From Planctomycetes bacterium syqfu (lineage in GTDB: Bacteria > Planctomycetota > Phycisphaerae > Phycisphaerales > Phycisphaeraceae): DNA of 64,000 nucleotides. The DNA is taken from positions 4,216,001 through 4,280,000 of the forward strand of contig CP087563.1 of the NCBI GenBank assembly GCA_020974905.1, in the 5' to 3' direction. A program made the translations under genes and the position numbers. The notes beneath the pieces were generated by a model, which made no database searches, was not told the DNA's origin, and worked only from the letters and a program-made list of their open reading frames with translations. Below, piece by piece: positions 1 through 64,000 of this stretch (position 1 is the first letter of the stretch; every line of letters begins with the position of its first letter).

Positions 1-1
1 T

Positions 2-2140
2 TTAGGCCAAACCATTGCGATTTACCGTGTCGATCCCGGCTCACAGATGGTCAGCCTGATGCTGGTCCCTGCTGCCAGACGTGATCAGGTGGTTGCCAAG
101 CGTGAATTTCTGGACACGCATGAAGTCAAAATGCTCCCCGGTAGCTGGAACAAGATGCCTGCCCAGAAGCCCGACTGCCTGGTGCAGTTGCAACTGCGTC
201 ACCTGCCCGGACCCAACGGTTTTGCCCAGGGCATGACCATGCGCAACAACCCATCCGTTGCGAACCTGCGTCTGGAATCGCAGACCGCATCTCAGGACGG
301 TGACAAGCTGAGCATCACCACCGTGCTTGCCAACACCGACACGCCGATGCCTTATGCGTGTGAACATGTGTTGACCTGGCAGGAAGGTGACCGCTTTGCC
401 AGCGTGCAGACGACGTTTATCAATCGGTCTGAAAAACAGGTCACGCTGGACATGCTCAGCAGTTTCTCACTCACAGGTATGACACCCTTTGCAGATGACG
501 ATGCACCGGGGCGCCTGATGCTTCACCGTCTGCGTTCAATCTGGAGTAATGAAGGCCGCCTGGATTCTCAAGCTTTTGAAGAACTGCACATCGAGCCGAC
601 ATGGACCGGCCACGCCCCCATCTCCGAACGCTTTGGCACGATTGGTTCCATGCCTGTCCGCCAATTTTTCCCGTGGGTGGGTGTCGAGGACAAGCAGGTC
701 AATGTGCTCTGGGGCGCGCAACTTGCCATCGCCTCCAGTTGGCAGATCGAAGCCTATCGTCGCGGTGATGAGGTGAATCTCTCAGGCGGGATTGCCGACC
801 GTGAATTTGGTCACTGGTTTAAGCACATCGCCCCTGGCCAATCCTTTGAAGCGCCCAAGGCAACCATTGCCACCGTTGTTGGTGATGTGGATGACCTGGG
901 ACATGCATTGACTCAATCCATGGTCCGCGCAGTGGATGAGCAGCCTGCAATTGAACAGGAATTGCCGATCGTCTTTAACGAATGGTGCACCAGTTGGGGC
1001 AAACCGACTCACGAAAACATGCTCGCCAATGCCGAGAAACTGGCGGACACCGACACAAAAATCATGGTCATCGACGCCGGTTGGACCCATCGCAAAAACC
1101 CCGAAGATGCTCAGGAAAATGGTGACTGGAACGTCAACACCAAGAGCTTCCCCCAAGGCCTTGAGGGGATCAGCAAAGACCTGCGTTCCCGAGAGATTCT
1201 TCCGGGGGTCTGGTTTGAATGGGAAGTGGCAACCATCGGCTCCGATGCGTATGAAATGAACGATGCCCAGCTTCACCGTGATGGCATGATTCTCACGATT
1301 GGTACACGGCACTTCTGGGATCTTCGCAATCCCAAAGCACAGGATTACCTTGCAGAAAAACTCATCAAACAACTCAAAGATGCCAACATGGGTTATCTCA
1401 AGGTCGACTACAACGAGACCATTGGCTTAGGTGTCGATGGTGCTGAATCACTGGGTGAAGGTCTGCGCCAACACGTCGTCGCGGTGCAGGACTTCTTCCG
1501 TCGCATGCGTCGTGAACTGCCCGATCTGATCATCGAAAACTGCTCGTCGGGTGGCCATCGTCTTGAACCCTCCATGATGCAGATTTGTGCACAGGGCTCG
1601 TTCTCCGACGCGCATGAGACCGTGGAGATTCCCATCGTTGCTGCCAACCTGCATCGCTGTATTCTCCCGCGTCAGAGCCAGATTTGGGCAGTGCTTCATC
1701 AATGCGATGATGCCAAGCGTCTGAACTATTCGCTGGCTGCCACATTCCTGGGCCGCATGTGTCTGTCAGGCGACATCCATGAACTTGAAGATTGGCAACT
1801 GGAGATCGTCAAGCAGTCCAACATCGCCTACCGCGACGCCCGCCCGATCATCAAGGATGGCAAAAGCCGCATCCATCGTGACATGGGCTTAAGCTACCGC
1901 CACCCCACCGGCTATCAGACGATCATCCGCCAGTCCGTCGATGGCAATGAACTGCTCATCGTCTCCCATCGCTTTGCAGACAAACTCAATGCTGCCGGCA
2001 CGATCACCCTGCCCGACGGCAACTGGAAAGTGAAAACCGACTTCGGCCAGCAAGACCTCATGACCATCCACGGCAATCAACTCACCATCAACCCCGCCCC
2101 CGAATTCTGCGGGCAAGTATTGGTGTTGTGTAAAAACTAA
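2..2140 (+). CDS. GH36 alpha-galactosidase, 5' truncated by window edge
   Basis: Glycoside hydrolase family 36 alpha-galactosidase, expected to release terminal alpha-galactose from oligosaccharides. The reading frame is open from base 2, so the true start lies upstream; the first in-frame ATG at 47 is probably internal. An N-terminal beta-sandwich part is followed by a TIM barrel. The signature FNEWCTSWGKP starts near base 973. The likely nucleophile is the Asp in YLKVDYN (codon at 1406) and the likely acid/base is the Asp in SFSDAHE (codon at 1607). About 712 residues are present, close to full family length (roughly 700-740). No signal peptide can be judged because the N-terminus is missing. 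Family assignment is confident; the natural substrate is inferred. Confidence 0.93.
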   Translation, partial: LGQTIAIYRVDPGSQMVSLMLVPAARRDQVVAKREFLDTHEVKMLPGSWNKMPAQKPDCLVQLQLRHLPGPNGFAQGMTMRNNPSVANLRLESQTASQDGDKLSITTVLANTDTPMPYACEHVLTWQEGDRFASVQTTFINRSEKQVTLDMLSSFSLTGMTPFADDDAPGRLMLHRLRSIWSNEGRLDSQAFEELHIEPTWTGHAPISERFGTIGSMPVRQFFPWVGVEDKQVNVLWGAQLAIASSWQIEAYRRGDEVNLSGGIADREFGHWFKHIAPGQSFEAPKATIATVVGDVDDLGHALTQSMVRAVDEQPAIEQELPIVFNEWCTSWGKPTHENMLANAEKLADTDTKIMVIDAGWTHRKNPEDAQENGDWNVNTKSFPQGLEGISKDLRSREILPGVWFEWEVATIGSDAYEMNDAQLHRDGMILTIGTRHFWDLRNPKAQDYLAEKLIKQLKDANMGYLKVDYNETIGLGVDGAESLGEGLRQHVVAVQDFFRRMRRELPDLIIENCSSGGHRLEPSMMQICAQGSFSDAHETVEIPIVAANLHRCILPRQSQIWAVLHQCDDAKRLNYSLAATFLGRMCLSGDIHELEDWQLEIVKQSNIAYRDARPIIKDGKSRIHRDMGLSYRHPTGYQTIIRQSVDGNELLIVSHRFADKLNAAGTITLPDGNWKVKTDFGQQDLMTIHGNQLTINPAPEFCGQVLVLCKN

Positions 2141-2190
2141 AATCCACAAGCAAGATTTCAACACACAAAAGCAATTAACGCCTGAATGAA

Positions 2191-2273
2191 ACCACGAAGG
2201 CCACAAAGAGCACGAAGATCACGAAGTTCTGAAACAGTCCAACGAAACTTCGTGTCCTTCGTGCTCTTCGTGA
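2191..2273. repeat. Tandem-armed inverted repeat, CACGAAG family, copy 1
   Basis: The left arm is built from repeated CACGAAG-like units (2191-2227) and the right arm from CTTCGTG-like units (2248-2273); together they can fold into one long imperfect hairpin. It lies between the alpha-galactosidase stop and ruvB. A second copy of the family is at 43787-43942. Confidence 0.8.
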
Positions 2274-2307
2274 TAAAACACAGACTAACATTTACCTGAA
2301 ATATCTC

Positions 2308-2313
2308 TACAAT
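2308..2313 (+). promoter_or_regulatory. -10-like TACAAT, 6 nt before ruvB ATG
   Basis: TACAAT is followed by 6 nt and then the ruvB ATG at 2320. Transcription would start at or next to the A of ATG, giving a leaderless mRNA. No Shine-Dalgarno sequence and no clear -35 box are visible. Confidence 0.45.
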
Positions 2314-2319
2314 ATCCCC

Positions 2320-3363
2320 ATGGCCACGCAACGCATTATCACCGGCAGTGCACTCAACGACGCGGAAGAGAAGTTCAACTCCTCGCTGCGCCCCACTTCA
2401 CTCAAAGAGTATGTCGGTCAACCGCGACTTGCTCAGAAGCTGGAGATCACACTCGCTGCGGTGCGCCAACGTGGTGAACCCATGGAACATGTCCTGCTGC
2501 ATGGCCCGCCCGGTTTGGGTAAGACCACGCTGTCTCACATCATTGCCAACGAGTTGGGGACGCACTTGACCGTCACGTCCGGCCCGGCCATGACCAAGCC
2601 CGGTGACCTTGTCGGTGTGCTGACCAAACTCCAAGCGCGTGATGTGCTATTCATCGATGAAATCCATCGGCTCTCCCCGGTGATTGAAGAGTACCTCTAC
2701 TCGGCGATGGAAGATTTTAAGATTGATGTCCCCATCGACTCGGGCATGCATGCCAAGGTGATCACGTTACCCCTCAAGCCCTTTACGCTCATCGGTGCGA
2801 CCACGCGTGCAGGCTTACTCTCAGGGCCGATGCGATCGCGCTTTGGCATCACACATAATCTGGAGTTCTATTCCACCGACGATCTGTGCAGCATCATTGG
2901 ACGCTCTGCCAACCTGCTTGGCTTGTCTGCACCCAGTGAAGAGGCCCTGCTCTCCATCGGTTCACGCAGTCGCGGGACACCGCGTATCGCCAACCGTCTG
3001 CTGCGTCGTGTGCGTGACTATGCCCAGATCAAAACCAACAATCTCATCTCACCTGCGGTGGTCGACGAAGCCTTGGCATTGGAAGGTATCGACGAACTGG
3101 GACTCGATGAACTGGACCGAAAGTACATGGCCATCATCGGCAAGGTTTATAGCGGCGGTCCTGTCGGTCTGGAAGCCATCGCTGCAACACTCGGTGAAGA
3201 CTCGGGCACGCTCGAAGACATGGTCGAACCCTACCTGCTGCAACTGGGCTTTCTCGCCCGAACACGCAAAGGCCGACAACTCACGCTGCACGGCGCACAA
3301 CACATCAAGATCACCCTCCCCAACTCTGCGGATCAAAATGCGGATGAGGGTGATTTGTTTTAA
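2320..3363 (+). CDS. ruvB: Holliday junction branch migration helicase RuvB
   Basis: RuvB, the AAA+ motor that drives Holliday junction branch migration together with RuvA. The 347-residue length is normal. Visible motifs are Walker A GPPGLGKTT (residues 62-70), Walker B FIDEIH (Asp113, Glu114), the sensor region GATTRAG, the arginine-finger region GPMRSRFG and a C-terminal winged-helix part ending in ITLPN. ruvA and ruvC are not neighbours here. The gene stands alone, with a repeat upstream and a dispersed repeat downstream, and is convergent with the MocR gene. The start ATG has no Shine-Dalgarno sequence but a TACAAT hexamer 6 nt upstream. Confidence 0.97.
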   Translation: MATQRIITGSALNDAEEKFNSSLRPTSLKEYVGQPRLAQKLEITLAAVRQRGEPMEHVLLHGPPGLGKTTLSHIIANELGTHLTVTSGPAMTKPGDLVGVLTKLQARDVLFIDEIHRLSPVIEEYLYSAMEDFKIDVPIDSGMHAKVITLPLKPFTLIGATTRAGLLSGPMRSRFGITHNLEFYSTDDLCSIIGRSANLLGLSAPSEEALLSIGSRSRGTPRIANRLLRRVRDYAQIKTNNLISPAVVDEALALEGIDELGLDELDRKYMAIIGKVYSGGPVGLEAIAATLGEDSGTLEDMVEPYLLQLGFLARTRKGRQLTLHGAQHIKITLPNSADQNADEGDLF

Positions 3364-3386
3364 ATCGCTTCAAATCATTTATCTCC

Positions 3387-3477
3387 ACTTTCCGTCACTC
3401 CCGCGTAGGCGGGAGTCCAGTGGAACTTGCAAGTGCGTACAGAATACCACTGGATTCCCGCCTGCGCGGGAATGACG
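3387..3477. repeat. Dispersed palindromic repeat, copy 1
   Basis: Outer arms GTCACTCCCGCG... and ...CGCGGGAATGAC flank a conserved core containing TGCAAG and ACCACTGGATTCCCGCCTG. The same unit occurs at 10671-10764 and, split in two, at 17926-18220. Repeats with the TTCCCGCCTGCGCGGGAA core are known from intergenic regions of many bacteria. It lies between the convergent ruvB and mocR-type genes. Confidence 0.85.
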
Positions 3478-3516
3478 AAACTGCTTGAAATGGAGTGAAT
3501 GATTTAGCGAATCGCT

Positions 3517-4959
3517 TTAACCGATCTGCGCTTTGACCAAATCACCCAATGTCTTGATCGCTGCTTCAATCTTGTCGGACCAGACCAGGCCACAGTTAAT
3601 GCGCATGCAGTTTTTGTATCGGCCTATGGCAGAGAAAATCTCACCGGGCGCGATGCTGATGTCATGCTTGATCGCTTCGTGATGCAGTTTCATGGTGTCG
3701 ACTTTGACCGACATCTGCACCCAGATGATGTAGCCCCCCTTGGGACGGGTGATGCGTGTGCCTGCGGGGAAATAGCGGGCAATGGCCTGACGAAACTGAT
3801 CGACCTGTTTCTGATATTGCTTACGGAGTTTGCGCAGATGATGGTCATAGCCGTGCTGTTCGAGATAGGTGGCAACGAGTAATTGCGGCAGGGTCGCGCT
3901 GGCATGATCCGTGGTGAGTTTCAAATCCATCACCTGCGCTTTGTACTTGCCCGGCACACACCAACCCACGCGCAGCCCCGGCGAAATCGTCTTGGAAAAG
4001 GAGCCGAGTGTGATCACCGTCTGCCCGTCATCAAATGCACGAAGTGATGCCGGTCGCGTGCCGTCAAATGACAGGTCGCCATAGATTTCGTCTTCGATAA
4101 TCGTCACGTTGTACTTGCGGGCCAACGCGACCAACCGTTGTTTGTTCTCCGTGGACATGAGTGTCCCAAGCGGATTGGGGAAGTTTGATGCCAGGAGAAT
4201 CACGCGAATCTGCTTTTGCTGCATCGCATTTTCCAGTGCATCAAGGTCCATGCCGGTGTCGGGGTGCGTTGCTATTTCCTGCACCTTGAGCTTCATGCAA
4301 CGGATCATGTCCAGGAAAAAGAAAAACGTCGGCGACTCGATGGCAACCACATCGCCCGGCTCGGTCACCGCGCGAAGCGACAGCGATATCGCCTCCGTCG
4401 CGCCGGTGGTCACGAGAATATCATCCGGATTGACCGAGCAACCCGAATCAATCAAACGCTTGGCAATCTGGCGACGCAACTCCAACCGACCGGGAGGGAC
4501 GGCATACTCATGTGCCTGCGGACCATACTCACGTGTGACATGACCAAAGAGTTTATTGATCTTATCAATCGGCAGAACCTGGCTGTCAGGTAACGCAGCT
4601 CCCAACTGCAGCATGTCCGGCCGTGTCATGTCCTCGGCAATCCGTGCAGACAAACTGATCGCATCGAGTTCCTTGGGGTACGGTGCATTGTCCGACGCGG
4701 TGGGAAGCTGTATCGCCATCCTGGGTTGACGGACGTAATAACCCGACTGTGGCACAGCACGGATCATCTGCTGATCCTCAAGCATCCGATATGCCTGCAT
4801 CACCGTTGACACACTCACCGATAACTGTTTGCACAACTGCCTGACGGACGGCACACGTTCACCGGGCTGCAACGCCCCGGAAGTGATCATCTCTGAAACA
4901 TGGGTTGCGACCTGCTCGTAAAGTAAACCCTGTTCGATTTGTTGGCCGTTGCGTTGCAT
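3517..4959 (-). CDS. MocR-type GntR regulator with aminotransferase fold
   Basis: Fusion of an N-terminal GntR winged helix-turn-helix (residues about 10-75, including SVRQLCKQLSVSVSTV) with a fold-type I aminotransferase domain (about 110-475). PLP-binding signatures are GATEAISL, NFPNPLGT, EDEIYGDL and SFSKTISPGLRVGW, where Lys323 is the expected Schiff-base lysine. Such proteins are PLP-sensing regulators; the YdcR-like subgroup is the closest match by eye. The start at 4959 (480 residues) is chosen because a TACAAT hexamer lies exactly 6 nt upstream and the 35 codons before it look unlike the family. It is divergent from a small ORF at 5128. Confidence 0.9.
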   Translation of the reverse strand: MQRNGQQIEQGLLYEQVATHVSEMITSGALQPGERVPSVRQLCKQLSVSVSTVMQAYRMLEDQQMIRAVPQSGYYVRQPRMAIQLPTASDNAPYPKELDAISLSARIAEDMTRPDMLQLGAALPDSQVLPIDKINKLFGHVTREYGPQAHEYAVPPGRLELRRQIAKRLIDSGCSVNPDDILVTTGATEAISLSLRAVTEPGDVVAIESPTFFFFLDMIRCMKLKVQEIATHPDTGMDLDALENAMQQKQIRVILLASNFPNPLGTLMSTENKQRLVALARKYNVTIIEDEIYGDLSFDGTRPASLRAFDDGQTVITLGSFSKTISPGLRVGWCVPGKYKAQVMDLKLTTDHASATLPQLLVATYLEQHGYDHHLRKLRKQYQKQVDQFRQAIARYFPAGTRITRPKGGYIIWVQMSVKVDTMKLHHEAIKHDISIAPGEIFSAIGRYKNCMRINCGLVWSDKIEAAIKTLGDLVKAQIG

Positions 4960-4965
4960 GGACAG

Positions 4966-4971
4966 ATTGTA
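4966..4971 (-). promoter_or_regulatory. -10-like TACAAT, 6 nt before mocR-type ATG
   Basis: On the minus strand TACAAT is followed by CTGTCC and the ATG at 4959. There is no Shine-Dalgarno sequence. It is read as a leaderless promoter. Confidence 0.45.
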
Positions 4972-5127
4972 ACGTTCAAAACACACGCCATGCGATACAG
5001 TTGTTATCCCAATCGACCGGAACAGTGCAAAAAAGTTGTCTGTTGCGCTGCAATAAACCGGCAACTGTATCTGTTAGGTAACGCGAGGATGACGATGATT
5101 GGGGCAATGAACAAGAAGGAGACAACG

Positions 5128-5265
5128 ATGACACAGATCCATTGCCACACATCGCGTGCCTTGGATAAGCCTTCTCGAATCAGTCGATGCTTGACTGCGA
5201 TCAGACGCTTTTTAACCGACTTTGCGCAGGGATTACACAGCTATCGCCGCCCGCCGCATGCCTGA
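5128..5265 (+). CDS. Small basic 45-residue ORF divergent from MocR gene
   Basis: A short ORF preceded by a good Shine-Dalgarno sequence (AAGGAG, 6 nt before the ATG). The product is 45 residues, rich in Arg and His (ending in SYRRPPHA), with no membrane segment or recognised domain. It is transcribed away from the MocR-type regulator, the usual place for a MocR target gene, but whether it is translated is uncertain. I do not recognise the protein. Confidence 0.35.
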   Translation: MTQIHCHTSRALDKPSRISRCLTAIRRFLTDFAQGLHSYRRPPHA

Positions 5266-5353
5266 TTACCCCGTAATCAACAAGATCATGACTGTTTTTC
5301 TCGGATTCGGATATGGCAATGCTGCGCTAAATCCGTCATCATGTCAGACTCAA

Positions 5354-5359
5354 TAGTTT
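5354..5359 (+). promoter_or_regulatory. -10-like TAGTTT, 7 nt before fucosidase ATG
   Basis: TAGTTT is followed by 7 nt and the ATG at 5367; no Shine-Dalgarno sequence is present. It helps choose 5367 over the GTG at 5361 and the ATG at 5373. Confidence 0.35.
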
Positions 5360-5366
5360 TGTGAGT

Positions 5367-6686
5367 ATGACGATGATCAAGCAACAATTTGGTGATGCAC
5401 GTGACTGGTTTTTGGAACACCGCTTTGGACTCTTTGTCCATTGGGGCCCCTACGCGATGCCGGGTTGGCATGAACAGATTCAGCAGCGCATGGGCATCAA
5501 GCGTGAAGACTACGAACGTCAGATCGCCAGGTTCGATCCGGTCGACTTTGATCCTGAGCCCTGGTTGGACCTGATGCAGCAGGCTGGGATGACCTACATC
5601 GTCATCACCACCAAGCATCACGACGGCTTTTGCATGTGGGATACCAATCTCACCGACTTTAAAATCACGCGCAACGGTGGCCCTGATGCGCTTAAGACAT
5701 TGGCCGATGCCTGCCACGCACGTGGGATCAAACTCGGGCTTTACTACTCCGTCGTGGATTGGAAACATCCTGCTTATCCCAACGAAGGTCGACATCACGA
5801 ACTGCCGCCTCAAGACGGTGACATGCCGGATGAGAAAATTTATCTGTCCTATCTCAAGGAACAGATTCGCGAGTTGTGCACCGGCTATGGCGATGTGCGT
5901 TACATCTGGTGGGACATGAACGTACCCCAATGGGAAGACGAATCGATCCATGCGATGATCCGTGAGTTACAACCGGGTTGTGTAATCAATGACCGCGGGT
6001 TTCATCACCGTGACAAACTGGACCATTGGCAGGAAGGCATCATTGCTACGCGCGAACGGGACTACAATCCAGCATTGGGAGAGACGGACCAAGTCAGCAA
6101 ACTGCCAACGGAAAGCTGCGATTCACTGGATGCATTGAGTTGGGGTTACAAGACCGACGCGGACTACTATTCGCTTGCGTATCTGAAGCGCAACATCGCT
6201 GAGAATATGATTCGCGGGAACAATTACCTGCTGAATGTCGGTCCGGATACCAAGGGCATGATCCCATCACAGCAGGTGGACATGCTCAAACAGATTGGTG
6301 ATTGGTATGAGAAGATCAAAGCCTGTTTCACCGACACGACACCTGTTGCGGGTATGATTGCAAAACCGGGTGTGTCGCTGATGCAAGCCAATCAGCCGAC
6401 TGCGGATGGTGAGTATGAATACTACGTCATCGCCACGCAGCCGCTGAATTGTCGGGGCCTGCAACTGCGACCGATTGATGCTTCACCGCTTTGGGTTCAA
6501 CTGCTTAACACCGGTGCCTACATGCAATGGGCACGCGACATTGTGCCCAATGATGTGACGCACCCGTACCTGCGCATCCGCGAGATTCCCGTAGATGAGA
6601 TGGCCGGTGATGTGCTGGTGTTCAAGCTGTTGTTCGCCAAACCGCTGGAAGTTTCAGCGCAGATGAATACGGTTGAGAAGATTTGA
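5367..6686 (+). CDS. GH29 alpha-L-fucosidase, cytoplasmic type
   Basis: Glycoside hydrolase family 29 protein expected to remove alpha-L-fucose from fucosylated glycans. Family signatures in order: RFGLFVHWGPYA near the N-terminus, TTKHHDGFCMWD (about residues 75-86), the TIM-barrel strand LGLYYSVVDWKHP, and YIWWDMN, whose Asp183 is the likely nucleophile. NYLLNVGPDTKG closes the catalytic domain and a beta-sandwich-like tail follows. There is no signal peptide, so it probably acts on imported oligosaccharides. The start is ambiguous among GTG 5361, ATG 5367 and ATG 5373. Fucose with the nearby sulfatases suggests fucoidan-like material, which is inference. Confidence 0.93.
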   Translation: MTMIKQQFGDARDWFLEHRFGLFVHWGPYAMPGWHEQIQQRMGIKREDYERQIARFDPVDFDPEPWLDLMQQAGMTYIVITTKHHDGFCMWDTNLTDFKITRNGGPDALKTLADACHARGIKLGLYYSVVDWKHPAYPNEGRHHELPPQDGDMPDEKIYLSYLKEQIRELCTGYGDVRYIWWDMNVPQWEDESIHAMIRELQPGCVINDRGFHHRDKLDHWQEGIIATRERDYNPALGETDQVSKLPTESCDSLDALSWGYKTDADYYSLAYLKRNIAENMIRGNNYLLNVGPDTKGMIPSQQVDMLKQIGDWYEKIKACFTDTTPVAGMIAKPGVSLMQANQPTADGEYEYYVIATQPLNCRGLQLRPIDASPLWVQLLNTGAYMQWARDIVPNDVTHPYLRIREIPVDEMAGDVLVFKLLFAKPLEVSAQMNTVEKI

Positions 6687-6742
6687 TCAGACTTCATGCC
6701 GTGCTTCTACGGGGTAGAGGTGAATACACAGAGTGACCAACA

Positions 6743-6775
6743 AAGCAACCCGTGCCGCAGGAGCGACACGGCTTT
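6743..6775. repeat. ACCCGTGCC...GACACGGCTTT repeat, copy 1
   Basis: A short imperfect hairpin with flanks AAGCAACCCGTGCC and GACACGGCTTT between the convergent fucosidase and HD hydrolase genes. Related copies are at 10801-10835, 39948-39974 (opposite orientation) and 40011-40046. Confidence 0.65.
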
Positions 6776-6789
6776 TGATCGATGAATAA

Positions 6790-7305
6790 TCATCCCGTCA
6801 GTTCCGCGTAACGTTGTAAAAACAGCTGCTCGGCTTTCCTGGGGGACAGCGGTTTGATCTTCATATCATCAAACGGCATGACCGGGATTTTCCAATCCAT
6901 CGGCGGGACTTCCATCAAATCTCTGGCTTCGGTCATGAGCATTTGCTCGTCAGCCAAGCGCACTTCATCGGGCATCGGCATGGTGAGTTGATGCTGAGCC
7001 ATGATCAATGCCAACAGGCGATCTTCCAACTCTCTGAACTGGGGCATGTGGCTTTTCACTGGGCGGGGCAGGTCCGTCAGATACGCTTCAGCAGCATCAT
7101 GAAGCAACCCCCAAAGCGCAAACGCCTCAGGCACCGCTTCCGAGACATGCACGCTGTGCTGAGCGACCGAATAATAGTCACGACAATGACCATTGAACCG
7201 ACACTGCAGACTCAAAGCGTGCGCGATATCGCGAATGTCAATGATGCCTGGCTCTTCGCGCAACGGGTAGAACGCCTTGCCGGTGTAGGTTTGAATCCAG
7301 CTCAT
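6790..7305 (-). CDS. HD-superfamily phosphohydrolase (YfbR-like)
   Basis: A 171-residue HD-domain protein resembling the small nucleotidase-type phosphohydrolases. The metal-binding pattern is visible as a His in QHSVHVSEAV and the HD pair in LLHDAAEAYLTDLPRPVK, with a later Asp in LADEQML. It probably hydrolyses nucleoside monophosphates or a related phosphate ester; the substrate cannot be told. The start at 7305 (MSWIQTYTG) is chosen because AGGAGA lies 8 nt upstream, leaving a 25-nt gap to the antiporter stop. It is probably the last gene of a queD - antiporter - HD set. Confidence 0.82.
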   Translation of the reverse strand: MSWIQTYTGKAFYPLREEPGIIDIRDIAHALSLQCRFNGHCRDYYSVAQHSVHVSEAVPEAFALWGLLHDAAEAYLTDLPRPVKSHMPQFRELEDRLLALIMAQHQLTMPMPDEVRLADEQMLMTEARDLMEVPPMDWKIPVMPFDDMKIKPLSPRKAEQLFLQRYAELTG

Positions 7306-7330
7306 CCGATGCGTCTCCTTGGCCAGCGTA

Positions 7331-8446
7331 TCAGGCGTGGGTCGGGTCACCTGCGGTCAGCACGAATTGCAGTACAACGTAAGTCACGTACAGAATCAAC
7401 AGCGGGTACCCCATCCAGCGACTGAAGCTGCCCTTGCGAATGGCCTTAAAAATGAAGAACAGGAACATCGAAGTCATCAGCAGCATCGTCGGCAGATGCA
7501 GGTACAGGAAAATCTCGGGAATCTTGGCAGACGGATCAATGATCGGCAGAGACTTGGCCACCGCCGATGCACCAATCACAAACAGCACATTGAGAATGTC
7601 AGCACCAATCACGTTGCCCACCAGCAACTCGCGATGTCCCTTGATGATCGACGCAATGCCCACCGTTAACTCCGGCAGCGAGGTGCCCAGCGCAACGAGC
7701 GTTGCAGCGATGACCACATCGGGAACCCCCCAACGCTCTGCCATCACCGTCGCAGAACCGACTAAAAATCGACTGGCGCAAATCACAATGGTGAGTCCCA
7801 CCACCAACAGTAACACCAACAGCCATGCGGAGCGCGTTGCGGGTACTTCATGTCCATCAGCAGGCTTGTCCTTTAACTCTTCCATCTGAAGGGTCGGCAG
7901 CGGATGATCTGTCTGCGGACTCAACGCGACATGTTGCTTGGCCCACTTGATGCTGATGAACATGTAGACAACAAGCAATGCCAGGAGCAGTGCGCCGAAA
8001 GGTCGGGTGATCTGTGCTTGATCACCGTGAAATACCCAGGCAAAGTAACACAGGGATGCCAAGAGAAAATCACAACCGATCTTCACCCACCCTTGACGCT
8101 TGAGGACGAACTTGTCAGCGGGGAGTATGACCATAACGCACCCGAGCCCAAAAATCAGGCCGGTGTCGGCAATGATTGAACCCACTGCGTTACCCAACGC
8201 CAAGCCGGCATTACCACCCCAGGCCGCCATCACCGACACGGCAGTCTCAGGGCTGGTGGTCCCCAATGAAACAATGGTTGCCCCCACAATCACCTTGGGA
8301 ATGCCCACACGGTAGGCCAGACCGGCTGCACCATCCACGAGCCAATCGGCTCCACGGATGAGTATCCAAACGCTGCCAAGGGCAACGAGGATCAACATGA
8401 ACAACGGCATGGCCTGGAAGGCGCTATCGGGAATCAAATGTTCCAT
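7331..8446 (-). CDS. CaCA-family calcium/sodium antiporter (YrbG-like)
   Basis: Inner-membrane cation/Ca2+ antiporter of 371 residues with about ten hydrophobic segments in two homologous halves. The two alpha-repeat motifs are visible: GATIVSLGTTSPET in the first half and AATLVALGTSLPEL in the second, whose acidic residues bind the ion. A hydrophilic loop (about residues 180-205, HVALSPQTDHPLP onward) separates the halves. The nearest family member is YrbG. It sits 42 nt after queD and 25 nt before the HD hydrolase, so co-transcription is likely, but no functional link is obvious. Confidence 0.92.
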   Translation of the reverse strand: MEHLIPDSAFQAMPLFMLILVALGSVWILIRGADWLVDGAAGLAYRVGIPKVIVGATIVSLGTTSPETAVSVMAAWGGNAGLALGNAVGSIIADTGLIFGLGCVMVILPADKFVLKRQGWVKIGCDFLLASLCYFAWVFHGDQAQITRPFGALLLALLVVYMFISIKWAKQHVALSPQTDHPLPTLQMEELKDKPADGHEVPATRSAWLLVLLLVVGLTIVICASRFLVGSATVMAERWGVPDVVIAATLVALGTSLPELTVGIASIIKGHRELLVGNVIGADILNVLFVIGASAVAKSLPIIDPSAKIPEIFLYLHLPTMLLMTSMFLFFIFKAIRKGSFSRWMGYPLLILYVTYVVLQFVLTAGDPTHA

Positions 8447-8488
8447 GAAGTGGGGTATCTCAACTTAAACAACGAAAATCACAAACGA

Positions 8489-8872
8489 TCAAGGCAGGTA
8501 AACCGCCGTGCAACCATCGGCTTCACCGACGGACACACTGACCAGTGTAACGTGTTGGGGCAACCGTGAAGCAATCTCGCTGCCAAACCACCAGGCTACA
8601 CGCTCAGCTGTCGGATTCACCGCCAGCTTGCCCTGCTCGCCGGCAAAGGGTTTGACCTCATTGAGATGTCGGTTGTGCACCTTGGCAATCAACGCATCAA
8701 GCCAACCTTCGAGCACGTGGAAATCCATCACCGTCTGGATCTCATCAAGCTCCTGAGACTGCACCGTCACCACCACCGGCCAGTTATGGCCGTGCAGCGG
8801 CTCAAGCGAACCATCAGGCAATGCAATGGCATGACTTGCTGAAAAATTCCTGGCAATCTGTATCTGATACAT
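8489..8872 (-). CDS. queD: 6-carboxy-tetrahydropterin synthase / PTPS family
   Basis: QueD/6-pyruvoyl-tetrahydropterin synthase family, 127 residues. It converts 7,8-dihydroneopterin triphosphate to 6-carboxy-tetrahydropterin in queuosine and 7-deazapurine synthesis. The zinc ligands are His14 (FSASHAI) and His27/His29 (LHGHNW). The pterin-anchoring Glu is in VGEADGC. The usual catalytic Cys between the zinc histidines is not obvious, so PTPS-like side activities are possible. The start at 8872 is chosen for family fit; a longer frame would add 13 unrelated residues. folE2 at 43972, which supplies the precursor pathway, is elsewhere in the window. Confidence 0.85.
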   Translation of the reverse strand: MYQIQIARNFSASHAIALPDGSLEPLHGHNWPVVVTVQSQELDEIQTVMDFHVLEGWLDALIAKVHNRHLNEVKPFAGEQGKLAVNPTAERVAWWFGSEIASRLPQHVTLVSVSVGEADGCTAVYLP

Positions 8873-9069
8873 CAACCAACCCCAATCGTTATCAAACATC
8901 CCATTATCCAATGAGATGCAGTACGGATCAAACCCATGCGAACCACGGAATCAGACACAAAACAACTTGCATATTCGCAACACTGCACAAGCGTCTCTTG
9001 CAATCGTCCAACCAACTGCAATACTGGCAAAAACAACTTTGCCCAATTGCTTTGATGGAGTCTTCGATC

Positions 9070-10608
9070 ATGTCCGACACGACAGCCAAACGCCCCAACA
9101 TCCTCTGGATCATGTCCGATCAGCATAACGCATCCTGCATCGGTGCAGCAGGTCATCCCGATGTCAAAACGCCCAACCTCGATGCGCTGGCAGCAGACGG
9201 TGTGATGGCAACACGGGCCTACTGCAACAATCCCATCTGTGGTCCCTCACGCTGCTCCATGATCACCGGCCTGTACCCGCACACCATCGGTATCACAGGC
9301 AACAATCTCTCGGACTGCCCCATCCCCAACCCGTTAACCCTGCCAACCCATCTGCGAAATCTCGGCTACCAGACCGCCATGATCGGCAAGGGACATGAAG
9401 TCCTCAGTTGGGATCAGGAAGCCTATGAACACATCAGATACTGTGATTTAACCGACGCTGACCCCAGTGACCCGCGTACGGTGCATTACTTCCAATACCT
9501 TGTGGACCAGGGCTTGGCTGATGACTTTGACCTGGGCTCCCTGCCCCCCGACCACCCCGGTTCAGGCATGAAAGGCTTTGTCAGTCAGATCCCCGCAGAA
9601 CACTGCGTCGAAACTTGGACGGGTAATGAGTCGCTGGCATTCCTTGAGAACAAGGATGACGACAAACCCTTTTTCCTGAAGATGAGTTTCCAGCGCCCGC
9701 ATGATCCGTATGCACCCTCTGAAGAACAGATGGGCCAGTATGATCCGGACAAGTTGAACCTGCCGGCGAATATCTGCGACTACCTTGAGCGACGCTTTGC
9801 AGGTAAGCCGCAGTTTCAGCAGGACTATGTCAATGCCGGTCAACGTGGCTATCCCTATCGACCGTTGGATGAAGCGGACCTCAAACTCCAACTGTCCTAC
9901 CACCTGACGTTGATCACGGAAATCGATAAACAGATCGGCCGGGTCATTGATCACCTCAAGCAGTCCGGCGAGTATGAAAACACCATCATCGTCTACCTGG
10001 CAGACCATGGCGACTTTGCTGGCGAACACGGCCTGATGCTCAAAAACCTCGGGATTTATGAGTCGATTCACCGTGTTCCCATGATCTTCCATTACCCGGG
10101 CTGTCCGAAAAATCAGAAGGTCAACGGCTTGATGCAACTGGTGGATGTCTACCCGACACTCTGCGACATGGCAGACGTGCCGATCCCCGAACACCTGGAT
10201 GGTGACACCCGCAAGTCCATGCTCCAAGGTAATGAGCCAGGCATGGATCACGTGGTCTGCGAATGGGACTTTGGTGGCAATGATCAAAGCACTGTCTTTG
10301 CAGTCCGCACCGAACGTTACCGACTGGTTTACTATCTGGATCACCCGGAAGATGGCGAACTTTACGATCACAACGAAGACCCCGGCGAGATCAATAACCT
10401 CTGGTCTTCTGAAGATGTCGCCATTCAATTGACGCGCATGCAGTTGATCCAGTTGATTCTCAATCATGTCGGTCGATTCAAACGTGCATGGTCCATTGCC
10501 GATGACCGTGCTGCCTTTGCCAAGTATCCGGACGCGCCGTCGTATCACATTCACAAATGGAAGATGAAGTGGAGTGAAGCGGTCGAAAAGGGTTTGGTTA
10601 AGGCGTAA
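9070..10608 (+). CDS. Type I sulfatase (CGPSR), cytoplasmic
   Basis: Formylglycine-dependent arylsulfatase-family hydrolase, 512 residues. The activation motif C-G-P-S-R has Cys57 as the residue oxidised to formylglycine. Metal ligands are expected in NILWIMSDQH (Asp/Gln) and in ADHGDFAGEHG. There is no signal peptide, so it would act on imported sulfated sugars. The start at 9070 is preceded by TGGAG; an ATG at 9055 is an alternative. It is divergent from queD with about 197 bp between. No formylglycine-generating enzyme or anaerobic maturase gene is present in the window. Confidence 0.93.
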   Translation: MSDTTAKRPNILWIMSDQHNASCIGAAGHPDVKTPNLDALAADGVMATRAYCNNPICGPSRCSMITGLYPHTIGITGNNLSDCPIPNPLTLPTHLRNLGYQTAMIGKGHEVLSWDQEAYEHIRYCDLTDADPSDPRTVHYFQYLVDQGLADDFDLGSLPPDHPGSGMKGFVSQIPAEHCVETWTGNESLAFLENKDDDKPFFLKMSFQRPHDPYAPSEEQMGQYDPDKLNLPANICDYLERRFAGKPQFQQDYVNAGQRGYPYRPLDEADLKLQLSYHLTLITEIDKQIGRVIDHLKQSGEYENTIIVYLADHGDFAGEHGLMLKNLGIYESIHRVPMIFHYPGCPKNQKVNGLMQLVDVYPTLCDMADVPIPEHLDGDTRKSMLQGNEPGMDHVVCEWDFGGNDQSTVFAVRTERYRLVYYLDHPEDGELYDHNEDPGEINNLWSSEDVAIQLTRMQLIQLILNHVGRFKRAWSIADDRAAFAKYPDAPSYHIHKWKMKWSEAVEKGLVKA

Positions 10609-10670
10609 AACAATTACTCTCTTGCGTGGTGGGCAAGTGAAGTCCAAATATAAATTTTCTTGCCATCACC

Positions 10671-10764
10671 CCACTTTCCCGTCACTCCCGCGCAGGCGGG
10701 AGTCCAGTGAGACCTGCAAGCGTCAACTGCATGCCACTGGATTCCCGCCTGCGCGGGAATGACC
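10671..10764. repeat. Dispersed palindromic repeat, copy 2
   Basis: Same family as 3387-3477: CACTTTCCCGTCACTCCCGCG at the left, TGCAAGCG in the core and CACTGGATTCCCGCCTGCGC at the right. It lies just after the sulfatase. Confidence 0.85.
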
Positions 10765-10800
10765 AAGAATTGTGATGTATTTGCGAGTACCCGCAACGTC

Positions 10801-10835
10801 CAAGGCAACCCGTGCCACGGGAGTGACACGGCTTT
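10801..10835. repeat. ACCCGTGCC...GACACGGCTTT repeat, copy 2
   Basis: Flanks CAAGGCAACCCGTGCC and GACACGGCTTT closely match the copy at 6743. It can form a hairpin with a following T-rich end. Confidence 0.65.
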
Positions 10836-10931
10836 GTTGGGGTTCGAACGTCTCATGGTGAATTGGGTATGATGAATCACTGTCTGCAAGATCGCAACAT
10901 TGATTCAAACCTCGTTGAAAGACGCAACATC

Positions 10932-11588
10932 ATGTCCACAGCAAGCAAAGCCCGCATCCTGCTCATCGGTGACAGCATCAGTGTCCAGTACACGCCCTAC
11001 CTGCATTCGGCTTTAAAGTCTCAGGCGACGTGGGTTGGTTTCAGTGAAGAAGAACGTCTCAATGCCCTGACGGATCTGGATGTGCCTCAGAATCTCAACT
11101 GCGGTGATTCATCACGATCACTGGGCATCATCACGGACATGCTCGAAAAAACCAATGGGCAGATTGATTTGATCCTTGCCAACTGCGGCTTGCATGACAT
11201 CAAGACCAATCCGCAAAGTGGTGAGAAGCAAGTTGTGCTGGAAGATTACAGAGCCAATCTCAAGCAGATCGTTGCAGTAGCCAAGTCACACAATGTCCCG
11301 ATTGCCTGGATGCGAACGACACTGGTTAACAGTGCGATTCACAACAGTAAATGCTCGGACTTTCATCGTTATGAAAACGATTTGGAAGCTTACAACGCAG
11401 CAGCCGATGCGATCATGCACCAAGCCGGATTCCAGGTCATTGACCTCTGGCAATTCACCCGCCAACTCGGCGAGGACGAGCAGCTTTTCTGTGATCACGT
11501 GCACTATCAGGATTGGGTTCGCAAATGTCAGGGCGCTTTTTTGGCAGGCTATGTGCAGGCTTATCTTGCCAACGCTCCCAAGACCTGA
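10932..11588 (+). CDS. SGNH/GDSL-family hydrolase
   Basis: A 218-residue SGNH-fold hydrolase. Block I is LLIGDSIS with Ser15 as probable nucleophile, the Asn block is LANCGLHDI and the catalytic Asp/His pair is in CDHVHY near the C-terminus. Members deacetylate carbohydrates or cleave esters; a carbohydrate esterase role fits the neighbouring sulfatase but is inference. There is no signal peptide if the start is MSTASK at 10932; a longer frame begins at 10863. Its last 28 nt overlap the convergent gluconokinase gene. Confidence 0.82.
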   Translation: MSTASKARILLIGDSISVQYTPYLHSALKSQATWVGFSEEERLNALTDLDVPQNLNCGDSSRSLGIITDMLEKTNGQIDLILANCGLHDIKTNPQSGEKQVVLEDYRANLKQIVAVAKSHNVPIAWMRTTLVNSAIHNSKCSDFHRYENDLEAYNAAADAIMHQAGFQVIDLWQFTRQLGEDEQLFCDHVHYQDWVRKCQGAFLAGYVQAYLANAPKT

Positions 11589-12046
11589 TGGATCACATCA
11601 TCCAAAGGCAAGGTGGCATCCACGGTGATCACCGGTATTTGATCCGTTGATTGCGGTTCTTCCCACGTTGCCAACTGACTGTCCAATAGCGAAGCGGGCA
11701 TGAAATGCTCACGCGTTTGCATGCGGCTAAGGAGAGTATTGCGATCGGCTTTGAGATAGACGAGTTTCACATCATCAACCCCGTCACAAAGCATCTGGCG
11801 GTAAGCCTGTTTCAAAGCCGAACAAGCCAGCACGCAGCCGCGCGTTTGTTTGAGATGGGTATTGAGTATTTCAAGCCACGGCCAACGATCGGCATCTTCC
11901 AACGCCTGGCCGGACTTCATTTTTTCGACATTGCAGATGGGGTGAAAATCATCCGCATCATCAAAGCGCAGACTCAGCGCGGTGGCAATGCCTTTGCCAA
12001 CTGCTGTTTTCCCGACACCCGAAACACCCATCACGATAATATGCAT
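11561..12046 (-). CDS. gntK: Gluconokinase
   Basis: Gluconate kinase of the P-loop GntK family, 161 residues, phosphorylating gluconate to 6-phosphogluconate. Walker A is GVSGVGKT (residues 7-14). Family signatures DADDFHP, KMKSGQALEDADRWPWL and CSALKQAYR are present, as is HFMPASLLDSQLATWEEP. It stands alone, convergent and overlapping by 28 nt with the SGNH hydrolase. The ATG at 12046 has no Shine-Dalgarno sequence but a TATACT hexamer 6 nt upstream. Confidence 0.93.
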   Translation of the reverse strand: MHIIVMGVSGVGKTAVGKGIATALSLRFDDADDFHPICNVEKMKSGQALEDADRWPWLEILNTHLKQTRGCVLACSALKQAYRQMLCDGVDDVKLVYLKADRNTLLSRMQTREHFMPASLLDSQLATWEEPQSTDQIPVITVDATLPLDDVIHQVLGALAR

Positions 12047-12052
12047 AAGGAC

Positions 12053-12058
12053 AGTATA
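12053..12058 (-). promoter_or_regulatory. -10-like TATACT, 6 nt before gntK ATG
   Basis: On the minus strand TATACT is followed by GTCCTT and the ATG at 12046. It suggests a leaderless mRNA. Confidence 0.45.
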
Positions 12059-12082
12059 ACATAACTGATCACTTGTTCAGTA

Positions 12083-12790
12083 TCAATTCGGATCCCAGAT
12101 TGCAATATCGTTGCCCACCCAGATCACTGTGCCATCAGCACCTTCAAGCAGGACTTCACGGGCTGGGCGTTGGATGTGCCCATCGACATAGAGAATGTTC
12201 AGACTTTGTCCCAGGTGATCATTGCCAACCCCCCGCCACGGCCAACTGCTACCTGTCACCGGCATCAGACACGGCGGGTATGGCGCACCGACTTTGCCTT
12301 CGCCGATCATCAACTGCTTGTTGGGTTGGAGAATCTGTTCGATACGTGCGGGGCCGATGGCCGTGCTCGGTGAGGAGTCATTGGCTTTGCCAAACCAGCC
12401 GTTGAAGGTGTACGGTGTCTTGTCCGTGTTGTAATCAACATGAGTCGTCGGGCATCGCAGCAGACTCAATTGCGATGCCATGTGGTACCGAAAGCCCTGC
12501 GCGCCGGAGATATAACCAAGCCGTGGCAAAAGCACCCACCAGCGATCGTCATTGATGTTGCCCGTCCCCACACTCGCCTTGATCACCGGCAAGGTGTCCT
12601 GATTGTCCGCCGCATAGGACATGCACGCGATCCCAATCTGCCTCAGATTACTGGCACAACTGATCGCCTGCGCACTCTTGCGCGCAGCCCCCAACGCAGG
12701 CAGGAGAATCGCAATGAGCAGGCTGATGATACTGATGACCACCAGCAGTTCAATGAGCGTAAAACCATCACGGTGTAATCGGTCTTGCAT
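12083..12790 (-). CDS. Pseudopilin, [12 protein letters not shown] type (module 1)
   Basis: Type II/IV pilin-like protein of 235 residues. A short basic leader (MQDRLHRDG) precedes the prepilin peptidase site and the hydrophobic helix [18 protein letters not shown]. The C-terminal part carries NILYVDGH, a variant of the planctomycete H-X9-DG motif (H-X10-DG here). These proteins are processed by prepilin peptidase and may be displayed at the cell surface or form short pseudopili; the exact function of the family is not known. It lies 12 nt after the beta-helix gene, in an operon headed by a LacI gene. AAAGG precedes the ATG. Confidence 0.88.
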
Positions 12791-12802
12791 CTTTAACCTT
12801 TC

Positions 12803-15148
12803 TCAAGGTAAGAGTCGAATCTGATCAACGGCCACCACGCCCGATGTCGCACCGAGAATCAAGCTGTGAATCTGACTTGATGAATCAGTGGGTAACGGCA
12901 AGTGAACTTCAACCCACCGGCCGGGAGTCGGTCGGTCTGCCAGCTTGGCGATGTTCACGGTTTGGGATGACGCCCCGGCCAATCGCGCGCCGGTGTCCGG
13001 GTCGACGGAAGCAACCTGTTTGGGCAAGTCAATCACGTCACGGTCAAAACCAAACCCACTGCCATGGTATTGCCCGGCCTGCGTCTGGATGGCAAGGAAC
13101 ATCTGCGAAGGTGTCTGCTGTGGGTCAAGCCAAACCAATGCACTGAGCATGCGGTAGCCGGACGTGGAAACCGGTGATCCGCAGTAAAGTCCGGTTAATC
13201 GCAGCGTATCACTCTCAGCCACCAACTTGGCGCACAAGGCACCGCTGGCAGGCTTGGGATGCTCAGCTTCCCATAACCAGAACCGTCGTGGGTCCGAGGC
13301 ATGATTCGAGCAGTCCAGCGACATCAAACCGGCGGGTAACACATCATCAACCAACACACCATCAACCTGTGGTGCAATCGTCACCGGCGAAATTTGACCC
13401 CGCTGACTCACCGACTCATATGCGCCAAGGTCCCATCGACGTTGACGGTTGATTCCTGCAAGATCAATCGACGCATCGAACATGGGTGGTGCCCATGCTT
13501 GCCCGAAACCGACACTGGTATCACGGGCAGGACTGTCCGAACCGATCTGATAATTTCCAACGGATGCATCAATGAAACGCGGGTCAGCATGCACGCTGTG
13601 GGTATCAAGCCCCGTCTGTTCCTGCCATGTTTTCAACTCATCAAACGCTGGCAGGAATCCGGTGTACGTCCCACCCGTGTGCATCTGCACCGGACCCCCA
13701 AAGCGGTAATAGCAGTTGTAATCACTGTTGAGTTTGAAGGTGACTTTGTCGGTACGACCCTCCACGGGGAACTGCAATGACACGTCATAGGCCGTGAGAT
13801 TGTTGTAGAAAATGTTGTTGATGACGTTGATGTTATCCAGCGTGCGACCACCGCCGAGTTTCTTGGCACCGCGTGGGACACCGCCTGCCTGCACCGCTGC
13901 AAAGCCTTTGTTGCCAACGAAGGTGTTGTTGAAAATTTCGACAGCTGAGGAGGCCATCACAATGATGCCGTTACCGTCATTGCCTTGGATGAGATTGTTG
14001 TAGATGAGGACATTGCGGCTGGTCTCGATTTTGATGCCCGCCACATCCAGATGCCGGATCTTGCCCTGGACCATCTGGGTTGCGCGGTTATTGAGAATGC
14101 GATTATTGCGGATGACGATCTGCCCGCCGGTGTCCGACCAATCGAACCAGACGCCCGGTCCCCAGTTGTCGCTGATCAGACATTTATCGATCGTGCCATA
14201 CGCATCAGGGATGAGTTTGAGACCCCCACAATGCCAACCCAGATATTGGCGGTGCCCGTTGTTGGTGATGGTGCAGCCGGAGACAAGCCACGGAGATCGC
14301 GGGCTGGCATCGACGCCGGTGTTCCCCATGTTGGCAATGGTGGAGTTAATGAGTTTGGTGTTACGTCCCATCATCACGCCGCGGAAATCGCCCCACTGGA
14401 TATCACAGTTTTCGATCAAGCCGTCATTGCCGACGGTGACCATGGTGTAGTTGTAGGGTTTTTCAATCTCCGGCGTGGAGGAGTTGGCATGACGGAAAGT
14501 CAGGTTTTTCACCGCGACATAACGCACCGTCGCACGGTGAGCTGGGCGGATGATGTAGTCATGCACACCTGCTTCGATGACGTGTTCATTGGGATCACTG
14601 GAATCAGTTAACCAGACAGACATTGTCTTGGTCGATGCGTCATAGTAAAACGAACCGGCAAAGAGATCGGAAACATCTTTGCCGATGACAACGCGACGCG
14701 CCATACCGTCTTCGATGTCACCGATGACCTGTTGGCTGCCGACCTGTTTGAGTACTTTGCCATCGACGTAGACCTGCTGAGATGCGATGGGCCAATTGTC
14801 ATGCTGCCAGATATGGTCTTTGAACTTCTTCCAGCCGGAGAGGACGTTTGAGCCTTTGAGGACAGGCTTCTCGTCACCATAGGCGGTGATGGTGGTCATC
14901 TGTTCCGGCGTGCCTGAGTGCCTGGGCAACAGTGTGATGCGTTGGCGGTAAACACCTTCACGCAGATAAACCGTGCCTCCTGATCCGGCCATGTCCAATG
15001 CCTGATTGATGTCAGCAACAGGATCACTGAGACTGCCAGATGCTTGTTTTTTCCCATCGGGTGAGACGTAGACTTCTGCAGCCGATGCAATGATGCTCAT
15101 GCTCAGCGTCAGCGATAACACCAACATGATGTGTTGTTTCAAACGCAT
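12803..15148 (-). CDS. Secreted right-handed beta-helix protein (module 1)
   Basis: A 781-residue exported protein. The signal peptide is about residues 1-24, ending in IIASAA. The segment starting VYVSPDGKKQASGSLSDP is typical of secreted right-handed beta-helix proteins that resemble polysaccharide lyases. About residues 200-480 contain many short Asn-rich turns (VIRNNRILNN, VLIYNNLIQG, VEIFNNTFVG) of a parallel beta-helix. The last 180 residues look like a beta-sandwich. It may be a lyase, an epimerase or a glycan-binding protein; catalytic residues cannot be assigned. The start at 15148 fits the signal peptide. It lies between a LacI gene and a pseudopilin gene. Confidence 0.85.
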   Translation of the reverse strand: MRLKQHIMLVLSLTLSMSIIASAAEVYVSPDGKKQASGSLSDPVADINQALDMAGSGGTVYLREGVYRQRITLLPRHSGTPEQMTTITAYGDEKPVLKGSNVLSGWKKFKDHIWQHDNWPIASQQVYVDGKVLKQVGSQQVIGDIEDGMARRVVIGKDVSDLFAGSFYYDASTKTMSVWLTDSSDPNEHVIEAGVHDYIIRPAHRATVRYVAVKNLTFRHANSSTPEIEKPYNYTMVTVGNDGLIENCDIQWGDFRGVMMGRNTKLINSTIANMGNTGVDASPRSPWLVSGCTITNNGHRQYLGWHCGGLKLIPDAYGTIDKCLISDNWGPGVWFDWSDTGGQIVIRNNRILNNRATQMVQGKIRHLDVAGIKIETSRNVLIYNNLIQGNDGNGIIVMASSAVEIFNNTFVGNKGFAAVQAGGVPRGAKKLGGGRTLDNINVINNIFYNNLTAYDVSLQFPVEGRTDKVTFKLNSDYNCYYRFGGPVQMHTGGTYTGFLPAFDELKTWQEQTGLDTHSVHADPRFIDASVGNYQIGSDSPARDTSVGFGQAWAPPMFDASIDLAGINRQRRWDLGAYESVSQRGQISPVTIAPQVDGVLVDDVLPAGLMSLDCSNHASDPRRFWLWEAEHPKPASGALCAKLVAESDTLRLTGLYCGSPVSTSGYRMLSALVWLDPQQTPSQMFLAIQTQAGQYHGSGFGFDRDVIDLPKQVASVDPDTGARLAGASSQTVNIAKLADRPTPGRWVEVHLPLPTDSSSQIHSLILGATSGVVAVDQIRLLP

Positions 15149-15182
15149 GGATTGTCTTTCTTTGACGGTCGAACAAACTGTC

Positions 15183-16211
15183 TTACTTGACCAACCTGCC
15201 ACAACTCCGGCCGTGATACATGGTCATGGGGACAACGACCGACGGCTGGGGTTTGCGACGTGATGGTGGGGTTGCGATTTTTTCCAGCAGCATGTCCACT
15301 GCCGCTTTGGCGACGGCCTGGTGATCATGCTGCATATGCGTGAGTAACATGCCGTGATAACTCTCAGGCGAATTACAACTCAACAGTGCCAGCGAAAGGT
15401 CTTTGGCAACCTGGAGTCCCAACCGTTCAGCAGCCTGGATAAACGCCACCGCCGAACCATCACCGTAATGCACAATGGCTGTGGGACGATCCGGCGAATC
15501 GAGTACCTGAAGCGCGGTTTGAAGCAAGGTCTCACCGGGGATTTTCTGACCGGTCAGGCAACGTGGGTTCAAACCGGCCTGGCGCATGGCATGTTCATAG
15601 CCCTGCTGCCTGAGTTCACCGCTGTAGTGCGTATCCGACGCATCGTAGCTGGCATTGATGTGCAGAATCCGGCGATGTCCAAGCGAGAGTAAATGCTCGG
15701 TCAAAGTCACCGCTGCTGCAAAGTCGTCATGACGCACACAGTCTTCTTCCTGCATCACATTCAACCACACCGCGGGCAACTTCGAACGCTTGAGTAACTC
15801 CGAAAGTGATTGTGGAATCTGCTTGGCAATGTTGACCAGCAAGCCATCGGAGTGCGACTCGCTGAGCATCTTGGGCAGGTTCGCAGGGTCAGCCAATTGC
15901 TCATCGGTCGCGCGACAGAAAGTCAGATTCTGCTTGCGGTCTTCCAGCGCCTGGTAAATCGCATCAAGCATTGGGACCGGCAGGTAGCTTCGCTTGGCGT
16001 GGGCACTGTGCAAAAGACCGATGCTCCCGAAGCGCCCCTGCCGCATGATGCGTGCTGAAGCGTTGGGACGGTACCCATATTTTTCCGCTGCCTGGAGAAT
16101 CTGACTGCGGGTTTTTTCGTTGAGTCGATTATGCCCGGCCTTGAATGCCAACGACACGGACACCTGGCTGACACCAAGTTTCTGAGCCAATTGTGCCTGC
16201 GTGATGGACAT
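15183..16211 (-). CDS. LacI-family regulator (module 1)
   Basis: LacI/GalR-type transcription factor, 342 residues. The N-terminal helix-turn-helix is TQAQLAQKLGVSQVSVSLAF, with hinge RPNASARIMRQG, followed by a periplasmic-binding-like sugar domain (about 60-340; RHDDFAAA, HRRILHINA, TAIVHYGDGSA). It heads the operon with the beta-helix and pseudopilin genes and is divergent from a sulfatase, so it probably controls one or both in response to a sugar. A perfect TACGT/ACGTA palindrome lies 22 bp upstream of its start codon. Confidence 0.93.
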   Translation of the reverse strand: MSITQAQLAQKLGVSQVSVSLAFKAGHNRLNEKTRSQILQAAEKYGYRPNASARIMRQGRFGSIGLLHSAHAKRSYLPVPMLDAIYQALEDRKQNLTFCRATDEQLADPANLPKMLSESHSDGLLVNIAKQIPQSLSELLKRSKLPAVWLNVMQEEDCVRHDDFAAAVTLTEHLLSLGHRRILHINASYDASDTHYSGELRQQGYEHAMRQAGLNPRCLTGQKIPGETLLQTALQVLDSPDRPTAIVHYGDGSAVAFIQAAERLGLQVAKDLSLALLSCNSPESYHGMLLTHMQHDHQAVAKAAVDMLLEKIATPPSRRKPQPSVVVPMTMYHGRSCGRLVK

Positions 16212-16232
16212 GTAAAATCCCTGAAAACAAAC

Positions 16233-16245
16233 TACGTTTTACGTA
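16233..16245. promoter_or_regulatory. Candidate LacI operator, TACGTTTTACGTA
   Basis: Perfect 5-bp arms TACGT and ACGTA with a 3-nt centre in the 189-bp region between the divergent LacI and sulfatase genes. It is suited to autoregulation and perhaps to control of the sulfatase. It is a single site, so support is limited. Confidence 0.4.
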
Positions 16246-16334
16246 TAACTTTGCATTATTAAAGACACCCATCCGCTGAAAGTCAATAGCGCGTGTTAAA
16301 AATGATCAAAATGTATTCGTAGCGTTTTCGATTC

Positions 16335-16362
16335 TTGACGTTGCGATCCTAAAAGTTACAGT
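16335..16362 (+). promoter_or_regulatory. Sigma70-like promoter of sulfatase 2
   Basis: TTGACG (16335-16340), a 16-nt spacer and TACAGT (16357-16362) precede the sulfatase ATG at 16401, which has its own AAGGAG. This gives a leader of about 30 nt. Confidence 0.45.
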
Positions 16363-16400
16363 CAATATCTTCACAATCCCGCACAACTGAAGGAGTCACG

Positions 16401-17747
16401 ATGTCCACCCCCAGCAAGCAGCCCAACTTCCTGTTTCTGTTCCCCGATCAATGGCGTTGGGATTGGCTCGGGTGCGCGGGCTATGACATCCCGGTCAAGA
16501 CGCCCAACATCGACAAACTTGCTGCCCGTGGGATGCGCTTTACGCAATGCCGCACCAACTCACCGGTGTGTGCTCCGGCGCGAGCAGCGCTGGCAACGGG
16601 CATGCGGTATCAGAACTGCGGTGTGCCGGGCAATGGTTTTAATCTCGACACCACCAGCGACACGTTTTTCAAACACCTGCGAGATGTCGGCTATCGTGTT
16701 GCGGCATCCGGCAAGACCGATTTGCAAAAGCATGGCAAGTGGAAGGGACTCGATGGCTGGACCACGGCGATGGGGCAACTGGGTTTTACGCAAACTGTGA
16801 ATCAAGCTGGCAAACACGATGCGGTGAACGCCGGCACGCAAAGTCCGGTTGATCCGTACATGAACCACCTGCACCAACATGGATTGGCACAGGTGCATGC
16901 TGATGACTATCACCGTCGTGGGAAAATTCTGCGTGAAGGTGCCATCGGGCCGGATCTGAAAATTGATCCCACGCCTTCGCCCTTTGACAGTGATCATCAC
17001 ACGGATGATTTCTGCGGACGTGCTGCACAGAAGTTCCTGCAGGACTGGGCGGTCGGAGAGCCCTGGCATCTGTGGGTCAACTTCCCCGGCCCGCATGAAC
17101 CATATGATCCGACGGTGGCACAGTTGGCGGTCTATGACGGCGTGGACTTCCCGTTACCCGTTGAACCGGGGCCTGTGGATAACGACCATCAAGCCATCCG
17201 ACGTGCGTATGCTGCCATGATCACCGGCATTGATGATTGGGTGGGTCAACTCGTTGCCCAAATCGAACGACGTGGTGAAATGGAGAACACCTACATCATC
17301 TTCACTTCCGATCACGGTGAGATGCTCGGCGATCACGGTCGATGGAACAAGGCCATTGCTTACGAACCGTCGGTGCACGTGCCGTTGGTTGTTGCAGGTC
17401 CGGGGATTGAAGCGGGGACGCAGTGTGATGCCTTGGTCGAACTCATCGATATCGCTGCAACAATCACCGAATTGGCCGAGCTTCAGGTTCCTGAAAAATG
17501 GGAAGCTCGTTCGATCCGTAAGCAACTGCTTGAAGACCCCAAGGCAGCGCATCGAGATATCCAGATCAGTGCGCTGAAGGATTGGAAACTCATCTTCGAC
17601 GGACAGTACAAACTGGTGGTCACCGAAGAACAACCGGATCAACTCTATGATCTGATTGCAGACGAAAACGAATGCACCAACCTGGCCGAGCAGTTGCCTG
17701 ATGTGGTGGCCCGACTCAAAGCGCGGTTGGAAAAAGAGTATGCCTAG
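16401..17747 (+). CDS. Type I sulfatase (CAPAR), cytoplasmic
   Basis: Formylglycine-dependent sulfatase, 448 residues. The activation motif is C-A-P-A-R with Cys57; Ala instead of Ser at the fourth position is a known variant. Metal-site segments FLFPDQWRWDW and FTSDHGEMLGDHG are present. There is no signal peptide. The Shine-Dalgarno sequence AAGGAG lies 6 nt before the ATG. It is divergent from the module-1 LacI gene. The TAG stop codon (17745-17747) is formed by the terminal bases of a MITE-like element, so the original C-terminus may have differed slightly, although the ending LEKEYA looks natural for the family. Confidence 0.93.
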   Translation: MSTPSKQPNFLFLFPDQWRWDWLGCAGYDIPVKTPNIDKLAARGMRFTQCRTNSPVCAPARAALATGMRYQNCGVPGNGFNLDTTSDTFFKHLRDVGYRVAASGKTDLQKHGKWKGLDGWTTAMGQLGFTQTVNQAGKHDAVNAGTQSPVDPYMNHLHQHGLAQVHADDYHRRGKILREGAIGPDLKIDPTPSPFDSDHHTDDFCGRAAQKFLQDWAVGEPWHLWVNFPGPHEPYDPTVAQLAVYDGVDFPLPVEPGPVDNDHQAIRRAYAAMITGIDDWVGQLVAQIERRGEMENTYIIFTSDHGEMLGDHGRWNKAIAYEPSVHVPLVVAGPGIEAGTQCDALVELIDIAATITELAELQVPEKWEARSIRKQLLEDPKAAHRDIQISALKDWKLIFDGQYKLVVTEEQPDQLYDLIADENECTNLAEQLPDVVARLKARLEKEYA

Positions 17748-17903
17748 AGCGTTCCCAATCCATCTGTAGCGTTTTGTCTTGCTGCATGGATCCTTGCCTT
17801 TGTCGATATGCATCGACGATACTCGCATCGTCTGCTTCCATCTCCTAGGCAATGATCCATTCGCTAGCGCCAAAGCCACTACACTTGGAACGGGAACGCT
17901 CTA
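17745..17903. mobile_element. MITE-like element, TA-flanked, AGAGCGTTCCC ends
   Basis: A 159-bp element bounded by TAGAGCGTTCCC and GGGAACGCTCTA. The inverted similarity extends imperfectly inward for about 30 bp. Both ends carry TA, as expected for IS630/mariner-type insertion, and there is no ORF. Two small perfect hairpins occupy the centre (GTCGAT/ATCGAC at 17802-17817 and GACGAT/ATCGTC at 17815-17832). It overlaps the stop codon of the sulfatase gene. Confidence 0.6.
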
Positions 17904-18008
17904 AGACCGAATCAAAAAATGAATCGCCACCTTCCGTCACTCGCGCGCCCGACGAAGGCCAGTGAAATGTGCAAGCGTTAACAGAATACCACTGGATTCC
18001 CGCCTGCG

Positions 18009-18204
18009 GACATTATGCACGTGGCCTTCTGACGTAGGGTGGGTAGAGCGTAGCGAAACCCACCATCGGTGCTTGCAATGGCGTTGAATTGGTGGGTTTC
18101 GCTTTGCTCTACCCACCCTACGAATCATGTCGAGTAAGTCCGACCCCTAAAACATCACTAATCACAGTTCATATAAACACTTGTGAAATGAAGTGCATAA
18201 TGTC
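18009..18204. mobile_element. 196-bp MITE inside dispersed repeat copy 3
   Basis: Perfect 12-bp terminal inverted repeats GACATTATGCAC (18009-18020) and GTGCATAATGTC (18193-18204), flanked by a 6-bp direct duplication CCTGCG (18003-18008 and 18205-18210). It has no ORF. It contains a long internal hairpin at 18033-18122. It is non-autonomous; the transposase family is not identified. Confidence 0.8.
18033..18122. repeat. GTAGGGTGGG...CCCACCCTAC palindrome within the MITE
   Basis: Arms of about 33 nt (18033-18065 and 18089-18122) match at about 31 positions: CGTAGGGTGGGTAGAGC and GCTCTACCCACCCTACG at the outside, CGAAACCCACC and GGTGGGTTTCG inside. This GTAGGGTGGG...AAACCCACC type is a familiar dispersed intergenic repeat in many bacteria. 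Confidence 0.75.
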
Positions 18205-18259
18205 CCTGCGCGGGAATGACGAGATTAGAGAGTGTGGAGAATCATTCTTTGAACTGCCA

Positions 18260-18295
18260 TAAAAAAAGACAGCGACGGGATACATCGCTGTCTTG
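18260..18295 (-). terminator. Terminator of hybrid histidine kinase operon
   Basis: Perfect 10-bp stem AAGACAGCGA/TCGCTGTCTT (18266-18275 and 18285-18294) followed on the minus strand by seven T. It lies 24 nt after the kinase stop codon. Confidence 0.85.
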
Positions 18296-18318
18296 AATGG
18301 TTTGATGGATGGCTTGGT

Positions 18319-20439
18319 TTAGTATGCTGAAGCGCGATTACACAAATCAACCAGAGCATCGACCTGTTTGCGGATTTCCTCTAGTTCTGCTTCCTGATAC
18401 AGCAAAGCTTCGACCTGTGCAGCCTGCTCGGTGATGGGGCCGAACCCGTAACCCCCTGCTGAACCTTTGACCTGGTGCGCCAGTGAGCGAAGGACATCCA
18501 ATTGTTCAGAAGCACAGGCGCTGGAGATGGCTGCAGCGCGCTGAGGCAGATTCATCACATAGTCTTCAACCAGTTCCGCCATATCCGGATCACCTGCAAA
18601 GTCACTGACCAGTGGGGACTTGAGGGCGGCTTCCTGTTTCTCCGTTGTGTCATTGGCGTTGGTGGTCTGCGATTCGGTGGCGTGCTTGACGACCGTCTCG
18701 ACCAACTTCTCTCGATCGATCGGCTTGCAGGTGTAATCATCACAGCCGGCATCCAGACAGCGTTTGCGGTCTGACTCCATGGCATTGGCGGTGAGGCTGA
18801 TGATCTTGCCGGTGTACCCGGATTGGCGAAGTTTCTGAGTGGCTGCCAAACCATCGAGGACCGGCATCTGCATGTCCATGAGAATGACATGGTAGGGCTT
18901 GCCTTGCCTGATCGCATCGGTTGCCATGTCAAAAGCGATCTGGCCGTTCTCGGCAATGTCCACTTTCATGGAGGCCATCTTCAGGACCAGTGAGATGAGA
19001 TTCTGATTGTCCGGTCCGTCTTCAGCAAGCAGGACACGAATGGTGCCAACGGATGCATTGGATGTTGACATGGTTTTCTTTCCTTCCAACTGCTTATCTG
19101 CAGGTGTATTCTCAGGCGTGATGACTTGTTGTGTTTGAGCAGGAATATGATTGGGGATGGTTAACGTAAAGGTCGAACCTTCACCGAGCGTACTGGTTGC
19201 GGTGAGGTCTCCGCCGAGTCGTTTGGCCAACTGTTTACTGATGGTCAATCCCAAGCCGGTCCCACCAAAACGACGGGTGGTTGAGATATCGGCTTGTGTA
19301 AAGGGCGCGAAGATTCTTTCCAGTTGATCCTCTGCCATACCGATCCCGGTGTCGACCACTTGAATCTTGAGCATTTGCGGATGCTTGTCTTCATAGATCA
19401 TGGCGATTTTGATGTGTATGCTACCAGCATCGGTGAACTTGACGGCATTGCCCAGCAGATTGGTAAGAATCTGCCTGACGCGCGTCGGATCGGAGTAGAC
19501 CGCACTGGGAAGCTCGGTGATATATTGCACATCCAATGCCAGGTCTTTTTCCGTAAGACGTGGCATCAAGGCCTGAATCAATTCATCGACCATTTCCACG
19601 GGACTCAAAGGCAGGCGTTCAATCTGCAACTTGCCGGATTCAATTTTGGATAAGTCCAGAATGTCGTTGACAATCGCCAGAAGATGCTGGGAGTTACGTT
19701 GAACAATTGAGATCCAATGCCGAGTCTCATCCGTCAACTGCGTGTCCATCACCAAATCGGTATAACCGATGATGGCAGTCAAGGGCGTTCGGACTTCATG
19801 ACTCATGTTGGCAAGGAACAGGCTCTTGGTCTGATTGGCCTGCTCTGCGTAAAGCAAGGCATCTTTGAGATCCTTGGATCGCTCGGTGACGAGTTTTTCC
19901 AATCGTTCGTTCTGCCTGGCGCCTTCGGCCAGCGAATCAATGAGCACCTGGTGATAGGTCGACTGCAAGGTCAAACGTTCAGATTGCAGTTGCTTGACAC
20001 GGCGTTGGGACACTTCGGATCGCTTGTTGAGCAGGATGTATTTGAGTACAAAATCTGCTGCGGGAAACAGGCTGGTATAGCTTGGCTGTTGGCTCAGGTC
20101 ACTATCGACCATGCGATCAAGCAGTGCCAGCAAATTCCCATCATCAGTGGATGCCAGTTGTATCACCGTGTAATCCACATCACGTAATCGAACCTGGCAT
20201 GTCCGTTCTTGAACCGTTGAATGGGCGAAGGGTTTACTGAGTTGAAGCAGGTCCTGCTTGGAGAAGCGATCGGTTGCAAAGCAGGTTGCCGTAACGGTAT
20301 TTCCTGCGTCCATGGTCCAAAGTGCCGTGGGCGCCAGCCACTGCGCCTGCTGCATCAACCACAGCAAAGCACCGGTTTGATCCACCGGATTGGTGTTGCC
20401 GTTAAACAGCATATCCAATGTCTGGTTGATCTTATTCAT
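18319..20439 (-). CDS. Hybrid histidine kinase (sensor-HisKA-HATPase-REC-HPt)
   Basis: Soluble hybrid kinase of 706 residues. An unassigned N-terminal input region (about 1-190) is followed by a coiled coil, HisKA with phospho-acceptor His214 (LANMSHEVRTPL), HATPase (about 260-440: LLGNAVKFTDAG, VDTGIGM, FGGTGLGL), a receiver with Asp522 (LMDMQMPVLDG) and an HPt domain with His655 (AHQVKGSAGG). It can run a complete internal phosphorelay. There are no membrane segments. The start ATG overlaps the end of the HDOD gene by 8 nt, so it is the last gene of the minus signalling operon. Its likely output partners are the receivers of the divergent operon (inference). Confidence 0.93.
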   Translation of the reverse strand: MNKINQTLDMLFNGNTNPVDQTGALLWLMQQAQWLAPTALWTMDAGNTVTATCFATDRFSKQDLLQLSKPFAHSTVQERTCQVRLRDVDYTVIQLASTDDGNLLALLDRMVDSDLSQQPSYTSLFPAADFVLKYILLNKRSEVSQRRVKQLQSERLTLQSTYHQVLIDSLAEGARQNERLEKLVTERSKDLKDALLYAEQANQTKSLFLANMSHEVRTPLTAIIGYTDLVMDTQLTDETRHWISIVQRNSQHLLAIVNDILDLSKIESGKLQIERLPLSPVEMVDELIQALMPRLTEKDLALDVQYITELPSAVYSDPTRVRQILTNLLGNAVKFTDAGSIHIKIAMIYEDKHPQMLKIQVVDTGIGMAEDQLERIFAPFTQADISTTRRFGGTGLGLTISKQLAKRLGGDLTATSTLGEGSTFTLTIPNHIPAQTQQVITPENTPADKQLEGKKTMSTSNASVGTIRVLLAEDGPDNQNLISLVLKMASMKVDIAENGQIAFDMATDAIRQGKPYHVILMDMQMPVLDGLAATQKLRQSGYTGKIISLTANAMESDRKRCLDAGCDDYTCKPIDREKLVETVVKHATESQTTNANDTTEKQEAALKSPLVSDFAGDPDMAELVEDYVMNLPQRAAAISSACASEQLDVLRSLAHQVKGSAGGYGFGPITEQAAQVEALLYQEAELEEIRKQVDALVDLCNRASAY

Positions 20440-21367
20440 AGCTGGAGGGCATTCCTGATCGGATCAGTTCACGATTGAGTTTGATTTCCGCAGTCAGATC
20501 ATCGTTGATCACCTGCAGGTCCGTGGTAATCAGTTGAAGTTGCTGCATGGACCATTGGTTGGCATTGACGAGTTGATGCCCAATGGAAGACCAGCCGCGC
20601 AAGGTGCAGACGAGGTTGGCCAGATCGACACAGGCAAGAATACGCGTATGTTCGCCGTTATAGCGGTCCACCTGGTGGTGATAACGAATCGCATCATGCA
20701 AGGGCTGGGCAAGCCCCCATTCGTCAGCGATACGAGCCCCGAGCATGGTGTGGTCGTATCCCAGTCGACCCTGTTCGACCAGTGCAAGATTCACACCCGC
20801 GTGCTGCGGGAAGTTGGTCATCATGTCGGTGAAGGTATTGTGTTCGTATTGATCGATGAGAATAATGCCGATGTCATGCAGCAGCCCCGCCAGATAGACT
20901 TCTTCAAACTCGGGCAGTTCACAACGGGCTGCGATCATGCGTGAACAGATCGCCACCGCCACCATGTGTCGCCAGAGTTTGGCGCGGACATATTGACCGC
21001 AACTGTGATTGTGCTTAAAGACACTGGCAACCGATGCCGTCAACGCCAGATCACGCAACTGAGAATAACCCAGCAGGCACACCGCCCGATGCAGGCTCGT
21101 CACCGGATGTGTCAAACCGTAAGCAGCGGAGTTGACACAACGCATCACGCGCGAGGTCATCACCGGATCGGTCGCAAGCACGTTGCACAATTGCTGCGGT
21201 TGGGCATTGGGATCCTGCGACAGGCGGATAAGCTTCATCGCAATGTGCGGCAACGTGGAGACTTCCTTGATGTGACTGAGCATCCGCTCCAGCGCGGTAT
21301 TGACAGGCTTGTTCGAACCAGTGGTCGAAGTCTTGTCTTGATCGGATTGTGTCCTGGCAGTATGCAT
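20432..21367 (-). CDS. HDOD-domain protein with intact HD
   Basis: HDOD output-domain protein, 311 residues. The domain covers about 20-230, with typical TLPHIAMKLIRLSQDP, DPVMTSRVMRCVNSAAYG and LLGYSQLRDLAL segments. The HD pair is intact in GLLHDIG (His164, Asp165). HDOD proteins are usually signalling scaffolds whose catalytic activity is not established. The ATG at 21367 is preceded only by a weak TGGA. It lies 35 nt after the second HDOD gene and overlaps the hybrid kinase gene by 8 nt. Confidence 0.85.
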   Translation of the reverse strand: MHTARTQSDQDKTSTTGSNKPVNTALERMLSHIKEVSTLPHIAMKLIRLSQDPNAQPQQLCNVLATDPVMTSRVMRCVNSAAYGLTHPVTSLHRAVCLLGYSQLRDLALTASVASVFKHNHSCGQYVRAKLWRHMVAVAICSRMIAARCELPEFEEVYLAGLLHDIGIILIDQYEHNTFTDMMTNFPQHAGVNLALVEQGRLGYDHTMLGARIADEWGLAQPLHDAIRYHHQVDRYNGEHTRILACVDLANLVCTLRGWSSIGHQLVNANQWSMQQLQLITTDLQVINDDLTAEIKLNRELIRSGMPSSYE

Positions 21368-21402
21368 ATCAATTCCAGCCACGCCCGGTTACATAACGGT
21401 TA

Positions 21403-22386
21403 TTAGCGCTCACTGATCCCAAGGCTTTCCTGCATGGTCAGATGATCGATAATCAGCGATGCCAAGGCCTGACCTGATTCGACCATGATTTTCTGATGGA
21501 ACGCCTGTTGCGATTCCCACGATCCCAGATCCACTTCGAAGATCTTGCCAATCTGACGTAACTCACTGCGTAAAACACCCAGGTCATTTTCAACGTTCTT
21601 CTGATCAATACCCAGTCGAGGCAAACCATCTGCAAGCCATGCACTGGCGTCCGACGCATCAAGTCCGGCAATGCGCGCGCCAAGCACTTCAACAGCACGG
21701 AACCGTAGATAGGTTTGATCACGGGCACCGGCAAGCAAAGCCTGCAGGCCTTCGCCCATCACAGCCGGGCAACCCATCGCTTCAAGTGTCCATAACGACA
21801 CCTGCGAATGGGTGACATTCAAATCCATCATTTCACGACGATTCAAGGACATCGGGCGAAGCCGAGCACCCAACACACGGTGATAGGCCTGCCCCAGACC
21901 GGCCCAGAGAACAATTGCCCCCAGGCCAAGCACAAGACCGCCTACCAGGTGATCCGGATTGTCATCGGTCTGTTGGCCAAGCTGACTGGCAATGTAGTTG
22001 TTGGCAACACCACAGGCAATGACCCAACGCCACAAATCCTTGCGTCGTGGCAGTTGCCCCTCGGCACTGAGTAACGGGCCGGTGAGCATGACGCTGAGCA
22101 TCAGGTTACTGACCTGACGTAAACCCAGAACCTGCACGGCACGCTGAATCGATTGAATGGCAACACCGTCATGACGACGAACCATGTTGGCAATCCCCAC
22201 CACACGCGTTGCCACATAGGGATCACCCTTGAGCATCTCAGCAATGACCTGAAAATCGGCATTGGGCGACTTGAGTGCATCAAGCACCTTGTTGCACACA
22301 CCGGTATTAAGCACACGCGAGAGATTGCGCTCAAGCTGCACAGCAGTCCAGGCTTGGTCAATGGTTGGCAGGCCGTACTGTATCAT
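21403..22386 (-). CDS. HDOD-like protein with degenerate HD site
   Basis: A 327-residue HDOD relative. The N-terminal helices match the domain (DPYVATRVVGIANMV, RAVQVLGLRQVSNLMLSV), but where the partner protein has LLHDIG this one has VLGLGAIVL, so the metal-binding HD is lost. It is probably a pure scaffold or binding protein. Its start overlaps the HD-GYP stop by 4 nt and GGAGG lies 8 nt upstream, consistent with translational coupling. The C-terminal 100 residues are not assigned. Confidence 0.75.
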   Translation of the reverse strand: MIQYGLPTIDQAWTAVQLERNLSRVLNTGVCNKVLDALKSPNADFQVIAEMLKGDPYVATRVVGIANMVRRHDGVAIQSIQRAVQVLGLRQVSNLMLSVMLTGPLLSAEGQLPRRKDLWRWVIACGVANNYIASQLGQQTDDNPDHLVGGLVLGLGAIVLWAGLGQAYHRVLGARLRPMSLNRREMMDLNVTHSQVSLWTLEAMGCPAVMGEGLQALLAGARDQTYLRFRAVEVLGARIAGLDASDASAWLADGLPRLGIDQKNVENDLGVLRSELRQIGKIFEVDLGSWESQQAFHQKIMVESGQALASLIIDHLTMQESLGISER

Positions 22387-23759
22387 CGGTTACCTCCATT
22401 GGCATTGGCCGGAAAATCAAGATCGAGTGTATCAAGCAATGCGACCGAATCCATACGGCGTTTGGCGTCACGGACGCGTGATGCCGTGGAGACAGTCTGT
22501 AGAATTTCATCATCAGGAATCGACAGAAAAACCTCGGCCAAATCAGGATCAAACTGCGTGCCGGCACAACGATGGATTTCCTCCCGCGCCACGTTCATGT
22601 CCAGACCGCGGCGGTAGGGTCGGTCGGACGTCATGGCATCGTATGTATCGGCAATGGCGGCAACGCGCGAGAGCAATGGAATCTGTTCGCCAGCCAGGCC
22701 GTCGGGATAGCCTTTGCCATCAATCCGTTCATGATGCCAGCGCACGATCGGTGCCGCATTGGCCAGTTGTGGAATATGAGCGATGATCTGATGCCCCACC
22801 ACTGGATGCGGCTTCATCTGATCAAACTCATCTCTGGTCAACGGCAACGGCTTGCGAAGAATCGCATCGGGGACCGCAATCTTGCCAATATCATGAAGCA
22901 GACCGCCGATACGCAGCGTTGCCAGATCACTGCGATCCAGGCTGGCATGACGTGCCAGCATCATTGCGTATGCCGTTACACGTTCGACGTGACCGCCGGT
23001 ATACGGATCGCGCGATTCAATGGCCAATGCCATCGCCACCACCACATCAACGATCATGTTGCTTAACGTTTCAAGCAGTCGCACATTTTCACAGGCCAGT
23101 GTCGTGTGATGCAGCAACGACTGAACCAGGCGAATCTGCTGACTGTCCACCGCATTGGTGTTCTCAGGCAGACAGTAACAGAGCACACCCATCACATAAT
23201 GATCGCTGCACATGCTCATGGCGACGAAATGTTCATCACCCTTGGTCGGATCATAATGCGGCATGACCAGGGGTTGATCGGGATTGACTTCCAGCACCCG
23301 CTGGGCAAGATCCTGAACTTCCAATGGCAGGGATTCGTATGTCGGTTGGGCATCATCCAGGGAATAGATATCGCGAATTTCACTTTTCGAGTTGGGCTCG
23401 ATGAGCCAGATGCGTTTGGCATGCGTCAGCTTTTTGACTTCCTCAAGCAGATCACCCATCACCTGCTTGTAGCTGCGATGCTGCGTGAGCATATCCGCAA
23501 CGCGATTAAGCTGGGCCAGTTCACGCAGGTAATTGATATTGGCGCGAACGACATCGTCTCGCTGTGTTTCAAGTGAGTTGACCTGTTTGACCAGTGCTTC
23601 GACCTGCTGATCAAGCGATCCGCCAAGTGCACCAGAAACAAGGTTATCGGCTGTCTGTTCCGCGGAATCCAATACAAACCTGCTTTCAAATAAAGAGACG
23701 CCAGCCCGACATTTCAATCGGGTGTTCTCGAGGGTGTCTTTATGCACGATCAGGATCAA
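22383..23759 (-). CDS. GAF/HD-GYP cyclic di-GMP phosphodiesterase
   Basis: A 458-residue HD-GYP protein. A coiled coil (about 35-85) is followed by a GAF-like region (about 85-220) and the HD-GYP domain with LLHDIGKIAVPD (His289, Asp290) and HHERIDGKGYP (from 342). All family signature residues are present, so cyclic di-GMP hydrolysis is expected. The start is uncertain: the frame begins with TTG at 23759 and a GTG at 23747 is an alternative; there is no clear Shine-Dalgarno sequence. It is the first gene of the minus signalling operon and diverges from the CheY-like gene with 159 bp between. Confidence 0.9.
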   Translation of the reverse strand: MILIVHKDTLENTRLKCRAGVSLFESRFVLDSAEQTADNLVSGALGGSLDQQVEALVKQVNSLETQRDDVVRANINYLRELAQLNRVADMLTQHRSYKQVMGDLLEEVKKLTHAKRIWLIEPNSKSEIRDIYSLDDAQPTYESLPLEVQDLAQRVLEVNPDQPLVMPHYDPTKGDEHFVAMSMCSDHYVMGVLCYCLPENTNAVDSQQIRLVQSLLHHTTLACENVRLLETLSNMIVDVVVAMALAIESRDPYTGGHVERVTAYAMMLARHASLDRSDLATLRIGGLLHDIGKIAVPDAILRKPLPLTRDEFDQMKPHPVVGHQIIAHIPQLANAAPIVRWHHERIDGKGYPDGLAGEQIPLLSRVAAIADTYDAMTSDRPYRRGLDMNVAREEIHRCAGTQFDPDLAEVFLSIPDDEILQTVSTASRVRDAKRRMDSVALLDTLDLDFPANANGGNR

Positions 23760-23820
23760 GCGAAGATAAAGCGAAAACTCTCAAACCTATCGGACAGTAA
23801 CAGGGGATATAAAAGGTGAA

Positions 23821-23917
23821 AATGTCACTCGACATTAAGTTCCTTAGGGTAAAAGTCGATTCTAGATTCGTATCCCAACCAATATTCGCAAGTCATGTTG
23901 CAAAGCTGAGAATCGAC
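23821..23917. promoter_or_regulatory. Inverted repeats in the signalling divergon promoter
   Basis: Two perfect inverted repeats lie between the divergent HD-GYP and CheY-like genes: AATGTC/GACATT with a 4-nt centre (23821-23836) and the wider pair GTCGATTC (23855-23862) / GAATCGAC (23910-23917), whose right half ends 1 nt before the CheY-like ATG. They are candidate binding or RNA-fold sites; no regulator is assigned. Confidence 0.35.
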
Positions 23918-23918
23918 A

Positions 23919-24317
23919 ATGCCACACAATCCATGCATCCTTCTGGCAGATGACGAGCCGCATATTCTCCTGGCATTGGAATATATGTCGCGCACGCTCA
24001 ACAACGTTACCGTCCACACGGCAAGCGATGGCCCCACGGCAGTGAAACTGGCCATTGACAATCACCCCTGCCTGGTTCTCATGGATGTGATGATGCCCGG
24101 GATTGATGGCTACACCGCCTGTACCACCATCCGTAAGGCATGGGAAAAACAAGACCATCACGGGCAAATCTGGTTTATCACCGCGCGTTCATCAAACATG
24201 GATAACGAGCATGCCCGTAGCGTGGGGGCGGATCAGATCGTCCACAAGCCCTTTGATCCAGACCATCTTCTGAAAATGATGCAGGAACACCTCACATCGT
24301 TTGAGTCCGCTGTATAA
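23919..24317 (+). CDS. CheY-like single-domain response regulator
   Basis: Stand-alone receiver domain, 132 residues. The acidic pair is Asp11/Asp12 (ILLADDEPH), the phospho-acceptor Asp56 (LVLMDVMMPGIDG), the switch Thr88 and the conserved Lys110 (HKPFDP). There is no output domain, so it acts through protein contacts. It is the first gene of the plus signalling operon, 23 nt before the REC-HDOD gene. There is no Shine-Dalgarno sequence. Confidence 0.93.
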   Translation: MPHNPCILLADDEPHILLALEYMSRTLNNVTVHTASDGPTAVKLAIDNHPCLVLMDVMMPGIDGYTACTTIRKAWEKQDHHGQIWFITARSSNMDNEHARSVGADQIVHKPFDPDHLLKMMQEHLTSFESAV

Positions 24318-24340
24318 ATCACTCGCCGGGAGTCAGTACG

Positions 24341-26149
24341 TTGAATCAGGCAGACGCCAAAACTTCAAACCCTTGCACAGAGAATGCTTCTCTGGGACAT
24401 ATCCTGCTGGCTGATGATGATCAACAGACCTGCACAGCCATGTCCTACGTCCTCAGACATCTGGGCTTTGAAGTGACCACGGTCAACAATGGGAGAGACC
24501 TGATCAAATTGGCCATGCAGTCCACATACGATCTGGCCATGATTGATGTCCGCATGCCCGTCCTTGATGGCATGACCACTCTGGCAGCACTCAAACGCAA
24601 TCCCACCACCAGTGATCTGCCTGTCATTCTCATGAGTAAGTACACCTCCGCGGAGGTCTCAAGTAAAAGCAAAGCGTTGGGCGCGGCAGACATTCTGACC
24701 AAGGGTGATCTGAAACTCGAAGATCTGAAAACCAAGATCGTCAGTGCCCTGGGCTATGAATCACGCGAAGTCGAAACACCGCAAAGCAAACTGCCTGCAA
24801 GTCACGAAGAAGCAGTTACGCAATCGCCTGCTGCACAAATGGGGCAAACCGATCCATGGACACAGGCTGCCTCCTCCATTGCAGCCTGCACGTCCGCTGA
24901 GACTCGCGCTGCCGTTGAGATCTCACACTTGTATCTGATTTTCGAACAGATCAAACAGGAGATCAGCAAACTCGGCAATGACCAGGCCCGTCAATGTGTC
25001 CGCCTGGTTGAAATGGATCCCGGTGCGATGGGTTGCGTGTTGCAATATGTCAATCCGGCATGGAAGATCCGAATCAATGCCGGCATGGAGATCATCATCA
25101 GTGTCCGCAAAGCCGTCGAAGCACTGGGCGTTGAAACGGTGCGCAAGATCATCCTGAACATGCCCACCCGCCCGGACGATCCAGTGACACATCCGTGGAT
25201 GATTCACTGGTGGCGTCACGCCATTGCCACGGCCCACCTGGCGTCAGCCATCGGCCCCAGTGTCGGGATTGATGCCGACGAAGCGCGCGTCATGGGACTG
25301 CTTCATGACATCGGTCGACTGCAATTAATCAACAGTGAAATCGGTCACAGCGTCATCCGTACGTATGATGTGGCACGCAATGTCGTCCTGCCGATCACCG
25401 CTTGTGAACAGATCATGCTCGGCGTGGATCATCTGGAACTTGGCGCCGAATTTTGTGAAACGCATGGTTTGCCCGAATCCGTAAGCATGGCCTGCATCAC
25501 GCATGAACTCACCAACGCCCTGCGTCATCGTCTTTCTGAAGAGGATGCCTTGCGCAGCGCCATGCTTTGTGCCTGTGATCAGATTGCCAATGCCTCGGGC
25601 TTCTATTCCCTGCCGGGTATTGACCTGCGTCCCCTGCCTGCCGAAGCACACACGTTCCTGGCACCGGTTCAGGCGCAGATTGAAAACGCATTGGCTCAAG
25701 CCCAGGCCGACATGCATTGGTGGTTAGGTCAAAACGCCCCCGCCATGTTCCACGCCAAGGTGGATATCACCGGCATCAATGTCGTGCTCATCACGTCGCA
25801 CAACAACCATTGGAATCCGTACCGACAGACCTTGAGTCTGGCGGGTGGTCACGTCACCAGCTTCCCTCACCTGCAGAAGATCTCCGACCATGTGACCCGC
25901 CCGGACGTCGTGGTGATTGATCAGACAGCCACCAGTGTCCATTCGGATGTGGAACATCTGCAATTGATCGCACAACGTTTTGAATCCATACCGATTCTGC
26001 TGCTGGCTCAACGTTCGGATGAAGCGGACATGCTCATCGAACAGAAGCATTGGAAAATGCACTTGTATGACAGTCCGATTCGCGCCAACTCATTGCTCCA
26101 GGCCATTCGTAAACTCACTGCAAATCCCAACGGAGGGCAGCAATCATGA
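24341..26149 (+). CDS. REC-HDOD-pseudoreceiver protein
   Basis: Three-part signalling protein, 602 residues. An N-terminal receiver (about 18-140) has acidic residues in ILLADDDQ and phospho-acceptor Asp69 (MIDVRMPVLDG). A middle HDOD domain (about 190-430) has an intact GLLHDIGRL near residue 321. A C-terminal region (about 480-595) shows a receiver-like strand order with Asp527 in VVVIDQ, but lacks the acidic pair and has YDSP where a receiver Lys would be, so it looks like a pseudoreceiver. The TTG start is supported by GGGAG 8 nt upstream; no ATG is suitably placed. The stop overlaps the next ATG by 4 nt. Confidence 0.87.
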   Translation: MNQADAKTSNPCTENASLGHILLADDDQQTCTAMSYVLRHLGFEVTTVNNGRDLIKLAMQSTYDLAMIDVRMPVLDGMTTLAALKRNPTTSDLPVILMSKYTSAEVSSKSKALGAADILTKGDLKLEDLKTKIVSALGYESREVETPQSKLPASHEEAVTQSPAAQMGQTDPWTQAASSIAACTSAETRAAVEISHLYLIFEQIKQEISKLGNDQARQCVRLVEMDPGAMGCVLQYVNPAWKIRINAGMEIIISVRKAVEALGVETVRKIILNMPTRPDDPVTHPWMIHWWRHAIATAHLASAIGPSVGIDADEARVMGLLHDIGRLQLINSEIGHSVIRTYDVARNVVLPITACEQIMLGVDHLELGAEFCETHGLPESVSMACITHELTNALRHRLSEEDALRSAMLCACDQIANASGFYSLPGIDLRPLPAEAHTFLAPVQAQIENALAQAQADMHWWLGQNAPAMFHAKVDITGINVVLITSHNNHWNPYRQTLSLAGGHVTSFPHLQKISDHVTRPDVVVIDQTATSVHSDVEHLQLIAQRFESIPILLLAQRSDEADMLIEQKHWKMHLYDSPIRANSLLQAIRKLTANPNGGQQS

Positions 26150-26925
26150 ATATGCTCTCTGAAATTCAGGCACCATCGATTGACAATCAATCACAGCAGC
26201 TTTGGCAGGATCATGCGCACCTGGCCTATTGCTTTGCCCGGCATGCCCGGCATGATCTGGCCAACGTGCATTGTGCACTGGGGATGCTGGAAATGGTCGA
26301 ACAGATTCAGGCTGATCACCCCGAGATGCCGCTGCCTGATGAGTTGAATCTGGAAACCATTCGCACCAAAGCCCGGGAAGATGTCAAGAAAGTCATCAGC
26401 ATCTCCAATGATCTGATCCTGCTCAGCCAGGCAGCATCAACGCACGCCTATCAGCCGGTGCAAAGTATCTCATTGGGTTTACTGATCAACCAGAACATTG
26501 TTGAAAGACTCGACAGTCGTCAACCGCGCCCTGAACAACTCATCACCGAGACAATCAACACGCAGGTCGTTGCCATGGGCGATATGCTTGGTGTTGCATT
26601 GTGTGCGTTCTACTGTCAGTGGACACCCTGGTCGCAGGGACATCAGAATGCTGCAAACAGTACCGTCAAGCAGGATCGTCATGAACTGACGATGCACATT
26701 CCTGCAGACAACGTGGAGATTCTCAGTCAATTTGCCATCCAACTGGCCAACGCCGAACATGATCATCCATTGGACACACCACTGAATCAGCATCTGACCA
26801 CATCCACGGGCACCATGGCTTTATGGCTTGCCCGACACATTCTCATCATTCACGGCGGTGGCGTGAGTATCCAGGAAAGTGCACCGGAAAAAGGCGTGAC
26901 CATCGTCCTGCCGACCGTGGACTGA
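26146..26925 (+). CDS. Histidine kinase-like protein with degenerate ATPase
   Basis: A 259-residue protein resembling the transmitter core of a histidine kinase. His36 lies in an H-box-like RHARHDLANVHCALGML and the C-terminus has a G-box-like ARHILIIHGGGVSIQE. The N-box asparagines expected in the middle are missing (DMLGVALCAFYCQW), so ATP binding is doubtful. It may be a dimeric phosphotransferase passing phosphate between receivers. The start overlaps the REC-HDOD stop by 4 nt with GGAGG upstream. It is convergent with sulfatase 3, with 17 nt between the stops. Confidence 0.65.
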   Translation: MNMLSEIQAPSIDNQSQQLWQDHAHLAYCFARHARHDLANVHCALGMLEMVEQIQADHPEMPLPDELNLETIRTKAREDVKKVISISNDLILLSQAASTHAYQPVQSISLGLLINQNIVERLDSRQPRPEQLITETINTQVVAMGDMLGVALCAFYCQWTPWSQGHQNAANSTVKQDRHELTMHIPADNVEILSQFAIQLANAEHDHPLDTPLNQHLTTSTGTMALWLARHILIIHGGGVSIQESAPEKGVTIVLPTVD

Positions 26926-26942
26926 TTTTCGATCCCGGCAAC

Positions 26943-28400
26943 TCAAACCTGCCATGTGTAGCCGGCATTGGTATACGCAGCATCTGCCTCAGGACCGAAG
27001 CCCAATTGGGCGCAGCGTAAGCGGAACGATGCCAGGATATCTGCATACTCCGGCTCGTTGATCAGATTCGCACACTCCCTCGGATCTGCTGTGAGATCAA
27101 AGAGCACTTCGGTCATCTCATCAGCAGGCATGTTTTCGTAATACTGATACTTCAAACTGCCACGCTTGATCATCAACTCTCCGCCACGGAATTGGCTGAT
27201 CGATTCATCATCCCAATCCGTAACCGGACCGTCGGACTGCATCAATGGGTACAAACTCCGCGAGTCCAGGCCACGCCCAAACACCGTGTCTTCCTGCTTG
27301 GGCAAAGGCACATCGGCCATCTGACAGATCGTCGTAAACAGGTCACAGGTGTTGACATTCTGCTCCACAAAACGTGTCTTACCCGGTGTCATTCCCCACT
27401 GCTGTCTGATGGACTTGGGAGGCCGGATCATCAAGGGGACACGCGCAGAGTGTTCGTAAAATTTACTCTTGGACCACGTGCCATGCTGGCCCAGCATTGA
27501 CCCGTGATCGGACGTAAAGATGATCCACCAATCGTCCATGTCCTGGCCGACATGTTCGAGGTCGGTGATGACCTTGCCATAGTCTTCGTCGATTTCTTCA
27601 ACCATCCCGTAGTAGGCTGCGGTGGCTTTACGGACATCGCGTTCGGTGATGCCGTCTTTGCCGATAACCGCACTGCCACGGTTGAGCGCCTGATGTTCAA
27701 AGTCGTTGTCCTCAACGTAAATCGGCACGCGGTTGAGATAGTAGTTGATCTTCTCTTCCGTCGTGAGATAAGGCAGATGCGGGCGATTGAAACTGACCTT
27801 AAGCAGCAGCGGTTGATTGGCGCAGGGTTTGTCCGCGTAGACATCGTTGTAGTGATGCTCGATAAACGGCTTGACGCCTGCCAACGCGTGGGCGTCGCGG
27901 TCATGCGTGTAACGACCATGTCCCACACCACTGCGGACCACCTCGCCTGCTTCATCACGGCTGCGATAACTGGAGGGATGACGAAATGCCTTGAAGCTCT
28001 GATCATCTCGGCCGGGGATGTATTTGGGTTCGACATTCATGTCAAAGCCAATGCGCGTCGTCCAACCCTGCATCTGGTCCGGCCCATCGTGATGCAATTT
28101 GCCCGCACAGACCGCTGCATAACCAAACTGAGATAACCGTTTGGCAAAGGTCATGGAAAATGGTGGCAGGTCGTCACCATATTTCTCAGCTTTGCACGTC
28201 CGGGGCAACTGCCCTGCCCCAATGCACTGTCGCGCGGGAATGCAGATCGGGCTGGGGGTGTAGGCGTTGTTGAACACCACCGCATCCCTGGCAAGATCAT
28301 CGAGAACCGGTGTCCGAACCACGTCGTTGCCTGCGTAACCCAGGACATCAGGCCGGTGTTCATCACTCATCAGAAACAATATGTTGGGGTGCTTGGACAT
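26943..28400 (-). CDS. Type I sulfatase (CIPAR), cytoplasmic
   Basis: Formylglycine-dependent sulfatase, 485 residues. The activation motif is C-I-P-A-R with Cys53. Metal-site segments NILFLMSDEHRPD and FTSDHGSMLGQHG are visible. There is no signal peptide. The start at 28400 (MSKHPN) is chosen because TACATT lies 7 nt upstream; a longer frame to 28451 would run through a terminator. It is convergent with the signalling operon. The next upstream gene on this strand is a sugar isomerase-like gene, separated by that terminator. Confidence 0.93.
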   Translation of the reverse strand: MSKHPNILFLMSDEHRPDVLGYAGNDVVRTPVLDDLARDAVVFNNAYTPSPICIPARQCIGAGQLPRTCKAEKYGDDLPPFSMTFAKRLSQFGYAAVCAGKLHHDGPDQMQGWTTRIGFDMNVEPKYIPGRDDQSFKAFRHPSSYRSRDEAGEVVRSGVGHGRYTHDRDAHALAGVKPFIEHHYNDVYADKPCANQPLLLKVSFNRPHLPYLTTEEKINYYLNRVPIYVEDNDFEHQALNRGSAVIGKDGITERDVRKATAAYYGMVEEIDEDYGKVITDLEHVGQDMDDWWIIFTSDHGSMLGQHGTWSKSKFYEHSARVPLMIRPPKSIRQQWGMTPGKTRFVEQNVNTCDLFTTICQMADVPLPKQEDTVFGRGLDSRSLYPLMQSDGPVTDWDDESISQFRGGELMIKRGSLKYQYYENMPADEMTEVLFDLTADPRECANLINEPEYADILASFRLRCAQLGFGPEADAAYTNAGYTWQV

Positions 28401-28407
28401 GACTTTG

Positions 28408-28413
28408 AATGTA
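28408..28413 (-). promoter_or_regulatory. -10-like TACATT, 7 nt before sulfatase 3 ATG
   Basis: On the minus strand TACATT is followed by CAAAGTC and the ATG at 28400. There is no Shine-Dalgarno sequence. Confidence 0.4.
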
Positions 28414-28420
28414 CCGACGT

Positions 28421-28467
28421 AAAAACAAACCGCAAGGCATTTGTGAACCAAACACCTTGCGGTTTTT
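28421..28467 (-). terminator. Terminator between isomerase-like gene and sulfatase 3
   Basis: Stem AACCGCAAGG/CCTTGCGGTT (28428-28437 and 28455-28464), with T-rich ends on both strands (TTTGTTTTTA on the minus strand, TTTTTT on the plus strand). It would end transcription from the isomerase-like gene. Confidence 0.75.
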
Positions 28468-28613
28468 TCGATTTGTTCTCAGCCAATACGCTCAGTGGTC
28501 AAGCACGTTGCGCCAGTTGCTGAAATCAACAGATTTTTCTTTCGCGTGATCACCTGCTTTTAATCGCAATATCGCAAGCGAATCACATTTATGTGATTTA
28601 ACGTCCAAATCAC

Positions 28614-29651
28614 TTAGCGATCGAACTGACCGTCGAAGGCGATGTCCGACGGTTTGAAATCCACGCTGCGGACGAAGTCAGCAGCTTCGGTCGCGCCGTG
28701 TTCGCGGTCCATGCGGCTGTCTTCCCATTCGACACTCAGCGGGCCTTGATAACCCATGTCGTTAAGCGCCACGATGATTTCCTCGAAGTTCACATCGCCA
28801 TGACCAAGACTGCGGAAGTCCCAGAAACGACGGGCATCAGCAAAGTCGGTATGACCACCAAAGACACCGACATCACCATTGCCGTGGCCCCACCAGACGT
28901 CCTTCATGTGACAGTGATAAATGCGGTCACCAAAGGTGCGGATGAACTTGACGTAGTCGACGCCCTGGTAAGCCAGGTGAGACGGGTCATAGTTGAAACC
29001 AAAGCGCTTGTGATTCTTCACAGCCTTGAGTGCACGCTGTGCAGACACGATGTCAAAGGCAATTTCCGTGGGGTGGACTTCCAAGGCGAAGTTCACGTTG
29101 GCCTTGTCGAATGCGTTGAGAATCGGGGTGAAACGCTTGGCAAAATCGACGAAGCCCTTTTCCCAGTAGTTCTGGTCGGTTGGCGGGAAGGCATAGATGC
29201 TATGCCAGATACTCGAACCGGTGAAGCCGTTGACGACAGCAGGCTTGCGCCCCCATGTGGTCCCGTCCTTGGGCTTGGCGTCCATGAACTTGCGGGCGGC
29301 CTTGGCGGTGGTGATCATTTCCTTGGCAGCACGCTTGCGCACGCCTTCGGGTTCACCGTCACCCCAGACATAATCCGGGAGAATGGATTTGTGACGGTCG
29401 TCAATGTTGTCACAGATCGCCTGGCCGACGAGATGCGCACTGATGGCATAACTCGTCAGGCCGTTGTCCATGAGGACTTCCCATTTCTGCTGACAGTACT
29501 TTTTGCTTTTGGCGGCTTGCTGGACGTCAAAATGATCGCCCCAGCAGGCCAGTTCCAGGCCGTCGTAGCCGAATTCAGCGGCTTTGGCGCAGAGTGTTTC
29601 AAAGGGCAAATCCGCCCATTGACCGGTAAAGAGGGTGACAGGTCGTGCCAT
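28614..29651 (-). CDS. Sugar phosphate isomerase/epimerase-like TIM barrel
   Basis: AP-endonuclease-2/xylose-isomerase-like TIM barrel protein, 345 residues. Family features are [14 protein letters not shown] near the N-terminus, [38 protein letters not shown] and LSVEWEDS, which supply the Glu, Asp and His metal ligands. It is probably a cytoplasmic sugar isomerase or epimerase; the substrate is unknown. The Shine-Dalgarno sequence AGGAGA is well placed. It is apparently a single-gene unit, with its terminator shared with the sulfatase 3 promoter region. Confidence 0.88.
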
Positions 29652-29743
29652 ATCTTGTATCTCCTGAGATGCAATACAATCGTTTGTTTACGGAACAAGA
29701 CGATAGTTTGGTCTTTTAGCGATCACTTTGCAAGGGCAGCGGC

Positions 29744-31843
29744 TTAAGAATTGGTGATGTTTTGATGATTGGGGATGGTGATGCGGCATTCCAGGCCGTT
29801 CTCGGTGAATGAAAAATCGACCGTGCCGTTCATTTCATACTCAACGAGGCCTTTGATGAGTTTCATACCTGTCCCGGGTTGATGGGTGCCATCACAACAC
29901 CCATGGCAACGCGGGCAGTCTTCCTTCCAGAGCATTTCCACGACCGCCCCTTGAGAATCAGCCAGGAGTTGCCATGTCAAATGCACCGACCCCTCAGGAT
30001 TTTTCAATGCGCCGTATTTCATGGCATTGGTTAAAAGTTCATGCAGCGTCATACTCAACGGTGATGACAAACGTGCAAGCATTTTGACCGGCGGGCCGAC
30101 AACGCGGATATGTTCATGTTTGATTTCACATCCCAGTATCAGGTCCACCAATTGATGCAGACTGGTCCCGGCCCATTTTTCCTTGGCTAACGCTTCATGC
30201 GCTCGAGCCAGTGCATGCAGACGACCGCTGTAGACCTGTTGAAATGTCTTGATGTCACTGCTGGAACGGATGGTTTGTGAACACAGGGCAATGACTGTCG
30301 CCAACACATTCTTGACGCGATGATCCAATTCATTGACGAGTAATTGCTGGCGTTCATTGGCATTGACGCGCTCGGTGACATCCGTCTGGATACTGATAAA
30401 GTGCGTGATGGCGCCATGCTGATCATGCATGGGTGCAACAATCATTTCCACCCAGAACTGTGTGCCATCCTTGTGGTAGTTGCGCACAAGCACTTCACAT
30501 TGCGTTTGATTTTTGATGGCTTGGCGCAGCTTCCTGATGCCCGGTTGGTTCTTGTCATCACGATGCATCATGCGCATGTTCTTGCCAATGATTTCATCAG
30601 CTTTGTAGCCACTGATCTTCTCAAATGCCGGATTCACGTAGACGGCCGGGTTGTCCGGCTGCTTGGGATCGGTAATGGCGATGCCATACGGTGCAGACTC
30701 GATGGCTTTATTCAAAAGCTTGAGATTCTGCAGTGTCTTGGCCAGGTCGGTGATATCCCGGCCTGTTGCCTGTATGAGTGTCAACTGATCGTGTTCATCG
30801 TAAAACGCACGCGATTTCCAACTGATCAGGCGTACGCCCAGTGACGGGTGAATGATGGCAATATCATCCTGGGATACGTTGTTTTCAGGCGTGAACCGAT
30901 CAACGATTTTTTTCAGATGATCCAACTCCCGAATCATGAAATACCGATGCAAACCTTCACCGATGAGTTGTTCACGCGACGTTCCCAACAGCTTGCATAA
31001 TGCCTGATTGACAAACGTGATTTCAACGCCCGGCGTGAATCGGATAATCAGTTCCGTCTGATCCTCAACGATCTGTTGATAGAACTCCTTGCTGGTACGC
31101 ACCTCTTCGAACATGGATTCACGTTGACTGATCTCCTGATAGAGATTGGAACACAGTTCTTCAATTCGCTGAGCAATGATATCCAACTCGTCAGGATGCT
31201 TTGGATGCCGACGCAACCGCTGCCAATTCATGGGCAGGTTCAGATTCTTGATATTGATCTGCGTCAGATGATTGGCCATGAAGGACAGATAACGTGTCAC
31301 ACTCAGGCGGATAATGGTGAAATACAACCCCGAAAGAAGCAGCACAAACACAATGGCAAAGATCATGAAATACCCCACTTCATGATGCAATGCCTTACGC
31401 ATGGCCTGATAAGTCACGTGAATCGTCAGCGTCCCGGCTGGTTCTTCTGACATGTAACCCCGCGGCCAGGGCAGCGTGTACGTCCGGATGTCATCATAAG
31501 CCTGACTCGCATCCCCGACCTCGATGACGCGTACATTACCCGGTATTTTCGAATCAACCTTCGCATACGAAATGCTGGAAAATTCAGAGATCGCGCGAAT
31601 AAACATGTACAACTCAAGATAGTTGTCATCCTTGGCTTCCGTGGCAATGGCCTGTAAAAAGCCATTTTCAATCAGAGAAATCTCATCCGAAACCGTTCTA
31701 AAAAAAAGACTGCGGACGTGGTAATAGTGAATCACAAAGCTGATACATGCCAATGCGATACTGCATAACACAACATACAACAGGATCCGCCTGGAGAGTC
31801 CGGAAAATCGAAATGCCGATGTCTCATGTGGTTTGTGATTCAT
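29744..31843 (-). CDS. Membrane PAS-PAS HWE-family sensor histidine kinase
   Basis: A 699-residue sensor kinase. Two membrane segments (about 19-40 and 157-180) enclose an external sensor part. A HAMP-like linker, two PAS domains (about 250-370 and 375-490) and an HWE/HisKA_2 transmitter follow. The phospho-acceptor is His508 in NELDHRVKNVLATV; the ATPase part starts with LHELLTNAMKYGAL. Unusually, the nucleotide-binding lid contains a cysteine cluster C-P-R-C-H-G-C-C before GTGMKLIKGL. The start at 31843 is chosen to place the first helix normally. There is no response regulator gene next to it. Confidence 0.88.
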   Translation of the reverse strand: MNHKPHETSAFRFSGLSRRILLYVVLCSIALACISFVIHYYHVRSLFFRTVSDEISLIENGFLQAIATEAKDDNYLELYMFIRAISEFSSISYAKVDSKIPGNVRVIEVGDASQAYDDIRTYTLPWPRGYMSEEPAGTLTIHVTYQAMRKALHHEVGYFMIFAIVFVLLLSGLYFTIIRLSVTRYLSFMANHLTQINIKNLNLPMNWQRLRRHPKHPDELDIIAQRIEELCSNLYQEISQRESMFEEVRTSKEFYQQIVEDQTELIIRFTPGVEITFVNQALCKLLGTSREQLIGEGLHRYFMIRELDHLKKIVDRFTPENNVSQDDIAIIHPSLGVRLISWKSRAFYDEHDQLTLIQATGRDITDLAKTLQNLKLLNKAIESAPYGIAITDPKQPDNPAVYVNPAFEKISGYKADEIIGKNMRMMHRDDKNQPGIRKLRQAIKNQTQCEVLVRNYHKDGTQFWVEMIVAPMHDQHGAITHFISIQTDVTERVNANERQQLLVNELDHRVKNVLATVIALCSQTIRSSSDIKTFQQVYSGRLHALARAHEALAKEKWAGTSLHQLVDLILGCEIKHEHIRVVGPPVKMLARLSSPLSMTLHELLTNAMKYGALKNPEGSVHLTWQLLADSQGAVVEMLWKEDCPRCHGCCDGTHQPGTGMKLIKGLVEYEMNGTVDFSFTENGLECRITIPNHQNITNS

Positions 31844-31942
31844 AGTCGAACAGGGGGCGGCCGATACCGAGCTTCTCAAACGCCCTGCCGACCCACTGTA
31901 CATACTTTAATCATGGAACATGGTCGTGTCACCCGAAATATC

Positions 31943-34438
31943 TCACCATCCCAAAGGCAGCATGGACGCTCGCTCAAATCGTGCTTTGACCTGCTGGGCA
32001 TCCCAGGCTTGTCCGACCACGTGCATCCGCAGCATGTTGCCGGCAAATCCGCCGGAGACTGCCAGATTGTCCACCTCTTTGCTGGCCCCGTCGACGATGT
32101 TCCCGCCGATCAAGCACCGTTCACTGCTTCGCGTTCCAACACAGGGGCGTTGGCTCTGCAATTGGCCATTGAGATACATGGATAGTTTCGCCCCGTCATA
32201 AGTCACCACCACGTGATACACCTGTCCTGCAACGATTCGACTTTGCGAATGAATCTTCACATGTGGCTCGGGATGACTGCGTTTAGCCGGTAAACGTCGA
32301 GCTTCAAGCAAACCATCAGGTCGAATAATCAAGCTCAACTGGGCGCCCCGCTGATAGCAGATCACACTTGTCTGATCCACGGTCGCGGGCTTGATGACCA
32401 CATCCACACTCATCGGCCCGTTGGGTGCATAATCCAGTGGGGCACTGAGAATCTGTTTACCATCCAGTTTAAGCCAGCGCAGATTGTTCTCACCTGCATC
32501 AAATGTCAGCTTGCTTTTACCCATCAACTGGACGGGCGCTTCATGGCCGGACCAGTCTTCGAATGCGGTCTGGTTCTTGCCTTGTGGGACGAAGGACCAA
32601 AGCACGCTGGTGTCATCGTAATCCGTTGAAGGTGTCGACCAAACGGTCGGCGAGTAAGCCCACTTGCCATCTGCAAACTGGACGACGGCTGCATAATAAT
32701 CTTCCCCATCACGCGCTTTGGGTTGACGCCAATCACAGTAAGCGGTCGGTGCTTTGGGATCACGTTTGCTCAGAACAATCGGCCGATCCCCCTGCCCTGG
32801 ACTCACGGCTTCTGCGCCGGTCATATCCAGTGGTGCAAGAAAGCGCAGTAGGTGTCCGTTGCGCATCGCAGAGACCTGCACCTTATCCCCATCCTTGCTG
32901 GTAACCTTGTAATCAATCATGCGAATGCCTTCATGCATCGCAGTCTGCCCGGCAGCACCATCCTCACCGTTGACCAGCATCCGTAATGTGCGTGATGCGT
33001 CCGCCAACCGATGCAACGGCACGTTGTAGTACAACTGGTCGGTGTAGCTGACCCCACGCACCACTGCGATGTCCGGGAGGTTGGCATATTCAAGCTGCTT
33101 CCCATTCGCCAACTCCAACGAAGCACGCACACGAATCACGCGCGAACGCGCCCGATCAACACCGTCTTCAAAAGTCCACAGCCAGGGCTTAAGCTCGGTA
33201 AGTTCCAGCCAATCGCTTTGCTTTTGAGCGATGCGTTTGTTTGCACCATCAAGCAGTGTCACCGTCACTTTCGCCTTGCCCGTGATATTGCTTGCAGGCA
33301 AAGGCAAAAACTCCACGCGCACCGGCTCGCTGCCGCTGAGTGTCTTACGGTACGACAACACCGATTGGGGCAAACCATCTTCCGAAGCAGGAATCGCCCG
33401 ATCGTAATACCGTGCAAGGTATCGCTGGCTGATCTCCATGCGCGATGTGAGTTGGCTGTAGGTGCAGCTCAGCGAGGTGGATTCGTGGTAGTCATTCCAC
33501 GTACTCCACTGCAGAAAGTCCGGCTTCTGCTCCAGTGTTTTTTCCCAGACACTGCGGAGAAATTCGGTGTGTCGTGGGGAAATGAAGTTGCGGTTGTTTG
33601 CGCGATCGCTGAGATAGCCAGGCCAGATCGTGCCCCCGATGTAGCGTCCGGTTTTCTGGGTTGGGTAAGCCTTGCGCAGTGAGGTCACCATCCCGGTGGC
33701 AGCTTCCAGACCTGATGCGCCGAAGTTGTAAGCACCGTCAAAAAGTTCGCCATAACCTTCGGCTTCATGCGGTCTGAATCGGCCATACAACGCAGGCAAA
33801 AGTCCGCCGTGTTCATAAATCCAGAACGGTTTGTATCTTGCTGCATGAACCTGGTCGATGACGATTTTCCAATCCGCTGCACTGCGTGCATTGGCCCCGT
33901 AAAACAGCAACACCGGCCGACCGTCAATCTTCAGATGCCTGGGGTGATCGGCAACTTCCTTGAGATATTCAATGAGTCCGGAAGCCAGGAACGCAGGGTC
34001 TTTGCCGGACTTGCCACCCTTGGTTTCGAAGAAGGGTGCGATTGTGAAGTGGGCAGGCAGATTAAAGTGATCCGCCGCTTTGAGCATGCTGCGGGTGATC
34101 CCGATCTGACGCTTGAAATGCGATTCCTCGAAAAACAAAAAGTCCGCGAGCATGCAATCCCAACCGTGATCCGCAAGCAGTTTGAGTTCATTGCCATAAG
34201 CAACGATCCCGCGCATGTCCTGTGTGGGATACGAACCATCCCGATCCAGCAGACTCATCACGGGAAAGTCCGTCGGATGCCCGATGCCCGATGAGTTGTA
34301 AGTCGTCGGCAGCCATCCCATGTAAGAGACCATCGACACCTTGGGCAGTTGCGGTTTGTCCTGTGCATGCGTCGAGCCAATCGCAAGACAGATAGACATC
34401 AGAACTGCCAGACAGATCAAGAGACGTTGAATGAACAT
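31943..34438 (-). CDS. Secreted GH71/GH99-like hydrolase with LamG domain (module 2)
   Basis: An 831-residue exported protein. The signal peptide is about residues 1-25 (ending GSTHA). The catalytic region (about 35-360) resembles the GH71 alpha-1,3-glucanase and GH99 endo-mannanase/mannosidase group: VSMVSYMGWLP, MLADFLFFEE, RPVLLFYGANA, FWIYEHGG and the closing WSTWNDYHESTS. A beta-sandwich middle part and a C-terminal LamG-like domain (about 660-815: VYHVVVTYDGAKLSMYLNG) follow. It is probably an endo-acting glycanase; the substrate is uncertain. AAGG precedes the start. It is the last gene of the GntR - secreted protein - pseudopilin operon. Confidence 0.75.
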   Translation of the reverse strand: MFIQRLLICLAVLMSICLAIGSTHAQDKPQLPKVSMVSYMGWLPTTYNSSGIGHPTDFPVMSLLDRDGSYPTQDMRGIVAYGNELKLLADHGWDCMLADFLFFEESHFKRQIGITRSMLKAADHFNLPAHFTIAPFFETKGGKSGKDPAFLASGLIEYLKEVADHPRHLKIDGRPVLLFYGANARSAADWKIVIDQVHAARYKPFWIYEHGGLLPALYGRFRPHEAEGYGELFDGAYNFGASGLEAATGMVTSLRKAYPTQKTGRYIGGTIWPGYLSDRANNRNFISPRHTEFLRSVWEKTLEQKPDFLQWSTWNDYHESTSLSCTYSQLTSRMEISQRYLARYYDRAIPASEDGLPQSVLSYRKTLSGSEPVRVEFLPLPASNITGKAKVTVTLLDGANKRIAQKQSDWLELTELKPWLWTFEDGVDRARSRVIRVRASLELANGKQLEYANLPDIAVVRGVSYTDQLYYNVPLHRLADASRTLRMLVNGEDGAAGQTAMHEGIRMIDYKVTSKDGDKVQVSAMRNGHLLRFLAPLDMTGAEAVSPGQGDRPIVLSKRDPKAPTAYCDWRQPKARDGEDYYAAVVQFADGKWAYSPTVWSTPSTDYDDTSVLWSFVPQGKNQTAFEDWSGHEAPVQLMGKSKLTFDAGENNLRWLKLDGKQILSAPLDYAPNGPMSVDVVIKPATVDQTSVICYQRGAQLSLIIRPDGLLEARRLPAKRSHPEPHVKIHSQSRIVAGQVYHVVVTYDGAKLSMYLNGQLQSQRPCVGTRSSERCLIGGNIVDGASKEVDNLAVSGGFAGNMLRMHVVGQAWDAQQVKARFERASMLPLGW

Positions 34439-34498
34439 ATGAAACCTTGTCCGTTTTGTTTTGATATGTAATGGATGAATCAGTTCGTTGACAGCCGG

Positions 34499-35161
34499 TC
34501 AGTTCAGATTCCAGATCGGGCCGGTATTCGGCAGGTCGTTTTTCTCCGCCGCGGCATGTCCGTCGACATAGACGATGTTGGTTGCGCCAAGATGTCGATA
34601 ATCCTGATTGGGTTTGCCCGTTGAACCGGAATAGGTGTAGACATTGCCGGTGCAGTAGCCACGTGCATCCAGATCATTGGTGGAACTGTTGAACACATCG
34701 ACCATAAACAGTGTCTTGCCGTGATAGATGACGTCACCCAACCGCTTGGCCTTTTTGCCATAGAGATCAAAACGGTTGATGTGAAAGCTCATGCCGTAGT
34801 TGCCCTGTTTGAAGAAGAAGCGATCATCGGTCGCGGTGCAGTCGAGATTTTCGTAGCCGTCGATGTAGGCTTCGAGCCACGGGCGCGGACCACTGGTGAC
34901 GCCAGCCGGTTCGACAAACCAGATGGGTTTATCAACGCCGGGAAAATACTCATCAAAGTCGTTGGCATACATCGGGAGTCCGAGTCCCAACTGCTTAAGC
35001 GATGTCAGACATTGCACTGCCCGCGCACTCTTGCGTGCCGACGCCAGCGCGGGCAGGAGAATGGAGATGAGCATGGCAATGATCGAGATGACCACCAACA
35101 GCTCGATGAGCGTAAAACCATGAGGACGTGTTTGGGTTGTCGATTGCTTGCGAAAGATCAT
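34499..35161 (-). CDS. Pseudopilin with H-X9-DG motif (module 2)
   Basis: A 220-residue pilin-like protein. A basic leader ending in PHG precedes [18 protein letters not shown]. Near the C-terminus [13 protein letters not shown] fits H-X9-DG exactly, the planctomycete pseudopilin motif. Its role is unknown; by analogy it is processed by prepilin peptidase and exposed at the surface. The start at 35161 has GGAG 7 nt upstream. It lies 22 nt after the small secreted protein gene and 60 nt before the hydrolase. Confidence 0.88.
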
Positions 35162-35183
35162 GATGGTCTCCAGTGCAGATGGA

Positions 35184-35864
35184 TCAAGGTTGAACGAGCA
35201 AACGCTCAATGGACCAACGGGCTTGCGGGCCGTGGATGTTGCTTTGGTCAATGTGCAGCAGGTGTTGGCCGACGAGATTGGCAGGCTCGGTGAGTGTACC
35301 CTGTGAACTGTTGGATTTACCGGCAGCGCGCATGAGTTTGTGGTCCGTCGGATCATCGGTGCAGAGCACTTTCCAATCCTTGCCGTCGATGGCAAAACCG
35401 ATGTAGCTTCCGACGGGGAACAAGCGGTCGCGGTCAAAGGGATAGGAGTCCCAGACTTTCTTGCCGTTGATGAAGAATCGCACGACTTCCTTGTTGACGG
35501 ATCGATTGACACTGAGCGTGGCAACTTTATCACCGAGACTGAATTTGTAGGCATTAAACAAGTCTTTTTTCGTTGCTTTGCCATGATCGTAGGGGCCAAC
35601 CTGCATCAGAAACACAATGCGATTGGCTGAGAGATTCACCGGTGAGGCGGATTGAATTTTAACGCCGGGTCGAAAGCGCATGTCAAAGTTGTGCGAGAGA
35701 ACCAGCTTGCCATCTTCGACTTTGGCAGCCGCGTCTTTGGGCGCCTGGACCTGCCAACGTTCGGATAGATCCGACGAGGAGTCGAACTCTTCGGTCATGG
35801 GTTGGGCGTTGAGCCAACTCGCGCCAAGCAGGCATATGACAACTGATGCAACAAGTCGATGCAT
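35184..35864 (-). CDS. Small secreted beta-sandwich-like protein (module 2)
   Basis: A 226-residue exported protein with a signal peptide of about 20 residues (ending SWLNA). The segments [20 protein letters not shown] and [16 protein letters not shown] suggest a concanavalin-like or carbohydrate-binding beta-sandwich, but no catalytic residues are recognisable. A strong Shine-Dalgarno sequence (GGAAGGAAG) precedes the ATG. It is the first structural gene after the GntR regulator and is probably part of its regulon. I do not recognise a specific family. Confidence 0.65.
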
Positions 35865-35906
35865 AAGTCTTCCTTCCAGATATCAAAACAAATCAAGTTA
35901 AAAAGT

Positions 35907-37013
35907 CTATGTCGTACTGCCTTGTTTGATGGCAGCTTTGATCGTCAATCGATCCGCATCACGTTCACCGATCATCAATCGGTAAAGCAAACCAAACGCG
36001 CCGCGACAGATTCGTTTCAAATCGAATTGGCAACGCGTAAAGTCAATCGGGAAGTCACGGTCCACGCCGGCAGTGGCATGCGTCACCAGCTTGAGTTGCT
36101 CAGGCGTTGTGATCATCAAATCACGCACCGCTTTGCCAACGCCCATCGCCGTGTTGTCATCGGAGACAATCACACCATCGGGTCGGTCCGCGCCATGCCA
36201 GAGATCGCACATCGCCTGGTAGCCCTGCTCGGCAGTCCGACAACAGGCTTTGACAAGTTTGGGATTCACGGGCAAACCGAGTTTGCATAGCTCATCATAA
36301 AACTGAGGCTGATACGACATCCGCCCCAGGTAGTCGGCCTCGAAGGTTTGGCTATCGGTGGGGATGTTGAAGATCAATGCGATGTTGCGACAGCCGCGAT
36401 CCATCAGGTGCTTGTAGGACTTGACCATCAGGCCATGCATGTCCATGACCACGGGGTGATAGCCTTGGTTCCTGAAAGTGGTCAACGTGACTGCGGGGAC
36501 GCCTTTGTCTTTGAGCGTGTCTTCGAACGTTTCGAGTCCTGCCATGGCAAGGATACCTGCCGCCTGATTCCAGATCGTGGAGTTGGGTTCGAGGCTGTCG
36601 ATGAAATCATCACCGGGTTCACCGTAGCCAAGGATGTGGGTCGGGCGCATGTTGTGCAATTTGACTTCGGTGGTCAAGGATTGGAGTAATTGATGGTAAA
36701 AACGTGCCAATTCTGGTACCGCAAAGTGACAGGTGTCAAAAACCACGAGAATCTGGCCGCGTGAGACATCGGGATGGATGTAGGTCCCGCGCGACGCCTG
36801 ACGATCCAGGAGCATCTCCGTTTCGAGTCCGGCCATGGCCTTGTTGACCGTGAGTAGACTCACCCCAAACTGGTCAGCAAGCTGGCGTTCGGGCGGGAGT
36901 CGGTCCCCTGCCACGAGTTTGCCTTTGCGGATCTGCGTCCGGAAGTGTGCCTGGATCAGATCGATCTTGGAGGCCGATTCGGGTTGTCGGGTGAGTGTTC
37001 GCGTCATGACCAT
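35907..37013 (-). CDS. GntR-type regulator with sugar-binding-like domain (module 2)
   Basis: A 368-residue regulator combining a GntR winged helix (about 15-80: LPPERQLADQFGVSLLTVNKAM) with a LacI-like periplasmic-binding-protein domain (about 90-360: NIALIFNIP, DGVIVSDDNTAMG), as in AraR-like proteins. It heads the operon with the secreted protein, pseudopilin and hydrolase genes. Two tandem TTGATTTAATCAA palindromes lie directly before its start codon, so strong autoregulation is likely. The start may be the ATG at 37013 or the second ATG at 37007. Confidence 0.9.
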   Translation of the reverse strand: MVMTRTLTRQPESASKIDLIQAHFRTQIRKGKLVAGDRLPPERQLADQFGVSLLTVNKAMAGLETEMLLDRQASRGTYIHPDVSRGQILVVFDTCHFAVPELARFYHQLLQSLTTEVKLHNMRPTHILGYGEPGDDFIDSLEPNSTIWNQAAGILAMAGLETFEDTLKDKGVPAVTLTTFRNQGYHPVVMDMHGLMVKSYKHLMDRGCRNIALIFNIPTDSQTFEADYLGRMSYQPQFYDELCKLGLPVNPKLVKACCRTAEQGYQAMCDLWHGADRPDGVIVSDDNTAMGVGKAVRDLMITTPEQLKLVTHATAGVDRDFPIDFTRCQFDLKRICRGAFGLLYRLMIGERDADRLTIKAAIKQGSTT

Positions 37014-37014
37014 C

Positions 37015-37043
37015 TTGATTTAATCAAATTTGATTTAATCAAA
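37015..37043. promoter_or_regulatory. Tandem palindromic operators of the GntR gene
   Basis: TTGATTTAATCAA (37015-37027) and TTTGATTTAATCAAA (37029-37043) are two near-perfect palindromes with centres 15 bp apart, starting 2 bp before the regulator's ATG. The sequence also serves as an AT-rich promoter or leader. Confidence 0.7.
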
Positions 37044-37189
37044 TATTAGGCGCTGGATCGGGTGGGTCAAGTGGGGGTAAGAAAATTCGTGAGATTGGTG
37101 ATCGGGATGGACGGTAGTGCCGAGTTACAGGCGTTGAAACAGCCGGTGATTATCACCTTTCAGACGTGATTTCAGACCTCGCGCAACAA

Positions 37190-37225
37190 AAACCCCACAG
37201 ACCAGCTCCGGTGATCTGTGGGGTA
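37190..37225 (-). terminator. Terminator of fliN-like gene
   Basis: Perfect 10-bp stem ACCCCACAGA/TCTGTGGGGT (37192-37201 and 37215-37224), followed on the minus strand by TTTTTGTT. It lies about 47 nt after the stop codon. Confidence 0.85.
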
Positions 37226-37271
37226 GCATCTTGTCAGACATGTTTTATGTTAACTGTTTATCAACAGATAT

Positions 37272-37541
37272 TTATCCGCCACCCATCGCCTTGACAATAT
37301 CGGATGGCGAACCGACATTGGTCACTGAAAAGCCGAAATTTTCACCGACTTTCACCGCAACGCCCGTGCCGATTTTGATGTTGTTGATCAGCAGATCGAG
37401 TTCTTCTTCAGCACTCTTGTTCAGTTCCAGAATCGCACCGGGGCACAGCGTCAGGACATCGTCCATGGCCACTTTCTGCTGGCCAACCTGCACGATGACG
37501 GGCACGGTGAGATTCAAAATGGTCTTGACGTCAGTAGGCAT
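37272..37541 (-). CDS. FliN/SpoA-domain protein, orphan
   Basis: An 89-residue protein consisting of one SpoA (surface presentation of antigens) domain, as in the flagellar motor switch protein FliN: LNLTVPVIVQVGQQKVAMDDVLTLCPGAILEL followed by a strand-rich second half with GTGVAVKVGENFG. It would form the C-ring part of a flagellum or a type III secretion sorting platform. No other flagellar gene is near. It has its own promoter-like TAGGTT 6 nt before the ATG and its own terminator. Confidence 0.85.
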   Translation of the reverse strand: MPTDVKTILNLTVPVIVQVGQQKVAMDDVLTLCPGAILELNKSAEEELDLLINNIKIGTGVAVKVGENFGFSVTNVGSPSDIVKAMGGG

Positions 37542-37547
37542 ATACAA

Positions 37548-37553
37548 AACCTA
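37548..37553 (-). promoter_or_regulatory. -10-like TAGGTT, 6 nt before fliN-like ATG
   Basis: On the minus strand TAGGTT is followed by TTGTAT and the ATG at 37541. There is no Shine-Dalgarno sequence. Confidence 0.35.
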
Positions 37554-37641
37554 TCGGCGATTGAGGGGGCTCGGGATTAAGTCTTTGGGCAAAACTTGGT
37601 TTACTGCGTAAACTGCTTGCCAGTCAAACGTTATCGTCTTC

Positions 37642-37720
37642 ACCACAGAGACACAGAGACACAGAGTAAAAAAAGAGTTTTTCTCTGCCTTGTTCTCTGT
37701 GCCTCTGTGACTCTGTGGTA
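37642..37720. repeat. Tandem-armed inverted repeat, CACAGAG family
   Basis: The left arm consists of CCACAGAGACACAGAGACAC units and the right arm of CTCTGTGCCTCTGTGACTC units; an A/T-rich loop includes AGAG/CTCT. It lies just after the trpE stop and may end its transcript. Confidence 0.8.
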
Positions 37721-37745
37721 AAGCCATGTGATAACTAACCTTGAC

Positions 37746-39311
37746 TCACCGGCCAAATGCCTCGGAGGCGATCTTCACGGCCTTGGCCATGGCGGCGGCC
37801 TTGTTGACGGTTTCCTGGTGTTCGGCATCAGGATCACTGTCCGCGACAATGCCAGCGCCGACCTGGATGTAGACGTTCCACTGACCATCTTCGCGGGGCA
37901 TGACCACCATGGTCCGCAGCGCCAGCGCCATGTCCATATTGCCAGCAAAGTCCGCGTACCCCACGGCACCGGCATAGGGTCCGCGGCGGGTCGGTTCCAT
38001 ATCGTCAATGATCTGCATCGCACGCACCTTCGGGGCGCCGCTGACGGTTCCCACCGGTAACGCCATCTGTAAGGCGTCCCAACAGGTGCAGTCATCGCGG
38101 AGCTTGCCGGTCACAGTTGAACTGATGTGCATGACATGGCTGTAGCGTTCGACATTCATGATGCGCGGCAACTCGATCGTCCCCGGCTGTGCAACACGCC
38201 CCACGTCGTTTCGCCCCAGGTCCACGAGCATGATGTGCTCGGATTGGTCCTTGGGGTCTGCAAGGAGTTCTTCTTCCAGTGCTTTGTCTTCGGTCTCAGT
38301 TTTGCCCCGATGACGCGTACCAGCCAGCGGTCGGTTGGTGACCACGCCATCCTGCACTCTGCATAAAATCTCCGGCGAAGCCCCCACGAGAATACAACCC
38401 TGGATCTGCATGTAGAACATGTACGGCGAGGGATTGACCACACGCAACGCGCGATAGATATCAAACGGGTCAGCATCACAGACCAGATCAAATCGCTGGG
38501 AGGGGACGAACTGGAAGATGTCGCCTGCCATGATGAACTCTTTGCCATCGACGACGCATTTCTGATAGCCGCCTTCACCCATGTTGCTCGCGGGCATCGG
38601 CGGTGGCGGGGACTCCAGATCGATATCACCAGCAGGTAACTCCTGTCCTGCAAACGTGACCGCAGGCGTCTCCATGCGTTCGACCAAATCTTCAAGTCGA
38701 TCGTTGGCTTCCTGATAGCCATCATCCAGCGAGTCATACAACGCAGGCTCGACATGCGTCACGACCAACACGCATTTCTGCACGTTGTCGAAGATCACCA
38801 TGTCCTTGTAAAGCTGCATGTGAATGTCGGGGATGTTCCGGTCATCCGCAGGCGGGTTAGGCAGCTTTTCACCTTCGAGATACCGCACTGCGTCATAGGT
38901 CACGCAACCCACCCAACCGCCGGTGAAATCAGGCAAACCGGGGACGCGTATGGTCTTGTATGACTCTGAATAGTTGGCTAAATCACGCAGTGGGTCCGGG
39001 CATTCGTAGCTTCGCGAGTTGGCAGGATTTTCGTGATCCAGATACTGAACCGTGTTGCGACGGGCAATGACCTGTGCTGCGGGATTGGTTCCCAGGAAGC
39101 TGTAGCGTCCCTGGCGATCACCGCCGATGACGGACTCAAGCAGGAAGCTCGGTGCCATCCGTTCGTCGGGTCGGACCAGGCGACGGTAAGCCAGCACGGG
39201 TGTGAGTTGGTCGCTCATCAGGCGACGGAAAACAGGGATCACCTGCCCGGGCGCGGAAGCCTGCTTGGCAAGGTCGGTAAACGTTTTGAAGTCAGGGATG
39301 TTCTTGGGCAT
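37746..39311 (-). CDS. trpE: Anthranilate synthase component I
   Basis: Chorismate-using anthranilate synthase large subunit, 521 residues, first step of tryptophan synthesis. Chorismate-binding signatures are LAGTRHRGKTETED, LLADPKDQSEHIMLVDLGRND, YSHVMHISSTVTG, ALPVGTVSGAPKVRAM and IQVGAGIVADSDP. The N-terminal regulatory half is present, including LLESVIGGDRQGRYSFLG, the Trp-feedback region. The partner glutaminase trpG is not adjacent. It is flanked by two tandem-armed inverted repeats, one 30 nt before the start codon. Confidence 0.95.
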   Translation of the reverse strand: MPKNIPDFKTFTDLAKQASAPGQVIPVFRRLMSDQLTPVLAYRRLVRPDERMAPSFLLESVIGGDRQGRYSFLGTNPAAQVIARRNTVQYLDHENPANSRSYECPDPLRDLANYSESYKTIRVPGLPDFTGGWVGCVTYDAVRYLEGEKLPNPPADDRNIPDIHMQLYKDMVIFDNVQKCVLVVTHVEPALYDSLDDGYQEANDRLEDLVERMETPAVTFAGQELPAGDIDLESPPPPMPASNMGEGGYQKCVVDGKEFIMAGDIFQFVPSQRFDLVCDADPFDIYRALRVVNPSPYMFYMQIQGCILVGASPEILCRVQDGVVTNRPLAGTRHRGKTETEDKALEEELLADPKDQSEHIMLVDLGRNDVGRVAQPGTIELPRIMNVERYSHVMHISSTVTGKLRDDCTCWDALQMALPVGTVSGAPKVRAMQIIDDMEPTRRGPYAGAVGYADFAGNMDMALALRTMVVMPREDGQWNVYIQVGAGIVADSDPDAEHQETVNKAAAMAKAVKIASEAFGR

Positions 39312-39340
39312 GATTACTATTCTGGTTTAAAAGACATTAA

Positions 39341-39435
39341 ACCACAGATGAACACAGATAAACACAGATTTGGCTTCGATGAACACACTTGGTTGATTTG
39401 TCTTTATCTGTGTTCATCTGTGTTGATCTGTGGTT
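39341..39435. repeat. Tandem-armed inverted repeat, CACAGATGAA family
   Basis: Left arm ACCACAGATGAACACAGATA (and on), right arm TATCTGTGTTCATCTGTGTT (and on) ending in TGTGGTT. It lies between the hypothetical gene and trpE, in the trpE 5' region. Confidence 0.8.
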
Positions 39436-39470
39436 CATTGCCTTGGCTCAATGTGCTTGATCATTCTCGA

Positions 39471-39866
39471 TTAATCGTCATCCAGCGAATCGGGGAGCAT
39501 TTCCGCCTTTTCGCCTTTGGCTGTTTTTTCAGCGTGTTTCTTGACCCATGTTTCCCAGCTCTTGCCTGCTGCTGCATCCTTGCCTGAAAAATGGATCCTG
39601 GCGATCTGACTGTAGGGCACCACGAATTGATCATCGGTGCCCTTGGGCCACATCCGCGCGATCGGCGGGTTGTCCGTCGGACGGCGGTCATAGAGATAAC
39701 CTTCGACCTGCGAACCATCGAGCAGTTCCAGGATCACATCACCGCGATAGTCCACCGCCTGGGCGATGATTGCATCGACATCATCGGCCTGTGTGCAGTC
39801 CAGTGTCTTGCCTTGCAGAGATGGCGCTTCGTCGGTCACATCGGATGTCTGAGGCATGTCATTCAT
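39471..39866 (-). CDS. Conserved-looking hypothetical, Sm-like barrel possible
   Basis: A 131-residue protein of unknown function. The middle (VILELLDGSQVEGYLYDRRP and VVPYSQIARIHFSGKD) has the strand pattern of a small Sm-like or SH3-like barrel that reads a DG turn; the C-terminus is charged (KKHAEKTAKGEK) and ends in an acidic SLDDD. The start is placed at the second ATG (39866) because TACACT lies exactly 6 nt upstream; the first ATG at 39872 would overlap that spacing. It lies about 160 nt upstream of trpE with a repeat between. Confidence 0.6.
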   Translation of the reverse strand: MNDMPQTSDVTDEAPSLQGKTLDCTQADDVDAIIAQAVDYRGDVILELLDGSQVEGYLYDRRPTDNPPIARMWPKGTDDQFVVPYSQIARIHFSGKDAAAGKSWETWVKKHAEKTAKGEKAEMLPDSLDDD

Positions 39867-39872
39867 GGTCAT

Positions 39873-39878
39873 AGTGTA
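39873..39878 (-). promoter_or_regulatory. -10-like TACACT, 6 nt before hypothetical ATG
   Basis: On the minus strand TACACT is followed by ATGACC and the ATG at 39866. Confidence 0.35.
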
Positions 39879-39947
39879 ATTGAGGTATTGATCCTAAGCG
39901 AACCGGAAAGTGATGCGTGTTGAGGTGTGAGATGGATGACTCATCCC

Positions 39948-40046
39948 AAGCCGTGTCCCTCCTGGGGCACGGGTGTATGACGCGCGTTGTGAGGCGTGAC
40001 AACCGGTAGCCAAGGCAACCCGTCCCTCAGGAGAGGTACGGGTTTT
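39948..40046. repeat. Inverted pair of ACCCGTGCC-type repeats (copies 3 and 4)
   Basis: AAGCCGTGTCCCTCCTGGGG at 39948 and CAAGGCAACCCGTCCCTCAG at 40011 are related copies in opposite orientation, about 36 nt apart. They lie between the hypothetical gene and the LacI gene. The rest of this 320-bp gap holds LacI operator and promoter sequence at 40151-40193. Confidence 0.6.
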
Positions 40047-40150
40047 GGGGAACCAGAAGGTGATGATCAATATCGCAAGATACATAACGGTTACCTTTAA
40101 GAAATCTCCACACCAACCCTTGACTGTTCCCGAATCGCGCCTAGGATTAA

Positions 40151-40187
40151 ATTAAACGTTACATTAAACTTAATTAAACGATACATT
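40151..40187 (+). promoter_or_regulatory. Direct-repeat operator plus TACATT -10 of LacI gene
   Basis: ATTAAACGTTACATT (40151-40165) and ATTAAACGATACATT (40173-40187) match at 14 of 15 positions with 22-bp periodicity, so both face the same side of the helix. The second copy contains TACATT (40182-40187), which is 6 nt before the LacI ATG. Confidence 0.55.
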
Positions 40188-40193
40188 TCAAAT

Positions 40194-41288
40194 ATGCCAA
40201 CCACGCTCAAACAAGTCGCCCAGGCCGCCCGGTGTTCCGTCGCTGTGGCTTCGAAAGTGCTCAACAATGCCAAGGGCAATGTCGTCGTCAGCACGGAAAC
40301 CTCCGACCGTGTCCGCAAGATTGCGCAGCAGATGGGTTACCGTCCCAACCATGTCGCCCGGTCACTGGTCAGCCGGACCACCAAAACCATTGGCCTGTTC
40401 ATCTGGCAGGAGGGGCCCTTCTCAGGGATCAGCCAGGACTACGAAGCGAACATGATCGCGGGGATCGACGAGGTCACCCGTCAGCGTGGCTATGACACCA
40501 TGCTGCTCAATGCTTCGGGGGACGATCCGCTGGGCAACTGCATCGACAAGTGTCGCCAGGGCCGCTTTGATGGCCTGATTCTGCTGCGGACACCTGAAGA
40601 TGAGACGTGGCTGAATCAGTTGGCCAAGCATATGCCCCATGTCGTTGCCATCAACACACTCTGTGAAGCGCCGCAGACCGACGTTGCCATCTTCGATCAT
40701 CACATGGCCTGCAAACTCGCGCTGGAACATCTCATGTCACTGGGCCATCGCAAGATCGGTTTCATCGGCAACACCCGCCCGATCCATGCAGGCTCGGCTC
40801 GTCGTGACATCGGCTTGGAGCAGCGCCAACTGGGCTTCATCAAGGCAGCCAAGGTGCTTGGACTGGATATCGACGAACGCTGGATATTCGACACCCAATG
40901 GAAGCAGTATGTCCCCAAACCCGGCGAGGATTTCATCTGCCAGGAAGGTCATATGGCGGTCCAATGGTTTGAATCACTCGACAATAAACCCACAGCCTAC
41001 ATCGGCGGTGTGTTCCGTTCTGCCATCGGTGCTGTCCAGCAGTGTCAACAAATGGGCTTAACCGTCCCTGATCAACGCAGCATCGTGGGCATTGGTGATC
41101 GGGAATGGTGCAAGTTCATCACCCCGGCATTGACCACCATCAGCAACTCACTGACGCCCATTGGTCACTGGGCTGCAACACGTTTGATTGATCGGATTGA
41201 ACACAAAGCTCATGCCACCCAAGGTGTCCGCCAGGTCTTTGCACCGGAGTTGATTCTCCGCCAATCGACCGGTCCATGCGAGGCCTGA
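40194..41288 (+). CDS. LacI-family regulator (module 3)
   Basis: LacI/GalR transcription factor, 364 residues. Helix-turn-helix [20 protein letters not shown], hinge [18 protein letters not shown], then the sugar-binding domain (about 65-355). It heads a plus-strand operon with a pseudopilin gene 34 nt downstream and a secreted beta-helix gene after that. A direct-repeat operator overlaps its own -10 element, which suggests autorepression. No Shine-Dalgarno sequence is present; the mRNA is probably leaderless. Confidence 0.93.
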
Positions 41289-41322
41289 TTTTGATTTGAT
41301 TGTTACTGACAAAGGATTGAAC

Positions 41323-42111
41323 ATGCGCAACCCCAACCGTCAAACGCCTGTTGCCAACGGTCGGTCCAGTTCCGGCTTTACGCTCATTGAGTTGCTGGTG
41401 GTGATCTCGATCATCGCCCTGCTCATTGCGATTCTCCTGCCATCCCTTGCTGCAGCGCGTGAGTCGGCGCGGTCGATCAAGTGTGGTGCCAATCAGCGAC
41501 AGATCGGCGTGGCCATCATGGCGTATGTCGGTGACTTTGCAGACTACCTGCCACCGGTGCGCGATACGGCGGTTGACCTGACCACGTGGGACTGGGCGAT
41601 CCGTTCGTATCTGAACATCAACGACACCAACGATCCGGGCACCATCATTTTTTACTGTGAGTCCGAAGATATCTCAGCGGATAATCCTGATAGCAGTCGC
41701 CCCACTCGGTCCTATGGCTACAACCATGCCATCGGCCAAAGCGGGACCAACGGCAAGTACCCGCGGACACTCACCGACTTCACCACCGGTTATGCCAATC
41801 CCAACCGCTCACTGCTCATTGCAGACATGGGTATCAGCACCATGAACAACCATGCCATCGGTCGCCGTTATGGCGGGAATCTCACCCCCTTCAAGACCGA
41901 CGAAATCTTCATGTACTCCAACGGCAATGATGTCGTCGAACCCAATGAAGATAAACTCCGACACGGTCAGGGAAGAGACGCACTTAACGCGCTCTACATC
42001 GACGGACATGTCGAACGCCGCAACGATCCGTGGTTCATGGCAAACGGCAGCGGCCCCCAACTCGACTCACTCGAATCCCTGAATATCTGGTACTGGAACT
42101 GGCCCCAGTAG
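41323..42111 (+). CDS. Pseudopilin (module 3)
   Basis: A 262-residue pilin-like protein. A leader of about 18 residues ends in SSSG, followed by [18 protein letters not shown]. The C-terminal region has [12 protein letters not shown], related to the H-X9-DG motif with a longer spacer (H-X12-DG). AAAGGA precedes the ATG at 41323. It lies between the LacI and beta-helix genes. Prepilin peptidase processing is expected; the function is unknown. Confidence 0.88.
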
Positions 42112-42163
42112 TTTTCCCCGACAAATCGAACACCACCAATCCACGCACAAATGCACATTAAAG

Positions 42164-42186
42164 CCCTGGGATTTGAACCCCAGGGG
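42164..42186 (+). terminator. CCCTGGG hairpin between pseudopilin and beta-helix genes
   Basis: Stem CCCTGGG/CCCAGGG with a loop of about 8 nt. The following sequence (GATGCCTTAAAAATT) is only weakly T-rich, so it may be a partial terminator or an mRNA stability hairpin. Confidence 0.4.
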
Positions 42187-42233
42187 ATGCCTTAAAAATT
42201 AAACAACATTTCGCATCACGAAAGCACACCTAT

Positions 42234-43745
42234 ATGTTCAAACGCACACTCATCTGCTTACTTGTCATGTCCATCCCCTCGGTCACCTTGGCTGACGCCA
42301 TCATCCCCGAGCATGGCAAATACACCACAGCCTATCAGTCCGACTGGAGCAAACTCCCCACCGGTGACATCACCGGCAAACGCGATCTATCCAACATCCA
42401 ATTCAAAGAAGTCATCGGCGAAGAATCGCGCATCAAGTTTGCCAACCAGGACACCGTCCATCTCAAAGACATTCACTACAAACTGCGTTGGAATAATCCC
42501 ACCGACAAGTACAACAACACCTTGATCTTCATTGCCAACGTCAAAAAGGTGATTCTGGAAAACATCGACATCATCAATCTTGATCCCGATTACAAAGCCT
42601 ATCACAGCATACTCATCGAAGGCGCAGACGAAGTGATCGTGCGCAACTGCTACTTTGCAGGCACCGTCCAAAGCTATCACCTTCGCATGGAAGGTTGTGG
42701 CGACATTCTCATCGAGAACGTCGAAATCGCGGGCATACAATATGACAATCGCCCGACCCATCGCTTAGGTGGCGGCATCTTCATCAACAATGGCGCATCG
42801 GGTCGTGGTGGCATCAACAACACCGGCCTGCGTGCTGAACATCCCCGACTTCCCGGCTGGCAGGTGATTCAGAACTGCTACATCCATGACAACTCGCAGG
42901 ACGATGATCACCGCCGCAATCAGGATGGCATTCTCATTCATGCACCGTCACATGGCCTGCTGTTTAACACCGTCGTGGAAAACTGGCTGCGCCCCAGTGG
43001 TGACTCAGCGTTTGATCTGGGTTTCAGACGTGTCGAACCCGAGTATCAGGACCGGACATTTCGCGTGGAACGCAACGTGATCCGCAACTGCACGTTTCTC
43101 AAAACACCCGGGCATGGCACCGGCCCCAACACGTTGCTGTTAGCCAACAACATCCTCATCAACTGCACCGTCGGAGACTACCACGGCGGTGGCGGGGACA
43201 ATCGCTATGTCCACAACACATTTATCTATGACTTGAATCAGGCACCCGAAGCGCTGCGTCAATTGGCGTTGCGTGGCTCGCAAGGTTTTAGTTGCCTCTG
43301 GAACTTTAAAGGCCGAACCTTCTACCATAACAATCTGGTCTATCGTCCTGCGGGTAACTTTTTCATGTTCTACATGAATGACCAAGGTGATCCACGCAAG
43401 TATCGGCAGGTGTATGCGGACAACAATGTCTATGCCATCGCGCCGTTGGATAGTGCCTACCTGCGAAGTGCCAATGACGGTTTAAAACTTCAAACGTTTG
43501 AGGATTGGCAGAAGGACACCGCACAGGACACTGAAAGCCAACTCGTCGAACCGTCGATGGTTCCATTCGTGAGTTATGCCAGCGGTGATTTTGACCTGAC
43601 GCATAATCCCTGGCCCGGTGTCGCGCCACTGCATGACAAGAAAGTCGAAGGCGTGTTGCTTGCTGTGTATCAGGATTTCAAAGGTACCCCCCGTGACAAA
43701 AAACATCCAACCGTCGGCGCGTTTGAAGCACCGGTTAAGCGTTAA
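42234..43745 (+). CDS. Secreted right-handed beta-helix protein (module 3)
   Basis: A 503-residue exported protein with a signal peptide of about 20 residues (MFKRTLICLL to VTLA). Residues about 70-400 show beta-helix rungs: KVILENIDIINL, EVIVRNCYFAG, DILIENVEIAG, WQVIQNCYIHDN, NVIRNCTFLKTPGHG. It resembles pectate-lyase-like proteins, but the catalytic residues are not clear. The C-terminal tail ends in HPTVGAFEAP, a common closing motif in such proteins. It is the last gene of the module; a bidirectional terminator follows. Confidence 0.82.
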   Translation: MFKRTLICLLVMSIPSVTLADAIIPEHGKYTTAYQSDWSKLPTGDITGKRDLSNIQFKEVIGEESRIKFANQDTVHLKDIHYKLRWNNPTDKYNNTLIFIANVKKVILENIDIINLDPDYKAYHSILIEGADEVIVRNCYFAGTVQSYHLRMEGCGDILIENVEIAGIQYDNRPTHRLGGGIFINNGASGRGGINNTGLRAEHPRLPGWQVIQNCYIHDNSQDDDHRRNQDGILIHAPSHGLLFNTVVENWLRPSGDSAFDLGFRRVEPEYQDRTFRVERNVIRNCTFLKTPGHGTGPNTLLLANNILINCTVGDYHGGGGDNRYVHNTFIYDLNQAPEALRQLALRGSQGFSCLWNFKGRTFYHNNLVYRPAGNFFMFYMNDQGDPRKYRQVYADNNVYAIAPLDSAYLRSANDGLKLQTFEDWQKDTAQDTESQLVEPSMVPFVSYASGDFDLTHNPWPGVAPLHDKKVEGVLLAVYQDFKGTPRDKKHPTVGAFEAPVKR

Positions 43746-43786
43746 TGTATCTTCGAACTGTTTGGCTCGTCGAACCATCTGTCTTT

Positions 43787-43942
43787 ACCACGAAGACACG
43801 AAGAGCACGAAGGACACAAAGCAAGGCAAAAGCCAATTCATTTGGATTTAAAAAACAGAGAACACATTGACCTCGTGTCGTGAGATCGGTGTGTTCTCTG
43901 TCTTTATATTCTGCTTGATTTATCTTCGTGGACTTCGTGGTT
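43787..43942. repeat. Tandem-armed inverted repeat, CACGAAG family, copy 2
   Basis: Left arm of CACGAAG-type units (43787-43821) and right arm CTTCGTGGACTTCGTGGTT (43924-43942). The loop contains a complete terminator hairpin (43849-43910). It lies between the convergent beta-helix and folE2 genes. Confidence 0.75.
43849..43910. terminator. Bidirectional terminator between beta-helix gene and folE2
   Basis: Perfect 12-bp stem ACAGAGAACACA/TGTGTTCTCTGT (43855-43866 and 43890-43901). A T-rich run follows on the minus strand (six T) and CTTTATATT on the plus strand. Confidence 0.75.
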
Positions 43943-43971
43943 AAAAACCAATCGCACGATTAATCGGCACC

Positions 43972-44796
43972 TCAACACACGCCAAAGTTGTCTGCTTCTT
44001 TATCCTTTTCGATAAAGGCGTAGGCATTGTGGTTGTGGATGGACTCGAAGTTTTCGCTGGTGATCTGGTACCACTTGATGCGGTTTTCAGCATCGAGCAT
44101 GACCGCCAGATCGCGGACGATGTCTTCGACGAACTTGGGATTGTCGTAGGCTTTCTCGGTGACCCATTTTTCGTCGGGGCGTTTGAGTACAGCAAACACA
44201 GGTGAGCTTGCAGCCTTTTCAACGATCTCAAAGACTTCTTCGATCCACATTTTCTTGCCTTGAGCAAAGCGGACACGGGCTTCGATTTCACAGCGTTGGT
44301 TGTGAGCACCGTAATCAGAGATTTCCTTGGAGCAGGGGCACAGCGATTTGCCGGGCACCTTCACGCCCATGATGAAATCGCTCTTGGCACCGGCGACGGC
44401 TTCGAAGGTTACTTCCAAATCCAGCAAGCTCGGCGAGCCGGTCACGGGCGCTTTCTTGTGGATGAAGTATGGGAAGGTCAGAAACAGGTGAGCTTCCTCA
44501 GCTTCCAGACGTTCCTTGATGTCACGGGCGACATTCATGATCTGGTCAGACCGCATGCATTCGTTGTGCTTGTTGAGCACTTCCAGAAAACGGGACATGT
44601 GGGTGCCCTTCTGGTAGTGCGGCAAGCCGACGTACATATTGACTTTGGCAACGGTGTTCTGAACGTTGCCGGTCGCTGGGCAATGCAGACTGATGGGATA
44701 GGTGATGTCCTTGACGCCGACCTTGTCGATGGCGACGCGGCGGGAATCGGAAGAACCTTGCACATCAGGCATGGCAGCGGAGTTGTTGGCGGTCAT
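43972..44796 (-). CDS. folE2: GTP cyclohydrolase FolE2 (type IB)
   Basis: GTP cyclohydrolase IB, 274 residues, converting GTP to 7,8-dihydroneopterin triphosphate, the first step of folate and queuosine precursor synthesis. The metal/active-site region KSLCPCSKEISDYGAHNQR has Cys153 and Cys155; NVARDIKERLEAEEAH and SFESIHNHNAYAF-like C-terminal segments match the family. The type IB enzyme works with metals other than zinc, useful under zinc limitation. AAGGA lies 6 nt before the ATG. It supplies the substrate for QueD encoded at 8489. Confidence 0.95.
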   Translation of the reverse strand: MTANNSAAMPDVQGSSDSRRVAIDKVGVKDITYPISLHCPATGNVQNTVAKVNMYVGLPHYQKGTHMSRFLEVLNKHNECMRSDQIMNVARDIKERLEAEEAHLFLTFPYFIHKKAPVTGSPSLLDLEVTFEAVAGAKSDFIMGVKVPGKSLCPCSKEISDYGAHNQRCEIEARVRFAQGKKMWIEEVFEIVEKAASSPVFAVLKRPDEKWVTEKAYDNPKFVEDIVRDLAVMLDAENRIKWYQITSENFESIHNHNAYAFIEKDKEADNFGVC

Positions 44797-44849
44797 GACG
44801 TATCCTTATCTCAAAAACGCAGCGGAGTCGGCCGCAGGGCTTTACTTCA

Positions 44850-44919
44850 GGGACTAGCGACTGGCGACTAGAAAAAGACATGAACCGCAGTTGCATTCAA
44901 TGTCTTAACCCTAGTCCCT
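44850..44919. repeat. Tandem-armed inverted repeat, GGGACTAG family, copy 1
   Basis: Left arm GGGACTAGCGACTGGCGACT and right arm CCCTAGTCCCT. The loop contains an AAGACAT/ATGTCTT hairpin. It lies in the 319-bp gap between folE2 and the Hsp20-like gene; nothing else is recognised in that gap. Confidence 0.7.
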
Positions 44920-45115
44920 CTTTCACACCAAAAATCCCCAAGAGGAACACTTTAACGCATCTTGACGGTTCAAACCACCCACTTGTTGGGGTTATTCCCG
45001 GTATTGCGAACTAGAGAATGCCGGTTTAATGGGTTATAACAGATGGTAAATCATGCCAAACCCCAACGGCAGGGAGATATCTCCCAGCGATTGCTACTGG
45101 GAACTGGAGAAGGAT

Positions 45116-45565
45116 ATGAACAGCGAAACGGATACACAAACCACGCCATCCTTGGAGCTTAACGTACCGGACGATCCCACCGGCAAGAGCAATTGCAGCC
45201 AGGGCCCCGGCGGGAGTTGGAAGTGGCGCAGCGGGGATTTCAATCCCAATGACAGTTGGGCGCCCACCGTCAATGTCTACCAGATGTCCCGGCGTGTGGA
45301 AGTCTGCATTGACGTCTCGGGCATGGACATGAGCAAGATCGACTTACAGATTCAAAGTCAAACGCTCTTGATCCGCGGTGTGCGTCAGGCACCTGACCCC
45401 CGTCGAACGACCGACGAGACATGTAAGATTCTGTGTATGGAAATCGACCACGGGCCGTTCTGCAAAGAAGTCCCGCTGCCGGATCCAATTGACACCTACC
45501 GGATCATGACACGGTACACCGACGGATACCTGTGGGTGACCTTGCCGTTGCGATCGCAGGGGTGA
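45116..45565 (+). CDS. Hsp20/alpha-crystallin-like protein, Cys-rich
   Basis: A 149-residue protein whose second half (about 65-145) matches the alpha-crystallin domain: VNVYQMSRRVEVCIDVSGMD, KIDLQIQSQTLLIRGVRQ, and a final YTDGYLWVTLPL strand. Unusual points: five cysteines (SNCSQ, EVCID, ETCKILC and PFCKE) and no C-terminal I-x-I tail. It is probably an atypical small heat shock protein. The start at 45116 has GGAG 6 nt upstream; an earlier ATG at 45053 has none. lon follows about 110 nt downstream. Confidence 0.72.
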   Translation: MNSETDTQTTPSLELNVPDDPTGKSNCSQGPGGSWKWRSGDFNPNDSWAPTVNVYQMSRRVEVCIDVSGMDMSKIDLQIQSQTLLIRGVRQAPDPRRTTDETCKILCMEIDHGPFCKEVPLPDPIDTYRIMTRYTDGYLWVTLPLRSQG

Positions 45566-45571
45566 GAGAGA

Positions 45572-45668
45572 AGGGACTAGGGACTAGCGGCTAGGGACTA
45601 GGGTTTGAAAATCCTGAAACCTACGAAAAAATCCCCCTGGTCCCAAGTCCCTAGTCGCTAGTCCCTTT
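45572..45668. repeat. Tandem-armed inverted repeat, GGGACTAG family, copy 2
   Basis: Left arm AGGGACTAGGGACTAGCGGC (and on) and right arm GTCCCTAGTCGCTAGTCCCT. It fills the gap between the Hsp20-like gene and lon; with copy 1 it brackets the Hsp20-like gene. Confidence 0.8.
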
Positions 45669-45678
45669 GGAATAAACT

Positions 45679-48150
45679 GTGAACCAAGATAGAACGCCAA
45701 TCGTGAATTTTGTGGATGAAGAAGGCAATATGCACTCAGAAGTGATCGACGTGCCATTGGACCCGGATTCAGTGGATGATCAAGGTAATTTCAAGATCCC
45801 CAGCAAGCTGCCGGTCTTGCCGATCCGTGGCGTGGTGATGTTCCCCGGCACGGTGATGCCCTTGGGGATCGGTCGGCCAAAGAGTCGGAAGATGCTCGAA
45901 GAATGCCTGCCACACTCCAAGATCATCGCACTGGTGACCCAGCACGAAGAGGAACAGGAAGACCCCGGCGTGGATGATCTCTACACCGTGGGGACGGCAG
46001 CCATCGTCGTGAAAATGATGAATGAGCCGGACGACACCATCTCGCTGTTGGTCCATGGTCTGGGGCGCATCAAGATCAAGAAGTTCGAGCAGTCCGAGCC
46101 CTACTTCGTCTGTCGTCACGAACCGATCAATGAACTGCCAGGAACTGGCAAGAAGTTCTTTGCAGGTGTCGAACAACTCCGCGAACAGGCCCGCCAACTC
46201 ATCGAGCTTGCGCCCAACGCGCCGGACCAGGCCGTCAACGTGCTCTTGAACATCGACAACCCAAGCAATCTGGCGGACTTTCTGGGTGCGAACCTGAATC
46301 TGGACGTGCAGCAGAAGCAGGACCTTTTGGAAGAACGTGATGTTGCCAAGCGCATTCGCCTGGTGCATCAGCATGTGTCCGCCCAACTGGAAATCCTCAA
46401 GCTTCAGCAGAAGATTCAGGAAGATGTCCATTCGAGCATTGGCGAAACGCAGCGCAAGATTTTCCTGCGCGAACAACTCAAAGCCATCCAGAACGAACTG
46501 GGTGAAGGTGCAGACGGTTACTCTGACACCACGCTCATCGAACTGCGCAATCGCATCGAAGAAGCCAACCCGCCGGAGAAGGCGATGACTGATGCGATCA
46601 AGGAACTCGACCGCTTGGAGTCGATCCCGCCAGCATCGCCTGAGTATTCAATGATCCTGTCGTATCTGGAACTGGTTGCGGACCTGCCTTGGGATAAGGC
46701 AAGTAAAGACAACCTGGACCTGGAGCGCGCTCAGAAAGTCCTCGACCGTGATCACTACGGCCTGGACAAGGTCAAGCGCCGTCTCATTGAGTACCTTGCA
46801 GTGCGCAAGCTCAACCCCACCGGTCGCGGGCCGATCCTGTGTCTGGTCGGACCTCCGGGCGTGGGTAAGACATCGCTTGGACATTCCGTTGCTGATGCCT
46901 TGGGTCGTGAGTTTGTGCGCATGAGTTTTGGTGGCATTCGTGATGAAGCGGAAATTCGCGGACACCGTCGGACGTATATCGGCGCGATGCCCGGGCGAAT
47001 CGTGCAGGAACTCAAGCGCGCAGGGACCAACAACCCGGTGATGATGCTTGACGAGATCGATAAACTTGGCGCGGACTTCCGTGGTGATCCGGCATCGGCA
47101 TTGCTTGAAGTGCTTGATCCCAGACAGAACGATGCGTTTGTGGATCGGTACCTTGATTTGCCGTTTGATTTGTCTCAGGTGATTTTCATCTGTACCGCCA
47201 ACTACCTGGAGAACATTCCCCCAGCATTGCGTGACCGTATGGAGATCATTGACATCCCCGGCTACACCGACAACGACAAACTCCAGATTGCAAAGAAGTA
47301 TCTCGTCCCAAGACAGCTCGAAGAAAACGGCTTGCAGAAGTCCAAGTGCAAATGGAACATCAAGGCCATCCGCAAGACGATTGAGGACTACACCCGCGAA
47401 GCAGGCGTGCGTGATCTGGAACGACAGATCGGTTCGGTGTGTCGCAGCATTGCAGCGACCGTTGCCAAAGCGAAAAGGAAATCCACCAAGGTGATCTCCG
47501 TCGATGAAGCTGCGGTGCGTGAACATTTGGGCCCTGAAAAACACTTCCGCGAAATGGATGACCGCACCAAGATTCCGGGCGTGGTCGTCGGCCTGGCCTA
47601 CACCGCAGTGGGCGGCGAAATCCTATTCATCGAAACCACCAGCTATCCAGGCAGTGGCAAGATCACCATCACCGGCCAACTTGGCGATGTCATGAAAGAG
47701 TCCGCCTCAGCAGCATTGAGCCTGCTTAAGAGTCGAGCATCGAAGCTTGGTATTGATGTCAAGAAGCTCGATGAACTTGATCTGCACATTCACGTCCCCG
47801 CTGGTGCGGTCCCCAAGGATGGTCCCTCTGCTGGCGTGTCGATGTTCACGTCGCTGGTTTCTTTGCTGCTTGATTTGCCGGTAAAATCGCATCTGGCCAT
47901 GACCGGTGAGATCACGCTGCGTGGGTTGGTGTTACCCATTGGTGGTGTCAAAGAAAAATCACTGGCAGCATCACGCGTCGGCGTCAAGACCATCATCATG
48001 CCCAAACATAACGAACGTGATCTGGAAGAAGTCGACCCACAGGTCAAGAAAAAGTGCAAGTTCGTGTTCGTTGAAAATGTGGACGAACTGCTGAATGTGG
48101 CATTCGGAGAGGCGGCACTCAAACGTGCGATCGATGCGAAGAAATCGTAA
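45679..48150 (+). CDS. lon: ATP-dependent protease Lon
   Basis: Lon protease, 823 residues: N-terminal substrate domain starting near LPVLPIRGVVMFPG, central AAA+ domain with Walker A GPPGVGKTS (from about 391), and C-terminal Ser-Lys peptidase with Ser717 (PKDGPSAG) and Lys760 (GGVKEKSLAA). It degrades misfolded and regulatory proteins in the cytoplasm. The start is given as GTG 45679; ATG 45730 is an alternative because the first 17 residues are acidic and not conserved in appearance. The upstream Hsp20-like gene suggests a proteostasis neighbourhood. A strong terminator follows. Confidence 0.96.
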   Translation: MNQDRTPIVNFVDEEGNMHSEVIDVPLDPDSVDDQGNFKIPSKLPVLPIRGVVMFPGTVMPLGIGRPKSRKMLEECLPHSKIIALVTQHEEEQEDPGVDDLYTVGTAAIVVKMMNEPDDTISLLVHGLGRIKIKKFEQSEPYFVCRHEPINELPGTGKKFFAGVEQLREQARQLIELAPNAPDQAVNVLLNIDNPSNLADFLGANLNLDVQQKQDLLEERDVAKRIRLVHQHVSAQLEILKLQQKIQEDVHSSIGETQRKIFLREQLKAIQNELGEGADGYSDTTLIELRNRIEEANPPEKAMTDAIKELDRLESIPPASPEYSMILSYLELVADLPWDKASKDNLDLERAQKVLDRDHYGLDKVKRRLIEYLAVRKLNPTGRGPILCLVGPPGVGKTSLGHSVADALGREFVRMSFGGIRDEAEIRGHRRTYIGAMPGRIVQELKRAGTNNPVMMLDEIDKLGADFRGDPASALLEVLDPRQNDAFVDRYLDLPFDLSQVIFICTANYLENIPPALRDRMEIIDIPGYTDNDKLQIAKKYLVPRQLEENGLQKSKCKWNIKAIRKTIEDYTREAGVRDLERQIGSVCRSIAATVAKAKRKSTKVISVDEAAVREHLGPEKHFREMDDRTKIPGVVVGLAYTAVGGEILFIETTSYPGSGKITITGQLGDVMKESASAALSLLKSRASKLGIDVKKLDELDLHIHVPAGAVPKDGPSAGVSMFTSLVSLLLDLPVKSHLAMTGEITLRGLVLPIGGVKEKSLAASRVGVKTIIMPKHNERDLEEVDPQVKKKCKFVFVENVDELLNVAFGEAALKRAIDAKKS

Positions 48151-48179
48151 GACATACTGACGACAGATTGATTCATACT

Positions 48180-48217
48180 CAGCACAGTGCGATACGATTT
48201 GCACTGTGCTGTTTTTA
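48180..48217 (+). terminator. Terminator of lon
   Basis: Perfect 10-bp stem AGCACAGTGC/GCACTGTGCT (48181-48190 and 48201-48210) followed by GTTTTTATTT. Confidence 0.9.
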
Positions 48218-48338
48218 TTTGCATCTTCGATGCAACAGCATTGTGTCACAATGCAGCTATTTTTGATTTATACAAGTGTGACCTATTCGCAGCACAATAG
48301 CTGCGTTGCGACGCAACGCTGAGAAGACGGAGTCTTCT
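48218..48338. repeat. Inverted pair of REP units (BIME-like)
   Basis: REP unit A (48218-48262): hairpin TTGCATC/GATGCAA with 3-nt loop, then GCATTGTGTCACAATGC and AGCTATT. REP unit B (48296-48338), in opposite orientation: AATAGCTGCGTTGCGACGCA (and on) followed by hairpin AGAAGAC/GTCTTCT. Both match the units flanking the RAYT gene at 52215. They lie between lon and the next gene. Confidence 0.8.
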
Positions 48339-48366
48339 ACGATTTCGTTGTGTTGTCAGTTGTGCA

Positions 48367-48639
48367 TCACTTACCAAGTCGATCAAATGCCGCAGCGTAT
48401 TTGCGGATGACGATCTGGTAGTGCGTGTTTTCAGCGACTGCACGAAGCAGTCCCTGGATGAGAGTCAGTTGTTTTTCGAAGGGACCGTCAGCAGCATTCT
48501 CCGCCATTTTTTCGGTCATCTTCAGCAGGTTGCCGATGCGTCCTTCGTCGGTACCGCCGGATTGCATGTGGTCACGCAATTCAGCAAGCTCTTCGCGGAG
48601 CATGGTCATGTGAGATTCAGTGATCATTCCGTCGCTCAT
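48367..48639 (-). CDS. Hypothetical 90-residue helical protein
   Basis: A small, highly charged protein predicted by eye to be almost entirely alpha-helical, with a coiled-coil-like MLREELAELRDHM and EKMAENAADGPFEKQLTLIQ. No membrane segment, signal peptide or known motif is seen. The start at 48639 (MSDGMITESH) is preferred; a longer frame to 48753 adds residues that do not resemble the rest. I do not recognise it. It is flanked by REP units at its 3' side and by a long structured gap at its 5' side. Confidence 0.55.
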   Translation of the reverse strand: MSDGMITESHMTMLREELAELRDHMQSGGTDEGRIGNLLKMTEKMAENAADGPFEKQLTLIQGLLRAVAENTHYQIVIRKYAAAFDRLGK

Positions 48640-49272
48640 GTTCAAGGCCTTCCATGTCAGATGCCGTGCTTCTGGACCTAAGCAAAACTTCCTGACCAAA
48701 GCTAACCCGTGTTTGGATGCGAGCCAGCGAATTCCGAATAACCCATTCAACAAAACGGACGTTGATTGGGTTTGTAGCGGTTAGGCAAATCGGTGATTGT
48801 GAATTATGTTCATCTTACCGGTAAAACGCTCAAGTCCATCAAAAAATTGCGAGCTTACTGAACAATGTTCAATTTTTCTGAGACATTTTCTTATCAGACA
48901 TGAGGTTATTGGACGTAGAGCCTCGTAATGTCTGACAATGGGAATCTGATGCAGGTTGAGCACCGGGTGTCAACCTGGTGCCCGATGCGTTTACGCACCT
49001 TCAAACGGGTACCAGATTGACATCCGGTGCTCATGTCTCGATGTGTGTTCAAACTTCATCCATACACAACGTTCTCACATCTGGTGCATTGAGTTTCATT
49101 GCGATCAACCGAACACCCGCATTCTCAATGGTTAAAAATGTCTTGTTATCAGGAGTTTGTGACGTTGCTGCGACGCTTTGCCAGTCGAAATTCTGGGCGA
49201 TTCATGCTAAGATTTGCCTTCTGCACGGTAAAAATGACCTGACAAATTGACTCCAAAATCAAGAGGCTATCC
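48640..49272. other. 633-bp gap with stacked inverted repeats before acnA
   Basis: No convincing gene. It contains a perfect palindrome TGAACAATGTTCA (48859-48871), a stem TCAGACAT (48894-48901) / ATGTCTGA (48928-48935) with an inner GAGG/CCTC, and an inverted repeat of 27 nt (48958-48984 and 49006-49032; 24 of 27 pair) whose loop holds GCGT/ACGC. It may be a structured RNA or a regulatory region of acnA. Confidence 0.5.
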
Positions 49273-52044
49273 ATGGCAAACCCCCGCGAAACCGCAAAAC
49301 AGACGCTTAGCACGCCGTTGGGCGACAAGACCATCTACAACCTGAGCACCCTCGGTGACCAAGTCAACAAGCTGCCTTACTCGATCAAGGTGCTGCTCGA
49401 AGCGGTTCTCCGCAATGTCGACGAATATGTGTACACGTCCGACCACGTCAACGCTCTGGCCAATTATGACGCCAAGAACGTCGGCGAAGTTGAAATCCCC
49501 TTCATGCCCGGTCGCGTAGTCCTGCAGGACTTCACCGGCGTGCCTGCCGTCGTGGACCTCGCTGCCATGCGTGCGGGGATCGTCCGCATGACCGGTAACG
49601 AAGCCGATGCCGCCAAGGTCAACCCGCTGGTCCCCTGTGATCTGGTCATCGACCACTCCGTGCAGGTCGACGCCTTTGGCAGTGATGTCGCCCTGACCAT
49701 CAACTCCGAAAAGGAATTTGAGCGTAACAATGAACGCTATGAGTTTCTCAAGTGGGGGCAGCAGGCATTTAAAAACTTCCGCGTCGTCCCCCCTGCCACC
49801 GGCATCGTCCACCAGATCAACCTCGAATACCTTGCCAAGGGCGTCTGGGACAACGGTGACACACTCTATCCCGACTCCCTGGTCGGCACCGACAGCCACA
49901 CCACCATGATCAACGGCTTGGGCGTCGTCGGTTGGGGTGTGGGCGGGATTGAAGCCGAAGCCATCATGCTCGGTCAGCCCATCTTCATGCTCATCCCCGA
50001 AGTCGTTGGCGTCAAACTCACCGGCAAACTCAAGGAAGGCGTCACTGCCACCGACCTGGTCCTTCGCATCACCCAGATGCTCCGAGCCCACGGCGTGGTC
50101 GGCAAGTTCTGCGAGTTCCACGGCCCCGGTCTTGCCAACATGACCCTCGCCAACCGTGCAACCATCGCCAACATGGCGCCGGAATATGGTGCGACCCTCG
50201 GCTTCTTCCCCATCGACGATCAAACGCTTGAATACATGAAACTCACCGGCCGCGATGAAAAACTCATTGCCACCGTCGAACAATACTGCAAAGCCAACGG
50301 CTTCTGGCGTGATGACAACAACCAGGCAGTCTACACCGACGAACTGGAACTGGACATGTCCACCGTTGTCCCCGCACTCTCCGGCCCCAAGCGCCCGCAG
50401 GATCGCATCGACCTCACCGACATGCAGCCCAAGTGGAAGGAAACGCTGGCAAGCTTCGGTCGCTCCACCGGCGCCAATGCCGCAGCAAACATGGACTCCG
50501 AAGGCGGCACCGCCGTCCTCGAAGCCGAACCGGCAACAGGCGTGGAAGTCGAATATGACGGCCAGACCTTCACCCTCAAGGACGGCGACGTCTGCATCGC
50601 AGCCATCACCTCCTGCACCAACACCTCCAACCCCGACGTGATGATCGCTGCGGGTCTTGTTGCCAAGAAAGCCAACGCGTTGGGTCTCACCCGCAAGCCG
50701 TGGGTCAAGACCTCCATGGCGCCCGGCTCCAAGGTCGTCACCGACTACTACGAAAAAGCGCAACTCTGGGACGATCTCAACGCCCTGGGCTTTAACCTTG
50801 TCGGCTACGGCTGCACCACCTGCATTGGTAACTCCGGTCCGCTCCCTGAACCGATCTCCAAAGCGATCAACGAACACAACCTCGTCGCCTGCTCGGTGCT
50901 CTCAGGTAACCGTAACTTCGAAGGCCGTATCGGCCCCGACATCAAGGCCAACTACCTGGCCTCCCCGCCGTTGGTCGTGGCTTACGCCATTGCCGGTACC
51001 GTCAACATCGACTTGCAGAATGACCCCATCGCCACCGACAAGGATGGCAAGCCGGTCTACCTCAAGGACATCTGGCCCGCCCAATCCGAAGTCGACGAAC
51101 TGGTCAAAACCTGCGTGACCCGTGAGCAGTTTGAAACCCAGTATGCCGACACCTTCGCAGGCTCGACCGAATGGCAGGCGATCCAAGCCTCCACCGGTGC
51201 GTTGTACGAATGGAACGAAAAGTCCACCTACGTCCAGGAACCGCCGTTCTTCGTGGGACTCACGCCCGACGTCAAGCCGATCGCACCGATCTCCGGCGCA
51301 CGCTGTTTGGCCAAGCTTGCTGACTCGGTGACGACGGACCACATCAGCCCCGCGGGTGCCATCAAGCGTCACACGCCTGCTGCCAAGTATCTGGATGACA
51401 ACGGCGTACCGGTCTCCATGTACAACTCATTCGGTTCTCGCCGTGGTAATGACCGTGTGATGACCCGTGGCACATTCGCCAACATCCGCGTGAAAAACCA
51501 ACTCGCCCCCGGCACCGAAGGCGGCTACACCGTCGACTTCACCGGTGCCGAACCCGTGAATCCTTACAACGACCCGGCAGTCGGTCAGGATGCACCGGGC
51601 GGCAAGGTCAGCTTCATCTATGACGCCGTCCAGAACTACAAGAAGGCTGGCACCCCGCTGGTCGTCCTGGCAGGCATCGACTACGGCATGGGCTCCAGCC
51701 GTGACTGGGCTGCCAAGGGCACGTTCCTGCTGGGTGTCAAAGCTGTCATCGCCAAGAGCTACGAACGTATCCACCGTTCCAACCTCGTGGGCATGGGCGT
51801 GCTTCCCCTGCAATACAAAGACGGGCAGGACGCGGACAGCCTCGGTCTCACTGGCACCGAGTCCTTCGACATCCAAATCGACGATGCCGTCAAACCCCGC
51901 CAGGACATCACCGTCATCGCCACCAAGGAAGACGGCAGCAAGGTCGAGTTCACCACCCAATGCCGCATCGACACCCCCGTGGAAGTCGACTACTACCGCA
52001 ACGGCGGCATCCTCCACACCGTGCTGAGAAACATGGCCAAGTAA
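49273..52044 (+). CDS. acnA: Aconitate hydratase A
   Basis: Aconitase of the AcnA/IRP1 type, 923 residues, interconverting citrate and isocitrate in the TCA cycle. The [4Fe-4S] ligands are Cys448 (TSCTNTSNP) and Cys514/Cys517 ([12 protein letters not shown]). Other signatures are [21 protein letters not shown] near residue 205 and the swivel-domain [16 protein letters not shown]. The length is slightly above E. coli AcnA. AGAGG lies 6 nt before the ATG. It is a single-gene unit with a strong terminator; the upstream gap is structured. Confidence 0.97.
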
Positions 52045-52090
52045 AACCAACCACGCGACCGATGATGTAAGTCGCAGTGAAGATCAAAAC

Positions 52091-52132
52091 AAAAAACGCT
52101 GACATGCTCATTGAGTGTGTCAGCGTTTTTTA
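52091..52132 (+). terminator. Terminator of acnA
   Basis: Stem AAAAACGCTGACA/TGTCAGCGTTTTT with a loop of about 13 nt, T-rich on both strands. Confidence 0.9.
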
Positions 52133-52155
52133 TTTGAATTTGTGAACACAAAGAT

Positions 52156-52208
52156 ACGCGACTTCGTCGCGTCTGCGTTGCAACGCAACCCTGTATCGCA
52201 AAGCGATA
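52156..52208. repeat. REP unit on the 3' side of the RAYT gene
   Basis: CTGCGTTGCAACGCAACCCTG (conserved hairpin) followed by TATCGC-AAA-GCGATA, the variable second hairpin. It is preceded by a further small hairpin CGCGACTTCGTCGCG. It ends 7 nt before the RAYT stop codon. Confidence 0.7.
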
Positions 52209-52214
52209 ATCACA

Positions 52215-52682
52215 TCACACTTCAAACCATTGCACACCTTTATGACTGCGAAGATAACGTAACATCAGATAATCGAAGTGTTCCTGATCTTTTACCTGTT
52301 TACGACTGCCTGCACGTGTGAACCATTGTTGTTTTTTGATATGATTCAAATGTGTTGTCAATGCGTGTTTCAAACTTCGACGAATTGAATCCCACTTCCG
52401 ATCATCTTTCCAACTGATAAGCATATGTACATGTGATGTATCTGTTGCAACACCATGTAAACGCAGTCCTTGAAATGATGTTGTTTCTTGCAGTGATTCA
52501 ATGATTCTTGTTTGAAGTGCACGATCAAAACGCACAACATCCTGCGTCATCTGCTCTTTGTACTTGTCTGCAAGTTCGAGATTCTGTTCGTGAATACCTT
52601 GCCCGTCACGTCGCACGTAACCGCGTTTGCGGTCGGGTAACCATGTGCCATATGCATGGAATGTGAAAAGGTAACATGGCAT
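52215..52682 (-). CDS. REP-associated tyrosine transposase (RAYT), Y1 family
   Basis: A 155-residue IS200-like Y1 transposase relative. The HUH metal motif is SHVHMLISW (His84, His86) and the candidate catalytic tyrosine is Tyr138 in EHFDYLMLRYL. The N-terminus YLFTFHAYGTWLPDRKRG is typical of the RAYT group. It appears complete. RAYTs are domesticated single-copy transposases that act on REP hairpins; here REP units flank the gene on both sides (52156-52208 and 52693-52806). TATACT lies 6 nt before the ATG, so it has its own leaderless promoter. Confidence 0.9.
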   Translation of the reverse strand: MPCYLFTFHAYGTWLPDRKRGYVRRDGQGIHEQNLELADKYKEQMTQDVVRFDRALQTRIIESLQETTSFQGLRLHGVATDTSHVHMLISWKDDRKWDSIRRSLKHALTTHLNHIKKQQWFTRAGSRKQVKDQEHFDYLMLRYLRSHKGVQWFEV

Positions 52683-52688
52683 TGCACG

Positions 52689-52694
52689 AGTATA
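52689..52694 (-). promoter_or_regulatory. -10-like TATACT, 6 nt before RAYT ATG
   Basis: On the minus strand TATACT is followed by CGTGCA and the ATG at 52682. It overlaps the edge of the first upstream REP unit. Confidence 0.45.
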
Positions 52695-52806
52695 ACTTGC
52701 TATGCAAGTTCAGCGTTGCATCGCAACGCAGCTATTTTATTTAATCTCACATCAACACAATCCAATAGCTGCATTGCGATGCAATGCTGAAACTGCAAAG
52801 CAGTTT
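52693..52806. repeat. Inverted pair of REP units upstream of RAYT
   Basis: REP unit C (about 52693-52736): hairpin AACTTGC/GCAAGTT, then CAGCGTTGCATCGCAACGC and AGCTATT. REP unit D (52764-52806), opposite orientation: AATAGCTGCATTGCGATGCA (and on), then AAACTGC/GCAGTTT. The geometry is the same as at 48218-48338. Confidence 0.85.
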
Positions 52807-52832
52807 ATTGATTCATCCAGTCGATCATGAAT

Positions 52833-54446
52833 TCACACCGCGCCGGGATCACGATCCAGGCTTTGTTCGAGTGTGAGATTCTCATCCGTCTTCTTGCTTG
52901 TGTAGTGCATGAGCATCAAAATCGCAGCGGCAGCAAGGTACACCCACGCAAACTCTGAGGCGACCATGTAGCGCATGTTGCCATCACCGTCAAACATTGG
53001 CGCGAAGACATTTGTGATATTGCCATCCACCAATTCAAAGGCATGGATCACACCCGTCGCTGACAACACTGAGGCAGCGACCATCCATGCAGCAGCCTTG
53101 TTGAGTTTGCGATCAATGATGAATGCGAGAATCGTTGCATAGAGCAATGACGTGACAAGAAAACCCTGACTCAGCGAGATGATGCCTTCCAGATAGACGC
53201 CTGACTGCTTGAGGGGTTCCATGGCATCGGTGAGGGTTTTGCCCCCGAGCATCAGACACGGCTTAACCAGAATGTCCAAGGCCCATGCAGCAAAGGCAGG
53301 AATCAAACCGAAAGCAACTGCCAGGGCATGAGCCCGTGGGACGGCAGCGAAGGCCTGGGCGGTGATGATGATGCCGATCCACAGGAGAATGCCAAGCATG
53401 ACTTCGACAGGGATCCATTGCTGGATAAACGTCATCGCGCCGGTGAAGCAGACCACCGCGATGGCGATGCCGTTGAGCACACTGTAGCCAGCACGGGCGC
53501 CCATCGCTTTCCAGCCGGGGTGTCCGATGTAGATGGTGGTTGGGAAGGTTGAACCGAACAGGGATGCGATGATCGAGCCGATGCCGTTGACGAGTAAGCT
53601 TGATCGCGTGGGGAATTGATCACCTGCTGCTTCAGCCGATTCGAGATTTTGTAACGAGCCGATGATGTTGAATAACCCCATCGGGAAAATGATCGACATG
53701 TACTGCCAACCTGCAGGATTGGAAAGAAATCCCAGTAGTGTCGTGGCTGTCTGCTTGGGGGGATAAAATCCGATATCCCCTGCAGCTTGAGCAGGCGTCC
53801 AATCAGTCAGATTCATGGCTTTGAGCCCCCATGCAATCAGCACACCAACGACAATCGCAACCAACCCCGCAGGCAAACCAATCGGCAACTTGATCCGGGA
53901 AGCATAGGCAATGAGGATGATCAACATCGGCAAGAGCGCAATCTCCGGCGAAGCGAAAAGCTGGAAGATGAAGTTCATACTGATGAACGTGATCGCCACA
54001 CCAGCGAGGGCAGAAAGCAGTCCTGCACGCGGTGTGTGTTTGCGAAGCCAATCCCCGATGAAAGCGCCGCCGGTCTCCATGAGTCCACTGACAAAACAGG
54101 CAAAGAGTCCGACTTTCCAGGTCAGATTTGAATCGTTGGTTTGGTGATACACGGGGACCATGACCAGGAAGATGTAGGCGATCATGCTCGGCGTGTTAAT
54201 GCCATAGGGCAGCGCGGTGATGTCATCCCGGCCGGTCTTTTTCATCAGCGACCAGGCTTGATAAGCGTAGAAAAAATTGCCAATCAAAATAGAGATGGCT
54301 GCCCCCGGAAGAATGTAGCCGTTGACAAGTTCTGCTGGTAATTTGCAGACGTAGATGCACAGGGTTTGGATGAGCATCAACTGAAGCATGTTGTCGATGA
54401 ATAGACCAAAGAAGCCGTCGATATCACCACGAACGAAATATTTCAC
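52833..54446 (-). CDS. NCS2-like purine/xanthine permease
   Basis: Integral membrane transporter, 537 residues, with about 12-14 hydrophobic segments. It resembles the nucleobase:cation symporter-2 superfamily: an early pore segment around GRDDITALPYGINTPS and a later NLESAEAAGDQFPTRSSLLVNGIGS and FGSTFPTTIYIGHPGWKAMGA, matching the xanthine/uracil and AzgA-like half-sites. The substrate is probably a purine or related compound, not certain. The start is GTG at 54446 with AAGG upstream. It is a single gene between the RAYT locus and cinA. Confidence 0.8.
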   Translation of the reverse strand: MKYFVRGDIDGFFGLFIDNMLQLMLIQTLCIYVCKLPAELVNGYILPGAAISILIGNFFYAYQAWSLMKKTGRDDITALPYGINTPSMIAYIFLVMVPVYHQTNDSNLTWKVGLFACFVSGLMETGGAFIGDWLRKHTPRAGLLSALAGVAITFISMNFIFQLFASPEIALLPMLIILIAYASRIKLPIGLPAGLVAIVVGVLIAWGLKAMNLTDWTPAQAAGDIGFYPPKQTATTLLGFLSNPAGWQYMSIIFPMGLFNIIGSLQNLESAEAAGDQFPTRSSLLVNGIGSIIASLFGSTFPTTIYIGHPGWKAMGARAGYSVLNGIAIAVVCFTGAMTFIQQWIPVEVMLGILLWIGIIITAQAFAAVPRAHALAVAFGLIPAFAAWALDILVKPCLMLGGKTLTDAMEPLKQSGVYLEGIISLSQGFLVTSLLYATILAFIIDRKLNKAAAWMVAASVLSATGVIHAFELVDGNITNVFAPMFDGDGNMRYMVASEFAWVYLAAAAILMLMHYTSKKTDENLTLEQSLDRDPGAV

Positions 54447-54611
54447 GTTGTTGAACCTTGCGTATTAAACCTACGGGGGGTGTCAATAATGGATGAGGTG
54501 TATGGTAGCAGGTTCGAGCTTTTGAAAAAGGCATCAAGGCATTTTTACTGCAGAGCGGCTCTGCGGTGAAAAAACGGTTCTTAGGGATATGCGAATGAAT
54601 CGGTATCTGAG

Positions 54612-54617
54612 TAACAT
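54612..54617 (+). promoter_or_regulatory. -10-like TAACAT, 6 nt before cinA ATG
   Basis: TAACAT is followed by ACCCCC and the ATG at 54624. There is no Shine-Dalgarno sequence. Confidence 0.4.
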
Positions 54618-54623
54618 ACCCCC

Positions 54624-55889
54624 ATGCAAGCAGCCATTCTTTCCATCGGTGATGAACTGGTGCTCGGTCAGACCGTCGACACCAACTCCGCGTTTCTCTC
54701 AGCCCAACTGGCGTCCAGGGGGATCATGACTTTGCTTCACCAGACGGTGGCAGATGACATGCAGGCCATGGTCGATATGATCGAATATGTCTCACAGCGC
54801 GTCGAACTGATCATCATCTCCGGCGGGCTGGGACCGACCGATGACGATCTGACTCGACAGGCATTGGCTAAGGCGATGGGTGCCGAACTGGTGATGGATA
54901 ACGAACAACTGCCGTTGATCCAAGCCATCTTCACCAGACGTGGCAAGCCCATGCCCGACCGCAACAAAATCCAGGCCTACCACCCGGTCGGCACGACCAT
55001 GATCACCAATACCTGCGGCACGGCGCCCGGCATCATTGCCAAACTCAACAAGGCAACCATCTACGTCACCCCCGGTGTCCCCAGTGAAATGAAACGCATG
55101 TGGGAACTGAGCATTCTCCCCGATGTGCTCAAGCTCGCACCTTCCAGGCGATTCATTCAAACCATCAAGGTCAACACCTTCGGTCGCGGTGAAAGCACCG
55201 TCGCTGAAGAACTCGGCGAACTTTTTGACCGCACACGCAATCCCAAAGTCGGTACCACTGTCTCCAAAGGCATTGTCTCCGTGCGTATCCGCAGTGAGTT
55301 TGATTCTGACGAAAAAGCGCAGACTGAACTGCTCAAAACCGTCGAAGCGGTCAAAGACAAACTCGGCAGCATTGTCTACTCCACCGAAGAAATCACCATT
55401 CAGGAAGTCCTGGTCAACATGCTCAAGGAACGCAGCATGACCGTGGCCACTGCCGAAAGTTGCACCGGCGGACTCATCGCCAAGTTCCTCACCGACATCC
55501 CCGGTTCGTCATCCGTGATTAAAGGCGGTTGGGTGACTTATGCCAACGAAATGAAGATGCGCGAACTGGGGATCCCCGAAGCCATGCTCATCGAGCATGG
55601 TGCAGTCAGCCAACCCGTTGCCATGCACATGGCAAAATCTGCAAGAGAACAAGCTGATACCGATCTTGCCATCAGTGTCACCGGCATCGCTGGACCGGAT
55701 GGTGGTAGTGATGAAAAACCGGTCGGCACCGTCTGGATGGGCATCGCAGACCGCGACGGCGTCACCGCCCGCAAGTTCCTCTTCAACGGCACCCGCGACA
55801 CTGTCCGTGACCGTACCGCCAAGATGGCCTGCCAAATGCTGCGCATGAGATTGCTCGATGAAGACGATACCGCAATGACGATCGGTTAA
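54624..55889 (+). CDS. cinA: CinA-family nicotinamide-nucleotide amidohydrolase
   Basis: CinA, 421 residues. The N-terminal COG1058/MoCF-like domain (about 1-170: ILSIGDELVLGQTVDTNS, ISGGLGPTDDDLTRQ) is fused to the C-terminal PncC domain (about 260-415: TAESCTGGLIAKFLTDIPGS, ISVTGIAGPDGG, GTVWMGIADRDG). The protein recycles NMN and processes ADP-ribose; the competence link is historical. Both domains look intact. The ATG has a TAACAT hexamer 6 nt upstream and no Shine-Dalgarno sequence. A palindrome follows the stop. Confidence 0.95.
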   Translation: MQAAILSIGDELVLGQTVDTNSAFLSAQLASRGIMTLLHQTVADDMQAMVDMIEYVSQRVELIIISGGLGPTDDDLTRQALAKAMGAELVMDNEQLPLIQAIFTRRGKPMPDRNKIQAYHPVGTTMITNTCGTAPGIIAKLNKATIYVTPGVPSEMKRMWELSILPDVLKLAPSRRFIQTIKVNTFGRGESTVAEELGELFDRTRNPKVGTTVSKGIVSVRIRSEFDSDEKAQTELLKTVEAVKDKLGSIVYSTEEITIQEVLVNMLKERSMTVATAESCTGGLIAKFLTDIPGSSSVIKGGWVTYANEMKMRELGIPEAMLIEHGAVSQPVAMHMAKSAREQADTDLAISVTGIAGPDGGSDEKPVGTVWMGIADRDGVTARKFLFNGTRDTVRDRTAKMACQMLRMRLLDEDDTAMTIG

Positions 55890-55894
55890 CGCAG

Positions 55895-55978
55895 ACCGCT
55901 TTCGGTTTAGCGCGCCAACGCGCGAACGGAATCGATTGATCGTCAAATCTCGTCTGCGCATGCTAAACCGCAAGCGGT
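55895..55978. repeat. ACCGCTTNCGGTTTAGC inverted repeat after cinA
   Basis: ACCGCTTTCGGTTTAGC (55895-55911) and GCTAAACCGCAAGCGGT (55962-55978) pair at 16 of 17 positions. Each arm is itself a small hairpin (ACCGC/GCGGT). The loop includes CGCG-rich sequence. It lies between the convergent cinA and GH130 genes. Confidence 0.7.
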
Positions 55979-55989
55979 TTGTCATTTGA

Positions 55990-57489
55990 TCACTTCATCT
56001 GTTTCAACAGCGACGGCATATCGATCACCGCAATCCCACTCACTGAGTCGGCCATGGCGTAAGGCAGGACCAGCATGTCCTTGTGGAGCATCGCACCACA
56101 ACTGTAGAGCACGTTGGGGACGTAACCTTCGCGTTCGGATTCGTCCGGTGCCATCAGCGGTTCTTTGAGATGACCGATCACCTTCGTCGGATCGTCCAGA
56201 TCAAGCAGGATCGCACCAAGCACATATCGGCGCATCGGTCCCACGCCATGGGTTAAAAGCAGCCAACCTTCAGGTGTCTCAATCGGTGAGCCGCAGTTAC
56301 CCAGTTGCACCAAATCCCAGGGCAGTTCGGGGGCTTGGAGCAATTGTGAATCACCCCAGAAGTGGATGTGATTGGATCGGGAGATGGTGATGTCTTGGCC
56401 GTTCTGGCGGCCGATCATGAAGTACTCGTCATTGATCCGACGTGGGAAGAGCGCAAAGCCTTTGCCATGGGCGCCGGTCCCGTTGAGTGATCGAATGTGA
56501 TACGTCAGGAAGTCACCGGTCTCAATGAGCTGGGGCATGATGCGTGAACCATCGTAGGCAGTGTACGTCGCGTAGTACCACGCACTGCCATCGTCTTCGA
56601 CAAAGCGGACGAAGCGTGCATCTTCCAAGCCGTTTTTCTCCACTTCGGAGACGGGGAAGAGAATGCGTTCGCTGAGATCTGAATCGCAGGAAAAGTTGAC
56701 GGTGTAATTACTCTCTGCAAGCCATCGGAGTGTCTGCACACAGTGATGATCCGAAGCCTTCATGTTCTGCTCATCACATGTCGCAGCAATGGCCTGTTCC
56801 ATCTCCATGCGCGTGAAATGCTCCGGCAGTTTTTCAAGCACACCACGGTTGATATCACCCGCAGCACCAAGCTCCTTGAGCTTTCGCAGCACGAGAATTT
56901 TTTCATACAGCGCATCGGTGTGAATCTCAGGTTGTGATGAGAAGCTGCTCGACGCTTCCATTTGCACATCGCCGTCCGCAGTCAACATCCCCGAACGGAA
57001 GGCGACCGATGAGATGTGGCCTTCACCCACGGCACGGAACGAGAGGATGAATTTGCATCCGCCATCAGGCACGCCCGATTGATCCGGCGCGGCGACGATA
57101 CTTGGGTTGAAATACGCAGCAGCGGCAAAGCTGTATTCGAGACTGAAGTAAGCACCGAGCAATAGTTGATGCGTGGTCGGTAACCGCTCCAGTTCAATGA
57201 GTAACTCCGTGTGACAATGCTGGACGACCTGCGAACAGACACGGGCATAGTGTCTGCGATAGATCGCTTCGGAGTGTTTATGACGTGTGTCGAAGAGCGC
57301 GCAGGTTTCCTGCCAGGCCTGATCTTTCTCCGCAGCCGATAATGCCAGAAACCGCCTTAAAAACGGCTCAAAACGTTCCCCGGGTGCAGCATTGAAATAC
57401 CGAACGATGACTTTATGACTGTGGGCCGCAAAGCGCTCATCCTGACGGGTAATGGTTACACCAGGATGGCTTGTGTCTTTGATGGACAT
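55990..57489 (-). CDS. GH130 mannoside phosphorylase-like protein
   Basis: A 499-residue protein of the GH130 group, inverting phosphorylases and hydrolases acting on beta-mannosides. The five-bladed propeller part (about 160-495) has GLEDARFVRFVEDDG, QLGNCGSPIETPEGWLLLTHGVG and GYVPNVLYSCGAM, typical of the family. The N-terminal 150 residues are helical and less conserved. AAGGAG lies 6 nt before the ATG. Its first 34 nt overlap the end of the glycosyltransferase gene, so the two are probably translationally coupled and work on the same mannoside. Confidence 0.88.
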   Translation of the reverse strand: MSIKDTSHPGVTITRQDERFAAHSHKVIVRYFNAAPGERFEPFLRRFLALSAAEKDQAWQETCALFDTRHKHSEAIYRRHYARVCSQVVQHCHTELLIELERLPTTHQLLLGAYFSLEYSFAAAAYFNPSIVAAPDQSGVPDGGCKFILSFRAVGEGHISSVAFRSGMLTADGDVQMEASSSFSSQPEIHTDALYEKILVLRKLKELGAAGDINRGVLEKLPEHFTRMEMEQAIAATCDEQNMKASDHHCVQTLRWLAESNYTVNFSCDSDLSERILFPVSEVEKNGLEDARFVRFVEDDGSAWYYATYTAYDGSRIMPQLIETGDFLTYHIRSLNGTGAHGKGFALFPRRINDEYFMIGRQNGQDITISRSNHIHFWGDSQLLQAPELPWDLVQLGNCGSPIETPEGWLLLTHGVGPMRRYVLGAILLDLDDPTKVIGHLKEPLMAPDESEREGYVPNVLYSCGAMLHKDMLVLPYAMADSVSGIAVIDMPSLLKQMK

Positions 57490-59738
57490 TTTAACTCCTT
57501 GGATGCCATGATCATTTCGGCCTGTGCCAACAGGTAGGCCAACGTACTTTCAGCGCCTTGGTTTTCATTGAGTCGGTCGGCATGCAGACCATCGCGGCAG
57601 CCACCGATTTCCGGGTCATACACTTCGACACCCAGATCGTTGGCACCGAGGAACCAGCCAAAAGCGCGGACGGCTTCGTCGTACCAACGCGCGTCACCGG
57701 TCAGACGCCAGGCGCTTAGCGATGCGGAAACCTGCGTGTAGGCTTCGACGGGTTGCTGGTCGAAGATCGCGCGCTTGCCACCCTTGACATACCAGCCATC
57801 CGAACCGATGGGGCGGAAGATGCCTCCCTTACCGGTCTGGACTTTGGTCAACCATTTGAGTGCTGCAAGACCGGCATCGGCCCACTGGTTGTTCTGTGCG
57901 TCATAGCCACTGATCAGTAATGCCTCAGCCATGCGGGCGTTGGAGTAGGTCACGGTGTTTTCAAACCACTTCCAATCCGAGGTCGCGTTTTCACTGTACA
58001 GTGACATCAGCCGGCCAGCCAGTTCATCACGCACTGCACGGACGCGTCGGTCCCCGCCGTAACGCTTGAGATAGGCACTGCAACCGAGGATGGTGAACAT
58101 CCATGAGCGTGGTGAGTTAAAGGTCTCTGCTGCATCCAGTCCCTTGATAAAGAGGTTTGAGCAAAGCGTGCGATCGCCCAGGTGATGATTGGAACCCATA
58201 ATCGCCCCCAAGGCCCAGAGTGTCCGTGCGTGACTATCTGTTGAGCCGACCTCTTCAAGCCAGCGCCGATCGTAGGACATGAAATTTCTGAAGCGCTTCT
58301 TGCCATCGTTCCACGCATAGTGGATGAAAGTTTGATAGCGGTCAGCCAATTGATGCAGCAGCGGATCAATTTCCGGATCGTGGCCGGTGAGTATGCTGCA
58401 AAAGAGCAACGCACGGGCATTGTCATCAATGCAGTAACCATGATTGGCATCAGGGATGGTGTAAATCGCGTGCTGGAAAATGCCGGTGTCATCGCTGAGC
58501 GTTTTTAAATGCGTCAGGTTGATGTCGGGCAAAATCAGGCGATCCGGTGGCTGGACTTTATGCGAGGACTTGATGTAACGGTACTCATTGCGACCGGTAT
58601 GGAAGAGTTCCATGTACTGATCGGCAATCGTGCTCCAGACCATGCTGCGCCCGTATTGGTAGGCTTTTTTACGCATGGTGTTTCGCTTCACATCATCATC
58701 AAGCAAGTCGATGACGTTCTCTGCAATGGCGTCAGGATTTTTAAAGTCAACCAGAACACCGCGGTCATCATCGAGCAATTCCTGGGCATGCCAGTAAGGC
58801 GTTGAGATGACGGCTTTGCCTGCACCCAGTGCGTAAGCCAGTGTGCCTGAGGTGATCTGGGCTTCGCTGAGATACGGCGTGAGGTAGATGTCCGCTGCAC
58901 CGATGTACTGCATGAGTTCTTCGGTTTCGACAAAGCGATTCTGGAACAGCAAGTGATCAGCCACACCCAGCTCTTCAGCGAGTTTAACCAGTGATTCACG
59001 ATAGCTTTCGCCGGACTGAGCTTTGACGTGCGGGTGGGTTGCGCCAACGATCATGTACACCGCTTCGGGATGTTTCTCCACGATGGCAGGCAATGCCTTG
59101 ATCGCATACTCCAGACCTTTTCCCGGAGAGAGCAGGCCGAAGGTGAGTAAAAGCTTTTTCCCCTCCACCCCGTACTGGTCTTTGTAGTAACTGGGATCAA
59201 CGAACGGCACGTCGTGAATACCGTGATGGATCATGGCGATTTTGGAATGATCAATGCCATAGATATCACGGAGAAAATCAATGCCGTGCTGACTCATGGT
59301 GACCAGTCGAATCGAACGGTCCGCCAATTCGTTGAGAATGTCACGTTGTTCAGGAAGCGGGTCTTTGAGGATGGTGTGCAGCGTGGTGATGACGGGCATT
59401 TTCAATTCGTCGAGCAGATCAAGAATGTACTTGCCATACTCACCGCCGAAGATGCCGTATTCATGTTGCAGACAGACCGCATCGACATCATTGATATTCA
59501 GAAAGTCGGCTGCACGTTTGTAGTCAACGAGTTTGTTGTCACGGATTTCAAAGCGAACGGGAGGCGGGTAATCATAACCCTCAGGTTGGTCATTCATCGG
59601 CAACACCCAGAAGTTGGTCTTTGGATGTTTGGTTTGCAGCCCGGCCACAAGATCATGGGTGAAGGTGGCCAAGCCACACTTACGGGGTAGGTGATTACCG
59701 ATAAACGCTACCTGCCGGATCTGACTGGAATGACTCAT
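57456..59738 (-). CDS. GT4 glycosyltransferase fused to an alpha/alpha-toroid domain
   Basis: A 760-residue two-domain protein. The N-terminal half (about 1-395) is a GT-B glycosyltransferase of the GT4 type: GNHLPRKCGLATFTHDL, LQHEYGIFGGEYG, TFGLLSPGKGLEYAI, and AYALGAGKAVISTPYWHAQE near the nucleotide-sugar site. The C-terminal half (about 420-750) is rich in paired helices with Trp and Asp (DANHGYCIDDNARALL, GSTDSHARTLWALGA) and looks like an (alpha/alpha)6 toroid of glycoside hydrolase type. It is probably a mannosyl- or glucosyl-transferase working with the downstream GH130. AAGGAG lies 11 nt before the ATG at 59738. Confidence 0.85.
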   Translation of the reverse strand: MSHSSQIRQVAFIGNHLPRKCGLATFTHDLVAGLQTKHPKTNFWVLPMNDQPEGYDYPPPVRFEIRDNKLVDYKRAADFLNINDVDAVCLQHEYGIFGGEYGKYILDLLDELKMPVITTLHTILKDPLPEQRDILNELADRSIRLVTMSQHGIDFLRDIYGIDHSKIAMIHHGIHDVPFVDPSYYKDQYGVEGKKLLLTFGLLSPGKGLEYAIKALPAIVEKHPEAVYMIVGATHPHVKAQSGESYRESLVKLAEELGVADHLLFQNRFVETEELMQYIGAADIYLTPYLSEAQITSGTLAYALGAGKAVISTPYWHAQELLDDDRGVLVDFKNPDAIAENVIDLLDDDVKRNTMRKKAYQYGRSMVWSTIADQYMELFHTGRNEYRYIKSSHKVQPPDRLILPDINLTHLKTLSDDTGIFQHAIYTIPDANHGYCIDDNARALLFCSILTGHDPEIDPLLHQLADRYQTFIHYAWNDGKKRFRNFMSYDRRWLEEVGSTDSHARTLWALGAIMGSNHHLGDRTLCSNLFIKGLDAAETFNSPRSWMFTILGCSAYLKRYGGDRRVRAVRDELAGRLMSLYSENATSDWKWFENTVTYSNARMAEALLISGYDAQNNQWADAGLAALKWLTKVQTGKGGIFRPIGSDGWYVKGGKRAIFDQQPVEAYTQVSASLSAWRLTGDARWYDEAVRAFGWFLGANDLGVEVYDPEIGGCRDGLHADRLNENQGAESTLAYLLAQAEMIMASKELKCPSKTQAILV

Positions 59739-60086
59739 AATTTTGAATGCTCCTTGTTGCTTGATGGTCCATTCATGTGCCAACAATGGCGCTTTCACCG
59801 AACCGTACGTAACACATCGCATAACGGTTCGAAGCTAAAGTGCCCGGACATCAAGCCGCGTGAGCAAGCCTCCTTGTAAAAATTGTCTCGTACTCACTGG
59901 TGTTATTGCAATGCTCATACCAGCAAGGACAAAAGTGGCACCCCGATTGTACACATTGTAAGCGAAGACGCTGAAAAACATTGTAAAACAAAGGTTTTAT
60001 TGTATTTGAAATGTTTGCTTAATATTGAACAGTGTATGCGCAGGGATTAAGCAACTGCTGGTTAATTAAGCAATATTTGATATCAT
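59739..60086. other. 348-bp gap upstream of the glycosyltransferase gene
   Basis: No gene found. It is AT-rich around 59980-60080, with repeated ACATTGTAA (59956 and 59981 areas), and probably holds the promoter of the glycosyltransferase-GH130 operon. No clear terminator or RNA motif is seen. Confidence 0.4.
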
Positions 60087-60368
60087 TCACTTGTCGGACG
60101 CGATGGCATCTCTGCAGATTTGTTTGATGTTTTGCGGGATCAGCAGCAACGCCATGATGATCAAACCGGGCACGATGATCAGATCGTCAAGATGACCGAT
60201 GACGGGAATGCAGTCTGGGATCAGATCAAATGGGAGTAACAGGTAACCCAATGCAAGCACAAGACACCAACGGGCAAGTTTTGGTGTTTGGGGGTGATTG
60301 GCTAAGGCGCGGTAATACAGCAGTTGGCGTTTGAGAGTCCGTGCAACTTTTCGCAGGGTTGATAACAC
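60087..60368 (-). CDS. YkvA-family (DUF1232) small membrane protein
   Basis: A 93-residue protein of the YkvA/DUF1232 family. A basic N-terminus is followed by two hydrophobic segments (about 32-52 and 60-80) with the characteristic LLPFDLIPDCIPVIGHLDDLIIV between and within them. Its function is unknown in any organism as far as I know. The start is GTG with GGGGA upstream. It lies 19 nt after the apgM stop and is probably co-transcribed. Confidence 0.88.
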   Translation of the reverse strand: MLSTLRKVARTLKRQLLYYRALANHPQTPKLARWCLVLALGYLLLPFDLIPDCIPVIGHLDDLIIVPGLIIMALLLIPQNIKQICRDAIASDK

Positions 60369-60387
60369 GGTTGTTTATCCCCGTTGG

Positions 60388-61617
60388 TTACTTGCCACTG
60401 TTGAGGAAAAACTCCATCAACTCGTGGCCGTGCTTGATCTGCAGGTCACCGTGCTGAGCATTGATTTCGGTGAACGGCTTGGGGACGACGTTGTTGATGT
60501 GTTTGCCAGCCATGACAAACGGCGGGGGTGTCGGATCGTGTTTGCGTGTTGCGACCGAGGTGTAATGGTCGGGCAAAACGAGAATGCGATAGCCGCCGAA
60601 CTCATCGCTGCGTTCTTCGAGCACTTTGTGAATCGGGCCGACGATGTGTTTGTCAATCGCTTCGATCGCGCCGACTTTCGACTCTGCATCAGCTTGATGC
60701 GAGGCTTCGTCGGGCGCTTCGACATGCACGCAGACGACATCGTAATCGTCGATGGCTTTGATGCCATGCTCACCGGCGGTGGGGTAGTCCTGATCGTGGT
60801 GGTAACTGGTTTGGCCGGGGACATCGAGGCGATCCCAACCGATGAAGGAGGCGATGCCTGCCAGTAAGTCCACGGCGGTGATCATTGCGCCTTTGAGTCC
60901 GAAGCGTGATTCAAAACTCGGGACGATGGGCTTTTGGCCTTGACCCCAGGGCCAGATATGCGTTGCCGGTGCTTCACCCAGATCACGGCGGGTGAGGTTG
61001 ACTTCGTGGCCTTTAAACAACTTGGCACTTTGATCAATCAACGTGTTGAGCAACTCGGCGTTGGGACCTTTGGGGCGATACTTGTCCATCGCTTCGCCGG
61101 GAATGTCATGCGGCGGGGTGGTCTTGAGCTTGGACCAGTCACGGCCCTTGCGATCGTCTCTGTTCGACTGGTCCACGAGAATATTGCGATAGCTCACACC
61201 GGGGTAGACCTTGATGTCTTCGTCTTCAATGAGCTTGATGAAATCAGCGAGAAGCTGCTTGCCTTCCTTGGAACTGATCGCGCCAGCCGAGTGATCCTGC
61301 ATGAGTTTTTCAACGACGGTGACGAAGTTGATGCGGAAGATCCAGTCGGCTGGGTCCAGATCAATCCCCAATGCAGCAGCTTCCAGCGGCGCGCGTCCCT
61401 TGTGATACTTCACCGGCGAATAGCCCAGCAGTGACATGCTGCAGACATCCGAACCACAGGGAAAACCCTCGGGCGTGGTCGCAACGGTGCCCTGGCGACC
61501 GGTCATGGCAAGCTTGTCCATGTTGGGGATATGAGCAGCTTCAAATGGCGTCTTGCCATCGAGTTCTTCAAGCGGGTGGTCGGCAGCGCCGTCTGGGATA
61601 ATGATGACGTATTTCAT
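60388..61617 (-). CDS. apgM: Cofactor-independent phosphoglycerate mutase, ApgM type
   Basis: Archaeal-type 2,3-bisphosphoglycerate-independent phosphoglycerate mutase, 409 residues, interconverting 3- and 2-phosphoglycerate. It belongs to the alkaline phosphatase superfamily: a metal-binding Asp in IIIPDGAADHP and the nucleophile Ser56 in CGSDVCSMSLLGYSP. Later ligands are in CVHVEAPDEASHQ, LVLPDHYTS and RKHDPTPPPF. The start at 61617 fits the family; no Shine-Dalgarno sequence is seen, and a tandem-armed inverted repeat begins right upstream. thuA lies before and ykvA after. Confidence 0.93.
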   Translation of the reverse strand: MKYVIIIPDGAADHPLEELDGKTPFEAAHIPNMDKLAMTGRQGTVATTPEGFPCGSDVCSMSLLGYSPVKYHKGRAPLEAAALGIDLDPADWIFRINFVTVVEKLMQDHSAGAISSKEGKQLLADFIKLIEDEDIKVYPGVSYRNILVDQSNRDDRKGRDWSKLKTTPPHDIPGEAMDKYRPKGPNAELLNTLIDQSAKLFKGHEVNLTRRDLGEAPATHIWPWGQGQKPIVPSFESRFGLKGAMITAVDLLAGIASFIGWDRLDVPGQTSYHHDQDYPTAGEHGIKAIDDYDVVCVHVEAPDEASHQADAESKVGAIEAIDKHIVGPIHKVLEERSDEFGGYRILVLPDHYTSVATRKHDPTPPPFVMAGKHINNVVPKPFTEINAQHGDLQIKHGHELMEFFLNSGK

Positions 61618-61624
61618 TGGAGTC

Positions 61625-61776
61625 AGGGAGTAGGGAATAGTGATTAGGGAGTAGCACTGATACAAAAGCAGCGACGAGTGTTAGCCCGTCGCTGCCACAA
61701 GTGTTTTATTTTACAGGAAACCGGGAGTCGATGTCTTTTCTACTCCCTATTCACTACTCCCTATTCACTACTCCCT
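61625..61776. repeat. Tandem-armed inverted repeat, GGGAGTAG family
   Basis: Left arm AGGGAGTAGGGAATAGTGAT (and on, 61625-61654) and right arm of CTACTCCCTATTCACTACTC units (61740-61776). The loop contains the thuA terminator. It fills the gap between thuA and apgM. Confidence 0.8.
61664..61697 (-). terminator. Terminator of thuA inside the inverted repeat
   Basis: Perfect 9-bp stem GCAGCGACG/CGTCGCTGC, followed on the minus strand by CTTTTGT. Confidence 0.75.
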
Positions 61777-61784
61777 GAAAAAAC

Positions 61785-62567
61785 TCAGTGATTATGCAGT
61801 GACTCGTCGACTTCATGCTTGGCAGCAATCTTGGCCAAGGGTTCCTTGATACACGGGGCATCCAGACGAACCGGGGCACTGGAGCGGGGGGCAGCCCAGT
61901 TCACAGCGTTGGCCAGCACGCGACGGACGTTCTTGTCGTAGTAAATCGGGAAGGTTTCGTGACCGGGGCGGAAGTAGAAAATCCGGCCTTTGCCGCGCGT
62001 CCAGCAGTTACCGCTGCGGAAAACTTCGCCACCTTCAAACCAACTGATGAAGACTTGTTCATCGGGTGCGGGGATGTCGAAATATTCGCCGTACATTTCG
62101 GTGTGTTCCAGTTCGAAGCATTCACCTTCCAGGCCGTCAGCGATGGGGTGACCGCTGTTGACGCACCAGATGATTTCGCGTTCTGCAGCTTCACGCCAAC
62201 GCAGTGAGCAGGTGGTGCCCAACAGGCGCTTGAGAATCTTGGAGTAATGCCCGGAGTGGAGCACGATCAGACCCATGCCTTCGAGCACGCGCTTCTGGAC
62301 CTTGTCGACGATTTCGTCTTTGACTTCACCATGTGCACAGTGCCCCCACCAGGTCATCACGTCGGTGTTGGCGAGGACTTCATCCGTCAGGCCATGTTCG
62401 GGTTCATCGAGCGTCGCAGTGCGGACGACGACGTTGGTGCCCAGGTGTTCTTCGATGGCAGCTTTCATCACCATGTGCATGCCATCGGGATAGAGTTTTT
62501 TAACTTCTTCGCTTGTGTGTTCGTGGCGGTATTCATGCCAAACGGTTACGCGGATCGGATTGGACAT
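61785..62567 (-). CDS. thuA: ThuA-family protein (trehalose utilization)
   Basis: A 260-residue class I amidotransferase-fold protein of the ThuA family, common in planctomycetes. Signatures are [35 protein letters not shown] and [16 protein letters not shown]. In rhizobia ThuA takes part in trehalose and related disaccharide catabolism with a dehydrogenase partner; no such partner is adjacent here, so the role is open. TGGAG lies about 7 nt before the ATG. It is followed by a terminator nested in a repeat. Confidence 0.88.
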
Positions 62568-62653
62568 CGTGCACTCCAGTTGGAAGTTCAGTGTTGGGGG
62601 TTACGGAAAGATACAACTTTATCCGATGGCAGGGTGGATGCAAGTGTGAAGAC

Positions 62654-62770
62654 AGGGTGTATGGGGTGTCGGGTTTGGGGTGTGGGGTAAAAGACAGGAT
62701 CAATCATTCTGTTCTCATATGTCATTTTCAAAATTTCCAACCCTACACCCTACACCCTACACCCCAAGCC
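62654..62770. repeat. Tandem-armed inverted repeat, GGGTGTA family
   Basis: Left arm of GGGTGT-type units (AGGGTGTATGGGGTGTCGGG and on, 62654-62688) and right arm of CCCTACA units (CCCTACACCCTACACCCTAC and on, 62740-62770). It lies between the divergent thuA and folD genes, just before the folD -10. Confidence 0.75.
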
Positions 62771-62788
62771 CCAACGCCAGACATCCGT

Positions 62789-62794
62789 TATAAT
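62789..62794 (+). promoter_or_regulatory. Consensus -10 TATAAT, 7 nt before folD ATG
   Basis: TATAAT matches the sigma70 consensus and is followed by GACCGGC and the ATG at 62802. It overlaps an earlier in-frame ATG (62793), which argues that 62802 is the real start and the mRNA is leaderless. Confidence 0.6.
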
Positions 62795-62801
62795 GACCGG
62801 C

Positions 62802-63668
62802 ATGAGCAATACCCTCGATAACAAGATTCTCGGTAAACCCGTGGCAGACAGCATCATGCAGACCACGGCAGCCCGCGTTGCCAGGATCAAGGAGCAGACC
62901 GGTGGTAAAACCGTCTGCCTGGCCACCGTCCTCGTTGGCGAAGATCCGGCATCGCACACCTACATCCGAATGAAACACAATCGCTGTGAGCAGGCAGGCA
63001 TCGCGTCGCGACACGTCAAGCTCGATGACACCACCACCACCGAACAGTTGGTGGCAACCATCACCGAACTGGGCAACGACCCGGACGTGCATGGCATCTT
63101 GCTTCAGCATCCGGTGCCCAAGCAGATTGACGAACGGGCTGCATTTGAAGCGATCCCCGTTGCCAAGGATGTCGACGGTGTGACCTATGGCAGCTTCAGT
63201 CGCATGTGGTTTGATGAGCCTGGCTGCTTCCCAAGCTGTACGCCCCAGGGCATCATGCTTTTGCTCGAGTCGGCCAACATTGATCTGTCGGGTAAGCATG
63301 CGGTGGTCATCGGTCGCTCGCCGATTCTCGGTAAGCCCATGGCCGGTTTGCTGCTTGCCAAAAATGCCACGGTGACCATCTGTCACAGCCGAACCAAGGA
63401 CCTCCCCCAGATGGTCAAGCAGGCTGACATCGTCGTTGCTGCCGTCGGCAAGTCTGAATTTGTCCAGGGCGATTGGCTTAAGGATGGCGCGATTGTCATG
63501 GACGCCGGCTACAACCCCGGCAATGTCGGCGATGTGCACTTTGAGTCCGCTGCCAAAGTCGCCAGCCTCATCACCCCCGTCCCCGGCGGCGTCGGCCCGA
63601 TGACGTTGGCGGTCCTCATGCAACAGACTTCATTGGCTGCAGCGCAACAACTGGGTGTTTCCGAATAA
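62802..63668 (+). CDS. folD: Bifunctional methylene-THF dehydrogenase/cyclohydrolase FolD
   Basis: FolD, 288 residues, interconverting 5,10-methylene-THF and 10-formyl-THF with NADP. Active-site Tyr54 and Lys58 are in SHTYIRMKHNRC; GILLQHPVPKQID, VVIGRSPILGKPMAGLLL and TPVPGGVGPMTLAVLM are the family signatures. The start is set at 62802 because a perfect TATAAT overlaps the alternative ATG at 62793. It lies next to a tandem-armed repeat on each side. It links to folate metabolism together with folE2 in this window. Confidence 0.96.
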   Translation: MSNTLDNKILGKPVADSIMQTTAARVARIKEQTGGKTVCLATVLVGEDPASHTYIRMKHNRCEQAGIASRHVKLDDTTTTEQLVATITELGNDPDVHGILLQHPVPKQIDERAAFEAIPVAKDVDGVTYGSFSRMWFDEPGCFPSCTPQGIMLLLESANIDLSGKHAVVIGRSPILGKPMAGLLLAKNATVTICHSRTKDLPQMVKQADIVVAAVGKSEFVQGDWLKDGAIVMDAGYNPGNVGDVHFESAAKVASLITPVPGGVGPMTLAVLMQQTSLAAAQQLGVSE

Positions 63669-63678
63669 AACCATTTGA

Positions 63679-63757
63679 ACCGCCAAGACGCCAAGGACGC
63701 CAAGATCAATCAGAGTTTTTGACTCTCTTAACTTGGCGCTCTTGGCGTCTTGGCGGT
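63679..63757. repeat. Tandem-armed inverted repeat, CGCCAAGA family
   Basis: Left arm ACCGCCAAGACGCCAAGGAC (and on) and right arm TTGGCGCTCTTGGCGTCTTG (and on). The loop has AGAGT/ACTCT. It lies between folD and the last gene. Confidence 0.8.
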
Positions 63758-63770
63758 AAAACAAAAAAAT

Positions 63771-64000
63771 ATGTCACAGTTAAACAACCCATATCAGATC
63801 CAGCGAACCACCGGCGTGTGTGCTTTTACCGAGCGTAAACTTGAGCCCGGTGAGGAGTATGTCGCAACACTCGTCGATGCGCCTTTGGAAGAAGGTCAAA
63901 AACCCGGCAAAGACGATCCGGGCTTTATTCGCATTGATATCTCCATGGAGGCATGGGAAGAAGGCAAGCGGCCGGACAATCTCTTTAGCTTCTGGAAGAC
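63771..64000 (+). CDS. Hypothetical protein, 3' truncated by window edge
   Basis: An ORF starting with ATG at 63771 and open to the window end (76 codons seen). The sequence begins MSQLNNPYQIQRTTGVCAFT and continues with TERKLEPGEEYVATLVD, EGQKPGKDDPGFIRIDIS and EGKRPDNLFSFWK. There is no signal peptide. The early Cys and the FT-RKLEPGEEYVATL pattern look like a short strand-rich cytoplasmic protein of unknown function; I do not recognise a named family. Real coding is supported by the long open frame and its position after folD with no competing frame. Confidence 0.6.
   Translation, partial: MSQLNNPYQIQRTTGVCAFTERKLEPGEEYVATLVDAPLEEGQKPGKDDPGFIRIDISMEAWEEGKRPDNLFSFWK

Follow-up and report, generated by a model that had tools for sequence, protein, structure and literature searches.

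What could a single divergent locus do with three HDOD proteins, an HD-GYP protein, a free receiver, a hybrid histidine kinase and a further kinase-like protein, and how might a phosphate signal pass among them? HDOD proteins are common in bacteria, and their role is, to our knowledge, still largely open. The locus considered here lies within a window, the whole analysed stretch, of 64,000 nucleotides from Planctomycetes bacterium syqfu, and comprises the following features:

18319..20439, minus strand: hybrid histidine kinase of 706 aa, with HisKA, HATPase_c, receiver and Hpt domains (Pfam)
20432..21367, minus strand: HDOD1, a stand-alone HDOD protein (HDOD E 1.4e-51; start as in L011)
21403..22386, minus strand: HDOD2, an HDOD protein without the HD motif (HDOD E 5.5e-25)
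22383..23672, minus strand: HD-GYP protein with a coiled-coil/GAF-like N-terminal part (HD_5 E 2.3e-38)
23673..23918, unstranded: shared intergenic (promoter) region (alignment with L011 and L012)
23919..24317, plus strand: free receiver protein, CheY-like (Response_reg)
24341..26149, plus strand: receiver-HDOD protein with a C-terminal degenerate-receiver-like domain, residues about 475-602 (Response_reg, HDOD)
26146..26925, plus strand: P7, a kinase-like protein of 259 residues with an RHDxxNxHC box and without ATP motifs (alignment of seven)

The coordinates and gene content agree with an earlier note on this DNA, which had described seven genes of a divergent locus in two coupled operons. 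These operons are tightly packed, and the three overlaps listed in the note are real, being of 8 nt (20432-20439), 4 nt (22383-22386) and 4 nt (26146-26149). When domains are called as Pfam matches above curated cut-offs, HDOD is found three times (175, 88 and 68 bits against a cut-off of 22.9; E 1e-51, 5e-25 and 8e-19) and HD-GYP once (HD_5, 132 bits against 27.2), as had been proposed. The hybrid kinase exceeds the cut-offs for HisKA, HATPase_c, Response_reg and Hpt, its residues before 205 having no Pfam match, and the phospho-site residues of the kinase, the receivers and the Hpt domain are intact. Asp56 and Asp69, named earlier as the receiver sites, are both real and invariant; in the free receiver, D11, D12, D56, T88 and K110 are the same in all seven sequences. 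HDOD1 retains the H, HD, DH and HH residues in six of six aligned sequences; in HDOD2 the motif position reads GLGAIVLWAG and the HD motif is absent.

The two operons do share an intergenic region, but probably not one of 159 bp, a figure that presupposes an HD-GYP gene start at TTG 23759. The HD-GYP relatives in L011 and L012 begin at about the position equivalent to window 23672, which is preceded by an AGCAGG-like ribosome site (read by eye), so that a gap of 246 bp is more likely and the gene probably starts at 23672. By comparison with L011, the probable start of HDOD1 is ATG 21367, as against a mechanical GTG start at 21382. When the intergenic region is aligned with L011 and L012, a conserved stretch emerges at ~23815-23866; the region yielded no sigma-70-type promoter match and no match in an Rfam scan. 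A conserved sigma-28-like sequence within it, TTAAGTT-N13-GTCGATT, was rejected as a regulon motif: its sole exact match in the genome is its own site, and allowing one mismatch adds five further matches in the genome, against two for the reversed control.

Poor conservation of the neighbourhood, which the earlier note had named as a refutation, is not what the genomes show. Whole or partial copies of the block are present in eight of 51 Phycisphaeraceae genomes belonging to five genera, and G191, G192, G168, G053 and G158 preserve the divergent order, as do G193 and G177 as far as their contigs reach. Outside the genus the flanking genes differ, and the block itself is kept at about 28-63% identity; the hybrid kinase is 82.9% identical in L011 and 59.6% in L012. 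All seven genes are under purifying selection (dN/dS 0.03-0.19), HDOD2 being the most constrained in comparison with L011 (0.034). Because it is conserved across five genera and constrained in every gene, the block is more than a chance assembly and, on this comparative reading, a signalling unit that some Phycisphaeraceae have conserved. The block of G168 lacks the kinase and HDOD1, and that of G177 lacks HDOD2; therefore, not every part is essential. A link to motility was also sought by phylogenetic profile and set aside, FliM being present in 47 of the 51 family genomes and thus uninformative.

The description of two kinase-type proteins holds for the hybrid kinase and not for P7, whose layout resembles that of a kinase but which has no significant match among Pfam and NCBIfam families. 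The N-box asparagine, DxGxG and the GxGLGL glycines are absent from all seven aligned members (by eye), none of which matches HATPase_c or the Pfam phosphotransferase families even at E 5. Conversely, F30, H33, R35, H36, D37, N40, H42 and C43 are invariant in 7/7, and no part of the protein is better conserved than the RHDxxNxHC box, which surrounds a possible phospho-histidine. The best PDB profile matches are to the C-terminal ATP-domain segments of VanS and FixL, at non-significant E-values of 0.05-0.07, and the hairpin has no match among PDB sequences. The AlphaFold model is poor (pLDDT 52), and the helical hairpin is a prediction of this low-confidence model; the strongest Foldseek matches of the model are to histidine kinases (E 1e-3, probability 0.99), with DivL and RetS among the matches. 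A VIA-align search with the same model was uninformative, returning helical proteins such as STAT first (Z 9) and kinases at about Z 7-8, and the absence of ChpT and Spo0B from the matches listed there carries no weight. In profile comparison, P7 reaches a probability of 0.5% with the block kinases, against 0.1% with HDOD2 as negative control. Judged from its sequence, P7 is kinase-like in layout alone, having lost the ATP-binding motifs and kept the RHDxxNxHC box.

The distribution of P7 follows that of the block. P7 is encoded in seven of the 51 family genomes, each time adjoining the receiver-HDOD gene, and is present in every block except that of G177, whose contig ends before its place. 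Among 392 genomes of the phylum, its profile detected, besides the own genome and G053, no more than two weak matches, both confined to the ATP-domain end, and across both genome sets P7 was found only in the present block. The receiver-HDOD profile reaches further, matching nine of the 392 genomes outside the family (E < 1e-38), in matches that span the receiver and HDOD domains and extend little, if at all, into the C-terminal domain. A kinase gene lies next to the match at seven of the nine loci, and P7 at none, within about 1.5 kb of flank on each side.

The Bacillus protein Spo0B is a dimeric histidine phosphotransferase with an RHDxxN-type box. ChpT of Caulobacter is described as another, its histidine lying in a helical hairpin that precedes a dead ATP-like domain (PMC3433190). 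P7 may have the same arrangement, a conserved histidine in a hairpin and then a dead ATP-like domain, whereas it differs in matching no Pfam family and in being confined to this block. We infer that P7 is a candidate histidine phosphotransferase.

For phosphate to be relayed from kinase receivers to other receivers, a histidine carrier is required. The block kinase of G158, both block kinases of G177 and the G053 block yielded no Hpt; the G158 and G177 kinases and the CHASE4 kinase of G053 terminate in a receiver, and no Hpt-like gene was seen in the G053 flank (by eye; two ORFs domain-scanned). P7 is present in both G158 and G053. In G168, a stand-alone Hpt orthologue, 50% identical, is kept without the kinase. 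The window kinase already has an Hpt; therefore, P7 would here be redundant or act on another branch. This Hpt, together with the degenerate ATP domain of all seven P7 members and the presence of DivL and RetS among the Foldseek rows, fits an alternative in which P7 is a regulatory pseudokinase with a DivL- or RetS-like role, binding the kinase or a receiver and carrying no phosphate. We consider this unlikely, though worth keeping in view: a pure scaffold would not need the RHDxxNxHC box, and P7 is kept in blocks where no Hpt was found.

We propose instead that the block encodes a branched phosphorelay controlling cyclic di-GMP turnover, in which P7 is a phosphotransferase resembling ChpT and Spo0B and the HDOD proteins are adaptors, a proposal that we place at even chances. 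The hybrid kinase would autophosphorylate and pass the phosphate to its own receiver, and from there to a histidine phosphotransferase, namely its own Hpt (in the window), P7 or both. P7 would act as a dimer of the ChpT/Spo0B layout, with the histidine in a helical hairpin and a dead ATP domain. The phosphotransferase would then load the free receiver and the receiver-HDOD protein, and the HDOD proteins, as non-enzymatic adaptors, would convey to the HD-GYP enzyme whether the receivers are phosphorylated. That enzyme has no receiver of its own; its activity would be set by the relay, with local cyclic di-GMP as the output. The receiver-HDOD protein may contain a second, degenerate receiver. 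In its C-terminal domain, D527 is invariant and the acidic pair and Lys are absent, its ten best PDB profile matches are all receivers, albeit at non-significant E-values of 0.02-1, and hhalign gives 1.2% against the free receiver; a model of the protein (pLDDT 41) matched receivers in Foldseek, and these matches may concern either of its two receiver-like parts. This domain is likely a degenerate receiver.

The earlier interpretation, in which the Hpt would feed the receivers and the HD-type proteins would form one output complex tied to cyclic di-GMP turnover, is supported in part. The tie to cyclic di-GMP is supported by the HD-GYP protein itself, in which HDIGKI and HHERIDGKGYP are intact, the HDxGK and HHExxDGxGYP catalytic motifs being present in 7/7 aligned sequences, and by G053, where HDOD2 is fused to a GGDEF domain (E 9e-30) and is thereby linked to this messenger. 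The coupling of the HDOD proteins to HD-GYP would follow from gene linkage: HD-GYP is present in all seven blocks whose contig reaches its place, and shares one operon with HDOD2 wherever HDOD2 exists. These observations, and the GGDEF fusion, make it improbable that the HDOD and receiver proteins form a motility or stress output, with HD-GYP as a parallel, independently regulated passenger. Such an arrangement would accord with GsmR, an HDOD response regulator described as regulating motility genes without phosphodiesterase activity (PMC4114195), and with the GAF-like input of the HD-GYP protein, which is a significant GAF domain in the G158 relative; Pfam finds no Response_reg in the HD-GYP protein.

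The remaining alternatives fare worse. That P7 is a functional histidine kinase, greatly diverged and with an input of its own, so that two kinases converge in the block, is what the wording of the earlier note suggests and would suit the kinase-like layout of a helical hairpin and an ATP-domain-like C-terminus, but is highly improbable given the loss of the ATP-binding motifs and of any HATPase_c match in all seven members. That the block serves the adjacent sulfatase and sugar-catabolism genes as their local regulator, and is not a portable module, has only a very slim chance, since the sulfatases on both sides and the nearby LacI-type regulator and isomerase-like gene (named by eye), although syntenic in L011 and L012, are none of them beside the block in L043, L044, L046 or L050.

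The clustering of HDOD genes, described earlier as unusual, is so for three genes within 6 kb, which occur in two of 25 genomes of the order, both times as the present block, but not for two-gene clusters, which are found in the own genome and two others of the 25. HDOD clustering per se is not unique, as the own genome has a second HDOD/HD-GYP cluster (L061). There, a kinase, a receiver-HDOD, a receiver-HD-type and a receiver-HDOD protein are likewise encoded in a row, but every HD-type protein has its own receiver, the genes run in one direction, P7 is missing and the HD-GYP motifs look degenerate (by eye).

Among the matches listed in open-licence literature on HDOD, HD-GYP and Planctomycetes phosphorelays, the seven-gene block is undescribed, and each known system resembles part of it. 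In RpfC/RpfG of Xanthomonas, a hybrid kinase with a receiver and a C-terminal Hpt feeds an HD-GYP phosphodiesterase (PMC3749722). The window kinase has the same make-up, whereas the G053, G158 and G177 block kinases lack Hpt; moreover, RpfG fuses its receiver to HD-GYP, whereas the block HD-GYP has none and the receivers sit on separate proteins, one of them with HDOD. The Shewanella HnoK/HnoB/HnoC/HnoD system includes a degenerate HD-type response regulator that contacts a cyclic di-GMP phosphodiesterase (PMC6335343). It likewise has several response regulators, one of HD type acting by protein contact, as we presume for the block, but there the enzyme, HnoB, is of the EAL type and the degenerate HD-GYP is HnoD, whereas here the enzyme is the HD-GYP and the HDOD proteins are the presumed adaptors. 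GsmR and DVU0330, receiver-HDOD proteins without phosphodiesterase motifs (PMC4114195), share the receiver and HDOD make-up of the block protein, which differs in its extra C-terminal degenerate-receiver-like domain and in being accompanied by HD-GYP and two more HDOD proteins.

A more far-reaching reading, tentative and on balance doubtful, is that P7 represents a new dimeric histidine phosphotransferase family, which arose by decay of a histidine kinase, separately from ChpT and Spo0B, and acts in a relay where HDOD proteins carry receiver state to a receiver-less cyclic di-GMP phosphodiesterase. If so, P7 would be the constant carrier and the Hpt domain the dispensable one. If P7 is a phosphotransferase, it would be a further case of a kinase that became a phosphate carrier, and the block is a compact system in which to ask whether HDOD domains, as adaptors, link phosphorelays to cyclic di-GMP enzymes.

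The seven signalling genes at window 18319-26925 (the block) form a conserved unit, and the observation of it is real. All seven were found where the earlier note had placed them, in two divergent operons; the overlaps between genes (8, 4 and 4 nt) are confirmed as well:

18319-26925, both strands: the block as a whole
Minus strand, in order of transcription: HD-GYP protein (probable start at 23672), stand-alone HDOD proteins HDOD2 and then HDOD1, hybrid kinase
Plus strand, in order: free receiver, receiver-HDOD protein, P7 (26146-26925; 259 residues, kinase-like layout)

Pfam bears out three HDOD proteins and one HD-GYP protein (HD_5), and places Response_reg in the free receiver and in receiver-HDOD. 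Two kinase-type proteins had also been claimed, which holds for the hybrid kinase (Pfam HisKA, HATPase_c, Response_reg and Hpt) and, in layout only, for P7, which has no match in Pfam or NCBIfam and lacks the ATP-domain motifs. The shared promoter region, previously put at 159 bp, is taken here as 246 bp, because in the near-relative blocks L011 and L012 the first start codon of the HD-GYP frame lies at about the equivalent of window 23672 and an AGCAGG-like site precedes this position. Within this divergent intergenic region, the stretch at 23815-23866 (AAAGGTGAAAATGTCAC...TTAAGTT...GTCGATT) is nearly identical in L011 and L012; its core has no second exact match in the own genome, and the apparent small ORF there meets a stop at codon 2 in L012. 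Past the end of the kinase gene, a long inverted repeat seen by eye at about 18034-18124 (gtagggtgggtagagc... / ...gctctacccaccctac) is possibly a repeat element.

The receiver-HDOD protein was searched in 51 genomes of the Phycisphaeraceae, own included, and has near full-length matches (30-100% identity) in eight: G000 (own), G192, G191, G193 (copy cut by its contig), G168, G053, G175 and G158; G177 has a further contig-cut match. Nine neighbourhoods were compared with the window proteins by BLAST, the other 42 genomes being covered by the receiver-HDOD and P7 searches alone. The block is kept, whole or in part, in 8/51 genomes of five genera (G000, G191, G192, G193, G168, G053, G158 and G177), with differing flanks outside the genus, and is divergent in every case with both sides on the contig. 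The congeners G192 and G191 have all seven genes and the window's flanks. G158 likewise carries the full set, on a contig that stops 68 nt past the block; its kinase has no Hpt. The G053 block comprises kinase, a 405-residue coil-plus-receiver protein, HDOD1, HDOD2, HD-GYP, receiver, receiver-HDOD and P7. That of G168 comprises a 107-residue stand-alone Hpt, HDOD2, HD-GYP, receiver, receiver-HDOD and P7, with HDOD1 and kinase both absent by BLAST with the window proteins. By the same search HDOD2 is missing from G177, which has HD-GYP, HDOD1, two kinases and a receiver before its contig stops inside the receiver-HDOD gene. G193 retains receiver-HDOD, within which its contig begins, and P7. G175 has a lone receiver-HDOD gene and G182 a remote one, with nothing else of the block. 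In the neighbourhoods compared, the window's sulfatase, LacI, isomerase and HWE-kinase neighbours do not adjoin the block outside the genus. Nei-Gojobori dN/dS against L011 and L012 is 0.03-0.19 for all seven genes (dS being high for L012), the lowest value against L011 being that of HDOD2 (0.034).

Several neighbouring genes may be recorded. Near the window's block, 29744-31903 encodes a PAS-containing HWE-type histidine kinase whose synteny is limited to the genus. In G053, the 405-residue protein (L044 4820-6037) combines a coiled coil, judged by eye, with a receiver that shares 52% identity with the receiver of the window kinase, and has no kinase domain match; a free-standing CheB methylesterase domain gene (L083 5710-6345) adjoins the block kinase. 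In G175, the orphan receiver-HDOD gene has a PilZ-domain gene (L045 7451-7786) ~2.3 kb upstream.

The HD-GYP protein likely has phosphodiesterase activity, since its catalytic motifs HDIGK and HHExxDGxGYP are kept in 7/7 aligned sequences; its N-terminal part gives a significant GAF match in G158. HDOD1 keeps its H, HD, DH and HH residues in 6/6, and HDOD2 has lost HD (GLGAIVLWAG at its place) though the protein is strongly conserved; the HDOD2 of G053 is fused to a GGDEF domain (E 9e-30, motif present). Receiver-HDOD keeps D26 and D69 in 7/7 and has lost the HD motif in G168 and G177. In its C-terminal domain D527 is invariant, the strand/helix order is receiver-like in a low-confidence model, and the ten best PDB profile matches are receivers, none significant.

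The P7 profile is present in 7/51 family genomes, each time adjoining receiver-HDOD; in 392 genomes of the Planctomycetota its matches outside the family are two, both weak and partial. The first long helix contains residues common to all seven sequences: F30, H33, R35, H36, D37, N40, H42 and C43. At its C-terminal end P7 can be aligned with the final part of the ATP domains of histidine kinases (VanS, FixL; E 0.05-0.07, not significant), the GxGLGL glycines, N-box asparagine and DxGxG being missing from the alignment. AlphaFold gives a model of low quality (pLDDT 52); even so, histidine kinases make up most of its first 40 Foldseek rows (best E 1.3e-3). ChpT has what appears to be the same layout, a relationship that neither sequence nor fold proves; excerpts of PMC3433190 describe its C-terminal domain as an ATP-domain fold without ATP binding.

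How might these parts work together? A hybrid kinase needs a histidine carrier between its own receiver and other receivers. The window kinase has its own Hpt; none was found in the blocks of G158 and G053, and P7 is present in both. It is because a carrier is required, and because these two blocks have P7 without a found Hpt, that we propose P7 as a candidate phosphate carrier between the kinase receiver and the other receivers. The HD-GYP enzyme has no receiver, and the HDOD proteins would act as adaptors to it. For this inferred relay with adaptors, the nearest precedent in overall logic is RpfC/RpfG (PMC3749722, in part), and the nearest for a non-enzymatic HD-type regulator controlling a c-di-GMP phosphodiesterase is HnoD/HnoB (PMC6335343, in part). 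Excerpts of PMC4114195 already describe HDOD proteins without enzyme activity, and those of PMC12607878 an EAL-HDOD phosphodiesterase in V. cholerae.

The own genome, a single 7.38-Mb contig of which the window is 4216001-4280000, yields 9 HDOD matches (E no higher than 1e-12), 6 HD_5 and 14 GGDEF matches, and c-di-GMP signalling is therefore present. Those of its near relatives that are named are MAGs from the Phycisphaeraceae and Phycisphaerales. A survey of 25 genomes of the order Phycisphaerales gave HDOD matches at E 1e-12 in 22 (100 rows, complete), clusters being counted by eye with split matches of one gene left out. The clustering had been called unusual, which is true of three HDOD genes within 6 kb (2/25 genomes, G000 and G053, each time the block) but not of two-gene clusters, which occur in G000, G125 and G032. 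A second own-genome cluster (L061 2605-8864; C1:1656604-1662863) encodes a PAS histidine kinase, receiver-HDOD, a receiver-HD-type protein whose HD-GYP motifs seem degenerate, and another receiver-HDOD. Given these clusters beyond the block, HDOD clustering is a theme of which the block is an elaborate form: its parts are of known kinds, and their combination, together with P7, is the variant.
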